Shown in pieces: positions 1 to 64,000 of a stretch of 64,000 bases of DNA. Position numbers and translations under genes: made by a program. Every line of letters starts with the position of its first letter. Position 1 is the first letter of the stretch. The notes under the pieces are model-generated. The model was not told the origin of the DNA. It searched no databases and was given only the letters and a program-made list of their open reading frames with translations. Location of the stretch: assembly GCF_013283875.1 (NCBI RefSeq), contig NZ_CP054139.1, positions 2,852,001 through 2,916,000 on the forward strand. The letters run 5' to 3'. The DNA is from Mucilaginibacter mali (GTDB lineage: Bacteria > Bacteroidota > Bacteroidia > Sphingobacteriales > Sphingobacteriaceae).

Positions 1-1
1 G

Positions 2-1078
2 ACCATGTCGGTATCAAAACTGAGCGAGCATTTAGTGCATTCGGGCTGCGAGGTACAGGTTTTCACTACAACGGCAAATGGGGCGACTGAATTACCTGTT
101 CATCAAAACACACCAATTGAAGTTGACGGGGTACCTGTTTATTACTTTAAACGGATAACTAAAGATCACAGTCACTTTTCTCCCTCGTTATTAAAAGCCG
201 TATGGAAACAGGTTAGGCGTTTTGATGTAGTGCATATCCACGCGTGGTGGAATACCGTATCGGTACTATCGGCCCTGGTGGCTATAATGCGGGGAGTACC
301 GGTAATTATATCGCCCAGGGGCACTTTAAGCGGGTATTCTTTCAATAATAAAAACAGTTTTTTTAAAAGCTGTATCCATCATTTATTGGGTAAACACCTT
401 TTGCACCGCAGTTATATACACGCTACCTCAGCGTACGAAAAAAATAATCTGCAGCAGATCATTACTGCTAAACAGATAATGACTATTCCTAATTTTATTG
501 AGTTGCCCGAAATAGCCGCAAAAACAGGCGATTTTGCAGAACCGCTAAAGTTGCTCTTTTTCTCACGGATAGAAGAAAAAAAAGGCCTCGATATCTTATT
601 AAATGCTTTGGTTGATGTTATCATCCCCTGGCATTTAACCATTGCCGGTACCGGTGATCCATTGTATATAGCACGTTTAAAACAGTTGGCTGTTCAAAAT
701 GGCATAAAAGCCAACATTAGCTGGATAGGGTTTCAAAACGAAAACAAGTTTGATATTATTGCCGAACATCACCTGATGGTATTACCTTCGTACGATGAGA
801 ATTTTGGTAACGTGGTGATCGAAAGCCTTAGCGTTGGGACTGCCGTATTAATAAGCCGGCAAGTTGGGTTGGCCGGTTACGTTACCGAAAACAATTTGGG
901 CTGGATTTGCGATACAAACGCGCCTTCAATTGCCGATGCGATAAATAATATGGATACAGATCGGTTAATCGGGATCAGTAATAGGGCACCCGGTATTATC
1001 AGGCGCGATTTTAATGAAGCGGTTTTAACACAACAATATATCAATATGTATCAACAAGTTACTACACAACATGGCTGA
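2..1078 (+). CDS. Glycosyltransferase family 4, start cut off by window edge
   Basis: GT-B-fold sugar transferase, cytoplasmic, likely adding a sugar to a surface polysaccharide or lipid carrier. The second Rossmann domain begins near residue 180 (PLKLLFFSRIEEKKGLD), and the nucleotide-sugar-binding E-x7-E motif is visible in YDENFGNVVIESL. The first ATG is at 5, but the frame is open to the window edge and the usual first beta strand with its Gly-rich loop is missing, so the true start lies upstream. The last 8 bases overlap the following methyltransferase gene, so it is translated as part of the same operon. The acceptor and sugar cannot be told from sequence. Confidence 0.88.
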   Translation, partial: TMSVSKLSEHLVHSGCEVQVFTTTANGATELPVHQNTPIEVDGVPVYYFKRITKDHSHFSPSLLKAVWKQVRRFDVVHIHAWWNTVSVLSALVAIMRGVPVIISPRGTLSGYSFNNKNSFFKSCIHHLLGKHLLHRSYIHATSAYEKNNLQQIITAKQIMTIPNFIELPEIAAKTGDFAEPLKLLFFSRIEEKKGLDILLNALVDVIIPWHLTIAGTGDPLYIARLKQLAVQNGIKANISWIGFQNENKFDIIAEHHLMVLPSYDENFGNVVIESLSVGTAVLISRQVGLAGYVTENNLGWICDTNAPSIADAINNMDTDRLIGISNRAPGIIRRDFNEAVLTQQYINMYQQVTTQHG

Positions 1079-1691
1079 TTACCACGAATACGGCTATACC
1101 GACCAGGGCGCCACACACGTGTTTAGCTACATACAGGCGCCGTTATTAACTATGCTCGATAAAGGGGTTAATACTTGCATACTTGATTTGGGTTGTGGTA
1201 ACGGTTATTTGGCTAATTATTTGTTAACGCAGGGATTTAATGTATATGGCACCGATGCATCGGCACAGGGTATTGCCATTGCGGCCAAAACCAACCCCGA
1301 CAGGTTTTTTTTACAGGATCTTTCAACCGGAGAATTACCCGCTGCATTACAATCATTAAAATTTGATACCATTATATCAACCGAAGTAATTGAACATTTG
1401 TACGATCCGGAAGCTTTTATCAACTTTTGTAAAAGTTGCTTAAAGGCAAACGGGCAAATCATTATCTCTACCCCGTATCATGGCTATTTAAAGAACCTGG
1501 TACTGGCGCTTTTTAACAAATGGGATACGCATGCTAACCCGCTGTGGCTGGGTGGCCATATTAAACTTTGGTCGGCAAGTACGCTTAGTAAATTGTTAAC
1601 TAATGCCGGATTTGAAGTAATTACCTTTAAAGGTTGCGGCAGGATACCTTATCTGTGGAAATCGATGATAATTAAGGCACGTTTAAAGTGA
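1071..1691 (+). CDS. Class I SAM-dependent methyltransferase
   Basis: 206 residues. SAM-binding motif I is LDLGCGNGYLA at about residue 40, followed by the acidic motif II region (YGTDAS) and a post-I segment typical of the Methyltransf_23/UbiG-like group. It sits between two glycosyltransferases and overlaps both neighbours (8 bases upstream, 4 bases downstream), so it probably methylates a sugar or a lipid-linked intermediate of the same polysaccharide pathway; that role is inferred only from context. Confidence 0.85.
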   Translation: MADYHEYGYTDQGATHVFSYIQAPLLTMLDKGVNTCILDLGCGNGYLANYLLTQGFNVYGTDASAQGIAIAAKTNPDRFFLQDLSTGELPAALQSLKFDTIISTEVIEHLYDPEAFINFCKSCLKANGQIIISTPYHGYLKNLVLALFNKWDTHANPLWLGGHIKLWSASTLSKLLTNAGFEVITFKGCGRIPYLWKSMIIKARLK

Positions 1692-2563
1692 ATAAGGCAT
1701 TTTCATTTATCATATTAACCTATAACGAGGATGTGCATCTGCCCCGCCTTTTGGCATCGGTTGCTGATTTGAATGCGCCAATATTTGTATTAGATAGCGG
1801 CAGTACCGATAGAACAGTTGAAATAGCCCAAAGCTATGGTGCCGAAGTTGTACAACATCCGTTTGAAAATCATCCCAAACAGTGGCACTATGCGTTAACA
1901 AACTTTAGTATAAATACCCCATGGATTATTTGCCTGGATGCCGACCAAATAGTTAGCCCGGAGTTAAAAGACCTGCTCATCGATTTCGATCCCGAAAAAT
2001 ATGCTGATGTTAACGGTATCTATTTTAATCGTAAAAACTATTTTAAAGGCAGGTGGATAAAGCATGGCGGGTACTATCCTTTTTATATGCTCAAGATGTT
2101 CCGTTATGGTGTTGGTTTTTCCGATCTGAACGAGAATATGGATCATCGCTTTATTGCCCCGGGTAAAACGGTGATATGGAAGAAGGGGCTCATCACCGAA
2201 GAAAACCTTAAAGAGAATAACATCAGTTTTTGGATAGCCAAGCACAACCGCTACAGCGATCTGCTGGCGCAGGAAGAAGTAGAGCGGATAAAGGATCTGC
2301 GACAGCAAACTATCCAGCCACATTTTTGGGGCAGCCCGTACGAGCGTACCGCATGGTTGAAAAGGTTATGGTGGAATACGCCACGCTATGTAAGGCCATT
2401 CTTATATTTCTTTCACCGCTTTATTTTTAAATTAGGGTTTCTTGACGGACGGACGGGCAGCATATTTCATTTTATGCAGGCGTTTTGGTTCAGGATGGTA
2501 GTTGATATTAAAATAGATGAAATATTGAAGCAGGAACGTAATGATACAAAAGCCCGGCAATAA
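1688..2563 (+). CDS. Glycosyltransferase family 2
   Basis: 291 residues, GT-A fold. The N-terminus SFIILTYNEDVHLPRLLASV is the classic nucleotide-sugar-binding strand-loop, and the metal-binding DxD is DAD at residues 84-86. The length and the C-terminal aromatic, basic segment (roughly 215-270) resemble WaaE/KdtX-like lipopolysaccharide glucosyltransferases. It overlaps the methyltransferase by ATGA-type coupling (4 bases) and the next gene by 23 bases, so it is part of the same translationally coupled operon. Confidence 0.88.
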   Translation: MNKAFSFIILTYNEDVHLPRLLASVADLNAPIFVLDSGSTDRTVEIAQSYGAEVVQHPFENHPKQWHYALTNFSINTPWIICLDADQIVSPELKDLLIDFDPEKYADVNGIYFNRKNYFKGRWIKHGGYYPFYMLKMFRYGVGFSDLNENMDHRFIAPGKTVIWKKGLITEENLKENNISFWIAKHNRYSDLLAQEEVERIKDLRQQTIQPHFWGSPYERTAWLKRLWWNTPRYVRPFLYFFHRFIFKLGFLDGRTGSIFHFMQAFWFRMVVDIKIDEILKQERNDTKARQ

Positions 2564-3101
2564 GGAACCTGTAAAGTTTATCATCACATTTATTGTGCTG
2601 TTTTTGCTATTTTATTATTTCAACATCTTTTATTTCGCCATCACCCTACCAAATAGCAGGCACTACAACGCTTTTTTAGCTACCCATTTCGATTATATTA
2701 ATGGCTTACGCTGGGTGCTTATTAAATCGAGCGCGGGCATCCTGAAGTTGTTTGGCTACGTAGTGGTAAGCAACAAATACGAGTTATTGGTTGCCGGCCG
2801 GGGGATGATACAGGTGGTTTATACCTGCCTGGGTTTGGGTGTCCTCAGCTTTTTCGCAGCGTTTGTTATCGCCTATCCCAAACAGATGAAGGCCAGGCTT
2901 ACCTTCCTTTTCGCGGGCATTTTCTGCATCGAATTTTTGAATGTGATACGCCTGGCCTTGCTTGCGCTGTATTGGAACAGGCAAAAAAACAAGATCATAG
3001 ACCATCATACCCTCTTTAATATCTTTATTTACATTGTTATTGCCATAACCTTGTATTATTGGGTTACCGCAAAGAAAAACAATCCACATGGCGCAAACTG
3101 A
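2541..3101 (+). CDS. Exosortase/archaeosortase family protein
   Basis: 186 residues, about 5-6 membrane segments. The family's three catalytic residues are all present in order and spacing: Cys96 (QVVYTCLGLG), Arg137 (LNVIRLALL) and a His at 155/156 (IDHHTLFN). Exosortases are membrane transpeptidases that cut C-terminal sorting tails, usually next to exopolysaccharide genes, and the glycosyltransferases on both sides fit. Single-gene exosortases of Bacteroidota have several named subtypes (for example XrtY); I cannot assign the subtype here. No PEP-CTERM-like substrate tail was seen in the window. Confidence 0.8.
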   Translation: MIQKPGNKEPVKFIITFIVLFLLFYYFNIFYFAITLPNSRHYNAFLATHFDYINGLRWVLIKSSAGILKLFGYVVVSNKYELLVAGRGMIQVVYTCLGLGVLSFFAAFVIAYPKQMKARLTFLFAGIFCIEFLNVIRLALLALYWNRQKNKIIDHHTLFNIFIYIVIAITLYYWVTAKKNNPHGAN

Positions 3102-3639
3102 CCTTTCATTATATCGAAACCCTGAGTACGATCCCGGCGGTAACGCTTTTAAACGATTGCTATGGTTTTATATCAACGCGCTGATATTTAAAACCAGCAT
3201 ATTGCCCATAAATGGGCTTAAGATTTTACTACTGCGTATGTTTGGCGCGCATATAGCAAAAGGCGTGGTGATAAAACCATGTGTAAATATTAAGTACCCC
3301 TGGAATTTAAGTATTGGCGAAAATACCTGGATAGGCGAAAATGTATGGATAGATAGCCTGGTGATGGTGAGCATAGGTGCCAATGCCTGCTTATCGCAAG
3401 GCGCGATAATTTTAACAGGCAGCCATAACTATAAGAGAAAAACGTTCGACCTGATCACCAACCCGGTTACGCTTGAAGATGGCGCATGGATAGGTGCCGG
3501 CGCTATTGTAAACCAGGGCATCACCATACACTCGCACGCTGTGCTCACAACAGGTTCGGTAGCCAATAAAAATATGGATGCCTATGGTATTTACCAGGGC
3601 AACCCGGCGGTAAAGATCCGCGTACGGGAAATAGAATAA
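3088..3639 (+). CDS. WcaF-type hexapeptide-repeat acetyltransferase
   Basis: 183 residues. Left-handed beta-helix hexapeptide repeats run from about residue 55 to 165 (ENTWIGENVWIDS, EDGAWIGAGAIVNQG) and end with the GNPAVKIR signature of this family. The catalytic-loop His is in TGSHNYKRKTF. Length and pattern match the colanic-acid-type acetyltransferase WcaF, which acetylates a sugar hydroxyl during polysaccharide assembly. It overlaps the exosortase gene by 14 bases, so it belongs to the same operon. Confidence 0.85.
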   Translation: MAQTDLSLYRNPEYDPGGNAFKRLLWFYINALIFKTSILPINGLKILLLRMFGAHIAKGVVIKPCVNIKYPWNLSIGENTWIGENVWIDSLVMVSIGANACLSQGAIILTGSHNYKRKTFDLITNPVTLEDGAWIGAGAIVNQGITIHSHAVLTTGSVANKNMDAYGIYQGNPAVKIRVREIE

Positions 3640-3648
3640 AGACACTAA

Positions 3649-5184
3649 ATGCTTTCCGAAAAAAAGATCACTCAACTAATTTTAGCCGCTACCGCTTTAT
3701 TCACTGTTATTATGGGTGCGCTCATCTTTGTACATCCTCCCGCCCTATATCCCGATCCGGGATGGGGGTTTAAGGTAATGCGCAGCATGCAAGCGGGAAG
3801 CCCGTTTAATACCCTTATCAGTCCCGATCATGAAGACATTGCGCAAAACGGTTCCGTCTTTTTATCGTGGTGGTCGCCAGGGCAATATCTTGTCCCTTAC
3901 TTTTTTATTTCCGTTTTCAAATTAAAAATGGGGCCGGCTGTTGCTTTAACAATAAGCTTATGTTCATTATGCGGATTAGCAGGCCTAAACACCTTTTTTA
4001 AAAAGATCGGCTTCCCCCCGTTAATATCAGCCGTCAGCATCGCCTTTATTGCCAGCCAGCAGATCTACCTTATCCCCTTTATTTTTTATAATGGTGGCGA
4101 GGTTATCCTTTTCGCTTTCACGGGCTGGTTCTTATATGGCTGCTGCTATTTTACCAGGGTCAGCTGGCAATTAATGATTTTCGTATTACTGTCGGGTGTT
4201 GTCGGTTTCTTTTGTAAATCGGCTTTTTTATGGATCTACTTAGCAGGCCTGGCTTATTTATGGATACGCTTATCCACGGGAAGTAAAATTGTTTCCTGGT
4301 TGATAAATGGCATCAGTATTGGGGTACCTGCCGTGCTATCTTTGGCCACCATCTACCTGGGTTACCTCTCAAAAGGCGATAATCCGGCAGCTAATGTAAA
4401 CGGAATTAAATGGGCCTGGGAAACGTTTTGCTTTCCGCTGGCATCCCCCCTGCTTACGGCTTTGCCTATCGATGATTTTAGCAATGGCATTATCAATTAC
4501 CCCGTAGGCATCACTATTGTATTGGCATTGCTAAGTGTAGCTTTAATTGTATATCTCTGTAAAACCACCCCCAACAGCAGTTACACGTTGTTAGTGCTAA
4601 TACTCTATGGCGTTGCCGTATTGTTTTACAGTATTAATTTTTTAAGGCAGGCCAATATCTCGTACGAAGCAAGGCATATGCGTATCATCGGGCTGGTCAT
4701 TACCCCTGGCATTATTTACGCTTTAAGCAAAATAAACAGAGTGTACTGGCTATTATTCGCCCTGATATGGCTATACATTATTAAGGTTAATTACACGTTT
4801 TTATCTACCGGGTACGAAAGAAATGTCAGTTCATCCGGCCATGGCAGTACGGGGCTAGCTCAGGTGTTTATCGATCAGCCAACACTTAACTACCTTAGCG
4901 CGCTTGATGCAGCACAACGCAACGCCATTTTTGTATTCATCACTCCCGATGCTGGGCTGGAGATCAACCACAACCGCGTGATCACTTACCCTGAAATAGA
5001 CGATAACCTGCAACCCCAAAACGATTTCGACAAATACGCTGGTCACAAAGGGCCATTGTATATCGTTCTGCCAAAATCGTACGTAGGCACCAAGGCATCC
5101 ATGTATTTTAAAAATTTCCCTGGCTACAGCAATTTTGAGTTGGCACAGCCCGGGAAAAACTACGTTATATATTCGGCTAAGTAA
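3649..5184 (+). CDS. Polytopic membrane protein, glycosyltransferase 39/87-like
   Basis: 511 residues with roughly ten to twelve hydrophobic segments, a first extracytoplasmic loop rich in Pro/Gly/Asp (PPALYPDPGWGFKVM) and a soluble C-terminal tail of about 100 residues. That layout is typical of membrane glycosyltransferases that use a polyprenyl-phosphate sugar, but no catalytic signature was certain, so the function is not assigned. It is the last gene of the operon, 9 bases after the acetyltransferase, and is followed by a strong terminator. Confidence 0.7.
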   Translation: MLSEKKITQLILAATALFTVIMGALIFVHPPALYPDPGWGFKVMRSMQAGSPFNTLISPDHEDIAQNGSVFLSWWSPGQYLVPYFFISVFKLKMGPAVALTISLCSLCGLAGLNTFFKKIGFPPLISAVSIAFIASQQIYLIPFIFYNGGEVILFAFTGWFLYGCCYFTRVSWQLMIFVLLSGVVGFFCKSAFLWIYLAGLAYLWIRLSTGSKIVSWLINGISIGVPAVLSLATIYLGYLSKGDNPAANVNGIKWAWETFCFPLASPLLTALPIDDFSNGIINYPVGITIVLALLSVALIVYLCKTTPNSSYTLLVLILYGVAVLFYSINFLRQANISYEARHMRIIGLVITPGIIYALSKINRVYWLLFALIWLYIIKVNYTFLSTGYERNVSSSGHGSTGLAQVFIDQPTLNYLSALDAAQRNAIFVFITPDAGLEINHNRVITYPEIDDNLQPQNDFDKYAGHKGPLYIVLPKSYVGTKASMYFKNFPGYSNFELAQPGKNYVIYSAK

Positions 5185-5202
5185 ACAGCACCGATCTTAA
5201 AC

Positions 5203-5236
5203 AAAAAAACGCTCCGATTAATGGAGCGTTTTTTTA
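5203..5236. terminator. Bidirectional intrinsic terminator
   Basis: An 8-bp stem (AACGCTCC / GGAGCGTT) with a 5-base loop lies between an A run and a T run, so it can end the polysaccharide operon from the left and the ferritin-like operon from the right. Confidence 0.9.
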
Positions 5237-5255
5237 TTTAGATATTTTTCGGGGA

Positions 5256-6125
5256 TTACGAAACATGGAATGGAGCAACCAAATTTAGCACCTGAGCCAT
5301 AGTTAGTGGCTCGTCAAAAGCCTCAACAGCCGCTGATAATGAAATGGTAGAATTTGCAGAGACACCCGGCAATTTGGTAATATCAACAGCAGGACTACCT
5401 TGCATTGTGTTATTTTCTGATGCATAATTGCCATCAACAGTGCTGATGCCGGTATCGTTGGCTACGTTACCGGTCCCTAATGATATCCAGGGTTTTGTTG
5501 CGCTTGCTCCGCTAATGGTAGTACGGCGCAAATAACGTATGGCCGAGGCGTGGCGCGCCTCTACCGAGTGGATATTCAGGGCTGCTGTTAAATAGGTTTG
5601 GTCTTTCAGCAACACACCAGCCTGTCCCTTATAAGCACGTACCCCGGTATCTTCAAGCACCTGCGCTACAGCAAGAAAGGTTGCATAATTAGTAAAAACC
5701 GTTGCAAACGCCCCTCCGGCAGTAAAATCATAACTACTATCGGCAGGTTGCGCTACTGCATTAGTGCCTAAAGCAGTTTTTAGGAAGTTCACGTGCGATA
5801 CCTCATGCGCGGCAATCGGCGCTAAAATATTCGTACGATCTGACGTGGGTACAACCAACGAGGCTTGCGCTAAACCGGTGCGGTAGAACGCCGCTTCAAA
5901 GTATTCCAGTTTTAAGGCAAAGTTTAATGTGGCCAATACCGCCGATGATGGTACTTGTCCATAAGCCTTTTTAAGCAACTCACTAAAGGCAAAGGGCAAA
6001 GCGGCTACCGCTACTTTGCTACCGAAACTGGTCATGTTTTTTATCGCGTCTCGGCGCGGGCTGATGCGGTCCTGAAACTCTGGATCAGCTTTTTCAATAT
6101 CTTCGAATAATTCAAATAAATTCAT
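5256..6125 (-). CDS. Ferritin-like domain protein (Ferritin_2 family)
   Basis: 289 residues. A four-helix ferritin-like domain of the desiccation-related PCC13-62 type; two ExxH iron-ligand motifs are seen (AAHEVSHVNF and SVEARHASAI). A twin-arginine-like segment (SPRRDAIKNM) precedes a hydrophobic stretch at about residues 30-48, so export through Tat is likely although the leader is long and atypical. It is the second gene of a two-gene operon, 11 bases after its paralogue. The family is linked to stress and desiccation, but its chemistry is poorly known. Confidence 0.82.
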   Translation of the reverse strand: MNLFELFEDIEKADPEFQDRISPRRDAIKNMTSFGSKVAVAALPFAFSELLKKAYGQVPSSAVLATLNFALKLEYFEAAFYRTGLAQASLVVPTSDRTNILAPIAAHEVSHVNFLKTALGTNAVAQPADSSYDFTAGGAFATVFTNYATFLAVAQVLEDTGVRAYKGQAGVLLKDQTYLTAALNIHSVEARHASAIRYLRRTTISGASATKPWISLGTGNVANDTGISTVDGNYASENNTMQGSPAVDITKLPGVSANSTISLSAAVEAFDEPLTMAQVLNLVAPFHVS

Positions 6126-6136
6126 GGCAATGTTGA

Positions 6137-6823
6137 TTAAGGGACGTAATTGAATGAAGCAGCGCTAACTTTGGTTTTAAGATAGGTGTTGGCAATGGGC
6201 AATACCTGCGCGATGCTTTGGGCCTTGTCCATACCATTGCCATCTAAAATCATATTGTTGGCAAAGCTACCGTAACTAACCAGGTTGCGGATATATGAGG
6301 CATGGCGCGCCTCTACCGAAACGATCTTACCGGCCAATAGCAAATAATCCGGGCTTTGTATCAGGTAGCCTGCGCCATTATAGGCGCTAACCCCTGTATC
6401 TTCAAAAGCCTGGGCCGCTGCAAGCACCTGGGTACGATTACTGAAATTAATACTGCTAAAATCGGGGGTCAAACTGCCGATAGCGTTTGAACCTAAAGCT
6501 GCTTTGAAGAATTCGCGATGCGCTACTTCGTGGTCCCTGATGTCAGTTAACAAGGCTGTCTCAGTAGGCGTAATCCCGCTGTACGGCGTTAATGCAACCT
6601 GGATATAAAAGGCCGCCTCTAATTGCTCAAGCGCGTAGGCATAATTTAAAATGCCGGTATCGCCCGAACCTACATCAACTGTGTTAAAAATGTTATCGTG
6701 GTGTTTGTGGCACGATGACATGGCCAGTACACCTGTCGCGGCAACTGCCCCTGCACCTGCATAGCGCAAAAACGACCGGCGAGCCATGTTTACGTTAGTT
6801 CCTGTGTCAAATAATGTTTTCAT
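6137..6823 (-). CDS. Ferritin-like protein, Tat lipoprotein
   Basis: 228 residues. The N-terminus has twin Arg at 15-16 (ARRSFLRYAG), a hydrophobic run and a lipobox ending at Cys38 (LAMSSC), so the protein is probably Tat-exported and lipid-anchored. The fold carries two ExxH motifs (DHEVAHREFF, SVEARHASYI) that match those of the downstream paralogue. Translation may start at Met1 or at Met13, and either keeps the RR motif. It is the first gene of the operon, with an inverted repeat in its upstream region. Confidence 0.83.
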   Translation of the reverse strand: MKTLFDTGTNVNMARRSFLRYAGAGAVAATGVLAMSSCHKHHDNIFNTVDVGSGDTGILNYAYALEQLEAAFYIQVALTPYSGITPTETALLTDIRDHEVAHREFFKAALGSNAIGSLTPDFSSINFSNRTQVLAAAQAFEDTGVSAYNGAGYLIQSPDYLLLAGKIVSVEARHASYIRNLVSYGSFANNMILDGNGMDKAQSIAQVLPIANTYLKTKVSAASFNYVP

Positions 6824-6859
6824 AAGGTATTGTTTTTTCGTTTATTATATTTACCCTAA

Positions 6860-6883
6860 AAAACGAACAACGGTTTTCGTTTT
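6860..6883. promoter_or_regulatory. Inverted repeat, possible operator
   Basis: Perfect 8-bp arms AAAACGAA / TTCGTTTT with an 8-base centre, about 37 bases upstream of the ferritin-like operon start and 60 bases upstream of the divergent scpB. No T run follows, so an operator is more likely than a terminator. The core ACGAAAACCG recurs at 7521-7530. Confidence 0.4.
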
Positions 6884-6942
6884 AAGATAAATACTTCACT
6901 ACCAGTTAGAGTAGCACCAAAAGCTCTACTAAAAATATATAA

Positions 6943-7503
6943 ATGGATCGCATTGAACAACATATTGAGGCTTTAATATTCGCGTCGGAACAAAGCATCC
7001 GCGTTGAAGAGATCGTTTACTGCCTGCAGGCCACGTTCGGGGAGGATTTTGCAGAACAGGATATCAAAACGCATCTTGATAGCATCAAAACCAAATATCA
7101 GTCGCCTGCTTTAGCTTTAGAAATGGTTAAAATAGGCAATGGTTACCAGTTTTTAACCAAAAAAGATCATCACCCGGTTATTAACCAGTTGCAGCTGCAA
7201 CGATCGAAAAAGAAGTTAAGCCAGGCCGCTATAGAAACGCTGGCTATTATTGCCTATAAGCAACCGGTAACCAAACTGGATGTGGAACAAATAAGGGGAG
7301 TTAACAGCGATTACTCTATCCAAAAACTGCTGGAAAAGGAATTGATAACGATATCGGGTAAGTCGGAAACCGTTGGGAAGCCGCTTTTATACAGCACAAG
7401 CCCCTTGTTTATGGATTATTTTGGCATAAACGGCATCAGCGAATTACCTCAGATTAAAGACTTTACAGAGAACACAATTAGCATTGGCGAAGAGCAGGAA
7501 TAA
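6943..7503 (+). CDS. scpB: Segregation and condensation protein B
   Basis: 186 residues, the usual ScpB length. Two winged-helix domains: residues 1-75 (MDRIEQHIEALIFASEQ) and 85-165, with the conserved stretch SQAAIETLAIIAYKQPVTK and the RGVNSDYSIQKLLE motif. ScpB pairs with ScpA and SMC in chromosome condensation. No scpA is next to it. It is transcribed divergently from the ferritin-like operon. Confidence 0.95.
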   Translation: MDRIEQHIEALIFASEQSIRVEEIVYCLQATFGEDFAEQDIKTHLDSIKTKYQSPALALEMVKIGNGYQFLTKKDHHPVINQLQLQRSKKKLSQAAIETLAIIAYKQPVTKLDVEQIRGVNSDYSIQKLLEKELITISGKSETVGKPLLYSTSPLFMDYFGINGISELPQIKDFTENTISIGEEQE

Positions 7504-7517
7504 ATTTTATTTATTTT

Positions 7518-7546
7518 TTGACGAAAACCGATTTTAATTATTTTTG
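7518..7546 (+). promoter_or_regulatory. Bacteroidota-type promoter for the acidic small protein
   Basis: TTG at 7518-7520, an 18-base spacer, and TATTTTTG at 7539-7546, which fits TTG-N18-20-TAnnTTTG. It lies just after the scpB stop codon and about 75 bases before the next start codon. Confidence 0.55.
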
Positions 7547-7619
7547 GAATAGATAATTGAGTTGATAAGAAAAAAGATTTGTAGTAAATTTATCTTGATA
7601 AGACTAAAACGATAACGTT

Positions 7620-7793
7620 ATGGAAACGCCCAAAAAACCCTTGAAGAAAGCTGCTTCGGACAATGATGACCTGGATGATGACGATATCACCCCGGCACCA
7701 AAAAAGAAGTACGATGACGACGAAGATGATTACGACATGCCTTTGGACGACATGGACGTTGACGACCTGGATTACGACGACGACGATTATTAA
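7620..7793 (+). CDS. Small highly acidic protein
   Basis: 57 residues: a basic N-terminus (METPKKPLKKAA) followed by a body dominated by Asp, with repeated DDD/DDLD/DDYD blocks and a C-terminal DDDDY. It has no Cys or hydrophobic core, so it is probably disordered. Start and stop are clear, it has its own promoter-like sequence, and a strong terminator lies 31 bases after the stop, which together support a real gene. Short acidic proteins of this kind are often found near scpB in the phylum; no function is known to me. Confidence 0.75.
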   Translation: METPKKPLKKAASDNDDLDDDDITPAPKKKYDDDEDDYDMPLDDMDVDDLDYDDDDY

Positions 7794-7823
7794 TTAACAG
7801 ATATATTTATTTTTTAATAAAAG

Positions 7824-7859
7824 AAAAAGCATCCCGTGCAAACACGGGGTGCTTTTTTT
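7824..7859 (+). terminator. Intrinsic terminator
   Basis: Stem AAGCATCCCGTG / CACGGGGTGCTT with a CAAA loop, followed by seven T. It ends the small acidic protein gene and, because it lies before 7884, argues against earlier in-frame starts for the next gene. Confidence 0.9.
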
Positions 7860-7883
7860 ATAATTGTACTTTTAACCCACGGC

Positions 7884-9002
7884 ATGACGATAATTGAGGT
7901 AAAGGATAAGGCATCAGCAAAAAAATTCAGGGACGTTGCCCGGTACATTTATAAAGATGACCCCAACTGGGTTTGCCCGCTGGATAATGAGATTGAAGCT
8001 GTTTTTGATCCGGCTAAAAACAACTTTCATACACATGGCAAATGTGCCCGCTGGATCTTAGTGAACGAACAGCAACAGCCCATTGGCCGCGTGGCTGCTT
8101 TTATTAATGATCTGAAGGCTTATAATTACGAGCAGCCTACAGGCGGAATGGGATTTTTTGAGTGTGTTAACGATCAGGCCGCTGCTTTTTTATTATTCGA
8201 TACGGCTAAGCAGTGGCTAAGTCAGCAGGGGATGAAAGCGATGGACGGACCAATCAACTTTGGCGAGAACGATAGCTTTTGGGGACTGCTGGTAGATGGC
8301 TTTACCCAGCCATCGTACGGGATGACCTATAATCAGCCCTACTATCGCGCCTTTTTTGAAGCATACGGGTTTAATACACTATACGAGCAGATCACCAATC
8401 ACCTGGATGTACACAAGCCCTTTCCTGAGCGTTTCACCAAAATAGCGAATTGGGTGGCCCAAAAGCCCGGCTACACCTTTAAACATTTAAAAATTAGCGA
8501 GATAGATAAATTTGGGGCCGACTTTATTGAGATCTATAACGATGCATGGCGCGATTTTGAAAATTTTGTGCCAATAGAAAAAGCGACCGTACTGGAAAGT
8601 TTTGGAAAGATGAAAGCTATAATGGATGAAAAGCTGATCTGGTTTGCTTATGTAAACGATGAACCGGCCTCATTCATCATCATCCTGCCCGATGCCAACC
8701 AAATGATAAAACCATTAAATGGCAAACTTGACCTTATCGGCAAGCTGAAGTTTTTATATTACCGCTGGAAGGGCGTATCGCGTATGCGGGCCATTGTGAT
8801 GGGTACCAAGCAAAAATTTCAAAAGCACGGTTTAGAATCGGCTATTTTTATTAAGCTTAAGGAATATGTACTGCCGCTTCACCAGTACGATGAATTGGAA
8901 TTATCGTGGGTTGGCGATTTTAACGATAAAATGCTGGCTATACACGAAGCCACTGGCGCTACCTTTGGGAAAAGGCATTTGACCATGCGATGTATATTTT
9001 AG
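7884..9002 (+). CDS. GNAT-like protein of the YghO type
   Basis: 372 residues. An N-terminal MTIIEVKDKASAKKFRDVARYIYKDDPNWVCP segment and a C-terminal acetyltransferase-like fold resemble uncharacterised GNAT-superfamily proteins related to E. coli YghO. The conserved block GPINFGENDSFWGLLVDGF is near residue 125. The ATG at 7884 was chosen because the in-frame codons upstream fall inside the terminator hairpin. Substrate unknown. A bidirectional terminator overlaps the stop region. Confidence 0.7.
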   Translation: MTIIEVKDKASAKKFRDVARYIYKDDPNWVCPLDNEIEAVFDPAKNNFHTHGKCARWILVNEQQQPIGRVAAFINDLKAYNYEQPTGGMGFFECVNDQAAAFLLFDTAKQWLSQQGMKAMDGPINFGENDSFWGLLVDGFTQPSYGMTYNQPYYRAFFEAYGFNTLYEQITNHLDVHKPFPERFTKIANWVAQKPGYTFKHLKISEIDKFGADFIEIYNDAWRDFENFVPIEKATVLESFGKMKAIMDEKLIWFAYVNDEPASFIIILPDANQMIKPLNGKLDLIGKLKFLYYRWKGVSRMRAIVMGTKQKFQKHGLESAIFIKLKEYVLPLHQYDELELSWVGDFNDKMLAIHEATGATFGKRHLTMRCIF

Positions 9003-9033
9003 AAAAAAGCCCGGCGATAACCGGGCTTTTTTT
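9003..9033. terminator. Bidirectional intrinsic terminator
   Basis: Stem AGCCCGG / CCGGGCT with a short loop, flanked by an A run and a T run. It separates the convergent GNAT-like and XRE regulator genes, and its right end touches the regulator stop codon. Confidence 0.9.
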
Positions 9034-9373
9034 ATGCGGTAACTTTATTATGTCGAAGTTCTTCGAAAAGCTCGATCACTTTCTTCTGCAAGTCGATAAC
9101 TTCCGTTTCACGGTCCATCAGTTTCTTATTAACGGTTTCCAGTTCGTTCTGGAATTTTTGGTCCTGCTCAGTTTCATTAAACGTAAGCAACTGAACCACA
9201 GTCATTTCAAACAGATTAGAGATCTGTTCAAGACGCGACAGGTTGATATCAGTAATACCTGTCTCAATTTTAGAGAAAGCAGGAATAGAGATGTCTAAGC
9301 GCTTTGCAACATCTTCCTGGCTCCATCCCTTTTGATGACGAAGTAATCTGATTTTTTTTCCAAGGGTTTTCAT
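9032..9373 (-). CDS. XRE-family helix-turn-helix regulator
   Basis: 113 residues. HTH_3 domain at residues 5-60 (IRLLRHQKGWSQEDVAKRLDIS, IPAFSKIETG), followed by a heptad-like coiled coil (about 75-108) that probably mediates dimerisation. Sequence-specific DNA-binding protein of unknown targets; it stands alone, convergent with the GNAT-like gene and 72 bases after the mpl stop codon side. Confidence 0.88.
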   Translation of the reverse strand: MKTLGKKIRLLRHQKGWSQEDVAKRLDISIPAFSKIETGITDINLSRLEQISNLFEMTVVQLLTFNETEQDQKFQNELETVNKKLMDRETEVIDLQKKVIELFEELRHNKVTA

Positions 9374-9444
9374 AATTAATTAAGGATAAAGGTTTCTCAA
9401 TAGTTAATAAAGTTACAATTAAATTTTAATATTCAAAAAATTAA

Positions 9445-10815
9445 TTAATTCAGAGAATTTTTTATTATAACATTAGCTAAGGCCGATAGATCTATCCCGC
9501 CAAAATTGCCCGAACTCATCAGCAATAGGTTTTTTCCACTCATTTCCAACGCTTCCAGGTGCTTTTTAAGCTGGGCCGGATCGTTGAAAAACAATAAATT
9601 ATCTTTAGCAAAAGCGGCTTTCACCACCGATGCATCGTAAGGCTCCATCTTTTTTTGCTCGAATGTCTTCTTGTCGATAAACACAATGGCCTCATCGGCA
9701 ATATCTAATGTACCGGCATATTCCTTTAAAAAGTCCCTATTCAGGCTGCTAAAGGTGTGTAGTTCTATACAAGCCACCAGTCCCCTATCCGGGAATTGCG
9801 TTTTTACCGCATGTATTGTAGCCTGTAGTTTTGATGGCGAATGCGCAAAATCTTTGTAAATATTTGTGCTGCTATCTTTTGCCAATAGTTCAAGGCGTCG
9901 GGCAGCACCTTTAAAGGTGGTAATAGCCTTATAAAAAGTATCTGCATCAATACCCAATTGCAGGCAAACCAGGCGGGCCGCCTCCATATTCAACAGGTTA
10001 TGGTCGCCAAACACTTCAAGCGGGTAACTTTCCCCACCGGCAACTACAGATGTTATGCCATCAGCAATGCTGTATTGAGGTAAGCGATAAGGCAGTTTTT
10101 CGATATTCTTCGAATCATCAGCCGCAACAGCCTCATTCAAAACCGCATCGGTTTCGCTGTAAATGAGTTTACCGCCGGGCTGTATCGTTTTAATGAACAG
10201 GCGAAACTGCTCCACATAGCTATCAAACGTAGGGAATACGTTGATATGATCCCATGCGATACCGCTTATCACCGCGATGTTAGCTTTGTACAAGTGGAAC
10301 TTGGGACGACGGTCTATAGGCGATGCCAGGTATTCGTCACCCTCAATTACAATAATGGGTGCATCGGTTAACTTCACCATGGTTTCAAAACCGGCTAATT
10401 GCGCGCCTACCAGGTAATCAAAATCCTTACCAGCCTGCTGCAACACATGCAGTATCATACTGGTGATGGTGGTTTTGCCATGGCTGCCACCAATAACCAC
10501 ACGCTGCTTATCCTTAGATTGCTCGTAAATATATTCGGGGTACGAATAGATCTTTAAACCTAATTCCTGCGCTTTTAATAATTCGGGATTATCAACGCGG
10601 GCGTGCATCCCCAGGATCACAGCGTCCAGATCGGGTGTGATCATTTCCGGGTGCCACCCCTCCTGCTCGGGTAGTATGCCGTATTTAGCCAGCCTGCTGC
10701 GCGATGGTTCAAAAAGTACATCATCCGACCCGGTAACCCGGAAGCCTTTATTGTGGAGAGCAATAGCCAGGTTGTGCATCGCGCTGCCGCCAACGGCTAT
10801 AAAGTGTACTTTCAT
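9445..10815 (-). CDS. mpl: UDP-N-acetylmuramate--tripeptide ligase (murein recycling)
   Basis: 456 residues. Mur ligase architecture: N-terminal Rossmann-like domain (MKVHFIAVGGSAMHNLAIAL), central ATP domain with the P-loop GGSHGKTTITSM, and a C-terminal domain with DFAHSPSKLQATI. Mpl links UDP-MurNAc to the recovered tripeptide L-Ala-gamma-D-Glu-meso-Dap, feeding recycled wall peptide back to synthesis. The start at 10815 begins the standard N-terminal strand; an in-frame ATG 12 codons upstream is less likely. A TTG-N20-TTTATTTG promoter-like pair lies just upstream (around 10849-10879). Confidence 0.9.
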   Translation of the reverse strand: MKVHFIAVGGSAMHNLAIALHNKGFRVTGSDDVLFEPSRSRLAKYGILPEQEGWHPEMITPDLDAVILGMHARVDNPELLKAQELGLKIYSYPEYIYEQSKDKQRVVIGGSHGKTTITSMILHVLQQAGKDFDYLVGAQLAGFETMVKLTDAPIIVIEGDEYLASPIDRRPKFHLYKANIAVISGIAWDHINVFPTFDSYVEQFRLFIKTIQPGGKLIYSETDAVLNEAVAADDSKNIEKLPYRLPQYSIADGITSVVAGGESYPLEVFGDHNLLNMEAARLVCLQLGIDADTFYKAITTFKGAARRLELLAKDSSTNIYKDFAHSPSKLQATIHAVKTQFPDRGLVACIELHTFSSLNRDFLKEYAGTLDIADEAIVFIDKKTFEQKKMEPYDASVVKAAFAKDNLLFFNDPAQLKKHLEALEMSGKNLLLMSSGNFGGIDLSALANVIIKNSLN

Positions 10816-10930
10816 GTAAACGTGCAGGTTGTAAAATTTAGTTCGCTGCAAATAAACACAAAAAGCTTAATCGTTACAATTAATTTTTTTTCCGAAAGCT
10901 ATTTTTATTTTATCTGCTATGTTTGGTTTC

Positions 10931-11701
10931 TTATTTTATGGTTTTCACAAAATCGCCTATGCCTTGCAAATAGTCGGGCCGGGAACCCAGGTACTTTACA
11001 AAAACACTGCCTACAATGGCGCCATTGGCATATTGGCAGGCTTTTTTATAGGTAGCATTGTTAGAAATACCAAAACCGATGATCAGCGGATTTTTCAGAT
11101 CCATGGCTTTAACGCGTTTGTAATAATCCTCAATTTGGTTGGATACATTCAGATTTCCACCTGTAATTGATGATGAGGACAACAAATAAATAAAGCTGTT
11201 ACTCAGGCTATCAATTTTGCGTATACGCTCTTCGGATGTTTGCGGGGTAACCAAAAAGATGTTGCTCAGGCCATATTTGGCAAAGGTATCCTTGTACATG
11301 TTCTCATACTCGTACATCGGCAAATCGGGAACAATAACGCCATCTACACCAACTTCGGCAGCGGTTTGGCAAAAGCGTTCAACGCCATATTGCACCATCG
11401 GGTTGACATATCCCATCAGGATAATGGGAATGCTCACCCGTTTGCGCAGTTCTTTTAATTCTTCAAAAAGCACTTTAAGCGTCATGCCGTTTTCCAACGC
11501 CGTTTGCGAGCTATTTTGAATAGTCGGGCCATCTGCCACCGGATCGGAATATGGGAAGCCTACTTCCAGGAAATCGGCCCCGGCCTTTTCCAGCGCTTCA
11601 GCTATATCAACAGTAGTGTTTAGCGCAGGGTATCCCGCGGTGAAGTATATAGACAGCAGATCCTGCTTTTTTGTATTGAAGAGTTGATTTAAACGGTTCA
11701 T
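10931..11701 (-). CDS. trpA: Tryptophan synthase alpha subunit
   Basis: 256 residues. TIM barrel that splits indole-3-glycerol phosphate; catalytic Glu and Asp sit in FLEVGFPYSDPVADGP, and the phosphate-binding loop region (IIGFGISN) is conserved. Last gene of the trp operon, 90 bases after trpB with a palindromic repeat in between. Confidence 0.96.
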   Translation of the reverse strand: MNRLNQLFNTKKQDLLSIYFTAGYPALNTTVDIAEALEKAGADFLEVGFPYSDPVADGPTIQNSSQTALENGMTLKVLFEELKELRKRVSIPIILMGYVNPMVQYGVERFCQTAAEVGVDGVIVPDLPMYEYENMYKDTFAKYGLSNIFLVTPQTSEERIRKIDSLSNSFIYLLSSSSITGGNLNVSNQIEDYYKRVKAMDLKNPLIIGFGISNNATYKKACQYANGAIVGSVFVKYLGSRPDYLQGIGDFVKTIK

Positions 11702-11715
11702 GTTTAGTCGATAGT

Positions 11716-11787
11716 CTATGGTCCATAGACCATAGTAAAATTGTAATTTATAACTATATCCATGGACTATGGACCATGGACTATGGG
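11716..11787. repeat. Palindromic repeat cluster between trpB and trpA
   Basis: A perfect 20-bp palindrome (CTATGGTC-CATA-GACCATAG, 11716-11735) is followed at 11760-11787 by two direct copies of CCATGGACTATGG, whose words are variants of the same unit. It lies inside the operon between two coding regions. Similar phrase-like repeats are common in intergenic DNA of this family of bacteria. Confidence 0.75.
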
Positions 11788-11791
11788 CTAC

Positions 11792-12973
11792 CTAATAGCC
11801 AAAATATTTAATATAAGTATCCAGATCCTTGTCTCCCCTGCCCGAGAGGCAGATAACCACGTTATCATCCTTTTTAAACTGCATTTTTTCAAGATAGGCA
11901 AATGCATGAGCGCTTTCTATAGCCGGGATAATGCCCTCGGTTTGCGATAACAACAAGCCGGCCTGCAGCGATTCTTCATCAGTTATGCTTACATATTCGG
12001 CACGTTTAATTTTGTACAGGTGCGCATGTTGCGGGCCAATCCCCGGGTAATCTAAACCAGCTGAAATTGAGTATGGTTCAACCACCTGGCCATCTTCTGT
12101 TTGCATCAGGATTGTGCGGCTACCGTGCAGCACACCTTCCTTACCCAAAAATGTAGTAGCTGCGGAGTGACCACTTTCCACACCTTTACCGGCTGCTTCA
12201 ACGGCTATCAGTTTTACGCCTTCATCATCCAAAAAATGATAGAACATGCCCATGGCATTGCTGCCTCCGCCTACACAAGCCAAAACGTAATCGGGTAACT
12301 CCCTGCCGGTTTGTTCCAGCAATTGCTTTTTAGTTTCCAAAGATATAATGGATTGAAACTGCGCTACCATTTCGGGGTATGGATAAGGCCCAACCACCGA
12401 ACCGATGATATAATGGGTATCGACCGGATTATTGATCCAATCACGCATCGCCTCGTTAGTGGCATCCTTCAGTGTTTTACTGCCCGATGTAGCCGGAACT
12501 ACCTTAGCCCCCAGCATTTTCATACGGGCCACGTTTGGTGCCTGACGCTGGATATCGATCTCGCCCATATAAACTACGCACTCGATACCCTTCAATGCAC
12601 AAACGGTAGCCGTAGCTACACCATGCTGACCAGCGCCTGTTTCGGCGATGATGCGTTTTTTACCCAAACGTTCGGCTAACAGTATCTGCCCGATAGCGTT
12701 GTTGATCTTGTGCGAGCCGGTGTGGTTCAAGTCTTCCCGCTTCAGGAAGATATTCGCGCCATATTTTTCAGAATAACGCTTAGCGTGATACAGTGGCGAC
12801 GGCCGGCCTACGTAATCTTTCAGCAACTGGTTAAACTCGGCTTTAAAGCTATCATCGTTCAATATCGTTTGATACTGCTGTCTCAATTCTTCAACATTAG
12901 GGTAAAGCATTTCGGGGATGTAGGCCCCGCCAAAATCGCCGTAATAGCCTTGTTCGTTAACTCCGTATTTCAT
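11792..12973 (-). CDS. trpB: Tryptophan synthase beta subunit
   Basis: 393 residues, full length. PLP-dependent enzyme joining indole and serine; the PLP lysine is in [14 protein letters not shown], and the glycine-rich phosphate-binding loop is [10 protein letters not shown]. It forms the alpha2-beta2 complex with TrpA. It lies 137 bases after trpF, and that gap holds a REP-like palindrome. Confidence 0.97.
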
Positions 12974-12993
12974 TACAATTATTTATTATCCTT

Positions 12994-13093
12994 GTCATTG
13001 CGAGCGTAGCGCGGCAATCTCGTAGTGTATTTAGGCTACGAGGTTGCCGCGTCGCCCCTATGCTATAGCCCCTACTGCTCCTCACAATGCCAT
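12994..13093. repeat. REP-like palindromic element (GTCATTGCGAG family)
   Basis: Begins GTCATTGCGAGCGTAGCG and ends in a degenerate inverted copy (GCTCCTCACAATG). The inner arms CTCGTAG / CTACGAG and CGGCAA / TTGCCG pair. It lies between trpF and trpB. Related copies are at 24035-24118 and 59285-59390. Confidence 0.75.
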
Positions 13094-13110
13094 GTTATTT
13101 TTTTAACTTC

Positions 13111-13725
13111 TTATCTTAAAACAGCAAATGCCTGTTTCAATTTTTCTATATTCTTCATACCCGGCGATGTTTCAAATCTACTGTTCAGGTCAACACCGTA
13201 AAAGGCCGGATGTTTAATGTTTTTTACTTCGGCCAGATTATCCAGACTAAGGCCCCCGCTTAAAAAGAATGGGGTATCCATCCGGTAATCATTCAGCACA
13301 TCCCAGTTAAACACCCTACCCGAGCCGCCGTGCTTTTCGGTCTTGGTATCGAACAGGAAATAATCTACCTTGCCGGCATAAGGCTTTAACTGCTCAAAGT
13401 CAAAATGTTCGTCCACACCAAAAGCTTTAAGTACCTGCACTTCCTGCTTCAATTCAGCGCAAACTTCGGGGCTTTCCTTACCGTGCAACTGCACCGCGTT
13501 AAAGCCAAATTCATGGATCAGCGCCGTTATAATGTCGATGTGCTCATTCACAAAAACGGCTGTCTTGGTGATATTAGCAGGCAAAGCAGCCAGCACATCT
13601 TTGGGCAAACGGTACACATAACGCGGCGATTGCGTGTACCAGATAAAGCCCATATAATCAGGCTTCAGCGCGGCAACCGCTTCAATATTTCCCGCCTCGC
13701 GTAGGCCGCAAACTTTTATTTTCAT
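13111..13725 (-). CDS. trpF: Phosphoribosylanthranilate isomerase
   Basis: 204 residues. Begins MKIKVCGLREAGNIEAV with the catalytic Cys in the KVCG motif; the second catalytic acid is in DYFLFDTKTEKHGGSG and the phosphate loop is FLSGGLS. Converts phosphoribosylanthranilate to the ribulose form in Trp synthesis. Its ATG shares one base with the trpD stop codon (TAATG), so the two are translationally coupled and there is no room for trpC. Confidence 0.96.
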   Translation of the reverse strand: MKIKVCGLREAGNIEAVAALKPDYMGFIWYTQSPRYVYRLPKDVLAALPANITKTAVFVNEHIDIITALIHEFGFNAVQLHGKESPEVCAELKQEVQVLKAFGVDEHFDFEQLKPYAGKVDYFLFDTKTEKHGGSGRVFNWDVLNDYRMDTPFFLSGGLSLDNLAEVKNIKHPAFYGVDLNSRFETSPGMKNIEKLKQAFAVLR

Positions 13726-14717
13726 TAGTTTTTATTGATCAGTTTATTAAAGCTCTTCAAGGCTTTCTTGCTTAGCAACGCGTCCTCGGCATCGTAATAG
13801 CAATCGGCAAATGATTTTTCGGGGTTGATGGTACGGATAGCCAGGGCTGCATTACACAATACCACATTATTTTGAGCAGTAGTACCATCGCCATTCAGCA
13901 CATCGCTGAATATTTTCGCCGAATCGCTCACAGTGTGCCCGCCAATAATCTCGGATGGATCAAGCTTATCGAACCCTAATGATTCGATGGTGTTGATCTT
14001 CTCTCCCTCAGTGCTAAATGTTTTAAAATCACAGGTCAACGATATCTCGTCATAACCATCAAGCGCATTAAGAATGGTATACTTTACATCCGATTTTTGG
14101 TACAGGTAAGCATACAACCGCGCCAGTTCAAGGTTATAAACCCCGGCCATCTGGTTATTTGGCCGTGCCGGGTTCACCAGCGGACCAAGCATATTAAAGA
14201 ATGTCTTCACACCCAACTCCCGGCGGATGGGGGCAACGGTTTTCATGGCGGGGTGGAACAAAGGTGCATGCAGGAAGCAGATATTAGATTCGTCCATATT
14301 CCGGCGCAATACATCAGTATCATTAGTGAACTGGTAGCCTAAAAACTCCATCACGTTTGATGAGCCGCAACCTGATGATACGCCGTAGTTGCCATGTTTG
14401 GCCACTTTATACCCGGCGCCGGCCACCACAAACGATGCCAGTGTAGAGATATTAAAGGTGTCCTTTCCATCGCCACCGGTACCGCAAAGATCGATCACCT
14501 CATCCGCATCCAGCTTAACGGGCAAGCACAGGTCGATCATCGCATCGCGGAATCCCTCCAACTCATCAACGGTGATGCTACGCATGCAATAGGCTGTCAT
14601 AAAAGCGGCCATTTGCGAGTTATTGTATTTACCCAACGCGATGTTCGTCAGTATCTCCTTCGATTGCTCGTGGCTAAATGTTTTGTGTTCGAATAAGTGG
14701 TTTAATATGCTTTTCAT
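13725..14717 (-). CDS. trpD: Anthranilate phosphoribosyltransferase
   Basis: 330 residues. The PRPP-binding glycine loop is DLCGTGGDGKDTFNIST near residue 80, followed by KHGNYGVSSGCGS. Catalyses the second step of Trp synthesis. It is the first structural gene of this operon; trpE, trpG and trpC, normally upstream or within such operons, are not in the window. About 90 bases of C-rich repeat and an attenuator separate it from the leader peptide. Confidence 0.96.
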   Translation of the reverse strand: MKSILNHLFEHKTFSHEQSKEILTNIALGKYNNSQMAAFMTAYCMRSITVDELEGFRDAMIDLCLPVKLDADEVIDLCGTGGDGKDTFNISTLASFVVAGAGYKVAKHGNYGVSSGCGSSNVMEFLGYQFTNDTDVLRRNMDESNICFLHAPLFHPAMKTVAPIRRELGVKTFFNMLGPLVNPARPNNQMAGVYNLELARLYAYLYQKSDVKYTILNALDGYDEISLTCDFKTFSTEGEKINTIESLGFDKLDPSEIIGGHTVSDSAKIFSDVLNGDGTTAQNNVVLCNAALAIRTINPEKSFADCYYDAEDALLSKKALKSFNKLINKN

Positions 14718-14718
14718 A

Positions 14719-14806
14719 CCCCCGTGCCCCCTGAAGGGGGACTTCTTTAAAATACTTCATTTAAATACCTGCCTCTGCTCCCCTTTAGGGGGTTGGGGGT
14801 AGGTAA
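14719..14806. repeat. C/G-rich palindromic intergenic repeat
   Basis: Two hairpin-forming words flank an AT-rich middle: CCCCCTGAAGGGGG near 14728-14741 and CCCCTTTAGGGGG near 14780-14792, the latter extended by TTGGGGGTAG. This form of repeat is frequent between genes in Bacteroidota. It lies between the trp attenuator and trpD, so it is transcribed in the trp leader. Confidence 0.7.
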
Positions 14807-14807
14807 C

Positions 14808-14835
14808 AAAAAAGGGTTACCAAACGGCAACCCTT
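14808..14835 (-). terminator. trp attenuator terminator
   Basis: On the minus strand a 10-bp stem (AAGGGTTGCC / GGTAACCCTT, one G-U pair) with a 4-base loop is followed by a T run. It lies about 35 bases after the leader-peptide stop codon. The 5' arm can instead pair with GGCAATCCC (14860-14868), giving the antiterminator form. Confidence 0.88.
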
Positions 14836-14859
14836 ATATATATCTATATCAACAAGCAC

Positions 14860-14868
14860 GGGATTGCC
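14860..14868 (-). promoter_or_regulatory. Antiterminator segment of the trp leader
   Basis: GGCAATCCC on the minus strand is complementary, with one bulge, to the GGGTTGCC arm of the attenuator. It begins directly after the leader-peptide stop codon, where a stalled or released ribosome would expose or cover it. Confidence 0.7.
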
Positions 14869-14916
14869 TTACGATCTCTCGTTAAGCCACCACCAATTGT
14901 TGTTTAATACTTTCAT
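14869..14916 (-). CDS. trpL: trp operon leader peptide
   Basis: 15 residues, MKVLNNNWWWLNERS, with three consecutive TGG codons. It is placed 15 bases downstream of a promoter -7 element and directly upstream of an antiterminator/terminator pair. Ribosome stalling on the Trp codons when charged tRNA-Trp is scarce would favour the antiterminator and let transcription reach trpD. This matches the logic of the Bacteroid-trp leader RNA class known from computational surveys. Confidence 0.88.
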   Translation of the reverse strand: MKVLNNNWWWLNERS

Positions 14917-14930
14917 TTTCTATTGTGCAG

Positions 14931-14960
14931 CAAATATAAAATTGTTTTTACTAAAAGCAA
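14931..14960 (-). promoter_or_regulatory. trp operon promoter
   Basis: Minus-strand TTG (14958-14960), exactly 19 bases, then TATATTTG (14931-14938): a full match to the Bacteroidota housekeeping sigma consensus. The expected start point lies a few bases before the trpL start codon. Confidence 0.85.
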
Positions 14961-14982
14961 GCGGATTATATAAATTTACAGC

Positions 14983-15927
14983 ATGGCTATCCCCCATCCT
15001 AAAAAGATCAACCCCGAAGACGACCTGGGCTTTGGCCCACAGCCGGTTGTAAAAAGCCAGCCCCTGCTTAACCGCGATGGTTCGGTAAACGTAAGGCGCA
15101 AAGGCCACTCCCTGTTCAACACAGCCGATTATTATCACAACCTGATTACCATGAACTGGGGTAAATTTTGGCTGATCATTCTTTCAGGCTACCTGGTAGT
15201 GAACCTGATATTTGCCTGTATATACCTTGCTATAGGTTCCGACAGCCTTTACGGAACCGAGGGCGCAACGGGTATGGATAGCTTCTTCAACGCGTTTTTC
15301 TTCTCGGCGCAAACCATGTCGACGGTAGGTTATGGGCATATCAGTCCGCGGGGGATGGTGGCCAACAGTGTGGCCGCGCTCGAATCAATGTTAGGTTTGC
15401 TGGCGTTCGCGCTAGCTACCGGTCTGTTGTACGGGCGTTTCTCAAGGCCAACGGCCAAGATAGTTTACAGCAAAAAACTGCTGGTTTCACCCTACAAGGT
15501 TGATGGCCGGGGGCTAATGTTCAGGCTGGCTAATATGCGCAGGAACATCCTGATTGGCTTGAGTGTAGAAGTTATCTTCTCGTACAATGAAGATGTTGAT
15601 GGCAAGACCGTACGCCGCTTTTTCCCGCTTGAACTGGAACGCAGCAATGTAAGTATACTCACCGTAAGTTGGACGATTGTCCACCCGCTGGATGACAACA
15701 GCCCTTTGCGGGATATGACCCTGGAAGAATTGAAAAGAACAGAAGCCGGCTTTAGCGTGATGCTAAAGGCATTTGACGATACCTTTTCGCAAACGGTGCA
15801 TTCGCGCGCGGCCTATTACGCAAGCGATATTGTTTGGGATGCCAAGTTCAGACCAACGTTTGACAGGGATGAGAATGGGATCATCGTGCTTGATCTCTCG
15901 CGGTTGCATCATTATGATGCGGTGTGA
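14983..15927 (+). CDS. Inward-rectifier (Kir-type) potassium channel
   Basis: 314 residues. Two transmembrane helices (about 62-85 and 130-152) flank a pore loop with the selectivity filter TVGYG at 114-118; the rest is the cytoplasmic beta-rich Kir domain, as in KirBac proteins. It carries K+ across the inner membrane and is gated by cytoplasmic signals. Divergent from the trp operon; the two start regions are only about 65 bases apart. Confidence 0.93.
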   Translation: MAIPHPKKINPEDDLGFGPQPVVKSQPLLNRDGSVNVRRKGHSLFNTADYYHNLITMNWGKFWLIILSGYLVVNLIFACIYLAIGSDSLYGTEGATGMDSFFNAFFFSAQTMSTVGYGHISPRGMVANSVAALESMLGLLAFALATGLLYGRFSRPTAKIVYSKKLLVSPYKVDGRGLMFRLANMRRNILIGLSVEVIFSYNEDVDGKTVRRFFPLELERSNVSILTVSWTIVHPLDDNSPLRDMTLEELKRTEAGFSVMLKAFDDTFSQTVHSRAAYYASDIVWDAKFRPTFDRDENGIIVLDLSRLHHYDAV

Positions 15928-15973
15928 GAATTTCTTAATTATCAATAATTGAAAAAAAGAACTATATTAGCAT

Positions 15974-16195
15974 ATGAACTACACCGAGTACATCGAGATT
16001 GACCCAGCAAAACGCTTTGGCAAACCGATTATTAGCGGTACAAGGATATCAGTATACGACGTATTAAGTTGGTTGTCTGAGGGGATGTCAACTAATGATA
16101 TCATTTCTGATTTCCCGGAACTTACCGAAGATCAGATCAAGGCATGCCTATCTTATGCGGCCGATAAGGAGCACAAGTTAATGAGGGTTGTGTAG
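15974..16195 (+). CDS. DUF433 antitoxin-like protein
   Basis: 73 residues with the DUF433 pattern GKPIISGTRISVYDVL and a helix-turn-helix-like second half (DIISDFPELTEDQIKACL). In this family such proteins act as VapB-like antitoxins. Its stop codon overlaps the start of the next gene (TAGTG), the usual tight coupling of toxin-antitoxin pairs. Confidence 0.85.
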   Translation: MNYTEYIEIDPAKRFGKPIISGTRISVYDVLSWLSEGMSTNDIISDFPELTEDQIKACLSYAADKEHKLMRVV

Positions 16196-16530
16196 TGAAT
16201 ATTTTGCTCGACCAAAATATCTCTTTTAGGGTTGTATCCCTTATTTCCAGTGTTTTTGAGCATGTAAAACAAGTCAGAGAGTTAAAATTGACCGATGCCA
16301 ATGATGTGGATATTTGGAAATATGCTCGCCTGCATAATTATACGATAGTTACTTTCGATAACGATTTTATAGATCTGGCTAATTTAAAAGGCTCTCCTCC
16401 TAAGATCATATGGCTGCGGTTCGGCAATTCATCCAATCTTAAGATCGCTCACAAATTAATATCCAACGCTACCGAGATACATCGTTTTGTTAATGAAGAA
16501 CCCGATTTAGATTTCTTAGAAATAGACTAA
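16195..16530 (+). CDS. DUF5615 PIN-like toxin
   Basis: 111 residues, GTG start forced by the TAGTG overlap with the antitoxin. N-terminal MNILLDQNIS and internal VTFDNDFIDLA supply the clustered Asp residues of a PIN-type nuclease active site. It is the predicted toxin half of a type II pair with the DUF433 protein; RNase activity is inferred from family membership. Confidence 0.83.
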   Translation: MNILLDQNISFRVVSLISSVFEHVKQVRELKLTDANDVDIWKYARLHNYTIVTFDNDFIDLANLKGSPPKIIWLRFGNSSNLKIAHKLISNATEIHRFVNEEPDLDFLEID

Positions 16531-16531
16531 C

Positions 16532-17347
16532 CTATTTCAACAACGGATCCTTCTCTTTAGCAAAAACATTATAAACCAGTTTATCCAGTACAGCGGGTAT
16601 AAACTTACTTAGGGTAACGGTCAGTTTCCCCTGTCCGGTCATAATCAGCGTGCGGGAACGGTTCTCTACCCCATCAGCAATCAGTCGTGCTACTTCGTCC
16701 GATGACATCATTTTCTGTTCATCCAAACTGCTTTCACCCTGTTGGGAGCCATCTTTGGCTAAAGCGGTATTGCGGATGTTGGATGCGGTAAATCCGGGGC
16801 AGGCGGTCATTACGTGTACGCCCGCTTTCAGATTCTCTACCCGTAAGGAATCAAGAAAACCATTCATGGCAAATTTAGATGCCGAATAGCCTGTACGACC
16901 CGGTAAACCTTTGTAGCCTGCTATGGATGATACACCAACTATACTGCCCTTGGTTTTCAAAATTTCGGGCAGGGCATATTTGGTGCAGTAAACCGTTCCC
17001 CAAAAGTTTACGTCCATCAGAGTTTTCAATACAGCAAGGTCAACATCGTTGAAGAGCGCCCGCATGGATATACCGGCATTGTTGATTAGGACATCTACCC
17101 GCTCAAAAGTGGTTATAGCTTGTTTTACCAGCTGCGCGCAGTCTGCTTCCGCGCTTACATCGCATTGTACAGCTATGGCCTTAACCGGGAATTGCTTTTG
17201 GATATCCTCGCAAATTTGGCACAGCGATACATATTGCCGCGCTGCCAATACAAGGCTAGCGCCCCGGCGGGCAAATTCGTAAGCAAGTGATCTGCCGATG
17301 CCTGATGAGGCGCCGGTGATGATAACAACTTTATCTTTCAACTTCAT
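16532..17347 (-). CDS. Short-chain dehydrogenase/reductase
   Basis: 271 residues, classical SDR: TGASSGIG cofactor motif at about residue 12, NNAG at about 88, and the catalytic YSASK with the upstream Ser in VGVSSIAG. It uses NAD(P)H on an unknown substrate, and its C-terminal tail (KLTVTLSKFIPAVLDKLV) is hydrophobic, so membrane association is possible. It overlaps the upstream glycosyltransferase gene by 17 bases, so both are in one operon. Confidence 0.9.
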   Translation of the reverse strand: MKLKDKVVIITGASSGIGRSLAYEFARRGASLVLAARQYVSLCQICEDIQKQFPVKAIAVQCDVSAEADCAQLVKQAITTFERVDVLINNAGISMRALFNDVDLAVLKTLMDVNFWGTVYCTKYALPEILKTKGSIVGVSSIAGYKGLPGRTGYSASKFAMNGFLDSLRVENLKAGVHVMTACPGFTASNIRNTALAKDGSQQGESSLDEQKMMSSDEVARLIADGVENRSRTLIMTGQGKLTVTLSKFIPAVLDKLVYNVFAKEKDPLLK

Positions 17348-18167
17348 AAGATGGCGACAGGATTGCCCCCATGCCTTTCAGTTGCAGGCGAGGCATCCGC
17401 AGTAAATATTTACCGGCGAAGATAAACATCGCCCCGTAATAATGCCTGATGAAAGACCAGCTATATTTACGCATGCTTTGCCCCTTGAAGTGGATGATAT
17501 ATGTTTTTGGAAAGTAGTAGTTTTTAAACCCTGCCCTGCGGATGCGGTACGACAGGTCGATATCCTCGCCGTAGATAAAAAAGCGCTCATCAAAAAAGCC
17601 TGTACGCAATATTACCGACCGGCGCAACATCATAAATGTAGCGCCAAGCACGTCAACCTCAGCCGTCTCAAACTCGTCCGACCAATATTTGTGATTGCGA
17701 TCGTTCAATCGCGATTTCGAGAACATTTTCGAAAGGCCGGTCAGTTTAAAAAAGATAGACCACTGCGTATCCAGCCCACGTTTAGATTCGGGCAGGAAAT
17801 CACCCATCGGGTTGATCATCCGCACACTCGCGCCACCCGCCATGGGGTGTTTATCCATAAACTCGATGGTTTTACTTAGTGTATCTTTTTTTGTAATAGT
17901 GTCGGGATTAATGAGCAGTACGTACTCGCCCTTAGCCAGTGCAAGCGCCTGGTTATTGGCTTTAGAGAAACCCATGTTTTTCAGGTTAGCGATCAGCTTT
18001 ACATCCGGGAACTCGTTGGTAACCATCTTCACTGAGTTATCCGTTGAAGCATTATCTACCACAAATATCTCATATTCTATACCCGCGCATGCCTTGATTA
18101 TTGTATTCAACGCCTGCCGGAGCAGCACACAAACATTATAGTTAACAATAATTATAGATAGCTTCAT
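17331..18167 (-). CDS. Glycosyltransferase family 2 (rhamnosyltransferase-like)
   Basis: 278 residues, GT-A fold: MKLSIIIVNYNVCVLLRQAL start, DNASTDNS nucleotide loop, and NPDT as the DxD-equivalent at about residue 100. The later WxxxFxxxExDLSYR-type motif is GEDIDLSYRIRRAG. Typical of enzymes that add rhamnose or related sugars to surface glycans. First gene of a two-gene operon with the SDR. Confidence 0.88.
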   Translation of the reverse strand: MKLSIIIVNYNVCVLLRQALNTIIKACAGIEYEIFVVDNASTDNSVKMVTNEFPDVKLIANLKNMGFSKANNQALALAKGEYVLLINPDTITKKDTLSKTIEFMDKHPMAGGASVRMINPMGDFLPESKRGLDTQWSIFFKLTGLSKMFSKSRLNDRNHKYWSDEFETAEVDVLGATFMMLRRSVILRTGFFDERFFIYGEDIDLSYRIRRAGFKNYYFPKTYIIHFKGQSMRKYSWSFIRHYYGAMFIFAGKYLLRMPRLQLKGMGAILSPSYEVER

Positions 18168-18319
18168 AGATGGTAGATTTAACCTGATTACGTATTAATA
18201 ATCCAATATGTTACATCGGCTAAGAAAAATATACCAAAGGCTATGCCAAAACTTAAAATTAAATCAATAAACCAGTAAGAAAGTATTTGCCTGCCGATTG
18301 GCAAAAAGGGCAGATCAAA

Positions 18320-18937
18320 CTATCGCGACAAGGAATTTTCGTAAGGAACACGGGTTGCAATAGAACGGCCAAGGGTTATTTCGTCCACATATTCCAGTTC
18401 GCCGCCAAAAGCGATACCGCGGGCAATAGTTGATATGGCGATAGAAAAATCTTTTAAACGTTTGTGCAAATAAAAGATAGTGGTATCCCCCTCCATGGTA
18501 GCACTGAGTGCAAAAATAACTTCGCGCACTTCGCCGGTTTTCATGCGTTCCACCAATTGATCAACAGCCAGGTCGGCCGGGCCAATGCCATCCATCGGCG
18601 AGATCAATCCGCCCAGTACATGGTACACGCCGTTATATTGGTTAGTGTTCTCAATCGCCATTACATCACGGGTATCCTCCACCACGCAGATCAGGCCATG
18701 ATCTCGCTTGGCCGACGCGCATATCCCGCAAACTTTACTATCCGAAATATTATGGCAAACGCTGCAATGCTGTATCTCGTTACGCAGTTTGGTAATGGCC
18801 GCGCTAAAGCGTTCTACATCGGCCTTGTCCTGGTTTAGCAGATGCAGCACCAAACGTAAAGCGGTCTTTTGCCCCACTCCCGGCAGCCGCGAAAACTCGG
18901 CCACAGCATTCTCTAACAGCTTCGATGAAAAGTTCAT
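18320..18937 (-). CDS. recR: Recombination protein RecR
   Basis: 205 residues. Helix-hairpin-helix (FSRLPGVGQKTALRLVLHLL), a four-Cys zinc finger (CSVCHNISDSKVCGIC), and a TOPRIM domain (ICVVEDTRDVMAIEN). With RecF/RecO it loads RecA at gaps. The ATG at 18937 gives the family's standard length and N-terminus; earlier in-frame codons run through a palindromic repeat and are rejected. Confidence 0.95.
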   Translation of the reverse strand: MNFSSKLLENAVAEFSRLPGVGQKTALRLVLHLLNQDKADVERFSAAITKLRNEIQHCSVCHNISDSKVCGICASAKRDHGLICVVEDTRDVMAIENTNQYNGVYHVLGGLISPMDGIGPADLAVDQLVERMKTGEVREVIFALSATMEGDTTIFYLHKRLKDFSIAISTIARGIAFGGELEYVDEITLGRSIATRVPYENSLSR

Positions 18938-18958
18938 TTGTTGCGAAGATAGGGAGAA

Positions 18959-19088
18959 AGTCCGGAAGTCGGAAAAGACCAAAAGCCCGAAGGGAAGAAA
19001 TGACAGCGTAGTTGAAATCATCACAATATTATCTAAATTGCCATCCGATAAACCATCCGGACTTCCGGTCTTTCCCGACTTCCGGACT
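18959..19088. repeat. Long inverted repeat between recR and a symporter gene
   Basis: Two 22-base arms (18959-18980 and 19067-19088) beginning AGTCCGGAAGTCGG are reverse complements with one mismatch; the space between is 86 bases. TCCGGA words recur on the other side of the symporter gene at about 20635-20690. It is one of the intergenic palindromic families of this genome. Confidence 0.8.
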
Positions 19089-19100
19089 AAATTAGAAACT

Positions 19101-20588
19101 ATGTCTCCAGCGGTACTATTGTCCTTCATCATCGGTTACTTTTTGGTGCTGATCTTAATATCCTATCTCACATCGCGTAAGGCTTCTGATAACGATACCT
19201 TTTTTGTGGCCAACCGCAACTCTAAATGGTATTTGGTGGCTTTTGGTATGATAGGTACTGCACTTAGCGGGGTTACCTTTATTTCGGTGCCGGGTAAGGT
19301 TGGCGCACCAAGTGGCGATCAATTTGCCTACTTCCAGTTTATACTGGGTAACGCGGCAGGTTTTATCATCATCGCTACGGTATTGCTGCCGCTGTATTAC
19401 CGCATGAAGCTGACGTCCATCTACAGTTATATTGAAAGCGCGCTGGGCACCTGGAGTTATAAAACCGCTGCTGGCATCTTCCTCATCAGCCGTACCATCG
19501 GTTCATCGTTCAGGCTGTATTTGGTGGTTATTGTATTACAAAAATTTATTTTCGATAACTATGGCGTACCATTTTGGATGACAGTGCTGATCTGTTTGAT
19601 ACTGATCTGGTCGTACACATTTAAGGGCGGTTTAAAGACCATCATCATTACCGATAGCTTGCAGACATTCTTCCTGGTAACATCGGTATTTCTATCCATC
19701 TATTTTATTTGCCGCAGTTTAGATATGACCGTTTTCCAGGCAGCTGAAACTATTAAGAACAGCAGTTACTCTAAGATATTCTTCCTGAACGACTTTATGA
19801 GCAGCAAGCTGCATCTCACCAAACAGTTTTTAGGTGGTTTGTTCATTACTATTGGCATGACCGGCTTAGACCAGGACCTGATGCAGAAAAACCTGAGTTT
19901 GAAAAACATTAAGGAAGCGCAGAAAAACATGTTCAGCTTTATAGGTGTATTCGTAGTGATCAATATCTTCTTCCTGAGTGTGGGCGCTTTGTTATATATG
20001 TACGCGGCAAAGAACGGCATCACCGTAGACAAAACCGACTATCTGTATCCTACCATCGCCCTGAAATATTTGGGCGTTGTACCTGCCATTGTATTTATGC
20101 TGGGCTTAACAGCTGCTACTTTTGCCACCACCGATTCGGCCCTTACCGCATTAACAACATCGTTTTGCGTGGATTTCCTGGGCTTCAATAAAAAATCAGA
20201 CATCAACAGTAAATCGGCAGTAACTACCCGCCACAGTGTGCATATTGCCTTTTCTGTTTTGATGTTGCTTACTATTATCCTGTTCAACGCCGTAAATAAC
20301 GATGCGGTTGTGGGCGCCATATTTAAGGTGGCATCATACACTTACGGGCCACTATTGGGCTTATACTCTTTTGGTCTTTTTGTAAGCAAACGCCAGGTAA
20401 ATGATAAGCTGACACCCTTTATTTGCGTTGTATCGCCAACGGTGTGTTATTTTTTAAGCATCCACTCTAAAACAATATTGGATGGTTACGTTTTTGATAA
20501 CGAGTTGATCATCGTAAACGGGCTGATCACCTTTATCGGCTTGTGGCTGTTCTCATCAAAAAAAGAGGGCAAAATGGCCACGGCCTGA
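19101..20588 (+). CDS. Sodium:solute symporter family protein
   Basis: 495 residues, about 13 membrane helices, with the SSS core pattern in SDNDTFFVANRNSKWYLVAFGMIGTALSG-like text at the N-terminus and GLDQDLMQKNLSLK in the middle. Na+-coupled uptake of an unidentified solute. The ATG at 19101 was chosen because the frame upstream runs antisense through recR and the inverted repeat, where no transporter sequence is seen. Confidence 0.9.
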   Translation: MSPAVLLSFIIGYFLVLILISYLTSRKASDNDTFFVANRNSKWYLVAFGMIGTALSGVTFISVPGKVGAPSGDQFAYFQFILGNAAGFIIIATVLLPLYYRMKLTSIYSYIESALGTWSYKTAAGIFLISRTIGSSFRLYLVVIVLQKFIFDNYGVPFWMTVLICLILIWSYTFKGGLKTIIITDSLQTFFLVTSVFLSIYFICRSLDMTVFQAAETIKNSSYSKIFFLNDFMSSKLHLTKQFLGGLFITIGMTGLDQDLMQKNLSLKNIKEAQKNMFSFIGVFVVINIFFLSVGALLYMYAAKNGITVDKTDYLYPTIALKYLGVVPAIVFMLGLTAATFATTDSALTALTTSFCVDFLGFNKKSDINSKSAVTTRHSVHIAFSVLMLLTIILFNAVNNDAVVGAIFKVASYTYGPLLGLYSFGLFVSKRQVNDKLTPFICVVSPTVCYFLSIHSKTILDGYVFDNELIIVNGLITFIGLWLFSSKKEGKMATA

Positions 20589-20700
20589 TAATTTTTTAGG
20601 ATTTATAAAACTTTACTTTACATTTGAACCCCTCCGGATTTTGGCTTGCCCGATCCGGCCTAATTATTAATCTTCCGGAATCCGGACCAAATAAAAATAT

Positions 20701-21408
20701 ATGACTGGTGACGAAAAAATAAGACGCGCGTTTGAGAACAAAGACTGGCAGGAAATAAAAGTATCCGACTCATGGCAGATCTTCAAGATCATGGCCGAAT
20801 TTGTGGATGGGTTTGAGAAACTGGCCAAGATAGGCCCTTGCGTATCCATCTTCGGTTCGGCGCGTACGCATAACGATAATCCTTATTACAAAATGTCGGA
20901 AGATTGCGCCCGGCTGCTAACCGAACGCGGCTATGGTGTAATTTCGGGTGGTGGCCCCGGTATTATGGAAGCTGCTAACAAAGGCGCTTATGAAGCCGGC
21001 GGTAAATCGGTAGGTTTAAATATCGAGTTACCGTTCGAGCAGTTCCATAATAAATATATCGATAGGGATAAATTACTGGAGTTCGATTACTTCTTCGTCC
21101 GTAAGGTAATGTTTATGAAATACTCTCAGGGTTTTATCATCCTGCCGGGTGGTTTCGGTACGCTTGATGAATCGTTCGAAGCGATAACGCTGATCCAAAC
21201 TGGCAAGATCGCCCGCTTTCCCATTGTATTTGTGGGTGCCGATTACTGGAAGGGCCTGTTTGAATGGGTGCAGGAAAAAATGCTGAACAAAGAACATAAC
21301 ATCAGTCCGGATGATATGAACCTGTTCCGCGTGGTTGATACACCCGAAGAGGCAGTTGAACATATCTTCCGTTTCTACGAGAAGTATGTATTAAAGCCGA
21401 ACTTCTAA
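20701..21408 (+). CDS. LOG family protein (TIGR00730-type)
   Basis: 235 residues, Rossmann-type fold with the family signatures GGGPGIMEAANKGA and PGGFGTLDE. Members are nucleoside 5'-monophosphate phosphoribohydrolases, once called lysine decarboxylase-like, that release nucleobases or cytokinin-like bases. Single gene, 112 bases after the symporter. Confidence 0.92.
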   Translation: MTGDEKIRRAFENKDWQEIKVSDSWQIFKIMAEFVDGFEKLAKIGPCVSIFGSARTHNDNPYYKMSEDCARLLTERGYGVISGGGPGIMEAANKGAYEAGGKSVGLNIELPFEQFHNKYIDRDKLLEFDYFFVRKVMFMKYSQGFIILPGGFGTLDESFEAITLIQTGKIARFPIVFVGADYWKGLFEWVQEKMLNKEHNISPDDMNLFRVVDTPEEAVEHIFRFYEKYVLKPNF

Positions 21409-21436
21409 AAAACTTCCGCCCATTGTTTGGCTTGTA

Positions 21437-21474
21437 TTGCGCAGTCATTAAATTATTATTAAATGACTGCGCAA
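21437..21474. promoter_or_regulatory. 13-bp perfect inverted repeat upstream of tandem MFS genes
   Basis: TTGCGCAGTCATT / AATGACTGCGCAA with a 12-base AT loop, 58 bases before the MFS start and 28 bases after the LOG stop. There is no T run, so an operator or a stabilising hairpin is likelier than an intrinsic terminator. Confidence 0.45.
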
Positions 21475-21532
21475 CGTTTGTGTAGTGATGCACATCATAC
21501 CCACAATTTAAAATTTATCTCTATTTTGCGGC

Positions 21533-22771
21533 ATGGATCAAACAGCCCCTACTAAACGCCAGGCGGCACTTGGCTTTATTTTCGCCACGTTGCTGATAGA
21601 CATTATGGGTTTTGCCATTATTATTCCCGTATTGCCATATCTGATAAAAGATCTTACCCACGCCGACATCAGCCAGGTAACCGCTTATGGCGGGTGGTTA
21701 ATGGTTGCTTATGCGGTGATGCAGTTTCTCTGTTCGCCAATTGTAGGTAACCTGAGCGATAAATATGGCAGGCGACCGGTGTTACTTTGTTCGTTACTGG
21801 GCTTTAGTATCGATTATTTTCTTTGCGCATTCGCGCCAACTTACGGCCTTTTATTTATCGGGCGCATTATTGCCGGAATGACAGGGGCCAGCTTTACTAC
21901 TGCATCGGCTTATATATCCGACGTTAGCACACCTGAAAAAAAAGCGGCAAATTTTGGCCTGATCGGCGTTGCATTTGGCGTTGGCTTTATATTGGGTCAG
22001 GGCATTGGCGGGCTTTTAGGTGGCCTTAATATTCATTATCCATTTATTGCCGCAGGTGCGCTGGCGCTATTAAACGCCTTATATGGCTATTTTATTCTTC
22101 CCGAATCGCTTGATAAAGAACACCGCCGGCCATTTGACTGGAAACGCGCTAACCCTATCGGCACATTAAAACAGCTTGCTAAATATGAGAACGTATTGGG
22201 GTTGGCCGCTTCATTATTTCTGATCTATTTTGCCGCGCAGGCCGTGCAAAGTTTATGGTCGTATTACACTATCGAAAAATTTGACTGGAACCCCAAACTG
22301 GTAGGCGCTTCCCTGGCCGTTGTAGGGGTTTTAACAGCGTTGGTGCAAGGTGGCCTGATACGCATTACTCTGCCGAAACTCGGCCAGGAAAAAAGCATCT
22401 GGATGGGCTTACTTTGCTATAGTATTGGCCTGATATTATTTGCCTTTGCCAGCCAAAGTTGGATGATGTTTGCCTTTTTGGTTCCCTATTGCCTCGGCGG
22501 TATAGCAGGACCGGCATTGCAAGGTTATATCAGCAATAACGTCCCTAAAAATGCACAAGGCGAATTACAGGGCGGATTGACCAGCCTGATGAGTTTAAGC
22601 AGCATTTTTGGACCGTTGGTAATGACCCAAACATTTTATTTCTTCACCAAAAAAGGTGCACCTATTCAATTTCCTGGCGCACCTTTCTTATTAGGTTCTG
22701 TATTAATGCTGGCCAGCGCCATATTGGCCGTACGCAATTTCCGTAAACAAGTTAACGCGAAAGCGGTTTAA
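21533..22771 (+). CDS. MFS transporter, TetA/TCR-like
   Basis: 412 residues, 12 predicted helices. MFS motif A is GNLSDKYGRRPVLL between helices 2 and 3; the start MDQTAPTKRQAALGFIFATLLIDIMGFAI is TCR-like. Drug:H+ antiporter-type efflux pump of unknown substrate. It is followed 8 bases later by a paralogue of the same length, so the pair comes from tandem duplication. Confidence 0.9.
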   Translation: MDQTAPTKRQAALGFIFATLLIDIMGFAIIIPVLPYLIKDLTHADISQVTAYGGWLMVAYAVMQFLCSPIVGNLSDKYGRRPVLLCSLLGFSIDYFLCAFAPTYGLLFIGRIIAGMTGASFTTASAYISDVSTPEKKAANFGLIGVAFGVGFILGQGIGGLLGGLNIHYPFIAAGALALLNALYGYFILPESLDKEHRRPFDWKRANPIGTLKQLAKYENVLGLAASLFLIYFAAQAVQSLWSYYTIEKFDWNPKLVGASLAVVGVLTALVQGGLIRITLPKLGQEKSIWMGLLCYSIGLILFAFASQSWMMFAFLVPYCLGGIAGPALQGYISNNVPKNAQGELQGGLTSLMSLSSIFGPLVMTQTFYFFTKKGAPIQFPGAPFLLGSVLMLASAILAVRNFRKQVNAKAV

Positions 22772-22779
22772 GCATCTGT

Positions 22780-24015
22780 ATGCAGGAAGCACCACTATCA
22801 AAGCTTAATACTAAAAAGGCACTCAGCTTTATATTTGTTACCATTTTTGTTGATGTGCTGGGATTGGGCATTATTATCCCGGTTATGCCTAAGCTTTTAC
22901 AGCAATTGGGCCATGTGGATATCCCGGCAGCGTCCGAGATCAGCGGATGGCTTACCTTTACCTACGCATTGATGCAGGTGCTTTTTTCGCCCATTATGGG
23001 CAACCTGAGCGATCGCTTTGGCCGCCGCCCTATCCTGTTGATATCATTACTGGGCTTCAGTGTCGATTACGCTTTTATGGCCTACGCCCCCTCTGTTTTT
23101 TGGCTATTTGTGGGGCGGGTGATTGCCGGCATTACCGGTGCTACCATGGCAACCGCTACGGCATATATTGCAGATATCAGCACTGGCGACAAGCGGGCAT
23201 CAAACTTTGGTATTGTGGGTGCGGCATCGGGCCTGGGGCTGATCATCGGTATTTCGGTAGGCGCCTTCCTGGGCGAGATCAACCTTAAATTCCCTTTTAT
23301 GGCCGCCGCGGCCGCTGCTTTGGCCAATGCCGCATACGGTTATTTTGTATTGCCAGAATCGCTTGACAAGGAGCATCGCCGGGCGTTTGACTGGAAGCGC
23401 GCCAACCCATTAGGATCGTTTAAACAACTAACCAAATACCGCGACCTGGCCGGGCTGGCCACAGCCTTTACACTGGTTTACATAGCGCAGAAGGCAGTAG
23501 AGTACCAGCTATCGTTTTACGTGTACGAAAAGTTTGGCTGGAGCATGACCCAGATATGGATACTTGGGATGTTCATCGGCATTGTGCTTATCGGCATACA
23601 GGGAGGGCTTATCCGCTACCTGATCCCCAAATGGGGTTTAAAGAAAAACATCATCATCGGCTTAAATGCTTACGGCATTGGGCTGACGCTGATCGCTATT
23701 GCCCAAAAAGATTGGCTTTTATATCCATTCATGATCCCCTACTGCCTTGGTGGCATCTCGGGCCCGGCTTTGCAGGGCCTTATTACCAGTAAATTCCCGG
23801 CTAACGAACAGGGCGAACTACAAGGCGGCCTGGCTTTATTATCAAGTATCAGTTTAATTATAGGCCCGCTGATAATGGGTTATACTTTTAAATTTTTCTC
23901 CTACCGTAATTCAGCCATATATTTTCCCGGCGCGCCGTATATCCTTGGCGCGGTACTGATGCTGATCAGTGTGATACTTGTTATCAGAAGTTTAAAAAAA
24001 GAGGTAAATTTATAG
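22780..24015 (+). CDS. MFS transporter, TetA/TCR-like, tandem paralogue
   Basis: 411 residues with the same plan as the gene before it: motif A is GNLSDRFGRRPILL and the shared block LPESLDKEHRRAFDWKRANP is nearly identical between the two. The two genes are co-transcribed and could act as separate pumps or as a pair. A REP-like repeat follows the stop codon. Confidence 0.9.
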   Translation: MQEAPLSKLNTKKALSFIFVTIFVDVLGLGIIIPVMPKLLQQLGHVDIPAASEISGWLTFTYALMQVLFSPIMGNLSDRFGRRPILLISLLGFSVDYAFMAYAPSVFWLFVGRVIAGITGATMATATAYIADISTGDKRASNFGIVGAASGLGLIIGISVGAFLGEINLKFPFMAAAAAALANAAYGYFVLPESLDKEHRRAFDWKRANPLGSFKQLTKYRDLAGLATAFTLVYIAQKAVEYQLSFYVYEKFGWSMTQIWILGMFIGIVLIGIQGGLIRYLIPKWGLKKNIIIGLNAYGIGLTLIAIAQKDWLLYPFMIPYCLGGISGPALQGLITSKFPANEQGELQGGLALLSSISLIIGPLIMGYTFKFFSYRNSAIYFPGAPYILGAVLMLISVILVIRSLKKEVNL

Positions 24016-24034
24016 GCATAAACCAGGCCGTTGG

Positions 24035-24118
24035 GAGCGGAACGTGGTAATCTCCGATATACATATCTGCTCTGCATTTCGGGGATTGCCACGTTGCTAT
24101 GCTCCTCGCAATGACGGG
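24035..24118. repeat. REP-like palindromic element (GTCATTGCGAG family)
   Basis: The right half reads, in reverse complement, CGTCATTGCGAGGAGCATAG; the left half is a degenerate match (GGAACGTGGTAATCTCC against the right half's GGGGATTGCCACGTT). Same family as 12994-13093. Confidence 0.75.
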
Positions 24119-24128
24119 ATATTATAAT

Positions 24129-24551
24129 ATGAAGCAAGTTATTATCACATTTGGCCTACTTATTACCGCATCGCTGGTGCTGTTTAGGGTTGCCAGTTTG
24201 TATAATCTGCAAGGCGGTAATAACATGAACTGGATAGCCGCTTTCAGTATCCTTTTCCTGGTGATCGGTATTATCCTCAGCAAAAAGATGTTTCATAAAA
24301 CCGTTGTCATCACCCAGGAAAAACCAGCTGTAATTAACGACGATAAACTACAGGAAACCGGCCTGAGCAAGCGCGAAACCGAGATATTGCTGTTAGTTCA
24401 TGATGGCCTCTCCAATCAACAAATAGCCGATAAGTTGTTTATCTCCGAAAACACGGTGAAGAAACATATCTCTAATATCTTCCTTAAATTGAACGTTGAA
24501 CGCCGTACCGAAGCCATTAAACGGGCTAAAGAATTATCGGTGATAGCGTAA
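24129..24551 (+). CDS. Membrane-anchored LuxR-type HTH regulator
   Basis: 140 residues. Two membrane helices (about 5-22 and 35-55) precede a GerE/LuxR DNA-binding domain at residues 78-138 (LSKRETEILLLVHDGLSNQQIADKLFISENTV is the diagnostic stretch). No receiver or ligand domain is present, so the signal may be sensed in the membrane. The start at 24129 excludes ten codons that lie in the REP-like repeat. It precedes the DUF4199 genes, which may be its targets. Confidence 0.85.
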   Translation: MKQVIITFGLLITASLVLFRVASLYNLQGGNNMNWIAAFSILFLVIGIILSKKMFHKTVVITQEKPAVINDDKLQETGLSKRETEILLLVHDGLSNQQIADKLFISENTVKKHISNIFLKLNVERRTEAIKRAKELSVIA

Positions 24552-24708
24552 CTAATTCTAACAGCCCGTCATCGTGAGCGATAGCGAGAGTTCAGCATCC
24601 AGGCAGTACTACTTAAGTTGTATTTTACAATAATACAGCCAAATACCACTTTGGTAGTACTACATTATTGAAAACTGCCTTTACATTTGATTCAAAATCA
24701 ATCACATC

Positions 24709-25239
24709 ATGAAAAAATCAGTTTTACGTTATGGCGGGTACGCCGCTCTTGCCGAATTAATATTTTTTGTACTTACCTGGCTGTTTATATGGGCATTCGC
24801 ACCCAGCCACAAGGTGCAGGGTTACATTGGCTGGGTAGACCTGCTCTGCCCGCTGGTGTTTGTTTATTTGGGCATACGCTATTATCGCGACAAGGTGAAC
24901 AACGGCAATATCAGTTTTTTACAAGCCCTTAAAGTGGGGGTACTGATCGTGCTGGTCCCAGCGCTGGCTTACGCGCTGATAGAAACCATCTTCGCCCTTT
25001 ACATCGAACCTGATTTTTATGATAAGCTGGCCAAATACGACATCGAACAATACCGTAAAACACTCAGCGCCGCTCAGCTCGACGCCAAGATAAAGGCCAT
25101 TAACAAGCAACTGGTAATGAACAAAAATCCATTCTTCAATTTTACGGCTATGGTATTGGTCATCACATCGTTAGGTGTTATTGTAACCATCGTATCTTCG
25201 CTACTGCTAAAGCAGCAAAATAAAGAACAATCCGCATAA
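24709..25239 (+). CDS. DUF4199 membrane protein, copy 1
   Basis: 176 residues with four predicted membrane helices and the DUF4199 pattern of a cytoplasmic-helical loop after helix 3. The family is confined mainly to Bacteroidota and its function is unknown. A TACATTTG -7-like word sits at 24682-24689. The upstream region also holds AGTACTAC / GTAGTACT inverted words that could be an operator. A paralogue follows 22 bases later. Confidence 0.85.
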   Translation: MKKSVLRYGGYAALAELIFFVLTWLFIWAFAPSHKVQGYIGWVDLLCPLVFVYLGIRYYRDKVNNGNISFLQALKVGVLIVLVPALAYALIETIFALYIEPDFYDKLAKYDIEQYRKTLSAAQLDAKIKAINKQLVMNKNPFFNFTAMVLVITSLGVIVTIVSSLLLKQQNKEQSA

Positions 25240-25261
25240 ACCTAATTCAAACCTGATCATC

Positions 25262-25798
25262 ATGAAAACAACCATTATACGTTACGGGCTTTACGGGGCT
25301 GCGTTACAGATCGTATTCTTTATCATCTACTGGCTAATCCTGCGCGTTCAGATCACACCGGAAAACTATAACACGCAGGAAATAACCGGCTACCTGGAGA
25401 TACTGGCGTCCCTATGTTTTGTGTATTTCGGCATCCGCTATTACCGCGACCAGGTTAATGGCCATATCATTACCTTTGGTAAGGCATTAGGCATAGGTTT
25501 GCTCATTAGTTTGATACCTGCCATCGCGTTCGGTTTACTGGATCAACTTTATACAAAAATGGTTGACCCACATTTTTTAGAGAAATGGACCAATATACAG
25601 GTAGAACAATTAAGAAAAAGCACGCCTCCTGCCGAATTTCCCGCTAAAGTAAAAGCCCTTAAGGCCGAAATAGAAACGTATAGCAACCCATTTATAGGCT
25701 GGCTGGTGATGTTTCTTACTGTGTTCTTTATCGGGGTGATCGTAAGCGCTGTTTCAGCATTGATACTAAAACGTAAAACCATTAAACCAAACGCATAA
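25262..25798 (+). CDS. DUF4199 membrane protein, copy 2
   Basis: 178 residues, four membrane helices, sharing with copy 1 the block CFVYFGIRYYRDQVNG and the AxIxAFGLLDQLYTKM-type third helix. Its stop codon overlaps the next start codon (TAATG). Unknown function; the pair may form a hetero-oligomer. Confidence 0.85.
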   Translation: MKTTIIRYGLYGAALQIVFFIIYWLILRVQITPENYNTQEITGYLEILASLCFVYFGIRYYRDQVNGHIITFGKALGIGLLISLIPAIAFGLLDQLYTKMVDPHFLEKWTNIQVEQLRKSTPPAEFPAKVKALKAEIETYSNPFIGWLVMFLTVFFIGVIVSAVSALILKRKTIKPNA

Positions 25799-26565
25799 TG
25801 AATAATTTACCTACGCCCAAACTTGGTGATGTAAGCGCGGTTACCATTACTACAACCAACCTGGAAAAGTCTTTAGCTTTTTACCAGCAACTTGGCTTTC
25901 ACGAATTATTCAGGTCTGATTTTCCGTTTCCGTTGATAAAGATCAGTGATGGCGCGATACAGATTATGCTGCGGCAGGATAAAAATCCTTACATAGCCCT
26001 CACCTACTATGTAAAAAATATGGATGAACTGATTGCCGGTTTAGAAGCCGATGGCCTTACCATTGCTACCAAACCCAACCCGAATGATATGGTGCAGCGT
26101 TGCCTCATCAAATCGCCGGATGGCGCTAACATTAGCCTGGTTACTTTTGTTGACGGCTTTACACAACCTACAGGGGCTACTTTATTAACCATGTCGCCGG
26201 CAGATTATTCAAAGCCCGAGAAATATCCCAACCAAATCTGCGGCATATTTGGCGAATTCGCCCATCCCGTTGCCGATTTTGATGTATCGCTGAGTTTTTG
26301 GCAAAAGTTAGGCTTCAAACTATTAACCAGCCATCAAATGCCCTACAAATGGGGTATCCTTACCGATGGCCTGAACATCATCGGCCTGCATCAAACTACA
26401 GATTTCAGCATCCCGACCATCACCTACTTCGCATCAGACAGTAAACAAAAAATAGACAAAATTAAAGTGGCAGGATTAACCAGCTATATCGAAAAAGGCC
26501 TCAACAACATCACGTTCACCAGTCCCGAAAAACAACAGATCAACCTTTTTAAACTGGGGATGTAG
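25798..26565 (+). CDS. VOC family protein, two glyoxalase-like domains
   Basis: 255 residues with two vicinal-oxygen-chelate domains (about 8-120 and 140-250). The first begins AVTITTTNLEKSLAFYQQLGF and the second GIFGEFAHPVADFDVSLSFWQKLGF. Metal-ligand residues are not clearly conserved. It could be a dioxygenase, a glyoxalase or an antibiotic-binding protein. Translationally coupled to the DUF4199 gene. Confidence 0.82.
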   Translation: MNNLPTPKLGDVSAVTITTTNLEKSLAFYQQLGFHELFRSDFPFPLIKISDGAIQIMLRQDKNPYIALTYYVKNMDELIAGLEADGLTIATKPNPNDMVQRCLIKSPDGANISLVTFVDGFTQPTGATLLTMSPADYSKPEKYPNQICGIFGEFAHPVADFDVSLSFWQKLGFKLLTSHQMPYKWGILTDGLNIIGLHQTTDFSIPTITYFASDSKQKIDKIKVAGLTSYIEKGLNNITFTSPEKQQINLFKLGM

Positions 26566-26575
26566 CGCTTCGCGT

Positions 26576-26632
26576 CATTAGTCATTGGACTAAGCAAAAA
26601 AATGCCGCAGTCATTTTGACCAATGACTAATG
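26576..26632. terminator. Inverted repeat between convergent genes
   Basis: 13-bp perfect arms CATTAGTCATTGG / CCAATGACTAATG around a 31-base loop; the right arm runs into the stop codon of the DUF502 gene. Probably ends transcription from one or both sides, though it lacks a long T run. The words belong to a repeat family (TAATGAC, CCAATGAC). Confidence 0.5.
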
Positions 26633-27226
26633 CATCCCGCTCACGCCACCCGAAATCACAAATTTCATGGCGTCGGCGGCTTTCATATCCAGGGGTTTTA
26701 CCTTTTCGGCCTCGATGATCACTACCTGGCCGGCAAACGAATAGGAATAGGGAAAATATACAGCCACCATGCCCGGCAGGTTAATACTCTTCAGATCTTT
26801 TTGGGTAAGGAATCCTACTTTTTTCAGACCGAACTCGTTCACATCAACCAATACCGGCTCGTTGAATTTCTTTTCATCGCCTACAAAGGCTTCGGTAAGA
26901 TCTTTAATAGAAAAATACAGGAACTTGAACAGCGGCAAGCGGTTAAGCCAGCGGTACCACCAGCGCTTGATCGGGTCGGTAATTACATTGGTTACCAGTA
27001 TGCCGGCAATAAGAATGACGATGACCACCGTTAAAATACCCGTGCCCGGAATATAAGTTGGCTTACCGGTTTTGGGGTTAACCCAAAGTATATCGCTTAG
27101 ATTAAGGGCGTTATCTACACTCGCTACTGCCCAGTAAACCAGCAGACAAGCAGCGCCCAAAGGCACTACAACCAGCAAGCCCTTAATAAAGTAACGTAAT
27201 AAAGCGCGCGCAATTCGTCTAAGCAT
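26627..27226 (-). CDS. DUF502 membrane protein
   Basis: 199 residues with two membrane helices (about 12-32 and 60-82) and the conserved GTGILTVVIVILIAGILVTN-type second helix, followed by a soluble part with PVLVDVNEFGLKKVGFLT. DUF502 proteins are found across bacteria and plants without a settled function. It lies 11 bases after murF-alr, suggesting co-transcription. Confidence 0.88.
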   Translation of the reverse strand: MLRRIARALLRYFIKGLLVVVPLGAACLLVYWAVASVDNALNLSDILWVNPKTGKPTYIPGTGILTVVIVILIAGILVTNVITDPIKRWWYRWLNRLPLFKFLYFSIKDLTEAFVGDEKKFNEPVLVDVNEFGLKKVGFLTQKDLKSINLPGMVAVYFPYSYSFAGQVVIIEAEKVKPLDMKAADAMKFVISGGVSGMH

Positions 27227-27237
27227 CGGATAGAAAT

Positions 27238-29697
27238 CTACTCGTAAAAGTACACTCTTTTTACCCTTTGTGAAATATTAGTTAAAATTTCATACGGGAT
27301 GGTGCTTATCTGTTTAGCCAGTTCTTCAATACGCTGATCTCCGTTAAATATGATCACTTCATCTCCTTCTTTCACATCCACCTCGCTTACATCTATCATG
27401 CACATATCCATAGCTATGTTGCCCACGGTTGGCACAAGCATACCTTTAACCAGCATTTTGCCCACGCCATTGCCAAAGGCCCGCAGGTAGCCATCGGCGT
27501 AACCGATACGCACTGTGGCAATGCGGCCATCTTTTTTAAGGCTGCCATTGCGGTTATAGCCCACGGTTTCGCCGGCTTTTATTTTCTTTACCTGTGAGAT
27601 ACTGGTTTTCAGCGTAGCTACGGATTCCAGTGCATTGGGGTCGGTAACTGCGCTATCTATACCGTACAAGCCTATGCCCAGGCGCACCATATCAAACTGG
27701 GCTACCTTCCAGCGGGTAATGGCCGATGTATTGGCAATGTGTTTGATCACTTTATAATCAAGTGTCTGCTCAATCTGCTTAAAGGCTTTTTCAAACCGCC
27801 TGATCTGCTTCATGGTGAACGTATCGTGCTCCTCGGCATCGCTGGCGGCCAGGTGCGAGAATACCGATCTCACCTTGATATAAGGGTTATCTTCCAGCAA
27901 GTCGCACAGCGGCTCTATTTCAAAACCCTCAAAGCCCAGGCGATGCATCCCGGTATCAATTTTAATATGGATAGGGTAATTAATGATGTCGTTTACCTGC
28001 AAATAGTTCACAAATTCGGCCAGCAGACCAAAGCTATAGATCTCGGGTTGCAGCTTAAACTCGGTCAGCTTATCAAATGCCGTGGCCTCGGGGTTTAGCA
28101 CCATAATGGGCAGCGTGATCCCGGCCTGGCGCAGGGCCACGCCTTCGTCAATATAGGCTACGGCCAAGTAATCAACCTTGTGGTATTGCAGCAGGTTGGC
28201 AATTTCGAAAGTGCCGCTACCGTACGAAAACGCCTTTACCATGGCCATCAGCTTCACGCCGGGCTGCAACTGCGATTTGTAGTAGTTCAAGTTATTCAGC
28301 AACGCGTTCAGGTTGATCTCCATCACCGTTTCGTGCGATTTTTGCACCAACGCCCGGCTGATCCGCTCGAACTCGAAGTTACGCGCGCCTTTCAACAGGA
28401 TGGTCTCGTCTTTAAAATTCAGGCGGTGAATATCAACCAGCATATCATAAGTATCCTTATAAAAATGCTTTTCGGTAACGTGGAACCAGTCTTTATAATG
28501 CTGTAGCGCCTCGCCTACGCCTATAAAGCGGTCTATCTTTTTATCGTTCAGCATGTTGGCTACCTGCCGGTATAAATTATCACGACTGAGACCTGATTGA
28601 TAGATATCCGACAGCACCAGCGTTTTTTTAGGATGCTGATTTTGCTGATCGAGGAAGTTAAGCGCTATCTCCAGCGATTGGATATCCGAATTGTACGAAT
28701 CATCAATCACCGAACAGTCGTTTATGCCATTCTTCAGTTCCAGCCGCATACTAACCGGTGCCAGGCGCTCCATCCGCTCATCTATCACCGCCGGACTATA
28801 GCCCAGCGCAAGCAGGGTTGCCCAGCAGGTAATTGCATTCTCTACCGATGCCTGGTCGAGGAAGGGCACCAGGCACTCTATCTCCTGCTTGTTATACATG
28901 GCCCGCATGTAATAATTACCCGAGATGGATGTTTCGCTAAACACATATAAACTGGCCGAATTGAACTTGCGGCTCCAGCAAAAATGATGCTGCTCCTGGT
29001 TTTGCTTTTTATGATCGAGCAGCAACTCATACTCCCCGATCAGCAATTTGCAATCCTTAAACAGCTTCAGTTTTTCGTTTACTTTTTCCCGGCGATCTTT
29101 AAAGCCCTCATCGTGCGCCGAACCCATGTGGGTCAGGATGCCAATTTCGGGCATTATCATCGGTTGCAGCTTATCCATTTCGTTAACGGTGGATATGCCT
29201 GCCTCAAAAATGCCCATATCGTTATCAGCGGTGATATTCCAAACCGAGAGGGCCACCCCTATCTGCGAGTTATAGCTTTTGGGCGAACGCACAATATTAT
29301 GTTCGGGCGATAACAGTTGGTACAACCACTCCTTCACCATAGTTTTGCCATTGCTTCCGGTAATTCCTATCACCTTTAAATCAAACTGTGCCCGGTGATG
29401 AGCTGCAATGGTTTGCAAGGCTGCAAGTACATCCGGCACAATTAAATAATTGGCATTGATCAATGGTTCGGCCGGGGCCGATCGGACTACAAAATTGCGT
29501 ACTCCGCCTTCGTAGGCTTCGGCAATAAATTCGTGGCCATCGCGGCGGTTACTCAGGGCAAAAAACAGGGCTTCCGGTGCATTGGCTATGCGGCGGCTAT
29601 CGGTTAGTAAAGTACTAACAGGGCCATCGTTAACAATAATTTCGTTCGCGTTGAGTATTTGCCCGATTAATGAGGTAGTGTATATGCCGTTAGCCAT
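27238..29697 (-). CDS. MurF-alanine racemase fusion
   Basis: 819 residues. Residues 1-440 are a MurF-type ligase with P-loop GITGSNGKTMVKEWL, which adds D-Ala-D-Ala to UDP-MurNAc-tripeptide; residues 455-819 are an alanine racemase with PLP lysine in MAMVKAFSYGSG and the substrate-binding VRLGIGLYG. One polypeptide therefore makes D-Ala and uses its dimer. This fusion is well known in Bacteroidota. Confidence 0.95.
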   Translation of the reverse strand: MANGIYTTSLIGQILNANEIIVNDGPVSTLLTDSRRIANAPEALFFALSNRRDGHEFIAEAYEGGVRNFVVRSAPAEPLINANYLIVPDVLAALQTIAAHHRAQFDLKVIGITGSNGKTMVKEWLYQLLSPEHNIVRSPKSYNSQIGVALSVWNITADNDMGIFEAGISTVNEMDKLQPMIMPEIGILTHMGSAHDEGFKDRREKVNEKLKLFKDCKLLIGEYELLLDHKKQNQEQHHFCWSRKFNSASLYVFSETSISGNYYMRAMYNKQEIECLVPFLDQASVENAITCWATLLALGYSPAVIDERMERLAPVSMRLELKNGINDCSVIDDSYNSDIQSLEIALNFLDQQNQHPKKTLVLSDIYQSGLSRDNLYRQVANMLNDKKIDRFIGVGEALQHYKDWFHVTEKHFYKDTYDMLVDIHRLNFKDETILLKGARNFEFERISRALVQKSHETVMEINLNALLNNLNYYKSQLQPGVKLMAMVKAFSYGSGTFEIANLLQYHKVDYLAVAYIDEGVALRQAGITLPIMVLNPEATAFDKLTEFKLQPEIYSFGLLAEFVNYLQVNDIINYPIHIKIDTGMHRLGFEGFEIEPLCDLLEDNPYIKVRSVFSHLAASDAEEHDTFTMKQIRRFEKAFKQIEQTLDYKVIKHIANTSAITRWKVAQFDMVRLGIGLYGIDSAVTDPNALESVATLKTSISQVKKIKAGETVGYNRNGSLKKDGRIATVRIGYADGYLRAFGNGVGKMLVKGMLVPTVGNIAMDMCMIDVSEVDVKEGDEVIIFNGDQRIEELAKQISTIPYEILTNISQRVKRVYFYE

Positions 29698-29756
29698 GTG
29701 CGCGAATTTGCTGATAATTTACGCTTAATAGAATAAAATTTAACAATTTTGGTTTG

Positions 29757-30239
29757 ATGGAACCTGCAAAAACGCGTAAAATAACCGATGAGACTGCCGC
29801 CCTGGCCAAAGCCGAAGCCTTTTGCGCCTACCAGGAACGCGCACAGCAGGAAGTGCGCGATAAATTGTACGAATGGGGCCTGTGGCCCGACGCTGTTGAG
29901 CATATCATTATCAAACTCATCGGCAGTAATTTTTTAAACGAAGAGCGCTTTGCTTACGCTTACACCAGCGGCAAATTTAACCAGAAAGGCTGGGGCAAAA
30001 ACAAGATAAAACAGGGCCTGAAGTTTAAAAAGGTTTCGGATGTGTTGATCAGGAAAGCGCTTAGCCGGATTGATGCCGATGATTATATCACATCGCTTGA
30101 AAAGCTATTACAAAAGAAAGCGGCACAGTTAAACGAGAAAGACGAGTATAAGCGCCATTACAAGCTAAAGCAGTATGCCATGAGCCGGGGTTACGAAAAC
30201 GACCTGATATGTGATGTTTTGAAAGACAGCGTTTTATAA
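29757..30239 (+). CDS. recX: Regulatory protein RecX
   Basis: 160 residues of three-helix repeats typical of RecX, with AFCAYQERAQQEVRDKL and FLNEERFAYAYTSGKFNQKGWG, the family's hallmark. It binds RecA filaments and limits recombination. The ATG at 29757 is preferred; an in-frame TTG directly before it would add one residue. Divergent from murF-alr. Confidence 0.92.
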   Translation: MEPAKTRKITDETAALAKAEAFCAYQERAQQEVRDKLYEWGLWPDAVEHIIIKLIGSNFLNEERFAYAYTSGKFNQKGWGKNKIKQGLKFKKVSDVLIRKALSRIDADDYITSLEKLLQKKAAQLNEKDEYKRHYKLKQYAMSRGYENDLICDVLKDSVL

Positions 30240-30267
30240 AAAACTTTACATTTTTTATAAAAATAAC

Positions 30268-30297
30268 TTGCAGAATAGTCATTTCTCCCTATATTTG
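30268..30297 (+). promoter_or_regulatory. Promoter of the tRNA-Gly/tRNA-Leu unit
   Basis: TTG at 30268-30270, 19 bases, then TATATTTG at 30290-30297: full match to the Bacteroidota consensus, about 60 bases before tRNA-Gly. Confidence 0.85.
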
Positions 30298-30356
30298 CAC
30301 TCCACAAACGCAAAAGCAATCAGCGAATGAGAAAGCAGCGCTTGTGATAGCAAAAT

Positions 30357-30429
<73 letters not shown>

Positions 30430-30431
30430 CT

Positions 30432-30466
30432 AAATCCCTTCCAAATAAAAGAAGGGATTTGTTTTT
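30432..30466 (+). terminator. Hairpin after tRNA-Gly
   Basis: Stem AAATCCCTTC / GAAGGGATTT, 9-base loop, then GTTTTT. It may end a share of the transcripts or be a processing hairpin between the two tRNAs. Confidence 0.7.
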
Positions 30467-30488
30467 GAAGGCTTAGACGCCTAACCAT

Positions 30489-30573
30489 GCTCAGATGGTG
30501 GAACTGGTAGACACGCAGGACTTAAAATCCTGTTCCCGTAAACGGAGTGCGGGTTCGATTCCCGCTCTGAGTA
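30489..30573 (+). tRNA. tRNA-Leu(TAA)
   Basis: 85 nt with the long variable arm of a class II tRNA. Acceptor GCTCAGA / TCTGAGT (last pair G-U), anticodon stem-loop CAGGA-CTTAAAA-TCCTG with anticodon TAA, T arm GGGTTCGATTCCC. CCA is not encoded. Confidence 0.95.
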
Positions 30574-30576
30574 CAA

Positions 30577-30611
30577 AAGGAAACAACACAGGGTCGTTGT
30601 TTCCTTTTTTT
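30577..30611 (+). terminator. Intrinsic terminator after tRNA-Leu
   Basis: Stem GGAAACAAC / GTTGTTTCC with an 8-base loop, followed by seven T. Confidence 0.9.
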
Positions 30612-30840
30612 ATGCCCGTAAATTTGTATTAATCAAGCAGTTATGCTAATCCCATTAACGGTTCGATTTTCCTTAAATATTCTTTGTACCGTTTTGAGAT
30701 TTAGTCTTAAAAGAAATTCTATGATATCCGCTTGACGTTTTTTGCTGGTTCGATATCCCCCCGGCAGCAGAAAGGCGCTCATTAGCAGCAAACCGTTAAG
30801 CCTGTGTAAAGAAATCAACGTCCTCATTAATACTTAAAAA

Positions 30841-31779
30841 TCACAAAATAGCAAGTCTCATTAAAATATCTACCTGCGGATCCCCCATCACCTGATACCT
30901 AATCTCGCTGGAACGTACAAAACCCTGTCTTTCATAAAAACAGATCGCTTGCTGGTTCTGATCCCATACTCGTAATATCAATTCGGTGGATGCCCGGTTT
31001 TTAGCAACGCCCAGCGCATGTGCGATCAAAGCCTTGCCAATACCCAATTTCTGGTAAGTACCCAGCACGTAAATGCTGTCGATCTCCGTTTTCATCTCGT
31101 CCAGACACAGCTTCAGATAACCGGCGGTTTGTCCATTGTAACTGGCCAGGTAAAATATAACGGCAGGGTTGCTTAGTTCAGCTAAAAGGCGCGCCCTGTT
31201 AAACAATTCCCGGGTAAAATTTTGGTAAGCTTCGGCATCGCCGAAGGCCTCAAAAAATGTTTCGTAATAGCTACGTTGGCAAATGCTGATCAACTCATCA
31301 AGTCCACTTATGCCAATCCGGTTAATTTCAAGCGGTTGGCGTTCAAGGTATAGCAGTGGAAAAGGCTCGCCATTACTATCGGTTTCAGAATAGCCGGTAA
31401 TGCTGAAACCAAAATGCTGATAGAAACCAAGTGCCTGCTGATTTTGTTCGTTGACCTCCACTTTGGTCACCTTATAGTGATCGATCGCATGGCGCATCAG
31501 CGCGCCGCCCACACCTATGCCAATAACCGAGGGGTGCAGGAACAGCATATCGAGGCTATTGCCGGATACACCCGCAAAGCCAGTAATATCGCCGGCATTA
31601 TTTCTTATACAGAAAATACCAGGTTGCTCAAAATACTTATGTTCTTCGATCAGGCTTTTAAGCAACTGTATCTTTTCTTCCTTAACGAAATGATGAGTTG
31701 CCCGCACGGAAGCTTCCCAAACTTCCATTAAGCGTTGATGCTCTCCCGGAAGTAATTGACTGATCGCGTGATGCATCAT
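30841..31779 (-). CDS. Double GNAT acetyltransferase
   Basis: 312 residues with two GNAT domains in tandem (about 5-145 and 155-305). Acetyl-CoA loops are GIGVGGALMRHA in the first and KLGIGKALIAHAL in the second. Substrate unknown. It overlaps the molybdopterin oxidoreductase gene by 4 bases (ATGA type), so it is the last gene of the redox operon read from 35.3 kb. Confidence 0.85.
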   Translation of the reverse strand: MMHHAISQLLPGEHQRLMEVWEASVRATHHFVKEEKIQLLKSLIEEHKYFEQPGIFCIRNNAGDITGFAGVSGNSLDMLFLHPSVIGIGVGGALMRHAIDHYKVTKVEVNEQNQQALGFYQHFGFSITGYSETDSNGEPFPLLYLERQPLEINRIGISGLDELISICQRSYYETFFEAFGDAEAYQNFTRELFNRARLLAELSNPAVIFYLASYNGQTAGYLKLCLDEMKTEIDSIYVLGTYQKLGIGKALIAHALGVAKNRASTELILRVWDQNQQAICFYERQGFVRSSEIRYQVMGDPQVDILMRLAIL

Positions 31780-32552
31780 AAGCCGGAATAATAATCATAA
31801 CCCTGTTCGGCCCAGTAATCCGGTGGGCGCTGGTTGCTAAAAGTCATGCTACCTATACGCTTCAGGTTCTTAATACCGTATTTTACAGGGATAATGAGCC
31901 GTAAGGGTTTACCATGCTGCGGCGGTAATGGTTTGCCATTCATTTCGTAAGCCAGCAACGTTTGCGGGTGCATGGCGCTGGGCATATCCAAACCCACGTA
32001 GTATTGCTTATCGGGCGTTGTAAGCCCCATATAGTCCAAACTGGTTTCTTCATCTAAACCAAAATGACGTACAAAATCACGCATGAGTAAGCCTCCCCAG
32101 TGCTGGATCTGGTCCCAGCCTTCCACGCATTTAAAATCGAACACCAGGTCGGTTTTTGGCAGGGCCTTAATCTGGTCGAGATCAACATACAGCTTTTGCC
32201 CGTTGTTTTTAATGACCTCCAGCTTCCATTGATCAAAATCGATAGTGCTGTCAGAACCGATATCTTCATTATGGCGCACAGTCTTTACAGCCATTTCCAC
32301 AGGATAGGTTTTTACCAGGTGATTTTCGTTAAAGGTCAGCCTCCGGAAAAATAGCTCGGTCTTGTTCAGTGCCCGGCGTAAAGGCGCCCGTGTACCCGCT
32401 GTTACGCCAGGCACTTCTTGGGGTGCATTATACAGCCATTTCCAGCCGCCATAAGCTGCTGCGCCCATCGCGCCAAACACACCGAAGGAAATGAAATTAC
32501 GACGTTTGATCCGCTGATCGATGGTCAGAGATACTTTAGCTTTCTTTTTCAT
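31776..32552 (-). CDS. Tat-exported molybdopterin oxidoreductase, MsrP/YedY-like
   Basis: 258 residues. Twin-Arg signal KRRNFISFGVFG (Arg17-18), then an Oxidored_molyb (sulfite-oxidase-type) domain. Cys142 in DFKCVEGWDQIQHWGG is the expected ligand to Mo. In MsrP/YedY this domain reduces methionine sulfoxide in periplasmic proteins; other members of the superfamily are sulfite oxidases. The dimerisation domain of true sulfite oxidases is absent, which favours the MsrP type. The upstream gene encodes a cytochrome b that could supply electrons. Confidence 0.82.
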   Translation of the reverse strand: MKKKAKVSLTIDQRIKRRNFISFGVFGAMGAAAYGGWKWLYNAPQEVPGVTAGTRAPLRRALNKTELFFRRLTFNENHLVKTYPVEMAVKTVRHNEDIGSDSTIDFDQWKLEVIKNNGQKLYVDLDQIKALPKTDLVFDFKCVEGWDQIQHWGGLLMRDFVRHFGLDEETSLDYMGLTTPDKQYYVGLDMPSAMHPQTLLAYEMNGKPLPPQHGKPLRLIIPVKYGIKNLKRIGSMTFSNQRPPDYWAEQGYDYYSGL

Positions 32553-33231
32553 CCGTTTCTATGTTGATTTTTGGTTCGTGTTGCCGGATCACCTCAAAAC
32601 CCGAGATCACCGAGCGGAAATTATTCCAACCGGCCAGGACCACCTGGATGACGTGTACCAGGAAGAAAAACACATAGCCCAGGGTCAGCACAAAATGCCA
32701 GATCCGCGCCAGGTGGTAGCCGCCCATCAGCCAGGTGAGCCAGTTGAACTGCACCGGCTTATAAATAGCCAGGCCGGTCAGTACGGAACCTGCGCCCATC
32801 AGTATGATGGCCGTATAGGCGATCCGCTGGGCGGCGTTGTACTTGCCTTGCGGTGGTGCGGTCTTTTTGATATGCAGGTCATGCAACAAAACCAGCCAGG
32901 CTTCCTTAAAAGAGTGTTTATTGGGTAACAAATGCCGCCATTCACCCGATATGGCCGTATATAACACATAAAAGATACCGTTCAGCGTAAAGAACCACAT
33001 GAACAGGAAATGAAAAGCCATGCCTTCAGACAGGCGCTGCGGGATATGCAAAGCATCATAAAACCACTGCGGAAAGAAGCGTACAAATGTATGCCCGAAG
33101 ATCGTTACGGTGTATACGTCGTTAGCCCAGTAAATAAGCAGGCCGCTCCAGATCATGATGCCCAGCAACGGAAAATTGATCCAGTGCGTCCAGCGCATCA
33201 CCAACGGATGTTTTTCTTTAATGGCTTTCAT
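32536..33231 (-). CDS. Cytochrome b membrane subunit
   Basis: 231 residues, four membrane helices, with heme-ligand candidates His16 (WTHWINF), a His in MAFHFLFMWFF, and paired His in GGYHLARIWHFVLTLGYVFF-type helix 4. Ni-hydrogenase/thiosulfate-reductase cytochrome b type rather than the MsrQ (YedZ ferric-reductase-like) type. It overlaps the oxidoreductase gene by 17 bases and is the likely electron donor from the quinone pool to the exported enzyme. Confidence 0.85.
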   Translation of the reverse strand: MKAIKEKHPLVMRWTHWINFPLLGIMIWSGLLIYWANDVYTVTIFGHTFVRFFPQWFYDALHIPQRLSEGMAFHFLFMWFFTLNGIFYVLYTAISGEWRHLLPNKHSFKEAWLVLLHDLHIKKTAPPQGKYNAAQRIAYTAIILMGAGSVLTGLAIYKPVQFNWLTWLMGGYHLARIWHFVLTLGYVFFFLVHVIQVVLAGWNNFRSVISGFEVIRQHEPKINIETDEKES

Positions 33232-33514
33232 CGCTCAGTTTTTCTTCGATCTTTTTCTGCATGGCGGCTTTGAAGTCAGGGTCGAGGCGCAGTTCGCCTG
33301 TTGGCTTGTTATTGAACAGGCGATGCATCATTTGACTGATCAATATGCTCTGCCGCTCATAAGTCCGGCAGATAGAACAGCCAGCCAGGTGAATCTTTAG
33401 TTCCAGCTTTTCGCGCAGGCTGAGGCTTACACTTTGCTTTTTCTCGATCAGCAGCGTGGCGCGGCGGCAGTTATAGGCGATGCTTTTCAGCGGATTGTTC
33501 GTTCCCTTTTTCAT
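33218..33514 (-). CDS. Zinc anti-sigma factor (ZAS type)
   Basis: 98 residues, soluble. The zinc-binding H-x3-C-x2-C signature is His42-LAG-Cys46-SI-Cys49, and Cys16 may be the fourth ligand, as in RsrA/ChrR-type anti-sigma factors. No membrane helix. The ATG at 33514 overlaps the sigma stop codon (ATGA). By family logic it holds the sigma factor inactive until oxidation or metal loss releases it. Confidence 0.78.
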   Translation of the reverse strand: MKKGTNNPLKSIAYNCRRATLLIEKKQSVSLSLREKLELKIHLAGCSICRTYERQSILISQMMHRLFNNKPTGELRLDPDFKAAMQKKIEEKLSDESH

Positions 33515-34080
33515 AGCCAATTCTTTTGTAAACACGACCGCAGATTTACCTTGGCGCGGTGAATGATCACCCAAAAGTTTGATGAAGTTAACTTTAAGGC
33601 CTCGCAGATCTGCTCGGTACCTTCCTCATCCAGGTGCTTCATGCGGAACACCGACAGCCACAGCGGCGGCAGGCGCTGCATACACTTTTGCAAAACGCCC
33701 ATAAACTCCTTATTATGTAAAGGATCTTGATCTTCCACGCCGAAAGGCAGCGGCCAGTGTTCTTTTTTCCAGTGGTGCAGCCCGGATTCAAAGAATTCGG
33801 TTTCTTCATTTACAGTTCCGGCAGTACGAGATTGCTTGCGGTAAACATCGATCACCTTGAACTTCAGTATCGCGGTAAGCCAGGTGCGCTCGCTGCTTTC
33901 GCCACGGAAATTACTTATTTTTTCCAGTGCTGCCAGAAAGGTTTCTTGTACCAGGTCCTGCGCCAGTTCTTCATCGTTCAGCCGGCTCAATGCATAACTG
34001 TATAGGTAGTCCGCATAGCGGCTCACCCACAGCTGTGGCTGCAATAATTCTTTGTCCTGTATGGTTACGGTTTCCGGCAT
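33511..34080 (-). CDS. ECF-type RNA polymerase sigma factor
   Basis: 189 residues. Region 2 is visible in NDEELAQDLVQETFLAALEKISNFRGESSERTWLTAILK-type text (about 35-80), and region 4 near 130-180 (WLSVFRMKHLDEEGTEQICEALKLTSSNFW). Lacks regions 1 and 3, as expected for ECF sigmas. Coupled to a zinc anti-sigma gene. It should direct expression of the surrounding redox genes, and probably of itself. Confidence 0.92.
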   Translation of the reverse strand: MPETVTIQDKELLQPQLWVSRYADYLYSYALSRLNDEELAQDLVQETFLAALEKISNFRGESSERTWLTAILKFKVIDVYRKQSRTAGTVNEETEFFESGLHHWKKEHWPLPFGVEDQDPLHNKEFMGVLQKCMQRLPPLWLSVFRMKHLDEEGTEQICEALKLTSSNFWVIIHRAKVNLRSCLQKNWL

Positions 34081-34104
34081 GCTTCTTTAACCTAATTTAC
34101 GTAT

Positions 34105-34488
34105 TTATTTCATATCCAGCTTTTGCGCCAGTTCAGTGGCGTCCACAAAACCTTCAATCCGCTTCACCTCTTTGCCGTTTTCATCGATCAGCAACAGTGT
34201 GGGATAACTTTCGATGTGATATTTCTCAGCAAATTGCATCCCATTACCTTTTTCTACATCGATAGCCGCGTTGATATAATGGTTGTTGAGATAGGCCGCC
34301 ACCCTTTTGTTTTTAAAGGTGGTTTTTCTTAGTTCCTTGCATGGCGCACACCAGCTGGCATAGGCATCCACAAACACAGGCCTATGCGCCTTCTTAGCTT
34401 TAGCCAGTGCAGTGCTGATATCGCTTTCGGTGAAACGGGCCTCAGCAAATGCGGTCAATAGTAACAATATGGTAGCTAACCGGATCAT
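34105..34488 (-). CDS. Exported thioredoxin-like protein
   Basis: 127 residues. Signal peptide at about 1-17 (MIRLATILLLLTAFAEA), then a thioredoxin fold with the active site WCAPC (Cys47, Cys50) and cis-Pro loop YPTLLLID. A periplasmic disulfide reductase or a reductant for the neighbouring peroxiredoxin. Its start overlaps the peroxiredoxin stop by 4 bases. Confidence 0.87.
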   Translation of the reverse strand: MIRLATILLLLTAFAEARFTESDISTALAKAKKAHRPVFVDAYASWCAPCKELRKTTFKNKRVAAYLNNHYINAAIDVEKGNGMQFAEKYHIESYPTLLLIDENGKEVKRIEGFVDATELAQKLDMK

Positions 34489-35093
34489 TTCAAAGCTGTT
34501 GCTGCGGCAGTTAATAAGGCCGGACTGATACGCTGCGTAAAGTCAGGGTTGATATATTCGAACTGTATCTTACCTTTTTGATCCAGGATAAATACCGAGG
34601 GTACCGGCAGCAGTTTATCGGTATTCTTACCTGCGGAACCTTCGGCGATGGTCTTCGCATAAGCCGCCGGGGCCTGGTAAGCCAATCCAAACTGTTTGGA
34701 AACCGCCAGATCTGCATCAGACAGCAAGGTGTAGCCTAATTGATGTTTGGTGATGCTTTTATTCAGATTCTCCGGACTATCGGTGCTGATCGCGATCAGC
34801 TGATAACCCAGTTTCACCAGGTCTGCCTGGGCCTTCTGCAAACCCGCCAGCTCTTTATTACAATAAGGACACCAGCCGCCACGGTAAAAGATCAGGATGG
34901 TGGGCTTTTCGGCTATGCGGGCATTCAGGTCAAACACCTGGCCATTTGCGGCCGGGACTTTTACGGCAGGTATGGCTTCACCGATCAGCAGCGGGCTGAT
35001 ATCGGTAGGTTTGGCGGGATAACTAACCGCCTGGGCCAAAGCAGTTGTAAAAGCTATGCCAAATAACAATATAAGGGTAAATATTTTTTTCAT
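34485..35093 (-). CDS. Exported peroxiredoxin-like protein (AhpC/TSA)
   Basis: 202 residues. Signal peptide at 1-20 and an AhpC/TSA fold with FYRGGWCPYCNKEL (Cys75, Cys78), a CxxC placed where typical peroxiredoxins have a single peroxidatic Cys. The pattern resembles Bacteroidota peroxiredoxin-like proteins with a Trx-like active site. It could reduce peroxides or act as a thiol reductase in the periplasm. Confidence 0.85.
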   Translation of the reverse strand: MKKIFTLILLFGIAFTTALAQAVSYPAKPTDISPLLIGEAIPAVKVPAANGQVFDLNARIAEKPTILIFYRGGWCPYCNKELAGLQKAQADLVKLGYQLIAISTDSPENLNKSITKHQLGYTLLSDADLAVSKQFGLAYQAPAAYAKTIAEGSAGKNTDKLLPVPSVFILDQKGKIQFEYINPDFTQRISPALLTAAATALK

Positions 35094-35140
35094 ATAGGTT
35101 TCAAATAGCCGGGCAAACCTTCGCCAGCCCGGCTTGGTGA

Positions 35141-35344
35141 TTACATTTTTTTGGTGGTGTCTTTTTTCATTTTAGACATCTTCTTATCCATTTTCTTGTC
35201 CATTTTTTTGTGATCCATTTTAGACATTTTCGACATCTTGGTGGTGTCTTTTTTCATTTTAGACATTTTGTCCTGAGCCTGGGTGTTTACGGCTAAACCC
35301 AGCACGGCGATAGCCACCAGGGAAATTGATTTAAGCATTTTCAT
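35141..35344 (-). CDS. Exported Met/Lys-rich repeat peptide (MXKDX type)
   Basis: 67 residues. Residues 1-24 are a clear signal peptide (MKMLKSISLVAIAVLGLA). The mature 43 residues contain 10 Met and 18 Lys, no Cys and no aromatic residue, in repeated short words (SKMKKDTTK twice, DKKM, SKM). This is the pattern of pentapeptide MXKDX-repeat proteins, which include MrpX, a methionine-rich sink for hypochlorite in Azospira suillum. It is the first gene of the redox operon. A metal-binding role via Met or His is an alternative. Confidence 0.8.
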   Translation of the reverse strand: MKMLKSISLVAIAVLGLAVNTQAQDKMSKMKKDTTKMSKMSKMDHKKMDKKMDKKMSKMKKDTTKKM

Positions 35345-35451
35345 GTTCGGTTTTTTAAATTTATTGGCTTAGTCGTAGTTCAAAGACCGGCCTTACATTT
35401 TTTTTAATATTTTTCTGTAAGAAAACCCTGAAGCATACTACTAAACCATAG

Positions 35452-35907
35452 ATGATGTATACCAGGCTATTAAAAAAACACGAACAGCTACCTTACAACC
35501 TGTTGCTGCTGGCCGATGAGGAAATGCAGGCCATCGAACGATATATCCACCAGTCCGCTGTTTATGTGGTGGAACAGGATGATCTGGCTATCGGGGTCTA
35601 TGCCCTTTACCCGGTGGATGAGCGGGTGGCCGAAATAAAAGCGATTGCCGTAGCCGAGGAATTTCAGAACCGCGGTATCGGACGCTTCCTCCTGCGCGAT
35701 GCCGAAGAAAAGGCCAGGGAGCAAGGCTATACTGAGTTGATCATCGGGACACCGGATATCGCCGTGAAACAACTGGCGATCTATGAGAAAGCAGGCTTCG
35801 AACGCTATGAGATAAAAAAGAACTTCTTTATCGATTACTACACTGCGCCGATATTTGAGGATGGCGTGCAGTTAAGCGATATGGCCATGCTGCGCAAGCT
35901 ATTATGA
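35452..35907 (+). CDS. GNAT family N-acetyltransferase
   Basis: 151 residues. Acetyl-CoA-binding motif FQNRGIGRFLLRDAEEKA at about residue 68-85. Divergent from the redox operon, with 107 bases between the start codons. ATG at 35452 or the one directly following. Substrate unknown. Confidence 0.87.
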   Translation: MMYTRLLKKHEQLPYNLLLLADEEMQAIERYIHQSAVYVVEQDDLAIGVYALYPVDERVAEIKAIAVAEEFQNRGIGRFLLRDAEEKAREQGYTELIIGTPDIAVKQLAIYEKAGFERYEIKKNFFIDYYTAPIFEDGVQLSDMAMLRKLL

Positions 35908-36317
35908 GTATGTTATTTACCAGGTAAGCCTCCTCCAATTGTGCAGGCGGTAGATTGGGCCATATGGCAGACATGAGGAAAAGTTATTTTAATTAAAGTT
36001 TTGAAGCGTAAAACTGTTTGAATAAACTTCCCGCCGCTTATCGCATTTTATGCGATAAAGCGCTTTAGGAGCCTGATATCTTCTAAAAAATGTTTCGAAA
36101 TCTGTACCGCCAAGTGTACTTAACAATCAGGCGATTTGTTGAAATACAACAATTGCCTTTTTATTTAAAACAAATGCGTAAAATACCAATTGTTCCTCGC
36201 TGATCCTTCGCTATGCATTTTACAGGGATTAAAATACTAATTATCTTAGTAAAAATTTATTGATTTTCATCAAAATTATTTTTTCAGGGCCACTATTTTA
36301 TTAGTTTCGCTGTTGGT
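35908..36317. other. Long structured intergenic region
   Basis: No coding sequence was found in this 410-base stretch. It contains a perfect 21-base palindrome at 36038-36058 (TTATCGCAT-TTT-ATGCGATAA), a hairpin followed by T-rich sequence at about 36129-36166 that may be a terminator, and an FNR-type site at 36260-36273. A small RNA cannot be excluded. Confidence 0.5.
36260..36273. promoter_or_regulatory. Perfect FNR/CRP-type site
   Basis: TTGAT-TTTC-ATCAA matches the FNR consensus TTGAT-N4-ATCAA at all ten specified bases. It is centred about 51 bases upstream of the start codon at 36318. A site for a CRP/FNR-family regulator, probably an activator, is likely. Confidence 0.6.
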
Positions 36318-36965
36318 ATGATGGATAAGATGAAGATCACGGAATTCGAGGCGGGCGTGCTCGATGCTGTTTTAGAAACCTGCGGTGATATGGAAAAGCT
36401 GGACCGCGGCCAGTTACTGGAGATATTTGATGGTGATGAAGAATTGGCTGCATCGATGGTCAACCTGTTGATCGATGCAGGGCTGGTCGAACCGGATGGG
36501 CTGACCACCGCCGAGTTATTGCCGGCCTGGATAACCCGCGAACCGGAAGCCGAACCCTTCCTGGCAGCAGGTGGTTTTTCGACACAGTTCATTAAATCAG
36601 TTCCGCATGAAAAAAGAGAGATCGCTTTTGAGATCGAGGTTGCTGAGGCGCCGGCAGAAGTGATACCTATCGCAGAACCTTTACCGACAGTTCCCTCCCC
36701 TGTTGCTACAATTGCAGCAACTGAGCCTGTCCACACTCCCGTTCAGTCAAAAGATACCACCAGTGATGAACTAACCCTGCTGCATAGGGAGATCGAGCAT
36801 TTGCGTAAAAGTGAAATGTTCGCTGAGCATAAGCTTAGAGAAAAAGAAATGCAGCTGCAATCCCTGCAAAGTGCAAATAAACAGTTATTGAATATCCGCT
36901 TATTTATCTGGGTGCTGCTGGGTTTCATTGCCCTGCTGCTGATCTTATTATTTATTCGTAAATAG
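36318..36965 (+). CDS. Unknown protein with coiled coil and C-terminal membrane anchor
   Basis: 215 residues, not recognised. A small helical domain at 1-60 resembles a winged helix; then a Pro/Glu-rich linker (about 75-145), a coiled coil (about 150-190) and one membrane helix at the very end (about 192-212, LFIWVLLGFIALLLILLFIRK-type). The topology is that of a tail-anchored cytoplasmic protein. It stands behind an FNR-type site. The next gene follows after 4 bases. Confidence 0.75.
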   Translation: MMDKMKITEFEAGVLDAVLETCGDMEKLDRGQLLEIFDGDEELAASMVNLLIDAGLVEPDGLTTAELLPAWITREPEAEPFLAAGGFSTQFIKSVPHEKREIAFEIEVAEAPAEVIPIAEPLPTVPSPVATIAATEPVHTPVQSKDTTSDELTLLHREIEHLRKSEMFAEHKLREKEMQLQSLQSANKQLLNIRLFIWVLLGFIALLLILLFIRK

Positions 36966-36969
36966 CAGC

Positions 36970-37497
36970 ATGAACCTGCAACCGATTTTAGCCAACGATA
37001 CGGTCATCCTGCAACCGCTGGAAGCCGGGGACTTTGACGAATTGTACCGGGTCGCATCCGATCCGGCCATCTGGGCGCAGCATCCTAATAAAGACCGCTG
37101 GCAGGAACCTGTATTCCGCAATTTCTTTGAAGGGGCGATACAAAGCCGGGGTGCTTTTAAAATTATAGAAAAAGCAACGGGACAAGTAATTGGCAGCACG
37201 CGCTTTTATGATCACCATGAAAAAGACGATGAAATTTTTATCGGCTATACTTTTTACGCTACGGCTTACTGGGGCACAGGCATCAATCCCATGGTCAAAG
37301 CTTTAATGCTGGATTATGCTTTTGGCTTTGTCAGCAAGGTCTTATTCCATATCGGGGCAGAAAACCGTCGTTCACAGATCGCGATCGGCCGTTTGGGCGC
37401 GATGAAGATCGCTGAAGAGGAAGTGCCTTATTTTGGCGAGGCTCCGAAGTTGAATTTTGTTTACAAGATTGATAAAGCCATTTGGCTCCAAAAATAG
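36970..37497 (+). CDS. GNAT acetyltransferase (RimJ/RimL-like)
   Basis: 175 residues. Starts with LQPLEAGDFDELYRVASDP and has the RimJ-type IGYTFYATAYWGTGINPMVKALML block with the acetyl-CoA loop, and IGAENRRSQIAIGRLGA. Probably modifies a small molecule or a protein N-terminus; substrate unknown. Co-transcribed with the tail-anchored protein. Confidence 0.87.
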   Translation: MNLQPILANDTVILQPLEAGDFDELYRVASDPAIWAQHPNKDRWQEPVFRNFFEGAIQSRGAFKIIEKATGQVIGSTRFYDHHEKDDEIFIGYTFYATAYWGTGINPMVKALMLDYAFGFVSKVLFHIGAENRRSQIAIGRLGAMKIAEEEVPYFGEAPKLNFVYKIDKAIWLQK

Positions 37498-37727
37498 CCG
37501 GATCGCAAAGGGTTATAAATTCGTAGAATACCACCATTATGTCTTGATTAACAGGCATGGCCACGTTGCATCGGCATTTGCAGCCATGCCCGGCTCAGGC
37601 GTAATAATACGTTCCACACAAGCAATATTTACGCAGGCAAACTATACTTAATACATTTTTAATACTTAATTTAAAGAGAGTTATATCAAAAAGCGCGACA
37701 ACAGTTTTTTTAATTATCTAAAAATGC

Positions 37728-37735
37728 TATCTTTG
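37728..37735 (+). promoter_or_regulatory. -7 element of the second tRNA-Gly
   Basis: TATCTTTG fits TAnnTTTG about 54 bases upstream of the tRNA; the -33 position holds a T run without the G. A hairpin with T run lies between it and the tRNA. Confidence 0.5.
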
Positions 37736-37747
37736 CACTGCGCTTTT

Positions 37748-37775
37748 AAAAAGCCCCGGTAATTGGGGCTTTTAT
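37748..37775 (+). terminator. Hairpin upstream of tRNA-Gly
   Basis: Stem AAAGCCCC / GGGGCTTT, 7-base loop, followed by TTATT. It sits between the -7 element and the tRNA, so it is either a weak terminator or part of the tRNA leader. Confidence 0.6.
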
Positions 37776-37788
37776 TATAAAGGCCAAT

Positions 37789-37861
<73 letters not shown>

Positions 37862-37865
37862 CTTC

Positions 37866-37902
37866 AAAAATCCTTTCTCTTATCCGGTGAAAGGATTTTT
37901 TG
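37866..37902 (+). terminator. Intrinsic terminator after tRNA-Gly
   Basis: Stem AAATCCTTTC / GAAAGGATTT with an 11-base loop and a T-rich tail. Confidence 0.85.
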
Positions 37903-38013
37903 TTTTAGTACCTCCCCAACTTTTCGGACTGATTCCTAAATAACGAAACTTTTTTCAGAAAAACTTGCGTAGTCAAATAGCTACATATATATTTGTAGTC
38001 AAATAACTACACA

Positions 38014-38337
38014 ATGAATCTGAGACGAGATGTATTCCAGGCCATTGCCGATCCTACCCGCAGGGCCATACTGCTTTTACTGGCCTCGCAATCTTTAACA
38101 GCCGGGGCCATAGCCGCCAATTTCGATACGGCCAGGCCAACGGTTTCCAAACACCTGCAAATACTTACCGAGTGCGAACTGTTGAAACAGGAACAAACCG
38201 GCCGGGAGATCCATTACCACATTAACGCCACTAATATGAAAGAGATAGCCGATTTTATCGAACCATTCCGCCAGATGTGGGAAGAGCGCTTCAACAAACT
38301 GGAAAACATCATGAAGAATTATAAACCAAAAAAATAA
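38014..38337 (+). CDS. ArsR-family transcriptional regulator (SdpR-like)
   Basis: 107 residues. Winged-helix domain [24 protein letters not shown] start, recognition region [23 protein letters not shown]. No metal-binding Cys, so it is of the SdpR/autorepressor type. First gene of a five-gene run that includes the SRPBCC and DoxX proteins, which it probably represses along with itself. Confidence 0.9.
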
Positions 38338-38344
38338 CCATACA

Positions 38345-38812
38345 ATGGAACTGAAAACAAAAATACACGCCGAAGAAGGCCGGCAGGACCTCACCATCAC
38401 CCGGGAATTTGACCTGCCGCTGGAACTGCTTTTTAAAGCCTACGAAGAAGCCGAAATTGTGGAGCAATGGATGGATAATAAAGTGCTGAAGCTGGAAAAC
38501 AAACAACATGGCGGCTACCGGTTTGAAAAACGCGATGCCAATGGAAATGTAGTATTCAGTGCAAACGGCACAATTCATGATTTTGTCCCCAACCAAAAGA
38601 TCATCCGCACATTTGAAATGGAGAACGCGCCTTTTGGGGTTCAGCTGGAGTTTTTAGAATTTGAAAAACTAACGGATAGTACCAGCAAGTTGAGTATCCA
38701 CACCATTTACAGATCGGGCGTGCTGCGCGATCAGTTGCTGAAATTGCCATTTGCACAGGGTATCAACATGGCCCATAACCGCTTGCAGGATATCGTAAAC
38801 AAATTAAAATAA
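38345..38812 (+). CDS. SRPBCC domain protein (AHSA1 type)
   Basis: 155 residues of the START/Bet v1 helix-grip fold, with the ITREFDLPLELLFKAYEEAE start typical of AHSA1-like proteins that are regularly encoded after ArsR regulators. It likely binds a hydrophobic ligand. Eight bases from the regulator gene, same operon. Confidence 0.88.
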   Translation: MELKTKIHAEEGRQDLTITREFDLPLELLFKAYEEAEIVEQWMDNKVLKLENKQHGGYRFEKRDANGNVVFSANGTIHDFVPNQKIIRTFEMENAPFGVQLEFLEFEKLTDSTSKLSIHTIYRSGVLRDQLLKLPFAQGINMAHNRLQDIVNKLK

Positions 38813-38818
38813 CATACA

Positions 38819-39202
38819 ATGGAAAAGAAAAAGCTGATTGTTTATTGGATAGCTACCGCGCTTTTATCGGTAGGGATGCTGGGGAGCGGCATAGGCCAGT
38901 TGATACGCACAAAGGAAATGGTTGATATTTTAAGTCATTTAGGTTACCCAGTATACCTAATGACCATATTGGGTATCTGGAAGATACTCGGTGTTATTGT
39001 GATATTGATGCCAGGTTTTAAATTGGTAAAAGAATGGGCTTACGCCGGCTTCTTTTTCACCATGACGGGCGCGTTGATATCGCATCTAATTATGGGCGAT
39101 ACCGGAAAAGCGGTTGCCGGTCCGTTGATGCAAACCATTTTTGTTATTTTGTCGTGGTATTTCAGGCCTGTAAACAGGAAGATCGATACACCTAACAAAT
39201 AG
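38819..39202 (+). CDS. DoxX family membrane protein
   Basis: 127 residues, four helices. The DoxX pattern is visible in LGYPVYLMTILGIWKILGVIVILMP. Members are small quinone-linked membrane proteins of unclear function. It begins 6 bases after the SRPBCC gene. Confidence 0.88.
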   Translation: MEKKKLIVYWIATALLSVGMLGSGIGQLIRTKEMVDILSHLGYPVYLMTILGIWKILGVIVILMPGFKLVKEWAYAGFFFTMTGALISHLIMGDTGKAVAGPLMQTIFVILSWYFRPVNRKIDTPNK

Positions 39203-39207
39203 CTGAT

Positions 39208-39786
39208 ATGAACCCAAAGGTTAATTTCTATTTCGACAAGGAACAAAAGTGGCAGGAAGAGGTCAACAAACTGCGGATGATAGCACTTGACTGCGGCCTT
39301 ACCGAAGAGTTGAAATGGGGTTGCCCCTGCTATACGCATAACGGCAGCAACATTGTTTTGATACACGATTTCAAGGAGTATTGCGCATTCCTGTTCTTTA
39401 AAGGCGCTTTGCTAAGCGATGCCCATCATATCCTTATCCAGCAAACCGAAAATGTGCAGGCGGCACGGCAGGCCAGGTTTACCAGTGCCGAAGAAATAGT
39501 AAAACTGGCCCCTACGCTAAAAGCCTACATTCACGAAGCTATTGAGGTAGAAAAAGCCGGATTAAAGGTGGAACTTAAAAAGACCAAAGAGTTTCCGGTA
39601 GCCGATGAGTTTCAATATAAATTAGATCATTTCCCGGCATTAAAAACCGCTTTCGAAGCCCTGACGCCCGGGCGCCAGAGAGGATATTTGCTCTATTTTT
39701 CCGCACCGAAGCAATCAAAAACACGCGAGGCAAGGATCGATAAGTATATCCCGCATATTTTAGAGGGTAAAGGATTGGACGATTAG
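39208..39786 (+). CDS. YdeI/OmdA-like protein with DUF1801 domain
   Basis: 192 residues. N-terminal DUF1801 fold (EELKWGCPCYTHNGSNIVLI) and C-terminal bacteriocin-protection, YdeI/OmpD-associated region (LTPGRQRGYLLYFSAPKQSKTREARI). Function unsettled; linked to stress or bacteriocin tolerance in other bacteria. Next in the ArsR-led operon. Confidence 0.85.
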   Translation: MNPKVNFYFDKEQKWQEEVNKLRMIALDCGLTEELKWGCPCYTHNGSNIVLIHDFKEYCAFLFFKGALLSDAHHILIQQTENVQAARQARFTSAEEIVKLAPTLKAYIHEAIEVEKAGLKVELKKTKEFPVADEFQYKLDHFPALKTAFEALTPGRQRGYLLYFSAPKQSKTREARIDKYIPHILEGKGLDD

Positions 39787-39799
39787 TTTTAAATACCAT

Positions 39800-40360
39800 A
39801 TGAACGATAAGCAACTATCAGTACAAATACAGGAGGAACTGTTAAGCACTTTAAAAGCCCGTTTTGAAAAAAACATGAACCGGCATAAGGGCATTGATTG
39901 GAATAATATACAGGAAAAGCTGAAAGCTAATACCGAAAAACTATGGTCGCTAAATGAAATGGAAACAAGCGGCGGTGAGCCCGATGTGGTTGGCTATAAT
40001 GACAAAACCGGCGAATATATTTTTTATGATTGCTCAGCAGAAAGCCCTAAAGGCCGCCGGAGTTTTTGTTACGACCGCGCGGCGCTGGATTCAAGAAAGG
40101 AATACAAGCCAGAAAACAACGCTGTGGGTGCAGCCGCTGCCATGGGCATTAACCTTTTAACCGAGGGGCAATACCGGGGCTTACAGCAGTTGGGTAACTT
40201 TGATACCAAAACATCAAGCTGGGTACTCACCCCTGCCGATATCCGGGATTTAGGTGGCGCTTTATTTTGCGACCGGCGTTATAATAACGTCTTCCTCTAT
40301 CATAACGGTGCGGAATCTTACTATGCTGCCCGTGGTTTCCGGGGTTGTTTAAGTGTTTGA
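39800..40360 (+). CDS. DUF4256 domain protein
   Basis: 186 residues. The core MNRHKGIDWNNIQEKL, then ETSGGEPDVVGYNDKTGEYIFYDCSAESPKGRRS, is the DUF4256 signature (given in two parts here). Function unknown. It is 13 bases after the YdeI-like gene and is the probable end of the operon. Confidence 0.87.
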   Translation: MNDKQLSVQIQEELLSTLKARFEKNMNRHKGIDWNNIQEKLKANTEKLWSLNEMETSGGEPDVVGYNDKTGEYIFYDCSAESPKGRRSFCYDRAALDSRKEYKPENNAVGAAAAMGINLLTEGQYRGLQQLGNFDTKTSSWVLTPADIRDLGGALFCDRRYNNVFLYHNGAESYYAARGFRGCLSV

Positions 40361-40413
40361 TTATACGTTAAAAAATAGCACATCATAACAGGTGTGTTTT
40401 TTTCATAATTAAC

Positions 40414-40445
40414 TTTGAAATACAAAGTACTTTTGTATATTTTTG
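40414..40445 (+). promoter_or_regulatory. Promoter of the small membrane protein gene
   Basis: TTTG at 40414-40417, 20 bases, then TATTTTTG at 40438-40445, which fits the Bacteroidota consensus. Start codon at 40483. Confidence 0.6.
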
Positions 40446-40482
40446 TCAAAACTTAATCAAGCCCGAAATTTTAAACTGAACA

Positions 40483-40824
40483 ATGATGACACACGCAAAC
40501 AATTTAACCATCCAACCCATTAACCGCGCAGCCCTAATTAAACGCATGCTGATTGGCGGAGGAATAGCCTTTGTACTGATCGCGCTTTTGGTATTACCTA
40601 TTCGCAACCCCAAACCTGAGTGGGGTGAGTTGTGGATGATACGGCCTTTCATTATCACTCCATTAGCAGGTGCAGCAGGCGGCGCGTTTAATTATTTAAT
40701 GAATAACACCTTTGCTTTAACCGGTTGGAAAAAAGTTTTAGCACTGGTAATAAGCATATTGGGCTTTGTTATAGCGATTTGGCTGGGCATTGTTTTGGGA
40801 TTAGCCGGTACATTGTGGAATTAA
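40483..40824 (+). CDS. Small membrane protein of unknown function
   Basis: 113 residues with three predicted membrane helices (about 20-40, 54-72, 84-108) and a GAAGGAFNYLMNNTFALTG loop. Not recognised beyond being a membrane protein; relatives are sometimes labelled KefB-like by name only, but it lacks the size of an antiporter. The ATG at 40486 is an equally possible start. Its own terminator has been split by the IS element. Confidence 0.7.
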   Translation: MMTHANNLTIQPINRAALIKRMLIGGGIAFVLIALLVLPIRNPKPEWGELWMIRPFIITPLAGAAGGAFNYLMNNTFALTGWKKVLALVISILGFVIAIWLGIVLGLAGTLWN

Positions 40825-40847
40825 ATCCCAATCCATAACAAACTCAT

Positions 40848-40864
40848 AAATAACAAAGGCTGGT
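40848..40864 (+). terminator. Left arm of a terminator split by the IS element
   Basis: 17 bases ending TAACAAAGGCTGGT that are the exact reverse complement of 42606-42622. Before the insertion the arms faced each other around a loop of about 9-10 bases and were followed by a T run, forming the intrinsic terminator of the membrane protein gene. Confidence 0.8.
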
Positions 40865-40912
40865 ATAAAACAAGAGGTCACTGAAAAAGTAGCTCAATAA
40901 AACGGCGCACTT

Positions 40913-40957
40913 AAAGCGATCAAGAGAAAGGCAACCTTTACTTGGTCGCTTTTTTAT
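40913..40957 (+). terminator. Hairpin inside the left end of the IS
   Basis: Stem AAAGCGA-t-CAAG / CTTG-g-TCGCTTT followed by a T run on the plus strand. It would stop transcripts entering the IS from the left. Confidence 0.75.
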
Positions 40958-41046
40958 TTGAGTTTACAGGAGGAAGATTATTTGTCGTTGATGATACAGG
41001 CCAGTTAGGGTAGCGATGTGCGGCTAAGCGCTATTTTAGCTAAGAC

Positions 41047-42498
41047 TTAGCTCATCAATTTGATGATCCTTTTCAGATTGACGGTGAAGATAGCCAAGGC
41101 GCCCTGCATCTGCATATTTTCGATTCCGTAGGCTATTGCCCGGTCATAACCATGAGCATTTTTCAACTCGCTGTTCTTGGCTTCGATCTTATACCTGTGT
41201 TTGCTGCTTTGTTTATACTCGTCAGTTTCCTGAAATGCCATTTGCTGTTGGTGCAGACCTGATTTAATGCTAACGGAATAGGTTTTGGTTTTGGCCCCAG
41301 GCTTATAGCAACCATCTCTCAATGGACATACCTTACACTTTTCAACATCAAAGTAATAAGTATCAACCTGATTCTCTCCGATATCCTTTTTACCCCCGCG
41401 CGCCTTCCGGATAGCCAGATGCCCGGCCGGGCAGACGAACCGATCAGCATCTTTATTGTAATCAAACTTATTTTCATCTTTTCTGAAGCCCTGGGTGATC
41501 GACGGGTTGAGTTTAGCCACCAGTTTGATATCTTGTTCATTTGTCATTTCAAGGTTCTCTTTCCCTGAATAAGCAGAATCCCCGATGATCGTTTTTACGT
41601 CAATGCCATTCTGCTGACTGATCTCCAAAAGCTTAGGGAGTTCCGGGCCATCGCCTTTTTCACCCGAGGTGACCACCGCTGCGGTAATGATGCGTTCTTC
41701 GGTCATCGCCAGATGGGTCTTATAGCCAAAGAAGGAGCTATCAGCCGATTTATGGCCGGTTTTAGCATCCTTGTCTTTGGATAACGTATAGTGCTCCTGC
41801 GTGTCTGCTACCGTCTCCTTCAACAGGTTCAGCTTTTCTTTTACCGCAGGTATCTGGCTTAACGGCGGGTCGGCTTCAATATACTTTTCCAATGCACTGC
41901 AATAGGCAAGTTCTTTTTCCAGTTCATCCGTGGTGTTCTTTTCCGGCATCCCTGCCTTCATATCTTCATCTATGGCATACACCGCTTTGCGAAGCCGTTT
42001 CGAGCGCTCCCTTAATACTTCTAAGGCTGAATACGGATTTGATCTTGACAGGGAATGTGTAGCATCAACTGTAATGGACTTTGACCGGATGATCCCCTTT
42101 TCAATGGCGATGGTTACCGTTTTATTGATGAGCAGGTTTAACAGATCGTTATCCTTCAGCCGAAGCTTTCTGAACTTGGTCAATGAGCTCGGATCGATAA
42201 CCCCTTCCTCTGGAGACATCTCCAGAAAATATTTGAAGGACATGTCATACTGCGAACGTTCCACCACATCTACATCTGAAACCGTATAGATCGTTTTCAA
42301 CAGCAGATATTTGAACATCCGTACAGGGCTTTCGGCTGTCCGCCCATTGGTTGTGCAATATTTGCTGATCAATTCCTCGTAGATAAACGTAAAATCTATC
42401 AGGTCATTGATCTTCCGCAGAAGATTATCTTTCGGAACGATCAGGTCATATAACCCTGAGTATGCACTGAACTGGATCTGCTGTTGCTGAATGAGCAT
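41047..42498 (-). CDS. IS1182 family transposase
   Basis: 483 residues, intact. DUF772 N-terminal domain (about 1-130, MFKYLLLKTIYTVSDVDVVE) and a DDE domain with the first Asp in SITVDATHSLSRS, the second in TIIGDSAYSGKENLE, and the last acid in a KHRYKIEAKNSELKNAHGY block. The reading frame has no frameshift, so it may be active. Confidence 0.95.
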   Translation of the reverse strand: MLIQQQQIQFSAYSGLYDLIVPKDNLLRKINDLIDFTFIYEELISKYCTTNGRTAESPVRMFKYLLLKTIYTVSDVDVVERSQYDMSFKYFLEMSPEEGVIDPSSLTKFRKLRLKDNDLLNLLINKTVTIAIEKGIIRSKSITVDATHSLSRSNPYSALEVLRERSKRLRKAVYAIDEDMKAGMPEKNTTDELEKELAYCSALEKYIEADPPLSQIPAVKEKLNLLKETVADTQEHYTLSKDKDAKTGHKSADSSFFGYKTHLAMTEERIITAAVVTSGEKGDGPELPKLLEISQQNGIDVKTIIGDSAYSGKENLEMTNEQDIKLVAKLNPSITQGFRKDENKFDYNKDADRFVCPAGHLAIRKARGGKKDIGENQVDTYYFDVEKCKVCPLRDGCYKPGAKTKTYSVSIKSGLHQQQMAFQETDEYKQSSKHRYKIEAKNSELKNAHGYDRAIAYGIENMQMQGALAIFTVNLKRIIKLMS

Positions 42499-42531
42499 CT
42501 TAGTGTCTTTCTTTTGACACTTTAATATACT

Positions 42532-42570
42532 AAAAAAGGAGCAGAAAACTTTCGCCTTCTGCTCCCTTTT
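42532..42570 (-). terminator. Hairpin inside the right end of the IS
   Basis: Stem GGAGCAGAA / TTCTGCTCC with an extra C, T run on the minus strand. It lies upstream of the transposase start, so it would block transcription from outside running into the transposase gene. Confidence 0.75.
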
Positions 42571-42605
42571 CCCTATTGGACTTTTTCAGTGCCCTCTTAA
42601 AACAA

Positions 42606-42622
42606 ACCAGCCTTTGTTATTT
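42606..42622 (+). terminator. Right arm of the split terminator
   Basis: ACCAGCCTTTGTTATTT, the exact partner of 40848-40864, followed by TT. It is now on the far side of the IS. Confidence 0.8.
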
Positions 42623-42689
42623 TCCATGCCGCTATCTTGCTACATCCGTCGTTGTTTTTAGATTATCTTTGTCAAATCAATTATATATC

Positions 42690-42947
42690 ATGAGTAATAA
42701 CGATATTATGAAAAAGCTGCGGGTGGCTTTAAAATTTACCGACGACGATATCATCAAGGTTTTGGCGCTGGTTAATTTCCGGGTTACTAAAACAGAACTC
42801 GCCGCCATCTTCCGCAACGAAGATCATCCCAATTTTAAACCCTGCGGTGACCAGATATTACGTAACTTTTTAAACGGGCTGATCATTTACAAACGCGGCC
42901 CAAGACCCGCCCCTGCTAAATCCACAAAGCCCAATACCGATCAATAG
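42690..42947 (+). CDS. DUF1456 protein, single repeat
   Basis: 85 residues. One copy of the DUF1456 repeat (IMKKLRVALKFTDDDIIKVL, ALVNFRVTKTELAAIFR), where the better-known YehS has two. It is followed by a charged tail. Function unknown. The ATG at 42690 gives the conserved start; the earlier in-frame codons come from IS-adjacent sequence. A TATCTTTG -7-like word lies at 42664-42671. Confidence 0.82.
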   Translation: MSNNDIMKKLRVALKFTDDDIIKVLALVNFRVTKTELAAIFRNEDHPNFKPCGDQILRNFLNGLIIYKRGPRPAPAKSTKPNTDQ

Positions 42948-42973
42948 CCGGGGTTAAGTAAGATTTAAAAAAT

Positions 42974-43039
42974 GGTCCTTAAAACAAAAAACAACGGCCT
43001 TTAAAACAAATTCACAAAAATATACCCGCCCTAATTTTG
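42974..43039 (+). promoter_or_regulatory. Tandem operator and -7 element of the SDR gene
   Basis: Two direct repeats, GGTCCTTAAAACAAA (42974-42988) and GGCCTTTAAAACAAA (42996-43010), are 22 bases apart and match at 13 of 15 positions. TAATTTTG at 43032-43039 follows, without a good -33 box. The spacing suits an AraC-type activator, and an AraC gene lies downstream. Confidence 0.5.
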
Positions 43040-43059
43040 TTCCAACAAACAATAAAACA

Positions 43060-44085
43060 ATGGAACAATTAAAGGATAATTATAATGGCGCGCTGCAAAC
43101 GCCCATTGGTTCGGGATTTGATGCATTTTCAACTGCTGCGGAAGTAATTGATGGAATTGACTTGACCGGTAAAATGGCTATAGTTACCGGCGGCTACGCC
43201 GGCATCGGGCTGGAAACGGTTAAGACCTTAGTTTCGGCCGGGGCAAAGGTTATTGTGCCTGCACGGGATATCAACAAGGCCATTAAAAATCTGGATGGCG
43301 TTAAAAATGTGGTCATCAAAGCCATGAACCTGATGGATCCCGCCTCTATCGATCAATTCTCAGCCGAAATCGTTGCACAAGGCGCGCACTTGCATTTACT
43401 CATCAATAACGCCGGTATTATGTGGGTACCCTTAAAACGTGATAGTTTGGGTTACGAATCGCAATTATCCACCAATCACCTCGGCCATTTCAGGCTTACG
43501 GCCAGGCTTTGGCCACTGTTGAAAAGGGCCAATGGCGCAAGGGTGGTCAACGTATCGTCATTCGGTCACCAGATCGCCCCGTTCAATTTCGATGACCCGA
43601 ATTTTGAGCATCGCGAATACGAAACCTTAACTGGCTACGGCCAATCTAAAACAGCCAATAACCTTTTTGCGGTAGAGTTAGATCATCGTGGCAAAGCGTT
43701 TGGCGTACGCGCTTATTCGTTACACCCAGGCTCGGTTAATGATACTGATCTTGGCCGGGTAGCCCCTATCGAATTATTTAAACAAATGGGCACGCACGAT
43801 GCAGATGGCAATTTAAAACCCGAGGTGGCGGCTACACTGAAAACCATCCCGCAGGGCGCGGCTACATCGGTGTGGTGTGCTACCAGCGCGCAGCTAAACA
43901 ATATTGGCGGTGTATATTGCGAAAATGCCGACATTGCCGAACTTGATCTTGGCCATATCAAGCACAAATATCATGAGCCGCTTAGTTTGCGTGGCGTACA
44001 GCCATACTCGGTAGATGCCGAAAATGCTAAAAAGCTATGGACGCTAAGCGAGGACATGACAGGTGTAAAATTTGCAGTAAATTGA
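43060..44085 (+). CDS. SDR family oxidoreductase (retinol dehydrogenase-like)
   Basis: 341 residues. Cofactor motif VTGGYAGIGLETVK, NNAG at about residue 126, catalytic YGQSK with Ser in VNVSSFGHQ. The length and the long C-terminus resemble the extended retinol-dehydrogenase/WWOX-like group. Substrate unknown. Next to an AraC regulator, with a tandem direct repeat at the promoter. Confidence 0.9.
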   Translation: MEQLKDNYNGALQTPIGSGFDAFSTAAEVIDGIDLTGKMAIVTGGYAGIGLETVKTLVSAGAKVIVPARDINKAIKNLDGVKNVVIKAMNLMDPASIDQFSAEIVAQGAHLHLLINNAGIMWVPLKRDSLGYESQLSTNHLGHFRLTARLWPLLKRANGARVVNVSSFGHQIAPFNFDDPNFEHREYETLTGYGQSKTANNLFAVELDHRGKAFGVRAYSLHPGSVNDTDLGRVAPIELFKQMGTHDADGNLKPEVAATLKTIPQGAATSVWCATSAQLNNIGGVYCENADIAELDLGHIKHKYHEPLSLRGVQPYSVDAENAKKLWTLSEDMTGVKFAVN

Positions 44086-44121
44086 TAAGGGTTGTAGTTT
44101 TATCATATCATTGGTAAAAAC

Positions 44122-44922
44122 ATGGAATATCAGTCGCAATACTTAAGTCCAGACATTAAGTTATCCTGTTACGAAGATAAAGCGTTCCGGACGGAGGTTT
44201 TGTTTGAGAACCATATGCTGGTGTGGTTTATTTCGGGGGAGACGAAAATTGTGCAGGCCGATTCGGTTTATATCTTCGGCCCGGGCGATATTTTTCTCAT
44301 CCCCCGGAATCAGCCGGCCACAATTATCAACTACCCCAAGGATGGCCTGCCGCATAAAACTGTGGTGATGCACCTATCACTACCGCGCTTAAAGGAGTTT
44401 TATATTAAAAACAAACCTAAGGCAAGGCTTTCGCATGCCCAAAAAATCCGCAACTTTGGCAAGCATCCATTACTGGAAAGTTGCCTGGTCTCACTTATCC
44501 CCTACTTCGACCTGCAAGACGGATTACCTGAAAGCCTGGCATCGTTGAAAATTGAAGAGGCTATAAACATTCTCAGAATTATCGATAGTAATACTGATAG
44601 CATGCTGGCCAACTTTAGCGAGCCCGGCAAAATAAATCTGACCGATTTTATGGAGCGTAACTTTATGTTCAATATGCCCATGGAGAAATTCGGGTACCTA
44701 ACAGGGCGTAGCCTTACTACTTTTAAAAGGGATTTTAAAAAGGTATTTGCCACCTCTCCGCAAAAATGGCTCACACAAAAACGGCTTGAACTGGCCCACT
44801 ACCAAATCAGGGAGCAAAAACGTAAACCATCAGAAGTTTATGCAGAGGTAGGCTTCGAGAATCTTTCGCACTTTACTTACGCTTTTAAAAAGCATTTCAA
44901 TTATTCGCCTACAAGTTTTTAA
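44122..44922 (+). CDS. AraC family transcriptional regulator
   Basis: 266 residues. An N-terminal cupin-like sensing domain (about 15-110) and a C-terminal double HTH at 170-266 (FGYLTGRSLTTFKRDFKKVF, then EVGFENLSHFTYAFKKHFNYSP). It lies 36 bases after the SDR gene, on the same strand, so it probably regulates that gene and itself. Confidence 0.9.
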   Translation: MEYQSQYLSPDIKLSCYEDKAFRTEVLFENHMLVWFISGETKIVQADSVYIFGPGDIFLIPRNQPATIINYPKDGLPHKTVVMHLSLPRLKEFYIKNKPKARLSHAQKIRNFGKHPLLESCLVSLIPYFDLQDGLPESLASLKIEEAINILRIIDSNTDSMLANFSEPGKINLTDFMERNFMFNMPMEKFGYLTGRSLTTFKRDFKKVFATSPQKWLTQKRLELAHYQIREQKRKPSEVYAEVGFENLSHFTYAFKKHFNYSPTSF

Positions 44923-44925
44923 AGT

Positions 44926-47229
44926 TTATTTCAGCACATTTAACAGCAGGTCGGCCATATCGTACCGGGGAAAATTGCCGGTGTTGTTTAGCAGGATGAT
45001 ACAATTACCGGTCGCCTCGTCGCGTATAAACATGCTGTATATCCCCGGCGAATCACCAGTGGCATAAGCAATAGTCCGTTGCTTTTGGGTGATATCAAAA
45101 GCGTTCTTATCCACCACCCAGCCGTAAGCATACTGGCCGCCGTGGTCTTCGTAATCCGCACGAGGCTTTAGCATCTCCAGTTTTTGCGCATTGGGCAGTA
45201 GTTTATTGGACAGCAGCGCATTGTGAAATTTCAACAGATCTTCTGCCGACGATGAAACACCTGCCGCGCCCTGCTGATTGGCGACATCGAAAGGCAAGGC
45301 AACCTGGGTATCGCCATTGTATCCTGTCGCGTGGTTAATATTTATACCCGATGCATTACCTAAATAGGTATCGGTCATTTCCAAAGGTGTGAAGATCCGC
45401 TCCTTTAACAAGTCGGCAAACGGTTTGCCTGCAACTTCCTGCGCCATTAAGCTCAGTATCACAAAGTTAGACCGGCTATAGCCTTTTACACCGGTGCTAT
45501 CGGTAGCCAGCGAATCGCTGCAAAAATTGACCACCATATCCTTTAGCGTGTAAGGCTTGGTGTTGATCAGTTGCATATAATCATCGTTAGCGGCATAATC
45601 CGGTATGCCCGATTGATGGGTAAGTAATTGCTGTACCGTAACATCGCCGAATTTATAATATGGCATATACGTTTTAATGGCCGCGCCCGCGTCTATCTTG
45701 CCCTCGTTAATTAGTTGATTGATGATAAAAGATGTAAAAATGCCCGACCCTGTACCCAGATCGTAAGCCGTATGGCTATTGCCCTCCATGTGGTTCTTCT
45801 TTTCGGCATAGCCATAACTTTTGCTCAGCACTACCCTATCCTGGTTCCTGATCAGCGCGGTACCATTAAATTGCCCGTTATCGTTATAGAACTTCAACAA
45901 GGTTTCCAGTCGTTGCGATGAATCGCCCGGCGATTTACGCATCTTCTCTTCAAACTTATCCTTTAGCGTAGTTTGCTTATTTACCGATTGTATGTACTTA
46001 AAAATATCCTCGGCGTTATAATCCGGCAACAGCACGTTATAATCCTTCCAGAATGATTCGCCGGTGTTGCTGTTATGGTCGTTGATATTCTCGTGCCTGC
46101 CAAATTTGGTGTCGAAAGCCGCGTTACGATTGGTATCTACAGCTGTTACCTGGTAGTTGAATTTCACGTTGGCATTAAAATCATAGTTCAAATCCTTGCT
46201 GGTAATGCCAAGGGCGTCGTCACCCACCACATCTGATAATACCCATTTGCTGCCTACTTTTTGATAGCCTACCTTGGTATGATACTGCTTCAGATCGGCA
46301 TTTACACCTGCTACACGGGTCAGTATCCGGGACGAGAACTTGCCCAACTCATTAGTCAAACCACCCGGGCTTAAGCCGTAATCAAAGTATATAAAAGCAT
46401 AGCTTTTCAAATCAACATAAAACTTACCACGGAAAGTCGGCTCGTCATCATCAGCCTTTTTCTCTTTAAAAACCACTTCCAACGCCTGATAGCCTTTTAC
46501 ATCAACCACACCGGTTACTTCAAATTTATGTCTTATCAACCCCTCCTCGCTCAGGAATCCGCTGGCTACAATATGGTTTACCACATCATAATTAAAAATG
46601 GTATTGGGTTGCTGGCTCAGTTCTAACGAATGGAAATCGCGCTGGTTCTTTTCATCGCGGGCTTTGATCAGCTTAAACAGGTCGGCGCGTTTATCGGCAT
46701 AACCAAAGTTATATACATCAAAAACGGCTTCCGATAACTCCAGCGGTTCGGTACCTTTAGTGGTATACATGCGGTAAAAGCCGCGCAGAATATGCGGGTG
46801 ATTGATATAATTATCAGGGATGCGGGCAATGGCTTTAGCGATCACCTTAGCGGGATCATAGTAAGCTACGGTAACCTGCTTCAACTGCACGCTATTTTTT
46901 TGCAGGCTGATGTTCAATTCCTGGCCATTGCGCAACGATGCAACTGCGAATGTTTGCGTTCTGTAACCGATGCAGGATACCTTTAACGAATCTTTAAAAT
47001 TTGCCGATGGGATGATCAGCACATAGTTGCCGCTATTGTTAGTGGCTGTACCCACCCCTTTTTTATCGATCCCTACGTTAACGCCATGTAAGGTTTGCTG
47101 ATTTTCGGACGAGCGTATTTTGCCGCTGATGGTAATACTCTCCTGTGCCATACCATGGCGGGCAAGGAAAATAAAAACAGCGAAGAAAAATATACGGACC
47201 AGTTGAAAACGCATAGGGGATTTGAACAT
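44926..47229 (-). CDS. Serine-hydrolase-like (class C beta-lactamase fold) protein, degenerate active site
   Basis: 767 residues: signal peptide 1-29, carboxypeptidase-regulatory-like domain at about 31-115, a central domain to about 380, and a beta-lactamase/DD-peptidase-like domain from about 440 to the end. The SxxK catalytic motif is replaced by TGSG (493-496), YxN by YSR (584-586), and the H/K-x-G motif by ATG in AYATGDSPG. The fold is kept, as in TPGIYSMFIRDEATGN, so it may bind peptidoglycan or a partner without cutting it. Three bases separate it from the AraC stop, convergent. Confidence 0.82.
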   Translation of the reverse strand: MFKSPMRFQLVRIFFFAVFIFLARHGMAQESITISGKIRSSENQQTLHGVNVGIDKKGVGTATNNSGNYVLIIPSANFKDSLKVSCIGYRTQTFAVASLRNGQELNISLQKNSVQLKQVTVAYYDPAKVIAKAIARIPDNYINHPHILRGFYRMYTTKGTEPLELSEAVFDVYNFGYADKRADLFKLIKARDEKNQRDFHSLELSQQPNTIFNYDVVNHIVASGFLSEEGLIRHKFEVTGVVDVKGYQALEVVFKEKKADDDEPTFRGKFYVDLKSYAFIYFDYGLSPGGLTNELGKFSSRILTRVAGVNADLKQYHTKVGYQKVGSKWVLSDVVGDDALGITSKDLNYDFNANVKFNYQVTAVDTNRNAAFDTKFGRHENINDHNSNTGESFWKDYNVLLPDYNAEDIFKYIQSVNKQTTLKDKFEEKMRKSPGDSSQRLETLLKFYNDNGQFNGTALIRNQDRVVLSKSYGYAEKKNHMEGNSHTAYDLGTGSGIFTSFIINQLINEGKIDAGAAIKTYMPYYKFGDVTVQQLLTHQSGIPDYAANDDYMQLINTKPYTLKDMVVNFCSDSLATDSTGVKGYSRSNFVILSLMAQEVAGKPFADLLKERIFTPLEMTDTYLGNASGININHATGYNGDTQVALPFDVANQQGAAGVSSSAEDLLKFHNALLSNKLLPNAQKLEMLKPRADYEDHGGQYAYGWVVDKNAFDITQKQRTIAYATGDSPGIYSMFIRDEATGNCIILLNNTGNFPRYDMADLLLNVLK

Positions 47230-47368
47230 AACAATTTTTAAACCTGCTACAATTTAACAAAAACATTGGAACCACTATAGCCGCGCAACAGTAATTTAAC
47301 ATTTGTTAACACTTAAGCCCCCGGCTAAATAACTAATACTTATTTTAGCTTTAATTTATACGCAGGTT

Positions 47369-47977
47369 TTGACATTTCAGTTCATCATCGAAATTTTAGG
47401 GACTATCGCCTTTGCCGTATCCGGCGCGTTTTCGGCTATGGAGAAAAAGCTGGATCTGTTTGGCGTGCTCATCATCGGCTTTGTAACCGCTATTGGCGGC
47501 GGTACCATCCGCGATGTGCTGATTGGTAACACCCCGGTAACCTGGATGCGGGATATGACCACTCCGCTCATCATCCTTGGCTCGGGACTGTTGACCATCC
47601 TGTTTAAAGGTTATCTTGAAAAACTGAAGATCACTTTCTTTCTTTTCGACACTTTGGGCCTTGGGCTGTTCACCATCATTGGCATACAAAAAGGCTTATC
47701 GATTGGGTTAAACCCAGGTATTTGCGTTGCACTCGGCACCATCACCGGTTGCTTTGGCGGTGTACTGCGCGATATGTTGTTAAACCACATCCCCGTATTA
47801 TTTCGCAGCAGAGAGATCTACGCTACCGCCTGTATCATCGGCGGCACGATTTATTGCTTTGGGTTGATGGTATTGCCTCAACAGGCCGCCCAGGTGCTGG
47901 CCATAGGGTTGATATGCGGGATACGAATACTGGCGGTGCGATTAAATTGGCAATTGCCTGCTGTGAAAGGCAAATAA
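47369..47977 (+). CDS. TRIC-type cation channel family protein (UPF0126)
   Basis: 202 residues, about seven membrane helices, two UPF0126 repeats: FAVSGAFSAMEKKLDLFGVL with GGGTIRDVLIGNTP in the first, and CFGGVLRDMLLNHIPVLF in the second. Bacterial TRIC proteins form trimeric cation channels. The start is TTG, since the first ATG would remove most of helix 1. Confidence 0.88.
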   Translation: MTFQFIIEILGTIAFAVSGAFSAMEKKLDLFGVLIIGFVTAIGGGTIRDVLIGNTPVTWMRDMTTPLIILGSGLLTILFKGYLEKLKITFFLFDTLGLGLFTIIGIQKGLSIGLNPGICVALGTITGCFGGVLRDMLLNHIPVLFRSREIYATACIIGGTIYCFGLMVLPQQAAQVLAIGLICGIRILAVRLNWQLPAVKGK

Positions 47978-48097
47978 CTTTTCCATAGAATAAGAATAAG
48001 CCCCACGGACAAAGATATCCGGGTACAACCTGGCAACAAGCCATAACCGGTATAAACGGATGTTAAAACATATTTTGGATGGGGAGGTTTATTCTTC

Positions 48098-50545
48098 ATG
48101 CTTATTACCGGACGTTTTAGGATTTGGGTTTTGATGGGTTTGCTACTGTGGAACCTGGGGGCCGCCGGGCAGCAGACTTTGACCGTAGTGAGTGGACAGG
48201 TAGTGGACGCGTCGGGCGGACAGCCGTTAAATTTTGTAACCGTCAGTTTTGTGGGGAGTAATTTGGGCGGGCGAACCGATTCGCTGGGGCGGTTTAAGTT
48301 GAGCGGGGCAGGAAGTTTTACAAAGGTCGCGTTTTCATGCGTGGGGTATTTGCCAGTGGTTAAAACAATTTTACCCGGACATCTCAATAAGTTACAGGTG
48401 CTGCTGGTGCGGAACACGACGGAACTGGCAAGTGTAACGATTGCTTCATCAAAAGGCCAGCGTTACCGGAATAAAGGGAATCCGGCAGTGGAATTGATCC
48501 AGCAGGTGATCGATCATAAGGAAGAGAACCGGGCCACGGCCGCGGCGTTTTTGCAGTATGAGCAATATGAGCGCATGGGGCTGTCGTTTTTTAATTTACC
48601 GCCACAGGTGGTAGAGAGTAAGTTTTTCAGCAAATACCGGTTTATGCTGGATACCGTACAGGGGCAAACCTTTTTGCCGGTGCTATTGGAAGAAAAGTTA
48701 TCGGATATATATTATCGCAGGCAGCCGGAAAAGCATACGCAGACACAAAAGGCCTATAAAGGGGTGAATATATTACAGTTTATTGATACCGCCGGGATGA
48801 AGCTGTATGTAAACCAGTTGTATGGGCATCAGCTGGATATTTACGAGAATAACTTGTTTATCATGGCCAATCAGTTCCTAAGCCCGATTGCCGATCATGC
48901 GCCAAATTATTATAAGTTTTTTATCACCGACACGTTAAATACGCCCACCGGTAAGCAGGTGGAGCTGGCCTTTACACCGCGCACCAAAGGCGACCTGTTA
49001 TTTGAGGGGAAGCTGGTGGTGACGCTGGATGGGCATTATGCAGTAACAGCTTGTGAATTGCGGCTGAACAGGCACATCAATGTAAGTTTTGTGCGGAGTT
49101 TTGATGTGCTGTTGGATTTCACGGCGCAAACAGGCGGGCGTTATCAGTTGACTAAAAGCCAGGTGAAGGCGGATTTTGGTTTGACAAAAAAAGGATGGGG
49201 CGTATTTGGAGAGCGTACAGTGGTGTACCGGAATTACCTGAATGATTCCGTACAGGTGGTGTCGCCAAAGAAAACGGGGTTTGATACCTTGAGCAGAGGC
49301 CAGGCGCAGGTATATGAAAAATTGTACAAGCTGGAGCAGATGCCTTCTTATAAACGCACCATGTGGTGGCTGGTGACGCTGACCGCAGGCTATGCAGATA
49401 CAGGGCCCGTACAGATTGGACCGGTCGCGCATTTTTTGTCTTTTAACAGCCAGGAAGGGTTGCGGCCGGAACTTGGTTTGCGGACGACGCCCAAATTAGA
49501 CAGCAGCTTTTATTTTGAGGGCTATGGCGCTTATGGGATAAAGGATCACCTGGTGAAGGGAAATGCCATTGCTTATTTTTCATTAAACAAAACCGCGCCT
49601 TACCGCTTCCCGAATAATTATTTTAAAGCAAGTTATTTGTATGATGTAGATGTACCAGGGCATACGTTTTCGATCACAAACCGGCCCACGGCCTTTTCAT
49701 CATTCCAGACAGGGAAAACGAATTATTGGTTGTATAGCCGGATAATGGAACTGAATTACGTGAGAGATTTTGAAGATCATTTTTCGTATAACCTGGGCTT
49801 TAAGAATTGGCAGCAATCGCCGGCAGCGGCTTTGGTTTATCAACGGAACGATGACGGCTCGCTGGTAAGTAACCTTACAACGAGTGAACTGAATTTACAC
49901 CTGCGCTATGCACCCCATGAAGAACTGATACAGGGCAGCCGGACGCGGCATAGCATTCATAGCCCCTATCCCATCTATGATCTGCTGATCAACCGCAGTA
50001 TCGGCAGCACATACAGCTATACCGACTTCGGCCTGAATATCTATAAACGGGTTTACCTATCACAGGCCGGTTTTACCGATGTAACCCTGCTTGGTGGCTA
50101 TGTGCAAGGTAAAGTGCCCTTCCCCTTGTTAAATATCAGCCCGGCCAATCAGTCGCTGACTTACAGGCGGGATGCTTATAATGCCATGAATTATTTGGAA
50201 TTTGTGAGCGATCATTACGCGGGCATGAATGTTACGCATACTTTTAATGGCTTCCTGTTAAATAAAGTCCCGCTGATCAAACACCTGAAATTGCGCGAAT
50301 TTTTATCGGCCAAAATACTCTACGGCGGGCTGCGTACCGAAAACGACCCGGCGCAAAGCAAAGGGCTTTACCGCCTCCCTCCCAACGTTTATGCCCTCGG
50401 CAACACGCCTTATGTTGAAGGCGGGGTTGGTATCGGCAATATCTTCCGGTTCTTTAGGGTAGATCTGATCCGTCGCTTCAACTACTTAGACCATCCGGAT
50501 GCCGCGGCCTATCGCATCAAATTTAGCTTCCAGCCGGAATTTTAA
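48098..50545 (+). CDS. DUF5686 outer-membrane protein
   Basis: 815 residues. Signal peptide, a carboxypeptidase-regulatory-like domain (about 32-110, VVSGQVVDASGGQPLNFVTV), then the DUF5686 region and a probable beta-barrel C-terminus ending in Phe (FSFQPEF). Typical of TonB-dependent-transporter-like envelope proteins in Bacteroidota. Its role is unknown. A terminator follows. Confidence 0.85.
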   Translation: MLITGRFRIWVLMGLLLWNLGAAGQQTLTVVSGQVVDASGGQPLNFVTVSFVGSNLGGRTDSLGRFKLSGAGSFTKVAFSCVGYLPVVKTILPGHLNKLQVLLVRNTTELASVTIASSKGQRYRNKGNPAVELIQQVIDHKEENRATAAAFLQYEQYERMGLSFFNLPPQVVESKFFSKYRFMLDTVQGQTFLPVLLEEKLSDIYYRRQPEKHTQTQKAYKGVNILQFIDTAGMKLYVNQLYGHQLDIYENNLFIMANQFLSPIADHAPNYYKFFITDTLNTPTGKQVELAFTPRTKGDLLFEGKLVVTLDGHYAVTACELRLNRHINVSFVRSFDVLLDFTAQTGGRYQLTKSQVKADFGLTKKGWGVFGERTVVYRNYLNDSVQVVSPKKTGFDTLSRGQAQVYEKLYKLEQMPSYKRTMWWLVTLTAGYADTGPVQIGPVAHFLSFNSQEGLRPELGLRTTPKLDSSFYFEGYGAYGIKDHLVKGNAIAYFSLNKTAPYRFPNNYFKASYLYDVDVPGHTFSITNRPTAFSSFQTGKTNYWLYSRIMELNYVRDFEDHFSYNLGFKNWQQSPAAALVYQRNDDGSLVSNLTTSELNLHLRYAPHEELIQGSRTRHSIHSPYPIYDLLINRSIGSTYSYTDFGLNIYKRVYLSQAGFTDVTLLGGYVQGKVPFPLLNISPANQSLTYRRDAYNAMNYLEFVSDHYAGMNVTHTFNGFLLNKVPLIKHLKLREFLSAKILYGGLRTENDPAQSKGLYRLPPNVYALGNTPYVEGGVGIGNIFRFFRVDLIRRFNYLDHPDAAAYRIKFSFQPEF

Positions 50546-50572
50546 CTATACGAAGACGAGTTTTGGCAAAAT

Positions 50573-50607
50573 AAAAAGCCCGAAATCACATGATCTCGGG
50601 CTTTTTT
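50573..50607. terminator. Bidirectional intrinsic terminator
   Basis: Stem AAGCCCGAAATCA / TGATCTCGGGCTT, one mismatch, between an A run and a T run. It ends the DUF5686 gene. On the minus strand it lies 22 bases beyond the tRNA-like fragment at 50629, the same distance as that between tRNA-Ser and its terminator at 54449. Confidence 0.88.
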
Positions 50608-50628
50608 GAGCGTTGGATATAGCTATCT

Positions 50629-50651
50629 GCGGTGAGGGAGGGATTTGAACC
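50629..50651 (-). other. tRNA-Ser 3'-end fragment, putative attachment site
   Basis: 23 bases beginning GCGGTGAGGGAGGGATT and ending GAACC match 54509-54531, the 3' end of tRNA-Ser(GCT) up to the T loop, with one mismatch. Sequence beyond it does not match the tRNA. This is the expected remnant of integration at a tRNA 3' end, on the same strand as the intact tRNA 3.9 kb away. Confidence 0.65.
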
Positions 50652-50898
50652 TTGGCCTTCTTACCGCTTTAAATGGTTATTTTGATGGTTTTTGACTGGT
50701 TACCCACCGCTTAAGATCTTTATGCTGTTTGCTACAAAAGCCGAAACCAATATAAAGTTGAAATTTACATTATTCCAAGCAGGCTGAGAGTACACGTGAT
50801 CAACAATCGACTAAGATATTTATCAAAAAAAACACAGAGAAATAACCAACGGTACTCACCAGGAGGTAAAATAAACAGCAATCGGCCTATCAATCAAC
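50652..50898. other. Intergenic region at left end of the tRNA-Ser segment
   Basis: No gene, promoter or repeat was recognised in this 247-base stretch between the tRNA fragment and the cold-shock-domain gene. Confidence 0.5.
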
Positions 50899-51345
50899 CT
50901 AACGCTTTTTAACCTGGGTGGCGGTAAGCCCTTTGGGACCTTTGGCGGTTCCAAACTGCACCTGATCATTTTCTTTGGCTGGAAAAGTAAGTTCATTGAC
51001 ATGGAAAAAGACGTTTTCTCCTGTATTTCCATCACAGATAAACCCGAAACCTTTAGCGGTATTAAAAAAACTGATGATTCCCGTGTTCGGTTCTGAAGTC
51101 TCATCTTTCTTCTTGGGCGTGGATATCACAATTGCAGATACATCTGACCCCGCAGGTCTTTTAGTTGCAGGCGGTATTGATGTAAGATTACCATTTTCGT
51201 CCAGATAAGCCATCATTTCGTCCAGCGTTTTGCCTTTATCAGAGTTGGCTTTGCGCTGCTCCATACGGTATTTTTTATCCTGTTGCTTTTTCAGCCGTTT
51301 TTTTTCTTTTTCTTTTTTATTGAAGGTTTCGTTGGATTTTCCCAT
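50899..51345 (-). CDS. Cold shock domain protein with basic N-terminal region
   Basis: 148 residues. Residues 1-45 are Lys/Glu-rich and helical (NKKEKEKKRLKKQQDKKYRM), 46-85 are a linker, and 85-148 are a cold shock domain with RNP1 KGFGFIC and RNP2 VFFHV. An RNA chaperone with an extra RNA- or ribosome-binding arm. The ATG at 51345 begins the conserved MGKSNETFNKK; 13 more in-frame codons upstream are unlikely. Confidence 0.88.
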   Translation of the reverse strand: MGKSNETFNKKEKEKKRLKKQQDKKYRMEQRKANSDKGKTLDEMMAYLDENGNLTSIPPATKRPAGSDVSAIVISTPKKKDETSEPNTGIISFFNTAKGFGFICDGNTGENVFFHVNELTFPAKENDQVQFGTAKGPKGLTATQVKKR

Positions 51346-51421
51346 AGTTTTAATGTAGTGTATAAAACAAAACACCCGTCCCATTGAAGGGACAGGTGTT
51401 ACCGTAAGTTTATAGTGATAA

Positions 51422-51616
51422 TTAAATTACTTTTACGTTCACTGCGTTCAGGCCTTTTTTACCGCTCTCCACGTCAAAGCTCACTTTGTCGTTTTCACGG
51501 ATCTCGTTGATGAGGCCTGTTGAATGTACAAAAACATCTGTTCTTGTATCATCTTGTGAAATAAATCCAAACCCTTTGGAGATGTTGAAAAATTTCACTG
51601 TTCCTTCTTTTTGCAT
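51422..51616 (-). CDS. Cold shock protein, CspA family
   Basis: 64 residues, one complete cold shock domain: GTVKFFNISKGFGFI with RNP1 and VFVHSTG with RNP2. Single-strand nucleic acid chaperone. Start codon at 51616. It lies 76 bases before the larger cold-shock-domain gene and may be co-transcribed with it. Confidence 0.95.
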   Translation of the reverse strand: MQKEGTVKFFNISKGFGFISQDDTRTDVFVHSTGLINEIRENDKVSFDVESGKKGLNAVNVKVI

Positions 51617-51866
51617 TTAAAAACTATTTAATGATAGTCAGGCAAGGTAGAGCTAATAATTGGTATATTTTTACTTTTGGTTAAATAAATAAAAATATAT
51701 CTAATCAAAATAACAAAAGATAAAGTATTTACACCTTTATGTAAATTATTCAATTCTTTTACCTACATTGCGTAACATACCTCCTACACCGCAACTCTTA
51801 GATATTGCCGCCAACTGATTCAGGTGATCTTTAAGCTTCCCAGTTTAATCTGAATCAGCTATATGA

Positions 51867-52226
51867 ATGGATAATCAACAAGCCCTTACGGGCAGCGCAG
51901 ATGCGCAACAACATTTTCTGGCCAGGCAGATCAGTATTTTTTTATTCGACCTGAAAAACGAAGCAGCCGAAAATGGTTTTAAAGCAGACGAATCATGGAC
52001 AATACAGTTAGCCACCGATGCTGAAATGGCCAGCCTGATAAGAGATCATCGTCCACTGGTATCATTAAAATTAAAACCAGAAGCTTTGCTTAATATCTAT
52101 CAAAAGGTAAAAAGTAAATTACAGCAACCCTTAAGTAAGGAAGACATAACGCTTTCAGTTACCGACCTGCAAAACGGCGAGAAAAAACATTTAGCCGCAT
52201 ATCCGATAAGGAGAGTTCGTAAATAA
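51867..52226 (+). CDS. Hypothetical protein within the cold segment
   Basis: 119 residues, not recognised. Predicted mixed helix/strand, no membrane helix, basic C-terminus (YPIRRVRK). It starts 250 bases from the divergent csp gene and ends 28 bases before the desaturase, so it is likely the first gene of the desaturase-sigma operon. Confidence 0.65.
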   Translation: MDNQQALTGSADAQQHFLARQISIFLFDLKNEAAENGFKADESWTIQLATDAEMASLIRDHRPLVSLKLKPEALLNIYQKVKSKLQQPLSKEDITLSVTDLQNGEKKHLAAYPIRRVRK

Positions 52227-52254
52227 TCGGCCACACTTATTCAAAACTAATTTT

Positions 52255-53319
52255 ATGGCTTTTTTAGATCACGTTCTGCAGCCGCCAACTTATGGCTGGC
52301 AGGATGATAATGGGCATCTGGTAAAACCAGGTAAAGCGATTCTGTTGCAAGAATTTTTCAGCAGGCTAAACCTGATTAAAAATCGCAAGAACTGGCTGCC
52401 TTTCATAAGCTGGTTAAAGGTGCTTTGCCTGGTGCCTTTTTTTGTGCTGTTCGTTTTTAAATTTTTCACCGTGTGGACGCTGCTTGCCGCATTTGTTTAT
52501 GGGATGATCATTATGGGCACGCATGGCACCGTCTGGCACCATCGGTATTGTACGCATAGGGCTTACCGTTTCAGTAATAATTTCTGGCGGTTCGTTACCC
52601 GGCACCTTACGCTTAATATCATACCTGAAGAGATCTATGTGGTTTCTCACCATGTGCACCATGCCAAATCTGACAAACCTGGCGATCCTTATAACGCTGA
52701 TGGTGGCTTTTGGTATTGCTTCCTCGCCGACGTTAATCATCAGCCCATCGCGAACGACCTTAACGAAGCCGACTACAACCGTATCAGTCGCCTGATGGTG
52801 CATACCGGGGTAAAGGGCAATAGTTATCGGCAGTATCAACGCTGGGGATCATACGCCAGGCCGTTGGCTACGTTGATCACCTGGCTGGTCAACTGGTGTT
52901 TCTGGTACGCCGCGTTTTATCTGGCGGGGGGACATGCCTTGGCATGTTCGCTGTTTGCTGCCGCAGGCGTTTGGGCGATTGGCGTACGTACGTTTAATTA
53001 CGATGGCCATGGCCATGGAAAAGACAAACAACGTGAAGGCGTAGACTATCACCGCGACGACAAATCAATCAACCAGTTGTGGCCGGGTTTTGTGGCCGGC
53101 GAATGGCATAACAACCATCACCTCTATCCAAAAAGTGCCCGCAGCGGGTTCAAATCTTATCAATTGGATACAGCCTGGCTGTACATACGCCTGCTTTATC
53201 TTTTGGGCGCTGTAACAAGTTACCGGGATGATAAGCAGAATTTCCTTAACAAATATATCCACCATAACCCTGGACATTCTGTTTATGAGACAGTTAAAGA
53301 TCACACCGTCGATTACTAA
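52255..53319 (+). CDS. Membrane fatty acid desaturase
   Basis: 354 residues, four membrane helices. The three His boxes of acyl desaturases are present: HHRYCTH (HxxxxH type), HHVHHAK and EWHNNHHLYP. Diiron enzyme that puts a double bond (probably delta-9) into acyl chains and raises membrane fluidity in the cold. The last 35 bases overlap the sigma factor gene. Confidence 0.9.
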   Translation: MAFLDHVLQPPTYGWQDDNGHLVKPGKAILLQEFFSRLNLIKNRKNWLPFISWLKVLCLVPFFVLFVFKFFTVWTLLAAFVYGMIIMGTHGTVWHHRYCTHRAYRFSNNFWRFVTRHLTLNIIPEEIYVVSHHVHHAKSDKPGDPYNADGGFWYCFLADVNHQPIANDLNEADYNRISRLMVHTGVKGNSYRQYQRWGSYARPLATLITWLVNWCFWYAAFYLAGGHALACSLFAAAGVWAIGVRTFNYDGHGHGKDKQREGVDYHRDDKSINQLWPGFVAGEWHNNHHLYPKSARSGFKSYQLDTAWLYIRLLYLLGAVTSYRDDKQNFLNKYIHHNPGHSVYETVKDHTVDY

Positions 53320-54142
53320 CCGCGACAGCCAGTCGCTGGATCAGTATCTGAACGACATCAGCAAGATTGACATGATCACGGCCGATGAAGAGGTGACGCT
53401 AACACAGCTGATTCGCGATGGCGACCAGGCTGCACTGCATAGGCTAACCCGGGCCAACCTGCGTTTCGTGGTATCCGTTTCTAAAAAGTTTCAGAATCAA
53501 GGGCTATCGCTTAACGATCTGATCAGCGAAGGTAACCTGGGGCTAATCAAGGCGGCACAGCGTTTTGATGAAACTAAAGGTTTTAAATTTATTTCTTATG
53601 CAGTGTGGTGGATACGTCAGGGAATTTTACAAGCTATTGCCGAGCAATCACGACTGGTGCGTTTACCGCTTAACCAGATCAGTGCATTAAACCGGTTGTA
53701 TCGCACAGCTTCACGGTTGGAGCAGGAGTTTGAGCGCGAGCCATCTGTTGAAGAATTAGCAGCGGCCGTAGATCGGACGACGGAAAGCGTTGCGGACATT
53801 ATGAGTAAATCCCGCCGTTCATTATCACTGGATGCCAGTATTAGCGATGAAACTGAAAACTCCCTGATGGATATACTGTCCTGTGACGGAAAAGCAACTG
53901 ACGACCAGCTGATGAAAGAATCATTATCGGCCACTATAGACGATGCCTTAATACAATTACCTGATCGGGAACGGACAATACTGATGCTTTTCTTCGGGAT
54001 TGGCTATCCGCAGCCCTATACGCTGGAAGAAATCGGTACACGCTATCAGCTTACCCGTGAACGGGTGAGGCAATTAAAAGATAAAGCGCTCCAACACTTA
54101 CGTCATTATGCCCGAAAACACGAAATGTTCAAATATCTGTAG
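53285..54142 (+). CDS. RpoD-type sigma factor, paralogue of the primary sigma
   Basis: 285 residues, the short RpoD form of the phylum, with region 1.2 (MRQLKITPSITNRDSQSLDQYL), region 2 (NLRFVVSVSKKFQNQGLSLNDLI and the -10 binding FISYAVWWIRQGIL), region 3 and region 4.2 (LTRERVRQLKDKALQHLR). Divergence in region 3 and the C-terminus from the conserved primary sigma, and its place beside cold genes, suggest a group 2 alternative sigma. Translation begins inside the desaturase gene. Confidence 0.85.
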   Translation: MRQLKITPSITNRDSQSLDQYLNDISKIDMITADEEVTLTQLIRDGDQAALHRLTRANLRFVVSVSKKFQNQGLSLNDLISEGNLGLIKAAQRFDETKGFKFISYAVWWIRQGILQAIAEQSRLVRLPLNQISALNRLYRTASRLEQEFEREPSVEELAAAVDRTTESVADIMSKSRRSLSLDASISDETENSLMDILSCDGKATDDQLMKESLSATIDDALIQLPDRERTILMLFFGIGYPQPYTLEEIGTRYQLTRERVRQLKDKALQHLRHYARKHEMFKYL

Positions 54143-54172
54143 AGTTAAGGTTCGACATTTCATAATGAAATT

Positions 54173-54211
54173 AACAGCTTAACGGATGCCAGGCCGGTTA
54201 AGCTGTTTTTT
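54173..54211 (+). terminator. Intrinsic terminator after the sigma gene
   Basis: Stem AACAGCTTAAC / GTTAAGCTGTT with a 13-base loop, followed by a T run. Confidence 0.88.
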
Positions 54212-54448
54212 CACATCAACCACCGTTGTACCTGCTACCATTACCGCAGCTTTGAGTTTAGATAGACAAGTAAACTGAAGGTTTTCTTTAACATAAAATG
54301 CTGAATTAAGATTGAACAAAATTCGACGCGCAGCCCTTACAAATCAAGATGTTATATTATTTAATATATTGATCATCAACTATTTATTACACTTTTAGAG
54401 GGCGGTAAAAATACTTCTTTATATGAACTTTTTGTAAAAGCAGCAGAA

Positions 54449-54486
54449 ATAAAAACGCCTCTAAATCATTGATTTAGAGGCGTTTG
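54449..54486 (-). terminator. tRNA-Ser terminator
   Basis: Minus-strand stem AAACGCCTCTAAATCA / TGATTTAGAGGCGTTT with T run, 24 bases beyond the tRNA 3' end. Confidence 0.88.
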
Positions 54487-54509
54487 ATAACCTTTGATAT
54501 TCGTCTAAG

Positions 54510-54596
54510 CGGTGAGGGAGGGATTCGAACCCTCGGTACAGTTTCCCGTACGTCAGTTTAGCAAACTGATCCTTTCGGCCTCTCAGGCACCTCACC
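54510..54596 (-). tRNA. tRNA-Ser(GCT)
   Basis: 87 nt class II tRNA: acceptor GGTGAGG / CCTCACC, anticodon stem-loop TCAGT-TTGCTAA-ACTGA with GCT, a long variable arm, and T arm GAGGGTTCGAATCCCTC. Discriminator G; CCA not encoded. Confidence 0.96.
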
Positions 54597-54631
54597 AGTG
54601 TTAAATAAATGTTCCCTTTTTTTCGGGACTG

Positions 54632-54660
54632 CAAATATAGCAATTCAAGTTACCCGTCAA
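54632..54660 (-). promoter_or_regulatory. tRNA-Ser promoter
   Basis: TTG (54658-54660), 18 bases, TATATTTG (54632-54639) on the minus strand, about 36 bases before the tRNA. Confidence 0.8.
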
Positions 54661-54765
54661 AAAAAAAATTGGATTTTGCTCAAAGTATTCCTCCCCGTTT
54701 GAGTTAAGTGGCTGAATTTGTTGGAAAAAGATTTTCACGCACCCTTCCCATACCCTTAAAAAACA

Positions 54766-56832
54766 TCAATAATCTATACGCACGTGGTAAATGCTCATCA
54801 GCATTTTCTTAAAAATGGTTTTTATTGTTTCAATATCCTTTAGGGTGATATTGCTATCGTTCAACTGGCCCTGGTTCAGTTTATAACTCACAATGCGGTC
54901 AACCAGATCGTTAATACTCTGCTCATCCGGCTCACGTAATGATCGTGAAGCCGCTTCTACAGAATCGGCCAGCATCAGCACACCGGTTTCTTTAGAGAAT
55001 GGGATCGGGCCGGGATAGCGGAAGATGTTTTCGTCTATAAGTTTCTCCGGGAAGTTCTTCAGGTACGATTGATAGAAGTAATCTACCCGGGTATTACCGT
55101 GGTGGGTGCGTATAAAGTCGATCACTATTTCGGGCAGGCGCTCCTTACGGGCCATTTCGATACCGTTACTTACATGCCGGATAATGATCTGCGCGCTTTC
55201 CTCGTACGAGAGTTTATCATGCGGATTAAAGCCCGAATTTTGATTCTCGATAAAATACAGCGGGTTTTCTATCTTACCGATATCATGATACAAAGCCCCT
55301 GCCCTCACCAGCAACGAATTACCGCCAATGGTATAAATAGCATTCTCGGCCAGGTTAGCTACCTGTAGCGAGTGTTGAAAGGTACCCGGCGCGTTGAAGG
55401 CCAATTGACGCAGTAATGGCGCGTTGGTATTGGTCAGTTCTATCAGGGTGATCTCGGATGTGATCTGGAACACCTGCTCGAAAGCATAAATAAGCGGATA
55501 AGCCAGCAGGGTGAGCAGCACACTCACCACAAATGGGAAGAAATCCATCCACTCGATATTGATGAAAGTACCCTCGCGGATAAAGCAGATGCCGATGAAC
55601 GACACAAAGTAAGTGAACGTGATGATCAATGCAGATACCAGGAACTGATCTCGCCGTACCAGGTTTTTTATACTATAGATAGCCACCATCCCCGCCGTGA
55701 TCTCGAAGTATGCGAACTCAAAACTGTTTGGTACAAAGAAACCCGCTATCAACACCACCAGCAGGTGGATATTCAGCGCCAAACGGGTATCAAACAAAAT
55801 ACGGATGATAATGGGTACTATACAATAAGGTATATAGTAAATGCTGGGCAACTGTACCCTGATAGACCATGATAGCGTGGCCAGCATAGCAGTAACCACA
55901 AGCAATATTAAACTCACTAAACGGTTATCGGCATAAATATCCTTACGGAAAAGGTACAGGAATATCATTAGCAAACCAACCGCTATGGCTACCAGTAAAA
56001 ATTGACCTAACAGTACCAGGTTAGGATTACCGTTAACGCGGGCATTATCCTCGAAAGCCTTTTTGTACGATTCCAGCTTTTGATAAACCTCATCGTTAAT
56101 AACCGACCCTTTGGCTACAATCACTTCCCCCTTTTGCACCATGCCACGTGTAAGGGACAAGCCGTCCAGCACCTCATTTTCAAACTTTTGGGTCAGTTTA
56201 TCATCGTAGCTTAGGGTATTCTGGATCCTGTCATCAATAATATCCAACAAAAAAGCTTTATTAATATCGGGGCTTGCCTGCAATTGCTGGTTACAATAGG
56301 CCATTGCACGTTCGTGAGTGTACAGGTCGGTAGTGTTTTTATCTGTGGCGATATTTTTAAACAGGATACGTATGGTATAATTGCCATCGCCATGCTGGTA
56401 TTTTGATACCAGTGTTAAAACACCGCTGTTATAAATGGTTTTAAGCAGGTTATATCCGGTTGTTAAATAACGCTCTTTCAGCCGTTCGTTAATACCGGCA
56501 TTATGCCATTTTATTTCGAAATCATTTTTATAACCATTCAGTTGCTGATCGGGCACATCGGGCAGTAACTGGTAGATAGGCGTAATAGTGCGTAGCGCCG
56601 CGTCCTGATCGGTGGCCAGTTCCTGGCTGGTTTTCAGAATGGCGAAGTTATAGGGCGATACCAGATCTTTTTGGTTCCAGATGCGGCCCTTCTCGTACTC
56701 GTAACGGAATTTAGCCTGCTTGGGGAGTGTGTATACGATCAGGCATATACTCAACAGCATCATGAAATACTTGATATTACGGGCGTATTTCCTAAACAAT
56801 GCCCTTTGGCGCGATGCTGATAGTGTAGCCAT
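54766..56832 (-). CDS. 7TM-HD phosphohydrolase (PgpH/YqfF-like)
   Basis: 688 residues. One N-terminal helix, an extracytoplasmic 7TMR-HDED domain (about 45-270), seven membrane helices (about 275-470) and a C-terminal HD domain with LYHDIGKIENPLYF. PgpH-type proteins hydrolyse cyclic di-AMP, linking an outer sensor to K+ and wall homeostasis. Its distance from the start codon of the SPFH gene is 111 bases, divergent. Confidence 0.92.
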   Translation of the reverse strand: MATLSASRQRALFRKYARNIKYFMMLLSICLIVYTLPKQAKFRYEYEKGRIWNQKDLVSPYNFAILKTSQELATDQDAALRTITPIYQLLPDVPDQQLNGYKNDFEIKWHNAGINERLKERYLTTGYNLLKTIYNSGVLTLVSKYQHGDGNYTIRILFKNIATDKNTTDLYTHERAMAYCNQQLQASPDINKAFLLDIIDDRIQNTLSYDDKLTQKFENEVLDGLSLTRGMVQKGEVIVAKGSVINDEVYQKLESYKKAFEDNARVNGNPNLVLLGQFLLVAIAVGLLMIFLYLFRKDIYADNRLVSLILLVVTAMLATLSWSIRVQLPSIYYIPYCIVPIIIRILFDTRLALNIHLLVVLIAGFFVPNSFEFAYFEITAGMVAIYSIKNLVRRDQFLVSALIITFTYFVSFIGICFIREGTFINIEWMDFFPFVVSVLLTLLAYPLIYAFEQVFQITSEITLIELTNTNAPLLRQLAFNAPGTFQHSLQVANLAENAIYTIGGNSLLVRAGALYHDIGKIENPLYFIENQNSGFNPHDKLSYEESAQIIIRHVSNGIEMARKERLPEIVIDFIRTHHGNTRVDYFYQSYLKNFPEKLIDENIFRYPGPIPFSKETGVLMLADSVEAASRSLREPDEQSINDLVDRIVSYKLNQGQLNDSNITLKDIETIKTIFKKMLMSIYHVRIDY

Positions 56833-56906
56833 TTACCTGTTTAATACAGCAAAATTAGCAAGATAAAATTATTAACCTATTTTACTTGCATTTATGCTTT
56901 TTAGTT

Positions 56907-56925
56907 TGATATCTTTATGATATCA
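56907..56925. promoter_or_regulatory. Palindrome overlapping a promoter, possible RHH operator
   Basis: TGATATC-TTTAT-GATATCA, perfect 7-bp arms, ends 18 bases before the SPFH start codon. It overlaps TATCTTTA, a near match to the -7 element. It could be bound by the ribbon-helix-helix protein of the same operon. Confidence 0.45.
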
Positions 56926-56943
56926 TTTTAAATCATAATTATC

Positions 56944-57798
56944 ATGGAATCTGAAAAATCGACCAAACCCATCTCCGGCTATTTTATGCTGATGGTTTTT
57001 ATTATTTTAGTAATACTCGCTATAACCATGGGCACGATGCAGGTACCTGCCGCAAGCGTGGTATTGGGCATAACCGGCTTTCTGCTACTGCCCGGCTTTA
57101 TAGTAGTAAATCCTAACGAATCGAAAGTACTTACGCTTTTTGGCAGCTATGTGGGCACAGTTAAAGTAACCGGCTTTCATTGGGTAAACCCGTTCACGGT
57201 AAAAAAGCGCTTATCGTTACGCGCCTTTAACCTTAATGGCCAGCAATTAAAGGTGAACGATAAGATCGGCAACCCTATCGAGATAGCCGCTGTAATTGTT
57301 TGGCAGGTAAAGGATACCGCTAAAGCCACCTTCGCTGTCGAGAATTATATTCAATACGTAAATATCCAAAGTGAAGCGGCTGTACGACACCTCGCTAATT
57401 CATTCCCCTATGATAACCTGGAGGATGAAACAGCTACAGTAACCCTGCGCGATGGCGCCGAGCAAGTAAGCCTGATGCTGGAACAGGAACTGACCGACCG
57501 TCTGTCGCGCGCCGGTATCGAGGTATTGGAAGCCCGTATATCGCACCTGGCCTATGCACCAGAGATCGCGAATGCCATGTTACAACGCCAACAGGCATCG
57601 GCTATTATCGCCGCCCGTAAACTGATTGTTGAAGGCGCAGTAAGTATTGTGGAGATGGCATTAGACCGTTTATCTGAAAAGAACATTGTAGAACTGGATG
57701 AGGAACGTAAAGCCAGCATGGTAAGCAACCTGCTGGTTGTGCTTTGCGGCGAACGCGCGGTATCGCCGGTAATTAATACAGGTACCTTATATAATTAA
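56944..57798 (+). CDS. SPFH/Band 7 domain protein
   Basis: 284 residues. Two hydrophobic segments at about 14-55 and an SPFH domain from about 60 ([23 protein letters not shown], in two parts) with a C-terminal helical region ending near 260. Membrane scaffold protein of the stomatin/slipin group. First gene of a three-gene operon. Confidence 0.9.
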
Positions 57799-57802
57799 TA
57801 CC

Positions 57803-58333
57803 ATGGACAATTATTTCAGGCCGTTCGATCAGCTTCGCGTTAATGAGTTAATGGTGAACCGGATCGGCTATTTTCGTCCATCGTACGAGTTGAACGATGG
57901 CCAGTTCATCTATGCTAAATTAAGCACCGCAGGCTGGTTTAAGCCAACCGCCATTTTAGAAACAGCCGACAATCGTTGGGAACTTGTACCGAAAGGATTG
58001 TTCAGGCGTACATTGTACATCAATAAGTCAGCCACGGAAAATATTGGTTCTGTTAAGCCCGAAGCATGGACCCGTAAAATAAGCCTGGGTATGAACGATG
58101 GCTTCCAGGCTCACTTCACCAGTAAAAAGGTATTTTCGCGCACAGTTTATTTAAACAGCGACCAATACGGCGATATGTTTAGTATAGAGCCCAACCTTTG
58201 GAAGTTTAAAATGCCTTTTCGTGTTACCTTTAACCGCGACATACTAAAACAGGTACCCGAAATAGGCATGTATATGCTAATCGGTATTTACATGGTGCTT
58301 TTGCGCCAGCAACAGGCAGCCGCAGCGCATTAA
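57803..58333 (+). CDS. Unknown protein between SPFH and RHH genes
   Basis: 176 residues, not recognised. A beta-rich body and a hydrophobic C-terminal segment (about 153-168, GMYMLIGIYMVLL) that may anchor it. Starts 4 bases after the SPFH stop, so it is in the same operon. Confidence 0.7.
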   Translation: MDNYFRPFDQLRVNELMVNRIGYFRPSYELNDGQFIYAKLSTAGWFKPTAILETADNRWELVPKGLFRRTLYINKSATENIGSVKPEAWTRKISLGMNDGFQAHFTSKKVFSRTVYLNSDQYGDMFSIEPNLWKFKMPFRVTFNRDILKQVPEIGMYMLIGIYMVLLRQQQAAAAH

Positions 58334-58340
58334 AATTATT

Positions 58341-58508
58341 ATGGCCGAGAAGAAACCATTTGTATTACGCGTAAATCCTGAAATGCTGAAGGAGATAGAG
58401 GCCTGGGCTAACGACGAGTTTCGGAGCACCAATGGCCAGATAGAATATCTTTTACAGCAAGCCATCAACGTGCGCAAAAAAGGGAACAAAAAGAAAAAGC
58501 CGGAATAA
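58341..58508 (+). CDS. Arc-like ribbon-helix-helix DNA-binding protein
   Basis: 55 residues. MAEKKPFVLRVNPEMLKEIE (beta strand and first helix) is followed by NGQIEYLLQQAINV (second helix) and a Lys-rich tail: an Arc/MetJ-type dimeric DNA-binding fold. It starts 7 bases after the preceding stop codon. Arc-like genes are frequently next to SPFH genes. It probably autoregulates the operon. Confidence 0.85.
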   Translation: MAEKKPFVLRVNPEMLKEIEAWANDEFRSTNGQIEYLLQQAINVRKKGNKKKKPE

Positions 58509-58513
58509 AATAA

Positions 58514-58632
58514 TTTAACCACAGAGGTCACGGAGCGAGAAACACGGAGATCACAGAGATATGCAAATTAAATATTGAGTTCGCAAGGCTCTGTGCCCTC
58601 CGTGAAAATCTCTGTGCCCTCTGTGGTTAAAA
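58514..58632. repeat. Palindromic intergenic repeat (ACCACAGAGG family)
   Basis: Outer arms TTTAACCACAGAGGTCACG and the reverse complement of CTCTGTGCCCTCTGTGGTTAAA pair with two mismatches; the inner words CACGGAG and CTCCGTG also pair. It can fold into a long cruciform. Located right after the RHH gene. Confidence 0.8.
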
Positions 58633-58727
58633 TCACCCACCATTCTTTCACCACAAGAAATTCCATATCATACAACACAATATAATTTCCCACTGGTTAT
58701 ACTATCACATCAAAACTAATTGAAAAC

Positions 58728-59264
58728 ATGGATAGCATCAATCAGCAACAACCGGAACAGAATACAGAAAATTTAACAGGCACCGAAGCCTGGGCAAAAA
58801 TGAAGGAACTGGCTGAAAAAGCCGAATCCTGCTTTTTTTGCACGAATATTAAAACCGGACTGCCGCCAAACTGCCGGCCTATGTCGCCGCAAAAGATAGA
58901 CGATAACGGCGACCTGTGGTTCCTGAGTGCTAACGACAGTGTAAAAAATGCCGACATCGCCACCGACCCGATGGTGCAGCTATTCTTCCAGGCGTCGCCG
59001 CACTCGGGCTTCATGAGCGTATACGGCATCGGCAGCATCAGCGGGGATAAAGCCATTATTGATGAACTATGGGAGCCAATAATGAAAGTTTGGTTCACCG
59101 AAGGCAAGGATGATCCGCGCATCAGTGTAATTAAGGTATCGCCTACACAAGGTTATTATTGGGATAACAAGCATGGCAACGCCGTAGCGTTTGTGAAGAT
59201 GGTAGCCGGGGCTATTGTAGGGAAAACCTTTGATGATTCGATTGAAGGTGAGTTAAAGCAGTAA
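58728..59264 (+). CDS. Pyridoxamine 5'-phosphate oxidase-like protein
   Basis: 178 residues with the FMN-binding split-barrel pattern of general-stress-type PNPOx proteins (CFFCTNIKTGLPPNCRPM, DLWFLSANDSVKNADI). Flavin-linked, perhaps F420/FMN reductase; not a true PdxH. Upstream is the palindromic repeat. Confidence 0.88.
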   Translation: MDSINQQQPEQNTENLTGTEAWAKMKELAEKAESCFFCTNIKTGLPPNCRPMSPQKIDDNGDLWFLSANDSVKNADIATDPMVQLFFQASPHSGFMSVYGIGSISGDKAIIDELWEPIMKVWFTEGKDDPRISVIKVSPTQGYYWDNKHGNAVAFVKMVAGAIVGKTFDDSIEGELKQ

Positions 59265-59284
59265 GCCCCGATCCCGCAGGCCAT

Positions 59285-59390
59285 TTAGATACGAAGCAAT
59301 CTCTACACTCAAAGGTCCGACTTTATAGTCCTCCTGTATAGCTTAGAGATTGCTTCGTGCCTCGCAATAACGCGGTGGTAATTGTAATGA
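59285..59390. repeat. REP-like palindromic element (GTCATTGCGAG family)
   Basis: Arms ACGAAGCAATCTCTA (59291-59305) and TAGAGATTGCTTCGT (59344-59358) are perfect 15-bp reverse complements, followed by CCTCGCAATAACG. It separates the convergent PNPOx-like and pyrF genes and may end both transcripts. Confidence 0.75.
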
Positions 59391-59402
59391 CGTAGTGGTA
59401 AA

Positions 59403-60236
59403 CTATATCACCCCTGCCTTCTCCAACTCCTCCGCCATTTGCCGTTGCAAACTTAAAGCTTCGGCACGGGCGGCATCGGCAAAATCTTCACCGTTTGACG
59501 CGTAGATAATGGAGCGCGAGGCGTTTACCAGCAGGCCGCAATCTTTGGTCATGCCGTATTTACATACATCTTCTAAACTGCCGCCCTGCGCACCTACGCC
59601 GGGTACCAGCAAAAAGTTATCGGGCGCGTATTGGCGGATATTGGTAAACTCGGTGCTTTTGGTAGCCCCTACTACATACATAATACGGTCGGCACCGGCC
59701 CAGGTATTGGCTTTTTTAATTACAGCTTCGTACAAAAAATCATCGCCCGTTTGCAGGTACTGAAAATCTTTGCTGCCAACGGATGAAGTGAGCGCCAGGA
59801 TGATCACCCATTTGCCATCATAAGCAAGATAAGGCTTCACGCTGTCGTTACCCATATATGGGGTTACGGTAATGGCATCGAAACCCATGCCCGATTCAGC
59901 CTCATCAAAAAAAGCGCGGGCATATTTGTCGGAGGTATTGCCGATATCGCCACGCTTGGCATCAATAATATTAAGGGTATCTTTTGGCAGATATTTGCAG
60001 GTATCAATCAAAGCCTGTAAGCCCTTAATCCCATAAGCCTCGTAAAAGGCAGAATTGGGTTTGTAGGCCACACATAAGTCGGCGGTGGCATCGATGATGC
60101 GTTTGTTAAATTCGAAGATCGGGTCGGGATATGCTTTTAAAAATTCAGGGATCTTATCGATATCGGTATCCAGCCCCACACATAAAAACGATTTTTTTTT
60201 CTTGATCTCAGCTATTAATTGTTCCCTTGAAAGCAT
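59403..60236 (-). CDS. pyrF: Orotidine 5'-phosphate decarboxylase
   Basis: 277 residues, the longer type 2 form. The catalytic Lys-Asp pair is in [17 protein letters not shown], and the phosphate loop is [12 protein letters not shown]. Last step of UMP synthesis. Divergent from rho, with 284 bases between them. Confidence 0.95.
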
Positions 60237-60520
60237 ATTATATTTGGTAAAATGTATTTCGCGTGTAAAAAAACTAAAAATAAACCGAAGCGTTATAGTG
60301 GTATGAAAGATATTTTATTAAAAATTTTGAAATAATAAATTATATTAACTAAAATTGCAGCGTTATCCTTTTGAATTTTTCTTGCACCAAAGAAACAATT
60401 TAAAAAATTCCACTTTATTTATTGATATAATACAGGTCTTTTTCCGTTTCGTTTGTGTGTCTGGGGTAAACAAATATCTCTCATTTTTTTAAAAATCCTT
60501 TTGAATTATAAATTCATCAC
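60237..60520. other. pyrF-rho divergent region
   Basis: 284 AT-rich bases without a gene. It contains the pyrF and rho promoters and probably a long rho leader; I did not find a full promoter consensus or a known leader structure. Confidence 0.5.
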
Positions 60521-62155
60521 ATGTCTGATAATACTCATGAATTGAACGATAAACTCGTTTCAGAACTGCGTGATATGGCCAGAAGTTTAGGCATTGCCGA
60601 AGCTGATGAGCTGCGCAAACCCCAATTAATTGTACGCATTGTTGAACAGCAGCAGCTTATTGAAGCCGCCCGCGCCCAGCAAAGCGCCCTGGCCAGCAAT
60701 TATGCCGAAATTACCCCGGATGCCCCTGCTGCCGAAGCCGAAGAAAAGCCACGTAAAAGAACCCGTGTTGTAAAGGCAAAAACACCAGAGCCGCGTGTAC
60801 CGCTTACCGATACCAACCTGTTTGATCAGGGCGATGATGACGAGCCGCAAAGATATAATGACGACGAGGCCCCTGTAGCCGCCGAAGAACCATCGCAGGT
60901 AATTACCGGCGACGACGATGAGCCAGTTGTAAAAACAGAGGAACGCCCAGCCGAGCGCCCTGCTAAATTTGAGCGCCGTAATAACCAGCAAAGTCAACAA
61001 CAGCAGCAACAGGCGAAAGCCCCCGAGGTTAATCTTGATTTTGATAACGTTATTGTAAACGAGGGTGTGCTTGAAATTATGCCTGATGGCTATGGCTTCC
61101 TGCGCTCATCCGACTATAACTACCTGACCTCGCCCGATGATATTTATGTATCGCAATCGCAAATAAAGCTGTTCGGCTTAAAAACCGGCGATACCGTGCG
61201 CGGCAGCATCCGCCCGCCAAAAGAGGGCGAAAAATATTTCCCGCTGGTACGTGTGGAGGCCATTAACGGCCGCATCCCGGCCGAAGTGCGCGACCGTGTA
61301 CCTTTCGATCACTTAACGCCGCTGTTCCCATCGGAAAAACTGAACCTGTTTACCGATCCGGGCAATAACTCAACCCGTATAATGGACCTGTTCTCGCCGA
61401 TCGGTAAAGGTCAGCGTGGTTTAATTGTGGCCCAGCCAAAAACCGGTAAAACCATGTTGCTGAAGGATGTGGCCAACGCTATCGCCAAAAACCACCCTGA
61501 AGTTTACCTGATCATCCTGCTGATTGACGAACGCCCTGAAGAGGTTACCGATATGGCCCGCAGCGTGCGCGCCGAAGTTATCGCGTCGACCTTTGACGAA
61601 CCGGCCGAGCGCCACGTAAAAATCGCCAACATTGTATTGGAAAAAGCTAAGCGCATGGTAGAGTGCGGACATGATGTGGTGATCCTGTTAGACTCGATCA
61701 CCCGTTTGGCCCGTGCTTATAACACCGTTGCCCCTGCTTCGGGTAAGATCTTATCTGGTGGTGTGGATGCTAACGCGCTGCACAAACCTAAGCGTTTCTT
61801 TGGCGCTGCCCGTAATATTGAGGATGGCGGCTCGCTGACCATCATTGCTACAGCGCTGACTGAAACCGGGTCGAAGATGGACGAAGTGATCTTTGAAGAA
61901 TTTAAAGGTACCGGTAACATGGAGTTGCAGCTTGATCGTAAACTATCTAACAAACGTATCTTCCCTGCTATCGACCTTACCGCTTCGAGCACCCGCCGCG
62001 ACGACTTGCTGCTTGAGCGTGATACGCTGCAACGTATCTGGATACTGCGTAACCACCTGGCCGATATGAACTCGCAGGAATCGATGGAGTTCTTGCTGAC
62101 GCAGATGAGAGGTACCCGTTCAAACGAGGAATTCCTGATCTCGATGAACTCGTAA
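60521..62155 (+). CDS. rho: Transcription termination factor Rho
   Basis: 544 residues, about 125 longer than E. coli Rho. Rho_N/SAP-like start (1-45), then an acidic and Gln-rich insert (about 55-165), the cold-shock-like RNA-binding domain (170-250) and the hexameric ATPase with Walker [15 protein letters not shown] and Walker [16 protein letters not shown]. Such low-complexity inserts are common in Rho of this phylum. Confidence 0.96.
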
Positions 62156-62177
62156 GTTGAGAGATCCATTGGTAATG

Positions 62178-62364
62178 ATTTAACCATAAAGGGCACGAAG
62201 CTTTTAGATTCGATGACTTTTTATCTGTATCCATTTAAGGACACAAAGCTAAGCGGTGATTGACGCCTTAGCTTTGTGTCCTTTTTCGTTTTCGCATTAT
62301 AAAACTTCGTGCACTTTGTGGATCTATTTCTATTTGCAAATCTTTGTGAACTTTGCGGTTAAAT
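62178..62364. repeat. Nested palindromic repeat after rho
   Basis: Outer words ATTTAACCATAAAGGGCACG at the left pair with the right-hand TTCGTGCACTTTGTGG (62306-62321) and CTTTGCGGTTAAAT (62351-62364). An inner hairpin is listed separately. Same general type as 58514-58632. Confidence 0.75.
62237..62287 (+). terminator. Hairpin terminator after rho
   Basis: Stem AAGGACACAAAGCTAAG / CTTAGCTTTGTGTCCTT, perfect over 17 bp, followed by a T-rich tail. It lies inside the nested repeat and is the likely end of the rho transcript. Confidence 0.8.
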
Positions 62365-62437
62365 TGCCCCGAACAAGCAAACTTTAGTCAGCGCTTCTTC
62401 ATTGGTTCATAAATTCTTGCTAACTTCACGCCATTAT

Positions 62438-63157
62438 ATGAGGAAGCGAGTAAAAAAACATTTACCCAATGCCATCACCTGTGCTAACTTGTTCAGCGGT
62501 TGTGTGGGTATTGTATTTGCCTTTAGCGATAACCTGATATTTGCCGCTTATTGTATTTTTCTCTCCGCTATTTTCGATTTTTTTGATGGCTTTGCTTCAC
62601 GCGTACTGCAATCATTCTCGGGCATAGGTAAGGATCTCGATTCGCTGGCAGATATGGTGAGCTTTGGCTTCCTGCCTTCGGCTATTTTGTACGAGTTGTT
62701 CCTGAAATCGCCGCAGATCTATAACATTGGCGATTTTATGTGCTTTATCGCCTTCGCCATCGCGGTATTTTCGGCATTACGCCTGGCCAAGTTTAATATC
62801 GATACCCGCCAGGCCGAAATTTTTATCGGTTTGCCCACACCGGCCAACGCTATTTTGATCGCCTCGTTACCATTTATCGTACAGCAATACCCGGCTTTAA
62901 ACTTCTATATTTTAAACCGTTACACGCTTACCATACTTGATGTGGTGATGTGCGCCCTGCTGGTTGCCGAGTTGCCGCTGATATCACTGAAGTTTAAACC
63001 TAAGGACCCGCGCAATCTTTACCGTTATTTATTGCTGTTATTCTCGGCTATTTTGATACTATTTTTTAAATTTGCCGCAGTTCCGGTGGTGATATTTATT
63101 TACATCACCCTATCTATCATTCAATTTAAATTCGACAATGACAAAGTTCCAGGCTGA
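62438..63157 (+). CDS. pssA: CDP-diacylglycerol--serine O-phosphatidyltransferase
   Basis: 239 residues, about eight membrane helices. CDP-alcohol phosphotransferase motif DGFASRVLQSFSGIGKDLD with SLAD (the D-G-x2-A/S-R ... G-x3-D-x3-D pattern). Makes phosphatidylserine, the precursor of phosphatidylethanolamine. The ATG at 62438 begins the usual basic MRKRVKKHLPNAITCANL. Confidence 0.93.
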   Translation: MRKRVKKHLPNAITCANLFSGCVGIVFAFSDNLIFAAYCIFLSAIFDFFDGFASRVLQSFSGIGKDLDSLADMVSFGFLPSAILYELFLKSPQIYNIGDFMCFIAFAIAVFSALRLAKFNIDTRQAEIFIGLPTPANAILIASLPFIVQQYPALNFYILNRYTLTILDVVMCALLVAELPLISLKFKPKDPRNLYRYLLLLFSAILILFFKFAAVPVVIFIYITLSIIQFKFDNDKVPG

Positions 63158-63392
63158 GATCGACGTAATGCCCAAAAAAGAAATTCTTGACCCGCAAGGT
63201 AAAGCCGTAACCGGCAGCATGAAAAACCTGGGCTTGCCAGAAATTCAGAACATCCGCATAGGCAAACACGTATCGCTTGAAATTGAGGCTGAAAACGAAG
63301 AAGTTGCCCGCCAAAAGGTTGACCAGGCCTGCAAAAGCTTATTAGCTAACCTGATTATGGAAAGCTATACTTTTACTATAGAAGCAGTTTAA
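63138..63392 (+). CDS. purS: Phosphoribosylformylglycinamidine synthase subunit PurS
   Basis: 84 residues, full PurS length, with MPKKEILDPQGKAVTGSMKN and the EIEAENEEVARQKVDQ helix. The PurS dimer bridges PurQ and PurL. No purQ or purL is next to it. It overlaps pssA by 20 bases, an odd pairing of lipid and purine genes that implies coupled translation. Confidence 0.95.
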   Translation: MTKFQAEIDVMPKKEILDPQGKAVTGSMKNLGLPEIQNIRIGKHVSLEIEAENEEVARQKVDQACKSLLANLIMESYTFTIEAV

Positions 63393-63443
63393 GCGAGAGA
63401 TTGGAGATTAAAGGTTAGAAATTAGGATTATACCGATATAAAA

Positions 63444-63480
63444 AAAGGTAAAAGACTTTATGCCTTTTACCTTTCTTTTT
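63444..63480. terminator. Bidirectional intrinsic terminator
   Basis: Stem AAAGGTAAAAG / CTTTTACCTTT with a T-rich right side and an A-rich left side, between the convergent purS and Hpt genes. Confidence 0.88.
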
Positions 63481-63501
63481 TCTCTCTCTTATAGCGAAGT
63501 T

Positions 63502-63870
63502 TTACAGCATTGCTTCCGTGTCTGATTTTATTTTTGCCAGTTTACCCAGGTTATTAGTGATCACCGAATTCAGCCAGCCAAATTTAGTGTTGATGGTGTC
63601 GGGGTCTTGTCCGCCTGCCTTGCAAAGTAATTCCACCTCCTGCATGGTCGATTGACATTCGAGCATACCGAAAAAGCCAAGATTAGGTTTCAGTTTATGC
63701 GCCGCACCGCCTGCTGTGGCCCACTCTCCTGCCGCAATAGCCGAGGAAATGGTGTTCAGCAACTCCGGAGTTTGCTGCAAAAACATATCGATAGAGTCAA
63801 CGATGAACTCGTTACTGCCATCGGCAATTTCATAAAGAAATGAAAGGTCAAAATCCTGGTTGTCCGACAT
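63502..63870 (-). CDS. Hpt domain phosphotransfer protein
   Basis: 122 residues. The phosphorylated His is in GGAAHKLKPNLGFFGM; the four-helix Hpt fold spans the chain. It should pass phosphoryl groups between a hybrid kinase and a response regulator. The ATG at 63870 gives the Hpt start MSDNQDFDLSFLYEIADG; a longer reading adds 13 residues. Confidence 0.88.
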   Translation of the reverse strand: MSDNQDFDLSFLYEIADGSNEFIVDSIDMFLQQTPELLNTISSAIAAGEWATAGGAAHKLKPNLGFFGMLECQSTMQEVELLCKAGGQDPDTINTKFGWLNSVITNNLGKLAKIKSDTEAML

Positions 63871-63892
63871 AATATTATTTTCTACCTCAAAT

Positions 63893-64000
63893 TTATAATT
63901 TTTTAACAATCAAGCAATCCTGCAAGTTATTTTTAAGTTGCAGCATATTGATTTTAAGTACCGGGTGCAACAACTCCGGAGCGATCTCGGCCAGTGGTTC
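63893..64000 (-). CDS. C-terminal fragment of a gene cut by the window edge
   Basis: An open frame from the window edge to a TAA at 63893-63895 gives 35 residues (EPLAEIAPELLHPVLKINM as the first 19). It ends 23 bases before the Hpt start. Another frame is also open for most of the stretch, so the choice is tentative; no family could be named. A response regulator would fit the neighbour. Confidence 0.4.
   Translation of the reverse strand, partial: EPLAEIAPELLHPVLKINMLQLKNNLQDCLIVKKL

Follow-up and report, generated by a model that had tools for sequence, protein, structure and literature searches.

Two sets of described systems resemble the locus studied here. SigF/NrsF–YedY1/YedZ1–MrpX of Azospira suillum and BcrS/AbcS–BcrXQP of Brucella melitensis mediate the response to hypochlorite, and σE–MseR of Neisseria meningitidis and RpoE2–HrsE of Haemophilus influenzae (ECF group 13) control msrAB. 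The window, a 64,000-nt stretch of the Mucilaginibacter mali chromosome, contains a locus that shares with the hypochlorite systems a Met-rich exported peptide, a molybdopterin oxidoreductase with a membrane cytochrome, and an adjoining ECF sigma/anti-sigma pair, and with σE–MseR and RpoE2–HrsE a small ZAS anti-sigma factor and, probably, the sigma lineage. Its parts are thus known from other bacteria, and are joined here to a different molecular switch. We consider it quite probable that the locus forms the core operon of a small regulon that controls its own expression, scavenges oxidants and repairs methionine sulfoxide in the cell envelope.

All eight same-strand genes described in the initial annotation are present on the minus strand at 30841–35344. 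The first encodes an exported Met/Lys-rich peptide (35141–35344), a likely methionine sink that is MrpX-like by make-up and place. It is followed by genes for an exported peroxiredoxin-like protein with a CPYC motif (34485–35093; AhpC-TSA/Redoxin by Pfam) and an exported thioredoxin with a CAPC motif, similar to the C-terminal domain of DsbD (34105–34488), the signal peptides of both having been recognised by eye. Next are an ECF sigma factor related to Neisseria σE (33511–34080; Pfam Sigma70_r2 and r4_2), a small anti-sigma factor (33218–33514), a b561-type membrane cytochrome (32536–33231; Ni_hydr_CYTB, PF01292) that is likely to carry electrons from quinol to the enzyme, a Tat-signal single-domain molybdopterin oxidoreductase (31776–32552; Oxidored_molyb, PF00174), likely a periplasmic methionine sulfoxide reductase of the YedY1/MsrP kind, and a double GNAT acetyltransferase with two Acetyltransf_1 stretches by Pfam (30841–31779). 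Genes overlap at five of the seven junctions (peroxiredoxin–thioredoxin, sigma–anti-sigma and oxidoreductase–GNAT by 4 nt each, anti-sigma–cytochrome by 14 nt, cytochrome–oxidoreductase by 17 nt), and gaps of 47 and 24 nt separate the peptide from the peroxiredoxin gene and the thioredoxin from the sigma gene. The seven genes from peptide to molybdopterin enzyme form one coherent unit. The GNAT gene, which the initial annotation had included, is probably a passenger despite its overlap, because no homologue was found when the corresponding loci of the nearest three relatives (L063–L065) were inspected.

The anti-sigma factor was read from the ATG at 33514 (98 aa), the ORF list having a longer TTG start; three homologues that were opened have 59–69 aa. 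It matched no Pfam family and no membrane helix was seen by eye, but its sequence contains C16-X25-H42-X3-C46-X2-C49, a predicted zinc site that agrees with the motif C/H-X23-26-H-X3-C-X2-C quoted for the σE–MseR and RpoE2–HrsE anti-sigma factors in a passage of PMC7907618. All four residues were invariant in the aligned homologues (34/34 and 26/26). The score against NF052368 was 48.5 bits, just under the curated cut-off of 50. Similarly, the best model for the sigma factor was TIGR02943 (the TIGR02943/PRK12532-type lineage), at 144.4 bits against a cut-off of 162.2, which the gonococcal, Acinetobacter and Burkholderia glumae homologues exceed. The gonococcal pair represented the σE–MseR type in our comparison, and its σE aligned over the full length with 35% identity (E = 9e-31, composition correction off). 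For the hypochlorite systems, Pseudomonadota loci were used in place of the Azospira and Brucella proteins themselves: SigF/NrsF–MrpX-like loci were opened in Caballeronia, Methylobacterium and Kozakia, the latter two also containing msrA and msrB. Three sigma factors linked to DUF1109/NrsF gave partial matches only (22–32% identity, E = 1e-8 to 6e-6), and the window anti-sigma showed no similarity to three DUF1109/NrsF proteins. A SigF/ECF16 lineage was rejected on the basis of these distant, partial matches and the different NCBIfam models. Judged from the sequences, the regulator is of the σE–MseR type or closely allied to it. The initial annotation had postulated a different sensor, which these comparisons support; it did not name this known type.

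A predicted ECF promoter, TGTAAGG-N15-CGACTAA, lies at 35369–35397 on the minus strand and ends 24 nt upstream of the peptide start codon; no such motif was found before the sigma, peroxiredoxin, thioredoxin or cytochrome genes of the window. The σE consensus appears in part of PMC2893595 as GTMAGBWTT-N12-13-CGTCTAAH. Its core (GTAAG...CGNCTAA) and spacing are matched in many relatives, but the window copy lacks WTT, and the −10 element is mostly CGACTAA rather than CGTCTAA. In the mapped loci, the strict motif occurred within 160 nt upstream of 21/27 peptide, 26/35 sigma and 26/38 DUF1223 genes, DUF1223 being a secreted thioredoxin-like family; the corresponding counts were 3/58 for cytochrome, 0/5 for thioredoxin and 0/9 for modA genes. 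The motif was detected in 46 of 48 sigma-bearing genomes (the two without it being G059 and G181) compared with 9 of 153 sigma-less genomes (Fisher p about 1e-33). A reversed control pattern was found in 9/48 and 20/153, respectively, indicating that the matches in sigma-less genomes are no more than chance.

In 20 chosen genomes, 27 strict sites were located outside the cluster, of which 16 precede msrA or msrB and the other 11 precede no msr gene; two sites precede MXKDX peptides. The M. mali genome itself has five sites at one mismatch or fewer, against none for the control, and three of these are positioned 24, 36 and 31 nt before the present operon, a DUF1223 gene and an exported msrA–msrB operon, respectively. 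The msrA–msrB copy matches at 13 of 14 positions and has CGTCTAA, whereas the msrA and msrB genes that lack a signal peptide match at best at 10 of 14. Exported MsrA/MsrB would be a predicted target in common with the σE–MseR and RpoE2–HrsE systems. As read from these sequences, the promoter sites most likely outline a regulon that repairs methionine sulfoxide in the cell envelope.

The molybdopterin enzyme has 258 aa and PF00174 as its sole Pfam domain. Cys142, at the Mo-ligand position, was invariant in 25/25 enzymes and also throughout a second, more varied set of 15; the twin Arg17-Arg18 was invariant in the first set only. E. coli MsrPQ likewise pairs a YedY-like, Tat-exported single-domain enzyme with an electron donor in the membrane. 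However, the donor here is of the b561 type (PF01292) and shows no similarity to MsrQ (best local match, E = 1.2), and an ECF sigma factor takes the place of the HprR regulator gene beside msrPQ. The combination of a single-domain, twin-Arg oxidoreductase with a PF01292-like cytochrome is that of the SigF/NrsF–MrpX–YedY1/YedZ1 system. Among 11 opened loci with annotated plasmid-borne relatives of the pair, five had MXKDX peptides nearby and three of these five also had SigF/NrsF-type regulators; the MXKDX-linked pairs were 29–37% identical to the pair of the window. The best NCBIfam match was MsrP (NF003767), at 88.5 bits, below its cut-off of 207. In the enzyme tree, the family did not join the Pseudomonadota YedY1 group, and the nearest branch, MsrP, was long and not starred (92/86). 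On whether the enzyme groups with MsrP/YedY or with sulfite oxidases, a point raised in the initial annotation, tree and fold comparison give no firm placement with MsrP, sulfite oxidases and YedY matching equally well by fold.

That the enzyme oxidises sulfite, and that the sigma factor answers to sulfite, is improbable. The enzyme shares the fold and superfamily of sulfite oxidases, and PMC6527743 reports that SorT and SorA, in Sinorhizobium and Starkeya, have cognate ECF sigma factors that respond to sulfite. Nevertheless, the SorA and SorT models scored 49.6 of 600 and 46 of 570 bits, the second (dimerisation) domain of these enzymes is absent by Pfam, and msrA, msrB and MXKDX peptides account for most targets of the promoter. 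The presence of moaA was counted in favour of methionine repair. The operon might instead serve general thiol or peroxide stress, with disulfide or peroxide rather than hypochlorite as the signal and methionine sulfoxide repair as one output, which we regard as rather unlikely. It would account for the peroxiredoxin and thioredoxin genes; moreover, sigma factors of this lineage have thioredoxin and CcdA genes as neighbours both in Acinetobacter portensis, where a peroxiredoxin-like gene is also present, and in B. glumae (such neighbours were not found in the Sphingopyxis locus). In addition, a single out-of-cluster site lies before the gene of a pyridine nucleotide-disulfide oxidoreductase resembling thioredoxin reductase. 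Against this, 16 of the 27 targets are msrA/msrB and thioredoxin is rarely part of the relatives' cluster. A role in copper or metal stress, with the peptide binding Cu(I) and the thiol proteins mending the damage done by copper, is improbable. Met-rich periplasmic peptides can bind Cu(I). Caulobacter SigF takes part in the heavy-metal response (PMC3511200). Methionine sulfoxide reductases, though, make up most of the 27 targets, and no metal pump, chaperone or oxidase was recognised among the first genes behind these sites (several of which lack a family match).

The mature peptide, if cleaved before QDKMSK, would have 44 aa with 10 Met and 18 Lys. Unlike the peptide of the SigF/NrsF–MrpX system, it lacks a regular MXKDX repeat and did not match the family model TIGR02953 at E up to 10, but the peptides of two relatives, preceded by this promoter too, exceed the cut-off (43.8 and 50.2 against 41).

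Under methionine sulfoxide repair, the ZAS anti-sigma factor would hold the sigma factor in the cytoplasm until oxidation of its Cys/His zinc site released it, by analogy with RsrA, MseR and HrsE. Freed sigma would then fire TGTAAGG-N15-CGACTAA promoters, including that of its own operon, giving the positive feedback suggested by the conserved sequence. The exported peptide may take up oxidant as methionine sulfoxide, by analogy with MrpX and BcrX; the cytochrome may hand quinol electrons to the molybdopterin enzyme, which would repair both the peptide and envelope proteins by reducing their methionine sulfoxide; and the peroxiredoxin-like protein and thioredoxin may clear peroxides or recycle thiols. 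Promoter matches predict that the exported MsrA–MsrB operon and the DUF1223 protein encoded elsewhere in the chromosome are turned on together with these. Hypochlorite is thus a putative inducer and methionine sulfoxide a putative substrate, and the switch would be redox-sensing. In meningococci, PMC2893595 reports, none of peroxide, diamide and singlet oxygen induced msrAB, indicating that not all such sigma/anti-sigma pairs answer to an oxidant.

Relatives were found to share the neighbourhood across genera, more than expected by chance. Of 63 full-length loci that had record titles, 43 carried the sigma gene within the same 12.7-kb stretch as the molybdopterin enzyme gene, and these 43 contained the anti-sigma (41), the Met/Lys peptide (35), DUF1223 (39), a peroxiredoxin homologue (29) and the strict promoter (42). 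The window gene order is a rare form, most sigma-bearing relatives having a divergent version with DUF1223. This conservation, together with the kinship of the enzyme pair to MXKDX-linked pairs of Pseudomonadota and the promoter sites before exported msrA/msrB, supports the earlier view of a Bacteroidota counterpart of the SigF/NrsF–YedY1/YedZ1–MrpX layout with extra thiol proteins and a different sensor. The Bacteroidota version differs by its distant sigma factor, by a small ZAS protein instead of DUF1109/NrsF, and by the addition of peroxiredoxin, thioredoxin and DUF1223; relative to σE–MseR and RpoE2–HrsE, the sigma operon adds the molybdopterin enzyme, the b561 cytochrome and the Met/Lys peptide. 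The genes resemble a toolkit that turns itself on, allowing Mucilaginibacter and other soil bacteria to absorb oxidants and to restore methionine that has been oxidised outside the inner membrane. That a similar effector set is wired to two unrelated anti-sigma types suggests a general need posed by oxidised methionine in this compartment. With the chances about evenly balanced, Sphingobacteriaceae and some other Bacteroidota may devote a regulon of their own to methionine sulfoxide in the envelope, a σE–MseR-type switch having taken over MrpX/YedY1Z1-type effectors and DUF1223 acting as a new component of methionine repair or of its electron supply. Among open-licence PMC papers, we found no description of such a regulon in Mucilaginibacter, Pedobacter or relatives, for which a complete set of promoter, switch and targets is now predicted. 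DUF1223 gains a testable role, its gene in M. mali keeping the promoter although unlinked, about 1.7 Mb from the cluster. The molybdopterin enzyme seems to work under other control as well, because 23 of 58 loci had no sigma gene in the stretch taken.

The eight-gene operon proposed in the initial annotation was confirmed in the M. mali genome (6.04 Mb, single contig) as eight tightly packed minus-strand ORFs at window positions 30841–35344. By family, the products are a double GNAT, an Oxidored_molyb protein (the Moco enzyme), a PF01292 cytochrome, a small Cys/His protein (the anti-sigma), an ECF sigma, a thioredoxin (Trx), an AhpC-TSA protein (the peroxiredoxin-like Prx) and a Met/Lys peptide, with signal peptides assigned by eye. 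The GNAT, which had been counted as part of the unit, was rejected as a member of the system, since no homologue was found in the loci of the three closest relatives (L063–L065). Trx was rejected as a core part, its homologue being present in 5 of 58 loci of a first set (low threshold, window included) and in 1 of 63 loci of a second. A tRNA-Gly and a tRNA-Leu gene lie just past the operon end (30357–30574), and another tRNA-Gly gene lies at 37789–37862.

When the Moco enzyme was used as the query in a first sample, a strong orthologue (E ≤ 5e-73) was found in 24 of 25 same-genus genomes, own included, and in none of 16 genomes from other families; the remaining same-genus genome (G001) had a distant match only. 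Matches were obtained at E 1e-20 in 47 of 201 genomes of a family sample, two of these being only distant, and in 17 of 395 genomes of a phylum sample. Seventy-two loci and the window were then mapped. Of these, 58 (window included) carry an enzyme or a cytochrome of the window type; their gene counts are 56 for the cytochrome, 38 for DUF1223, 35 for sigma, 34 for anti-sigma, 28 for Prx and 26 for the peptide, judged by its Met/Lys make-up. The second set, which has genomes in common with the first, comprised 80 loci, of which 17 were too short and were left out. Sigma lay within the 12.7-kb stretch in 43 of the 63 loci counted, accompanied by anti-sigma in 41, the peptide in 35, Prx in 29, DUF1223 in 39 and the strict promoter described below in 42; the promoter was still present in 8 of the 20 loci without sigma in the stretch. 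The genera include Mucilaginibacter, Pedobacter, Chitinophaga, Dyadobacter, Ferruginibacter and Hufsiella. In the commonest layout, DUF1223, cytochrome and Moco enzyme genes share one strand and sigma, anti-sigma, peptide and Prx genes are divergent, sometimes with modABC nearby. The neighbourhood is conserved across genera. Only two of the mapped loci show the one-strand order of the window: L064, and L065, which lacks Trx.

The upstream regions of the mapped loci have in common the predicted ECF promoter TGTAAGG-N15-CGACTAA. For genes of these loci with its strict form (CGACNAA) no more than 160 nt upstream, the counts were 21 of 27 for the peptide, 26 of 35 for sigma and 26 of 38 for DUF1223. 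The corresponding counts were 3 of 58 for the cytochrome, 2 of 29 for Prx, 1 of 11 for c14 (a small gene that some relatives have in the cluster), 0 of 5 for Trx and 0 of 9 for modA. Since the window operon has a single copy, ahead of the peptide gene, synthesis of its sigma is probably driven from the whole-operon promoter. Across the 201 genomes of the family sample, 46 of the 48 with sigma and 9 of the 153 without it carry the motif; sigma presence was scored on at most 16 candidates per genome, so that some few sigma genes may have escaped detection. The reversed control gave 9 of 48 and 20 of 153, respectively (hand tally), so that the nine sigma-less genomes do not rise above the control level; at least one of their sites, in G188, is nonetheless nearly identical to msrA sites in other genomes.

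Twenty chosen genomes, 18 of them with sites, contained 66 strict motifs compared with 6 for the reversed control. By hand tally of positions, 39 sites lay inside the cluster and 27 outside. Sixteen of the latter preceded msrA and/or msrB (one a truncated msrB), 12 of these targets being confirmed by Pfam and the other four by motif or by eye. Two more preceded MXKDX-type peptides and two TonB-receptor-like genes (by eye), and the other seven include sites at a thioredoxin-reductase-like gene, a DUF417 gene and a second anti-sigma. Because the targets recur across genomes and places, they would be hard to explain unless sigma serves methionine sulfoxide repair. The off-cluster peptides (L144 and L145, from two genomes) are long, at 112 and 122 aa, and both score above the TIGR02953 cut-off. 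The second ZAS anti-sigma gene (L122, G022:C1:1158200) lies directly behind its promoter copy.

Pattern and family searches of the M. mali genome detected five motif sites with at most one mismatch and none for the reversed control: one at the window operon, one at a DUF1223 gene (1,183,705), one at an exported msrA-msrB (4,383,430) and two doubtful sites, possibly chance matches, located 401 nt ahead of a transporter-like ORF and 91 nt ahead of a small ORF resembling a lipoprotein gene. Two further genes, msrA (951,396) and msrB (4,242,565), encode products that by eye lack a signal peptide, and the best promoter-like sequence near them on either strand agreed with the motif at 10 of its 14 positions. 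The gene for DUF1223, an uncharacterised Pfam family, is in the cluster in most sigma-bearing relatives. The unlinked M. mali copy (L161, promoter at G000:C1:1183705–1183733) encodes a protein that appears secreted by eye and has a CSSC motif.

The best models for the window sigma were TIGR02943 and PRK-type models, which also ranked first for the sigmaE of gonococci and for its homologues in Acinetobacter and Burkholderia glumae; the NrsF-linked sigma of Methylobacterium matched a different model set. The window sigma shares 35% identity with gonococcal sigmaE over its full length, and the anti-sigma shares 35–43% with the partner proteins of these three sigmas (gonococcus, Acinetobacter, B. 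glumae) over 37–48 residues (E 3e-9 to 2e-11, pairwise, composition correction off), with the ZAS residues present in all aligned copies. A profile search with the anti-sigma found no solved structure. Its model (pLDDT 84) gave weak Foldseek matches, RsiW first (E 0.57 and worse), and in a second comparison resembled MucA (Z 6.8, rmsd 2.4, 54 aligned), RsiW (6.3, 2.6, 69) and RslA (5.2, 4.7, 62), a likeness of predicted fold that is suggestive only. On plasmids of Acinetobacter portensis (L262) and B. glumae (L264), same-lineage sigmas adjoin thioredoxin and CcdA genes, which suggests that the association of this switch with thiol export is an older one. A peroxiredoxin-like gene also lies beside the sigma in L262.

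Earlier studies describe comparable regulators. SigmaE controls MsrA/MsrB, has the consensus GTMAGBWTT and CGTCTAAH, and is paired with MseR as its ZAS anti-sigma (PMC2893595); HrsE is a cytoplasmic anti-sigma of 67 aa, and rpoE2 is HOCl-induced, with periplasmic MsrAB under RpoE2 (PMC7907618). Methionine sulfoxide reductases are under EcfF-OsrA control (PMC3420878), and the HOCl-induced bcrXQP is under BcrS-AbcS (PMC8315932, which with PMC4623255 also gives the background on MrpX). Genes near chlorite dismutase include MsrP as well as sigma factors that sense RCS and are paired with DUF1109 proteins (PMC9751292); the text of that paper contains no word starting with Bacteroid.

A tblastn search of plasmids gave cytochrome/molybdopterin pairs, all with less than 60% identity. 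Five of 11 annotated pairs inspected (Caballeronia, Methylobacterium, Klebsiella variicola, Kozakia and Rahnella) are near an annotated pentapeptide MXKDX gene; three of the five have an ECF sigma whose partner is of the DUF1109 or NrsF type, two of them together with msrA and msrB. Such a gene was absent from the (incomplete) gene tables of the other six (two Rhizobium, Paraburkholderia, M. aquaticum, Agrobacterium and Paroceanicella). Outside the 11, there were three plasmid stretches without annotation, and one further match was an MsrP whose partner resembles a ferric reductase. The window Moco enzyme matched nine pairs forming one clade with the MXKDX-linked ones at E 1e-33 to 1e-42, and MsrP of Escherichia coli and Sulfurospirillum at 3e-25 and 9e-27, respectively. 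In a 48-row tree, in which long branches meet, the window family formed a single group (support 89/93) on its own branch, without a clear preference for MsrP or YedY1 as its closer relative. The enzyme model (pLDDT 81.5) matched sulfite oxidase (Z 16.3, rmsd 2.9, 168 aligned) and YedY (15.9, 2.8, 175) in a tie, so the fold comparison does not discriminate.

The regulator type and the effector type, the two halves of the system, are each established in phyla other than Bacteroidota. Searches of listed open-licence PMC papers turned up neither a combination of the two nor a Bacteroidota regulon of this kind or a link to DUF1223, an absence that is weak evidence. In that literature MXKDX appeared in three papers, two on Asaia and one on Brucella, DUF1223 appeared in none of 15 listed papers, and no Bacteroidota-specific results came up for ECF groups. 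In the mechanism we propose, an oxidant would free the sigma, the exported Met/Lys peptide would act as a sink and quinol would supply the electrons; the substrate of the Moco enzyme and the roles of Prx, Trx and DUF1223 are likewise putative. The hypochlorite label would apply by analogy. Elsewhere in the window, two adjoining genes at 5256–6823 appear ferritin-like by eye, one with a twin-arginine start, and an ORF at 41047–42498 resembles an IS1182-type transposase by eye.
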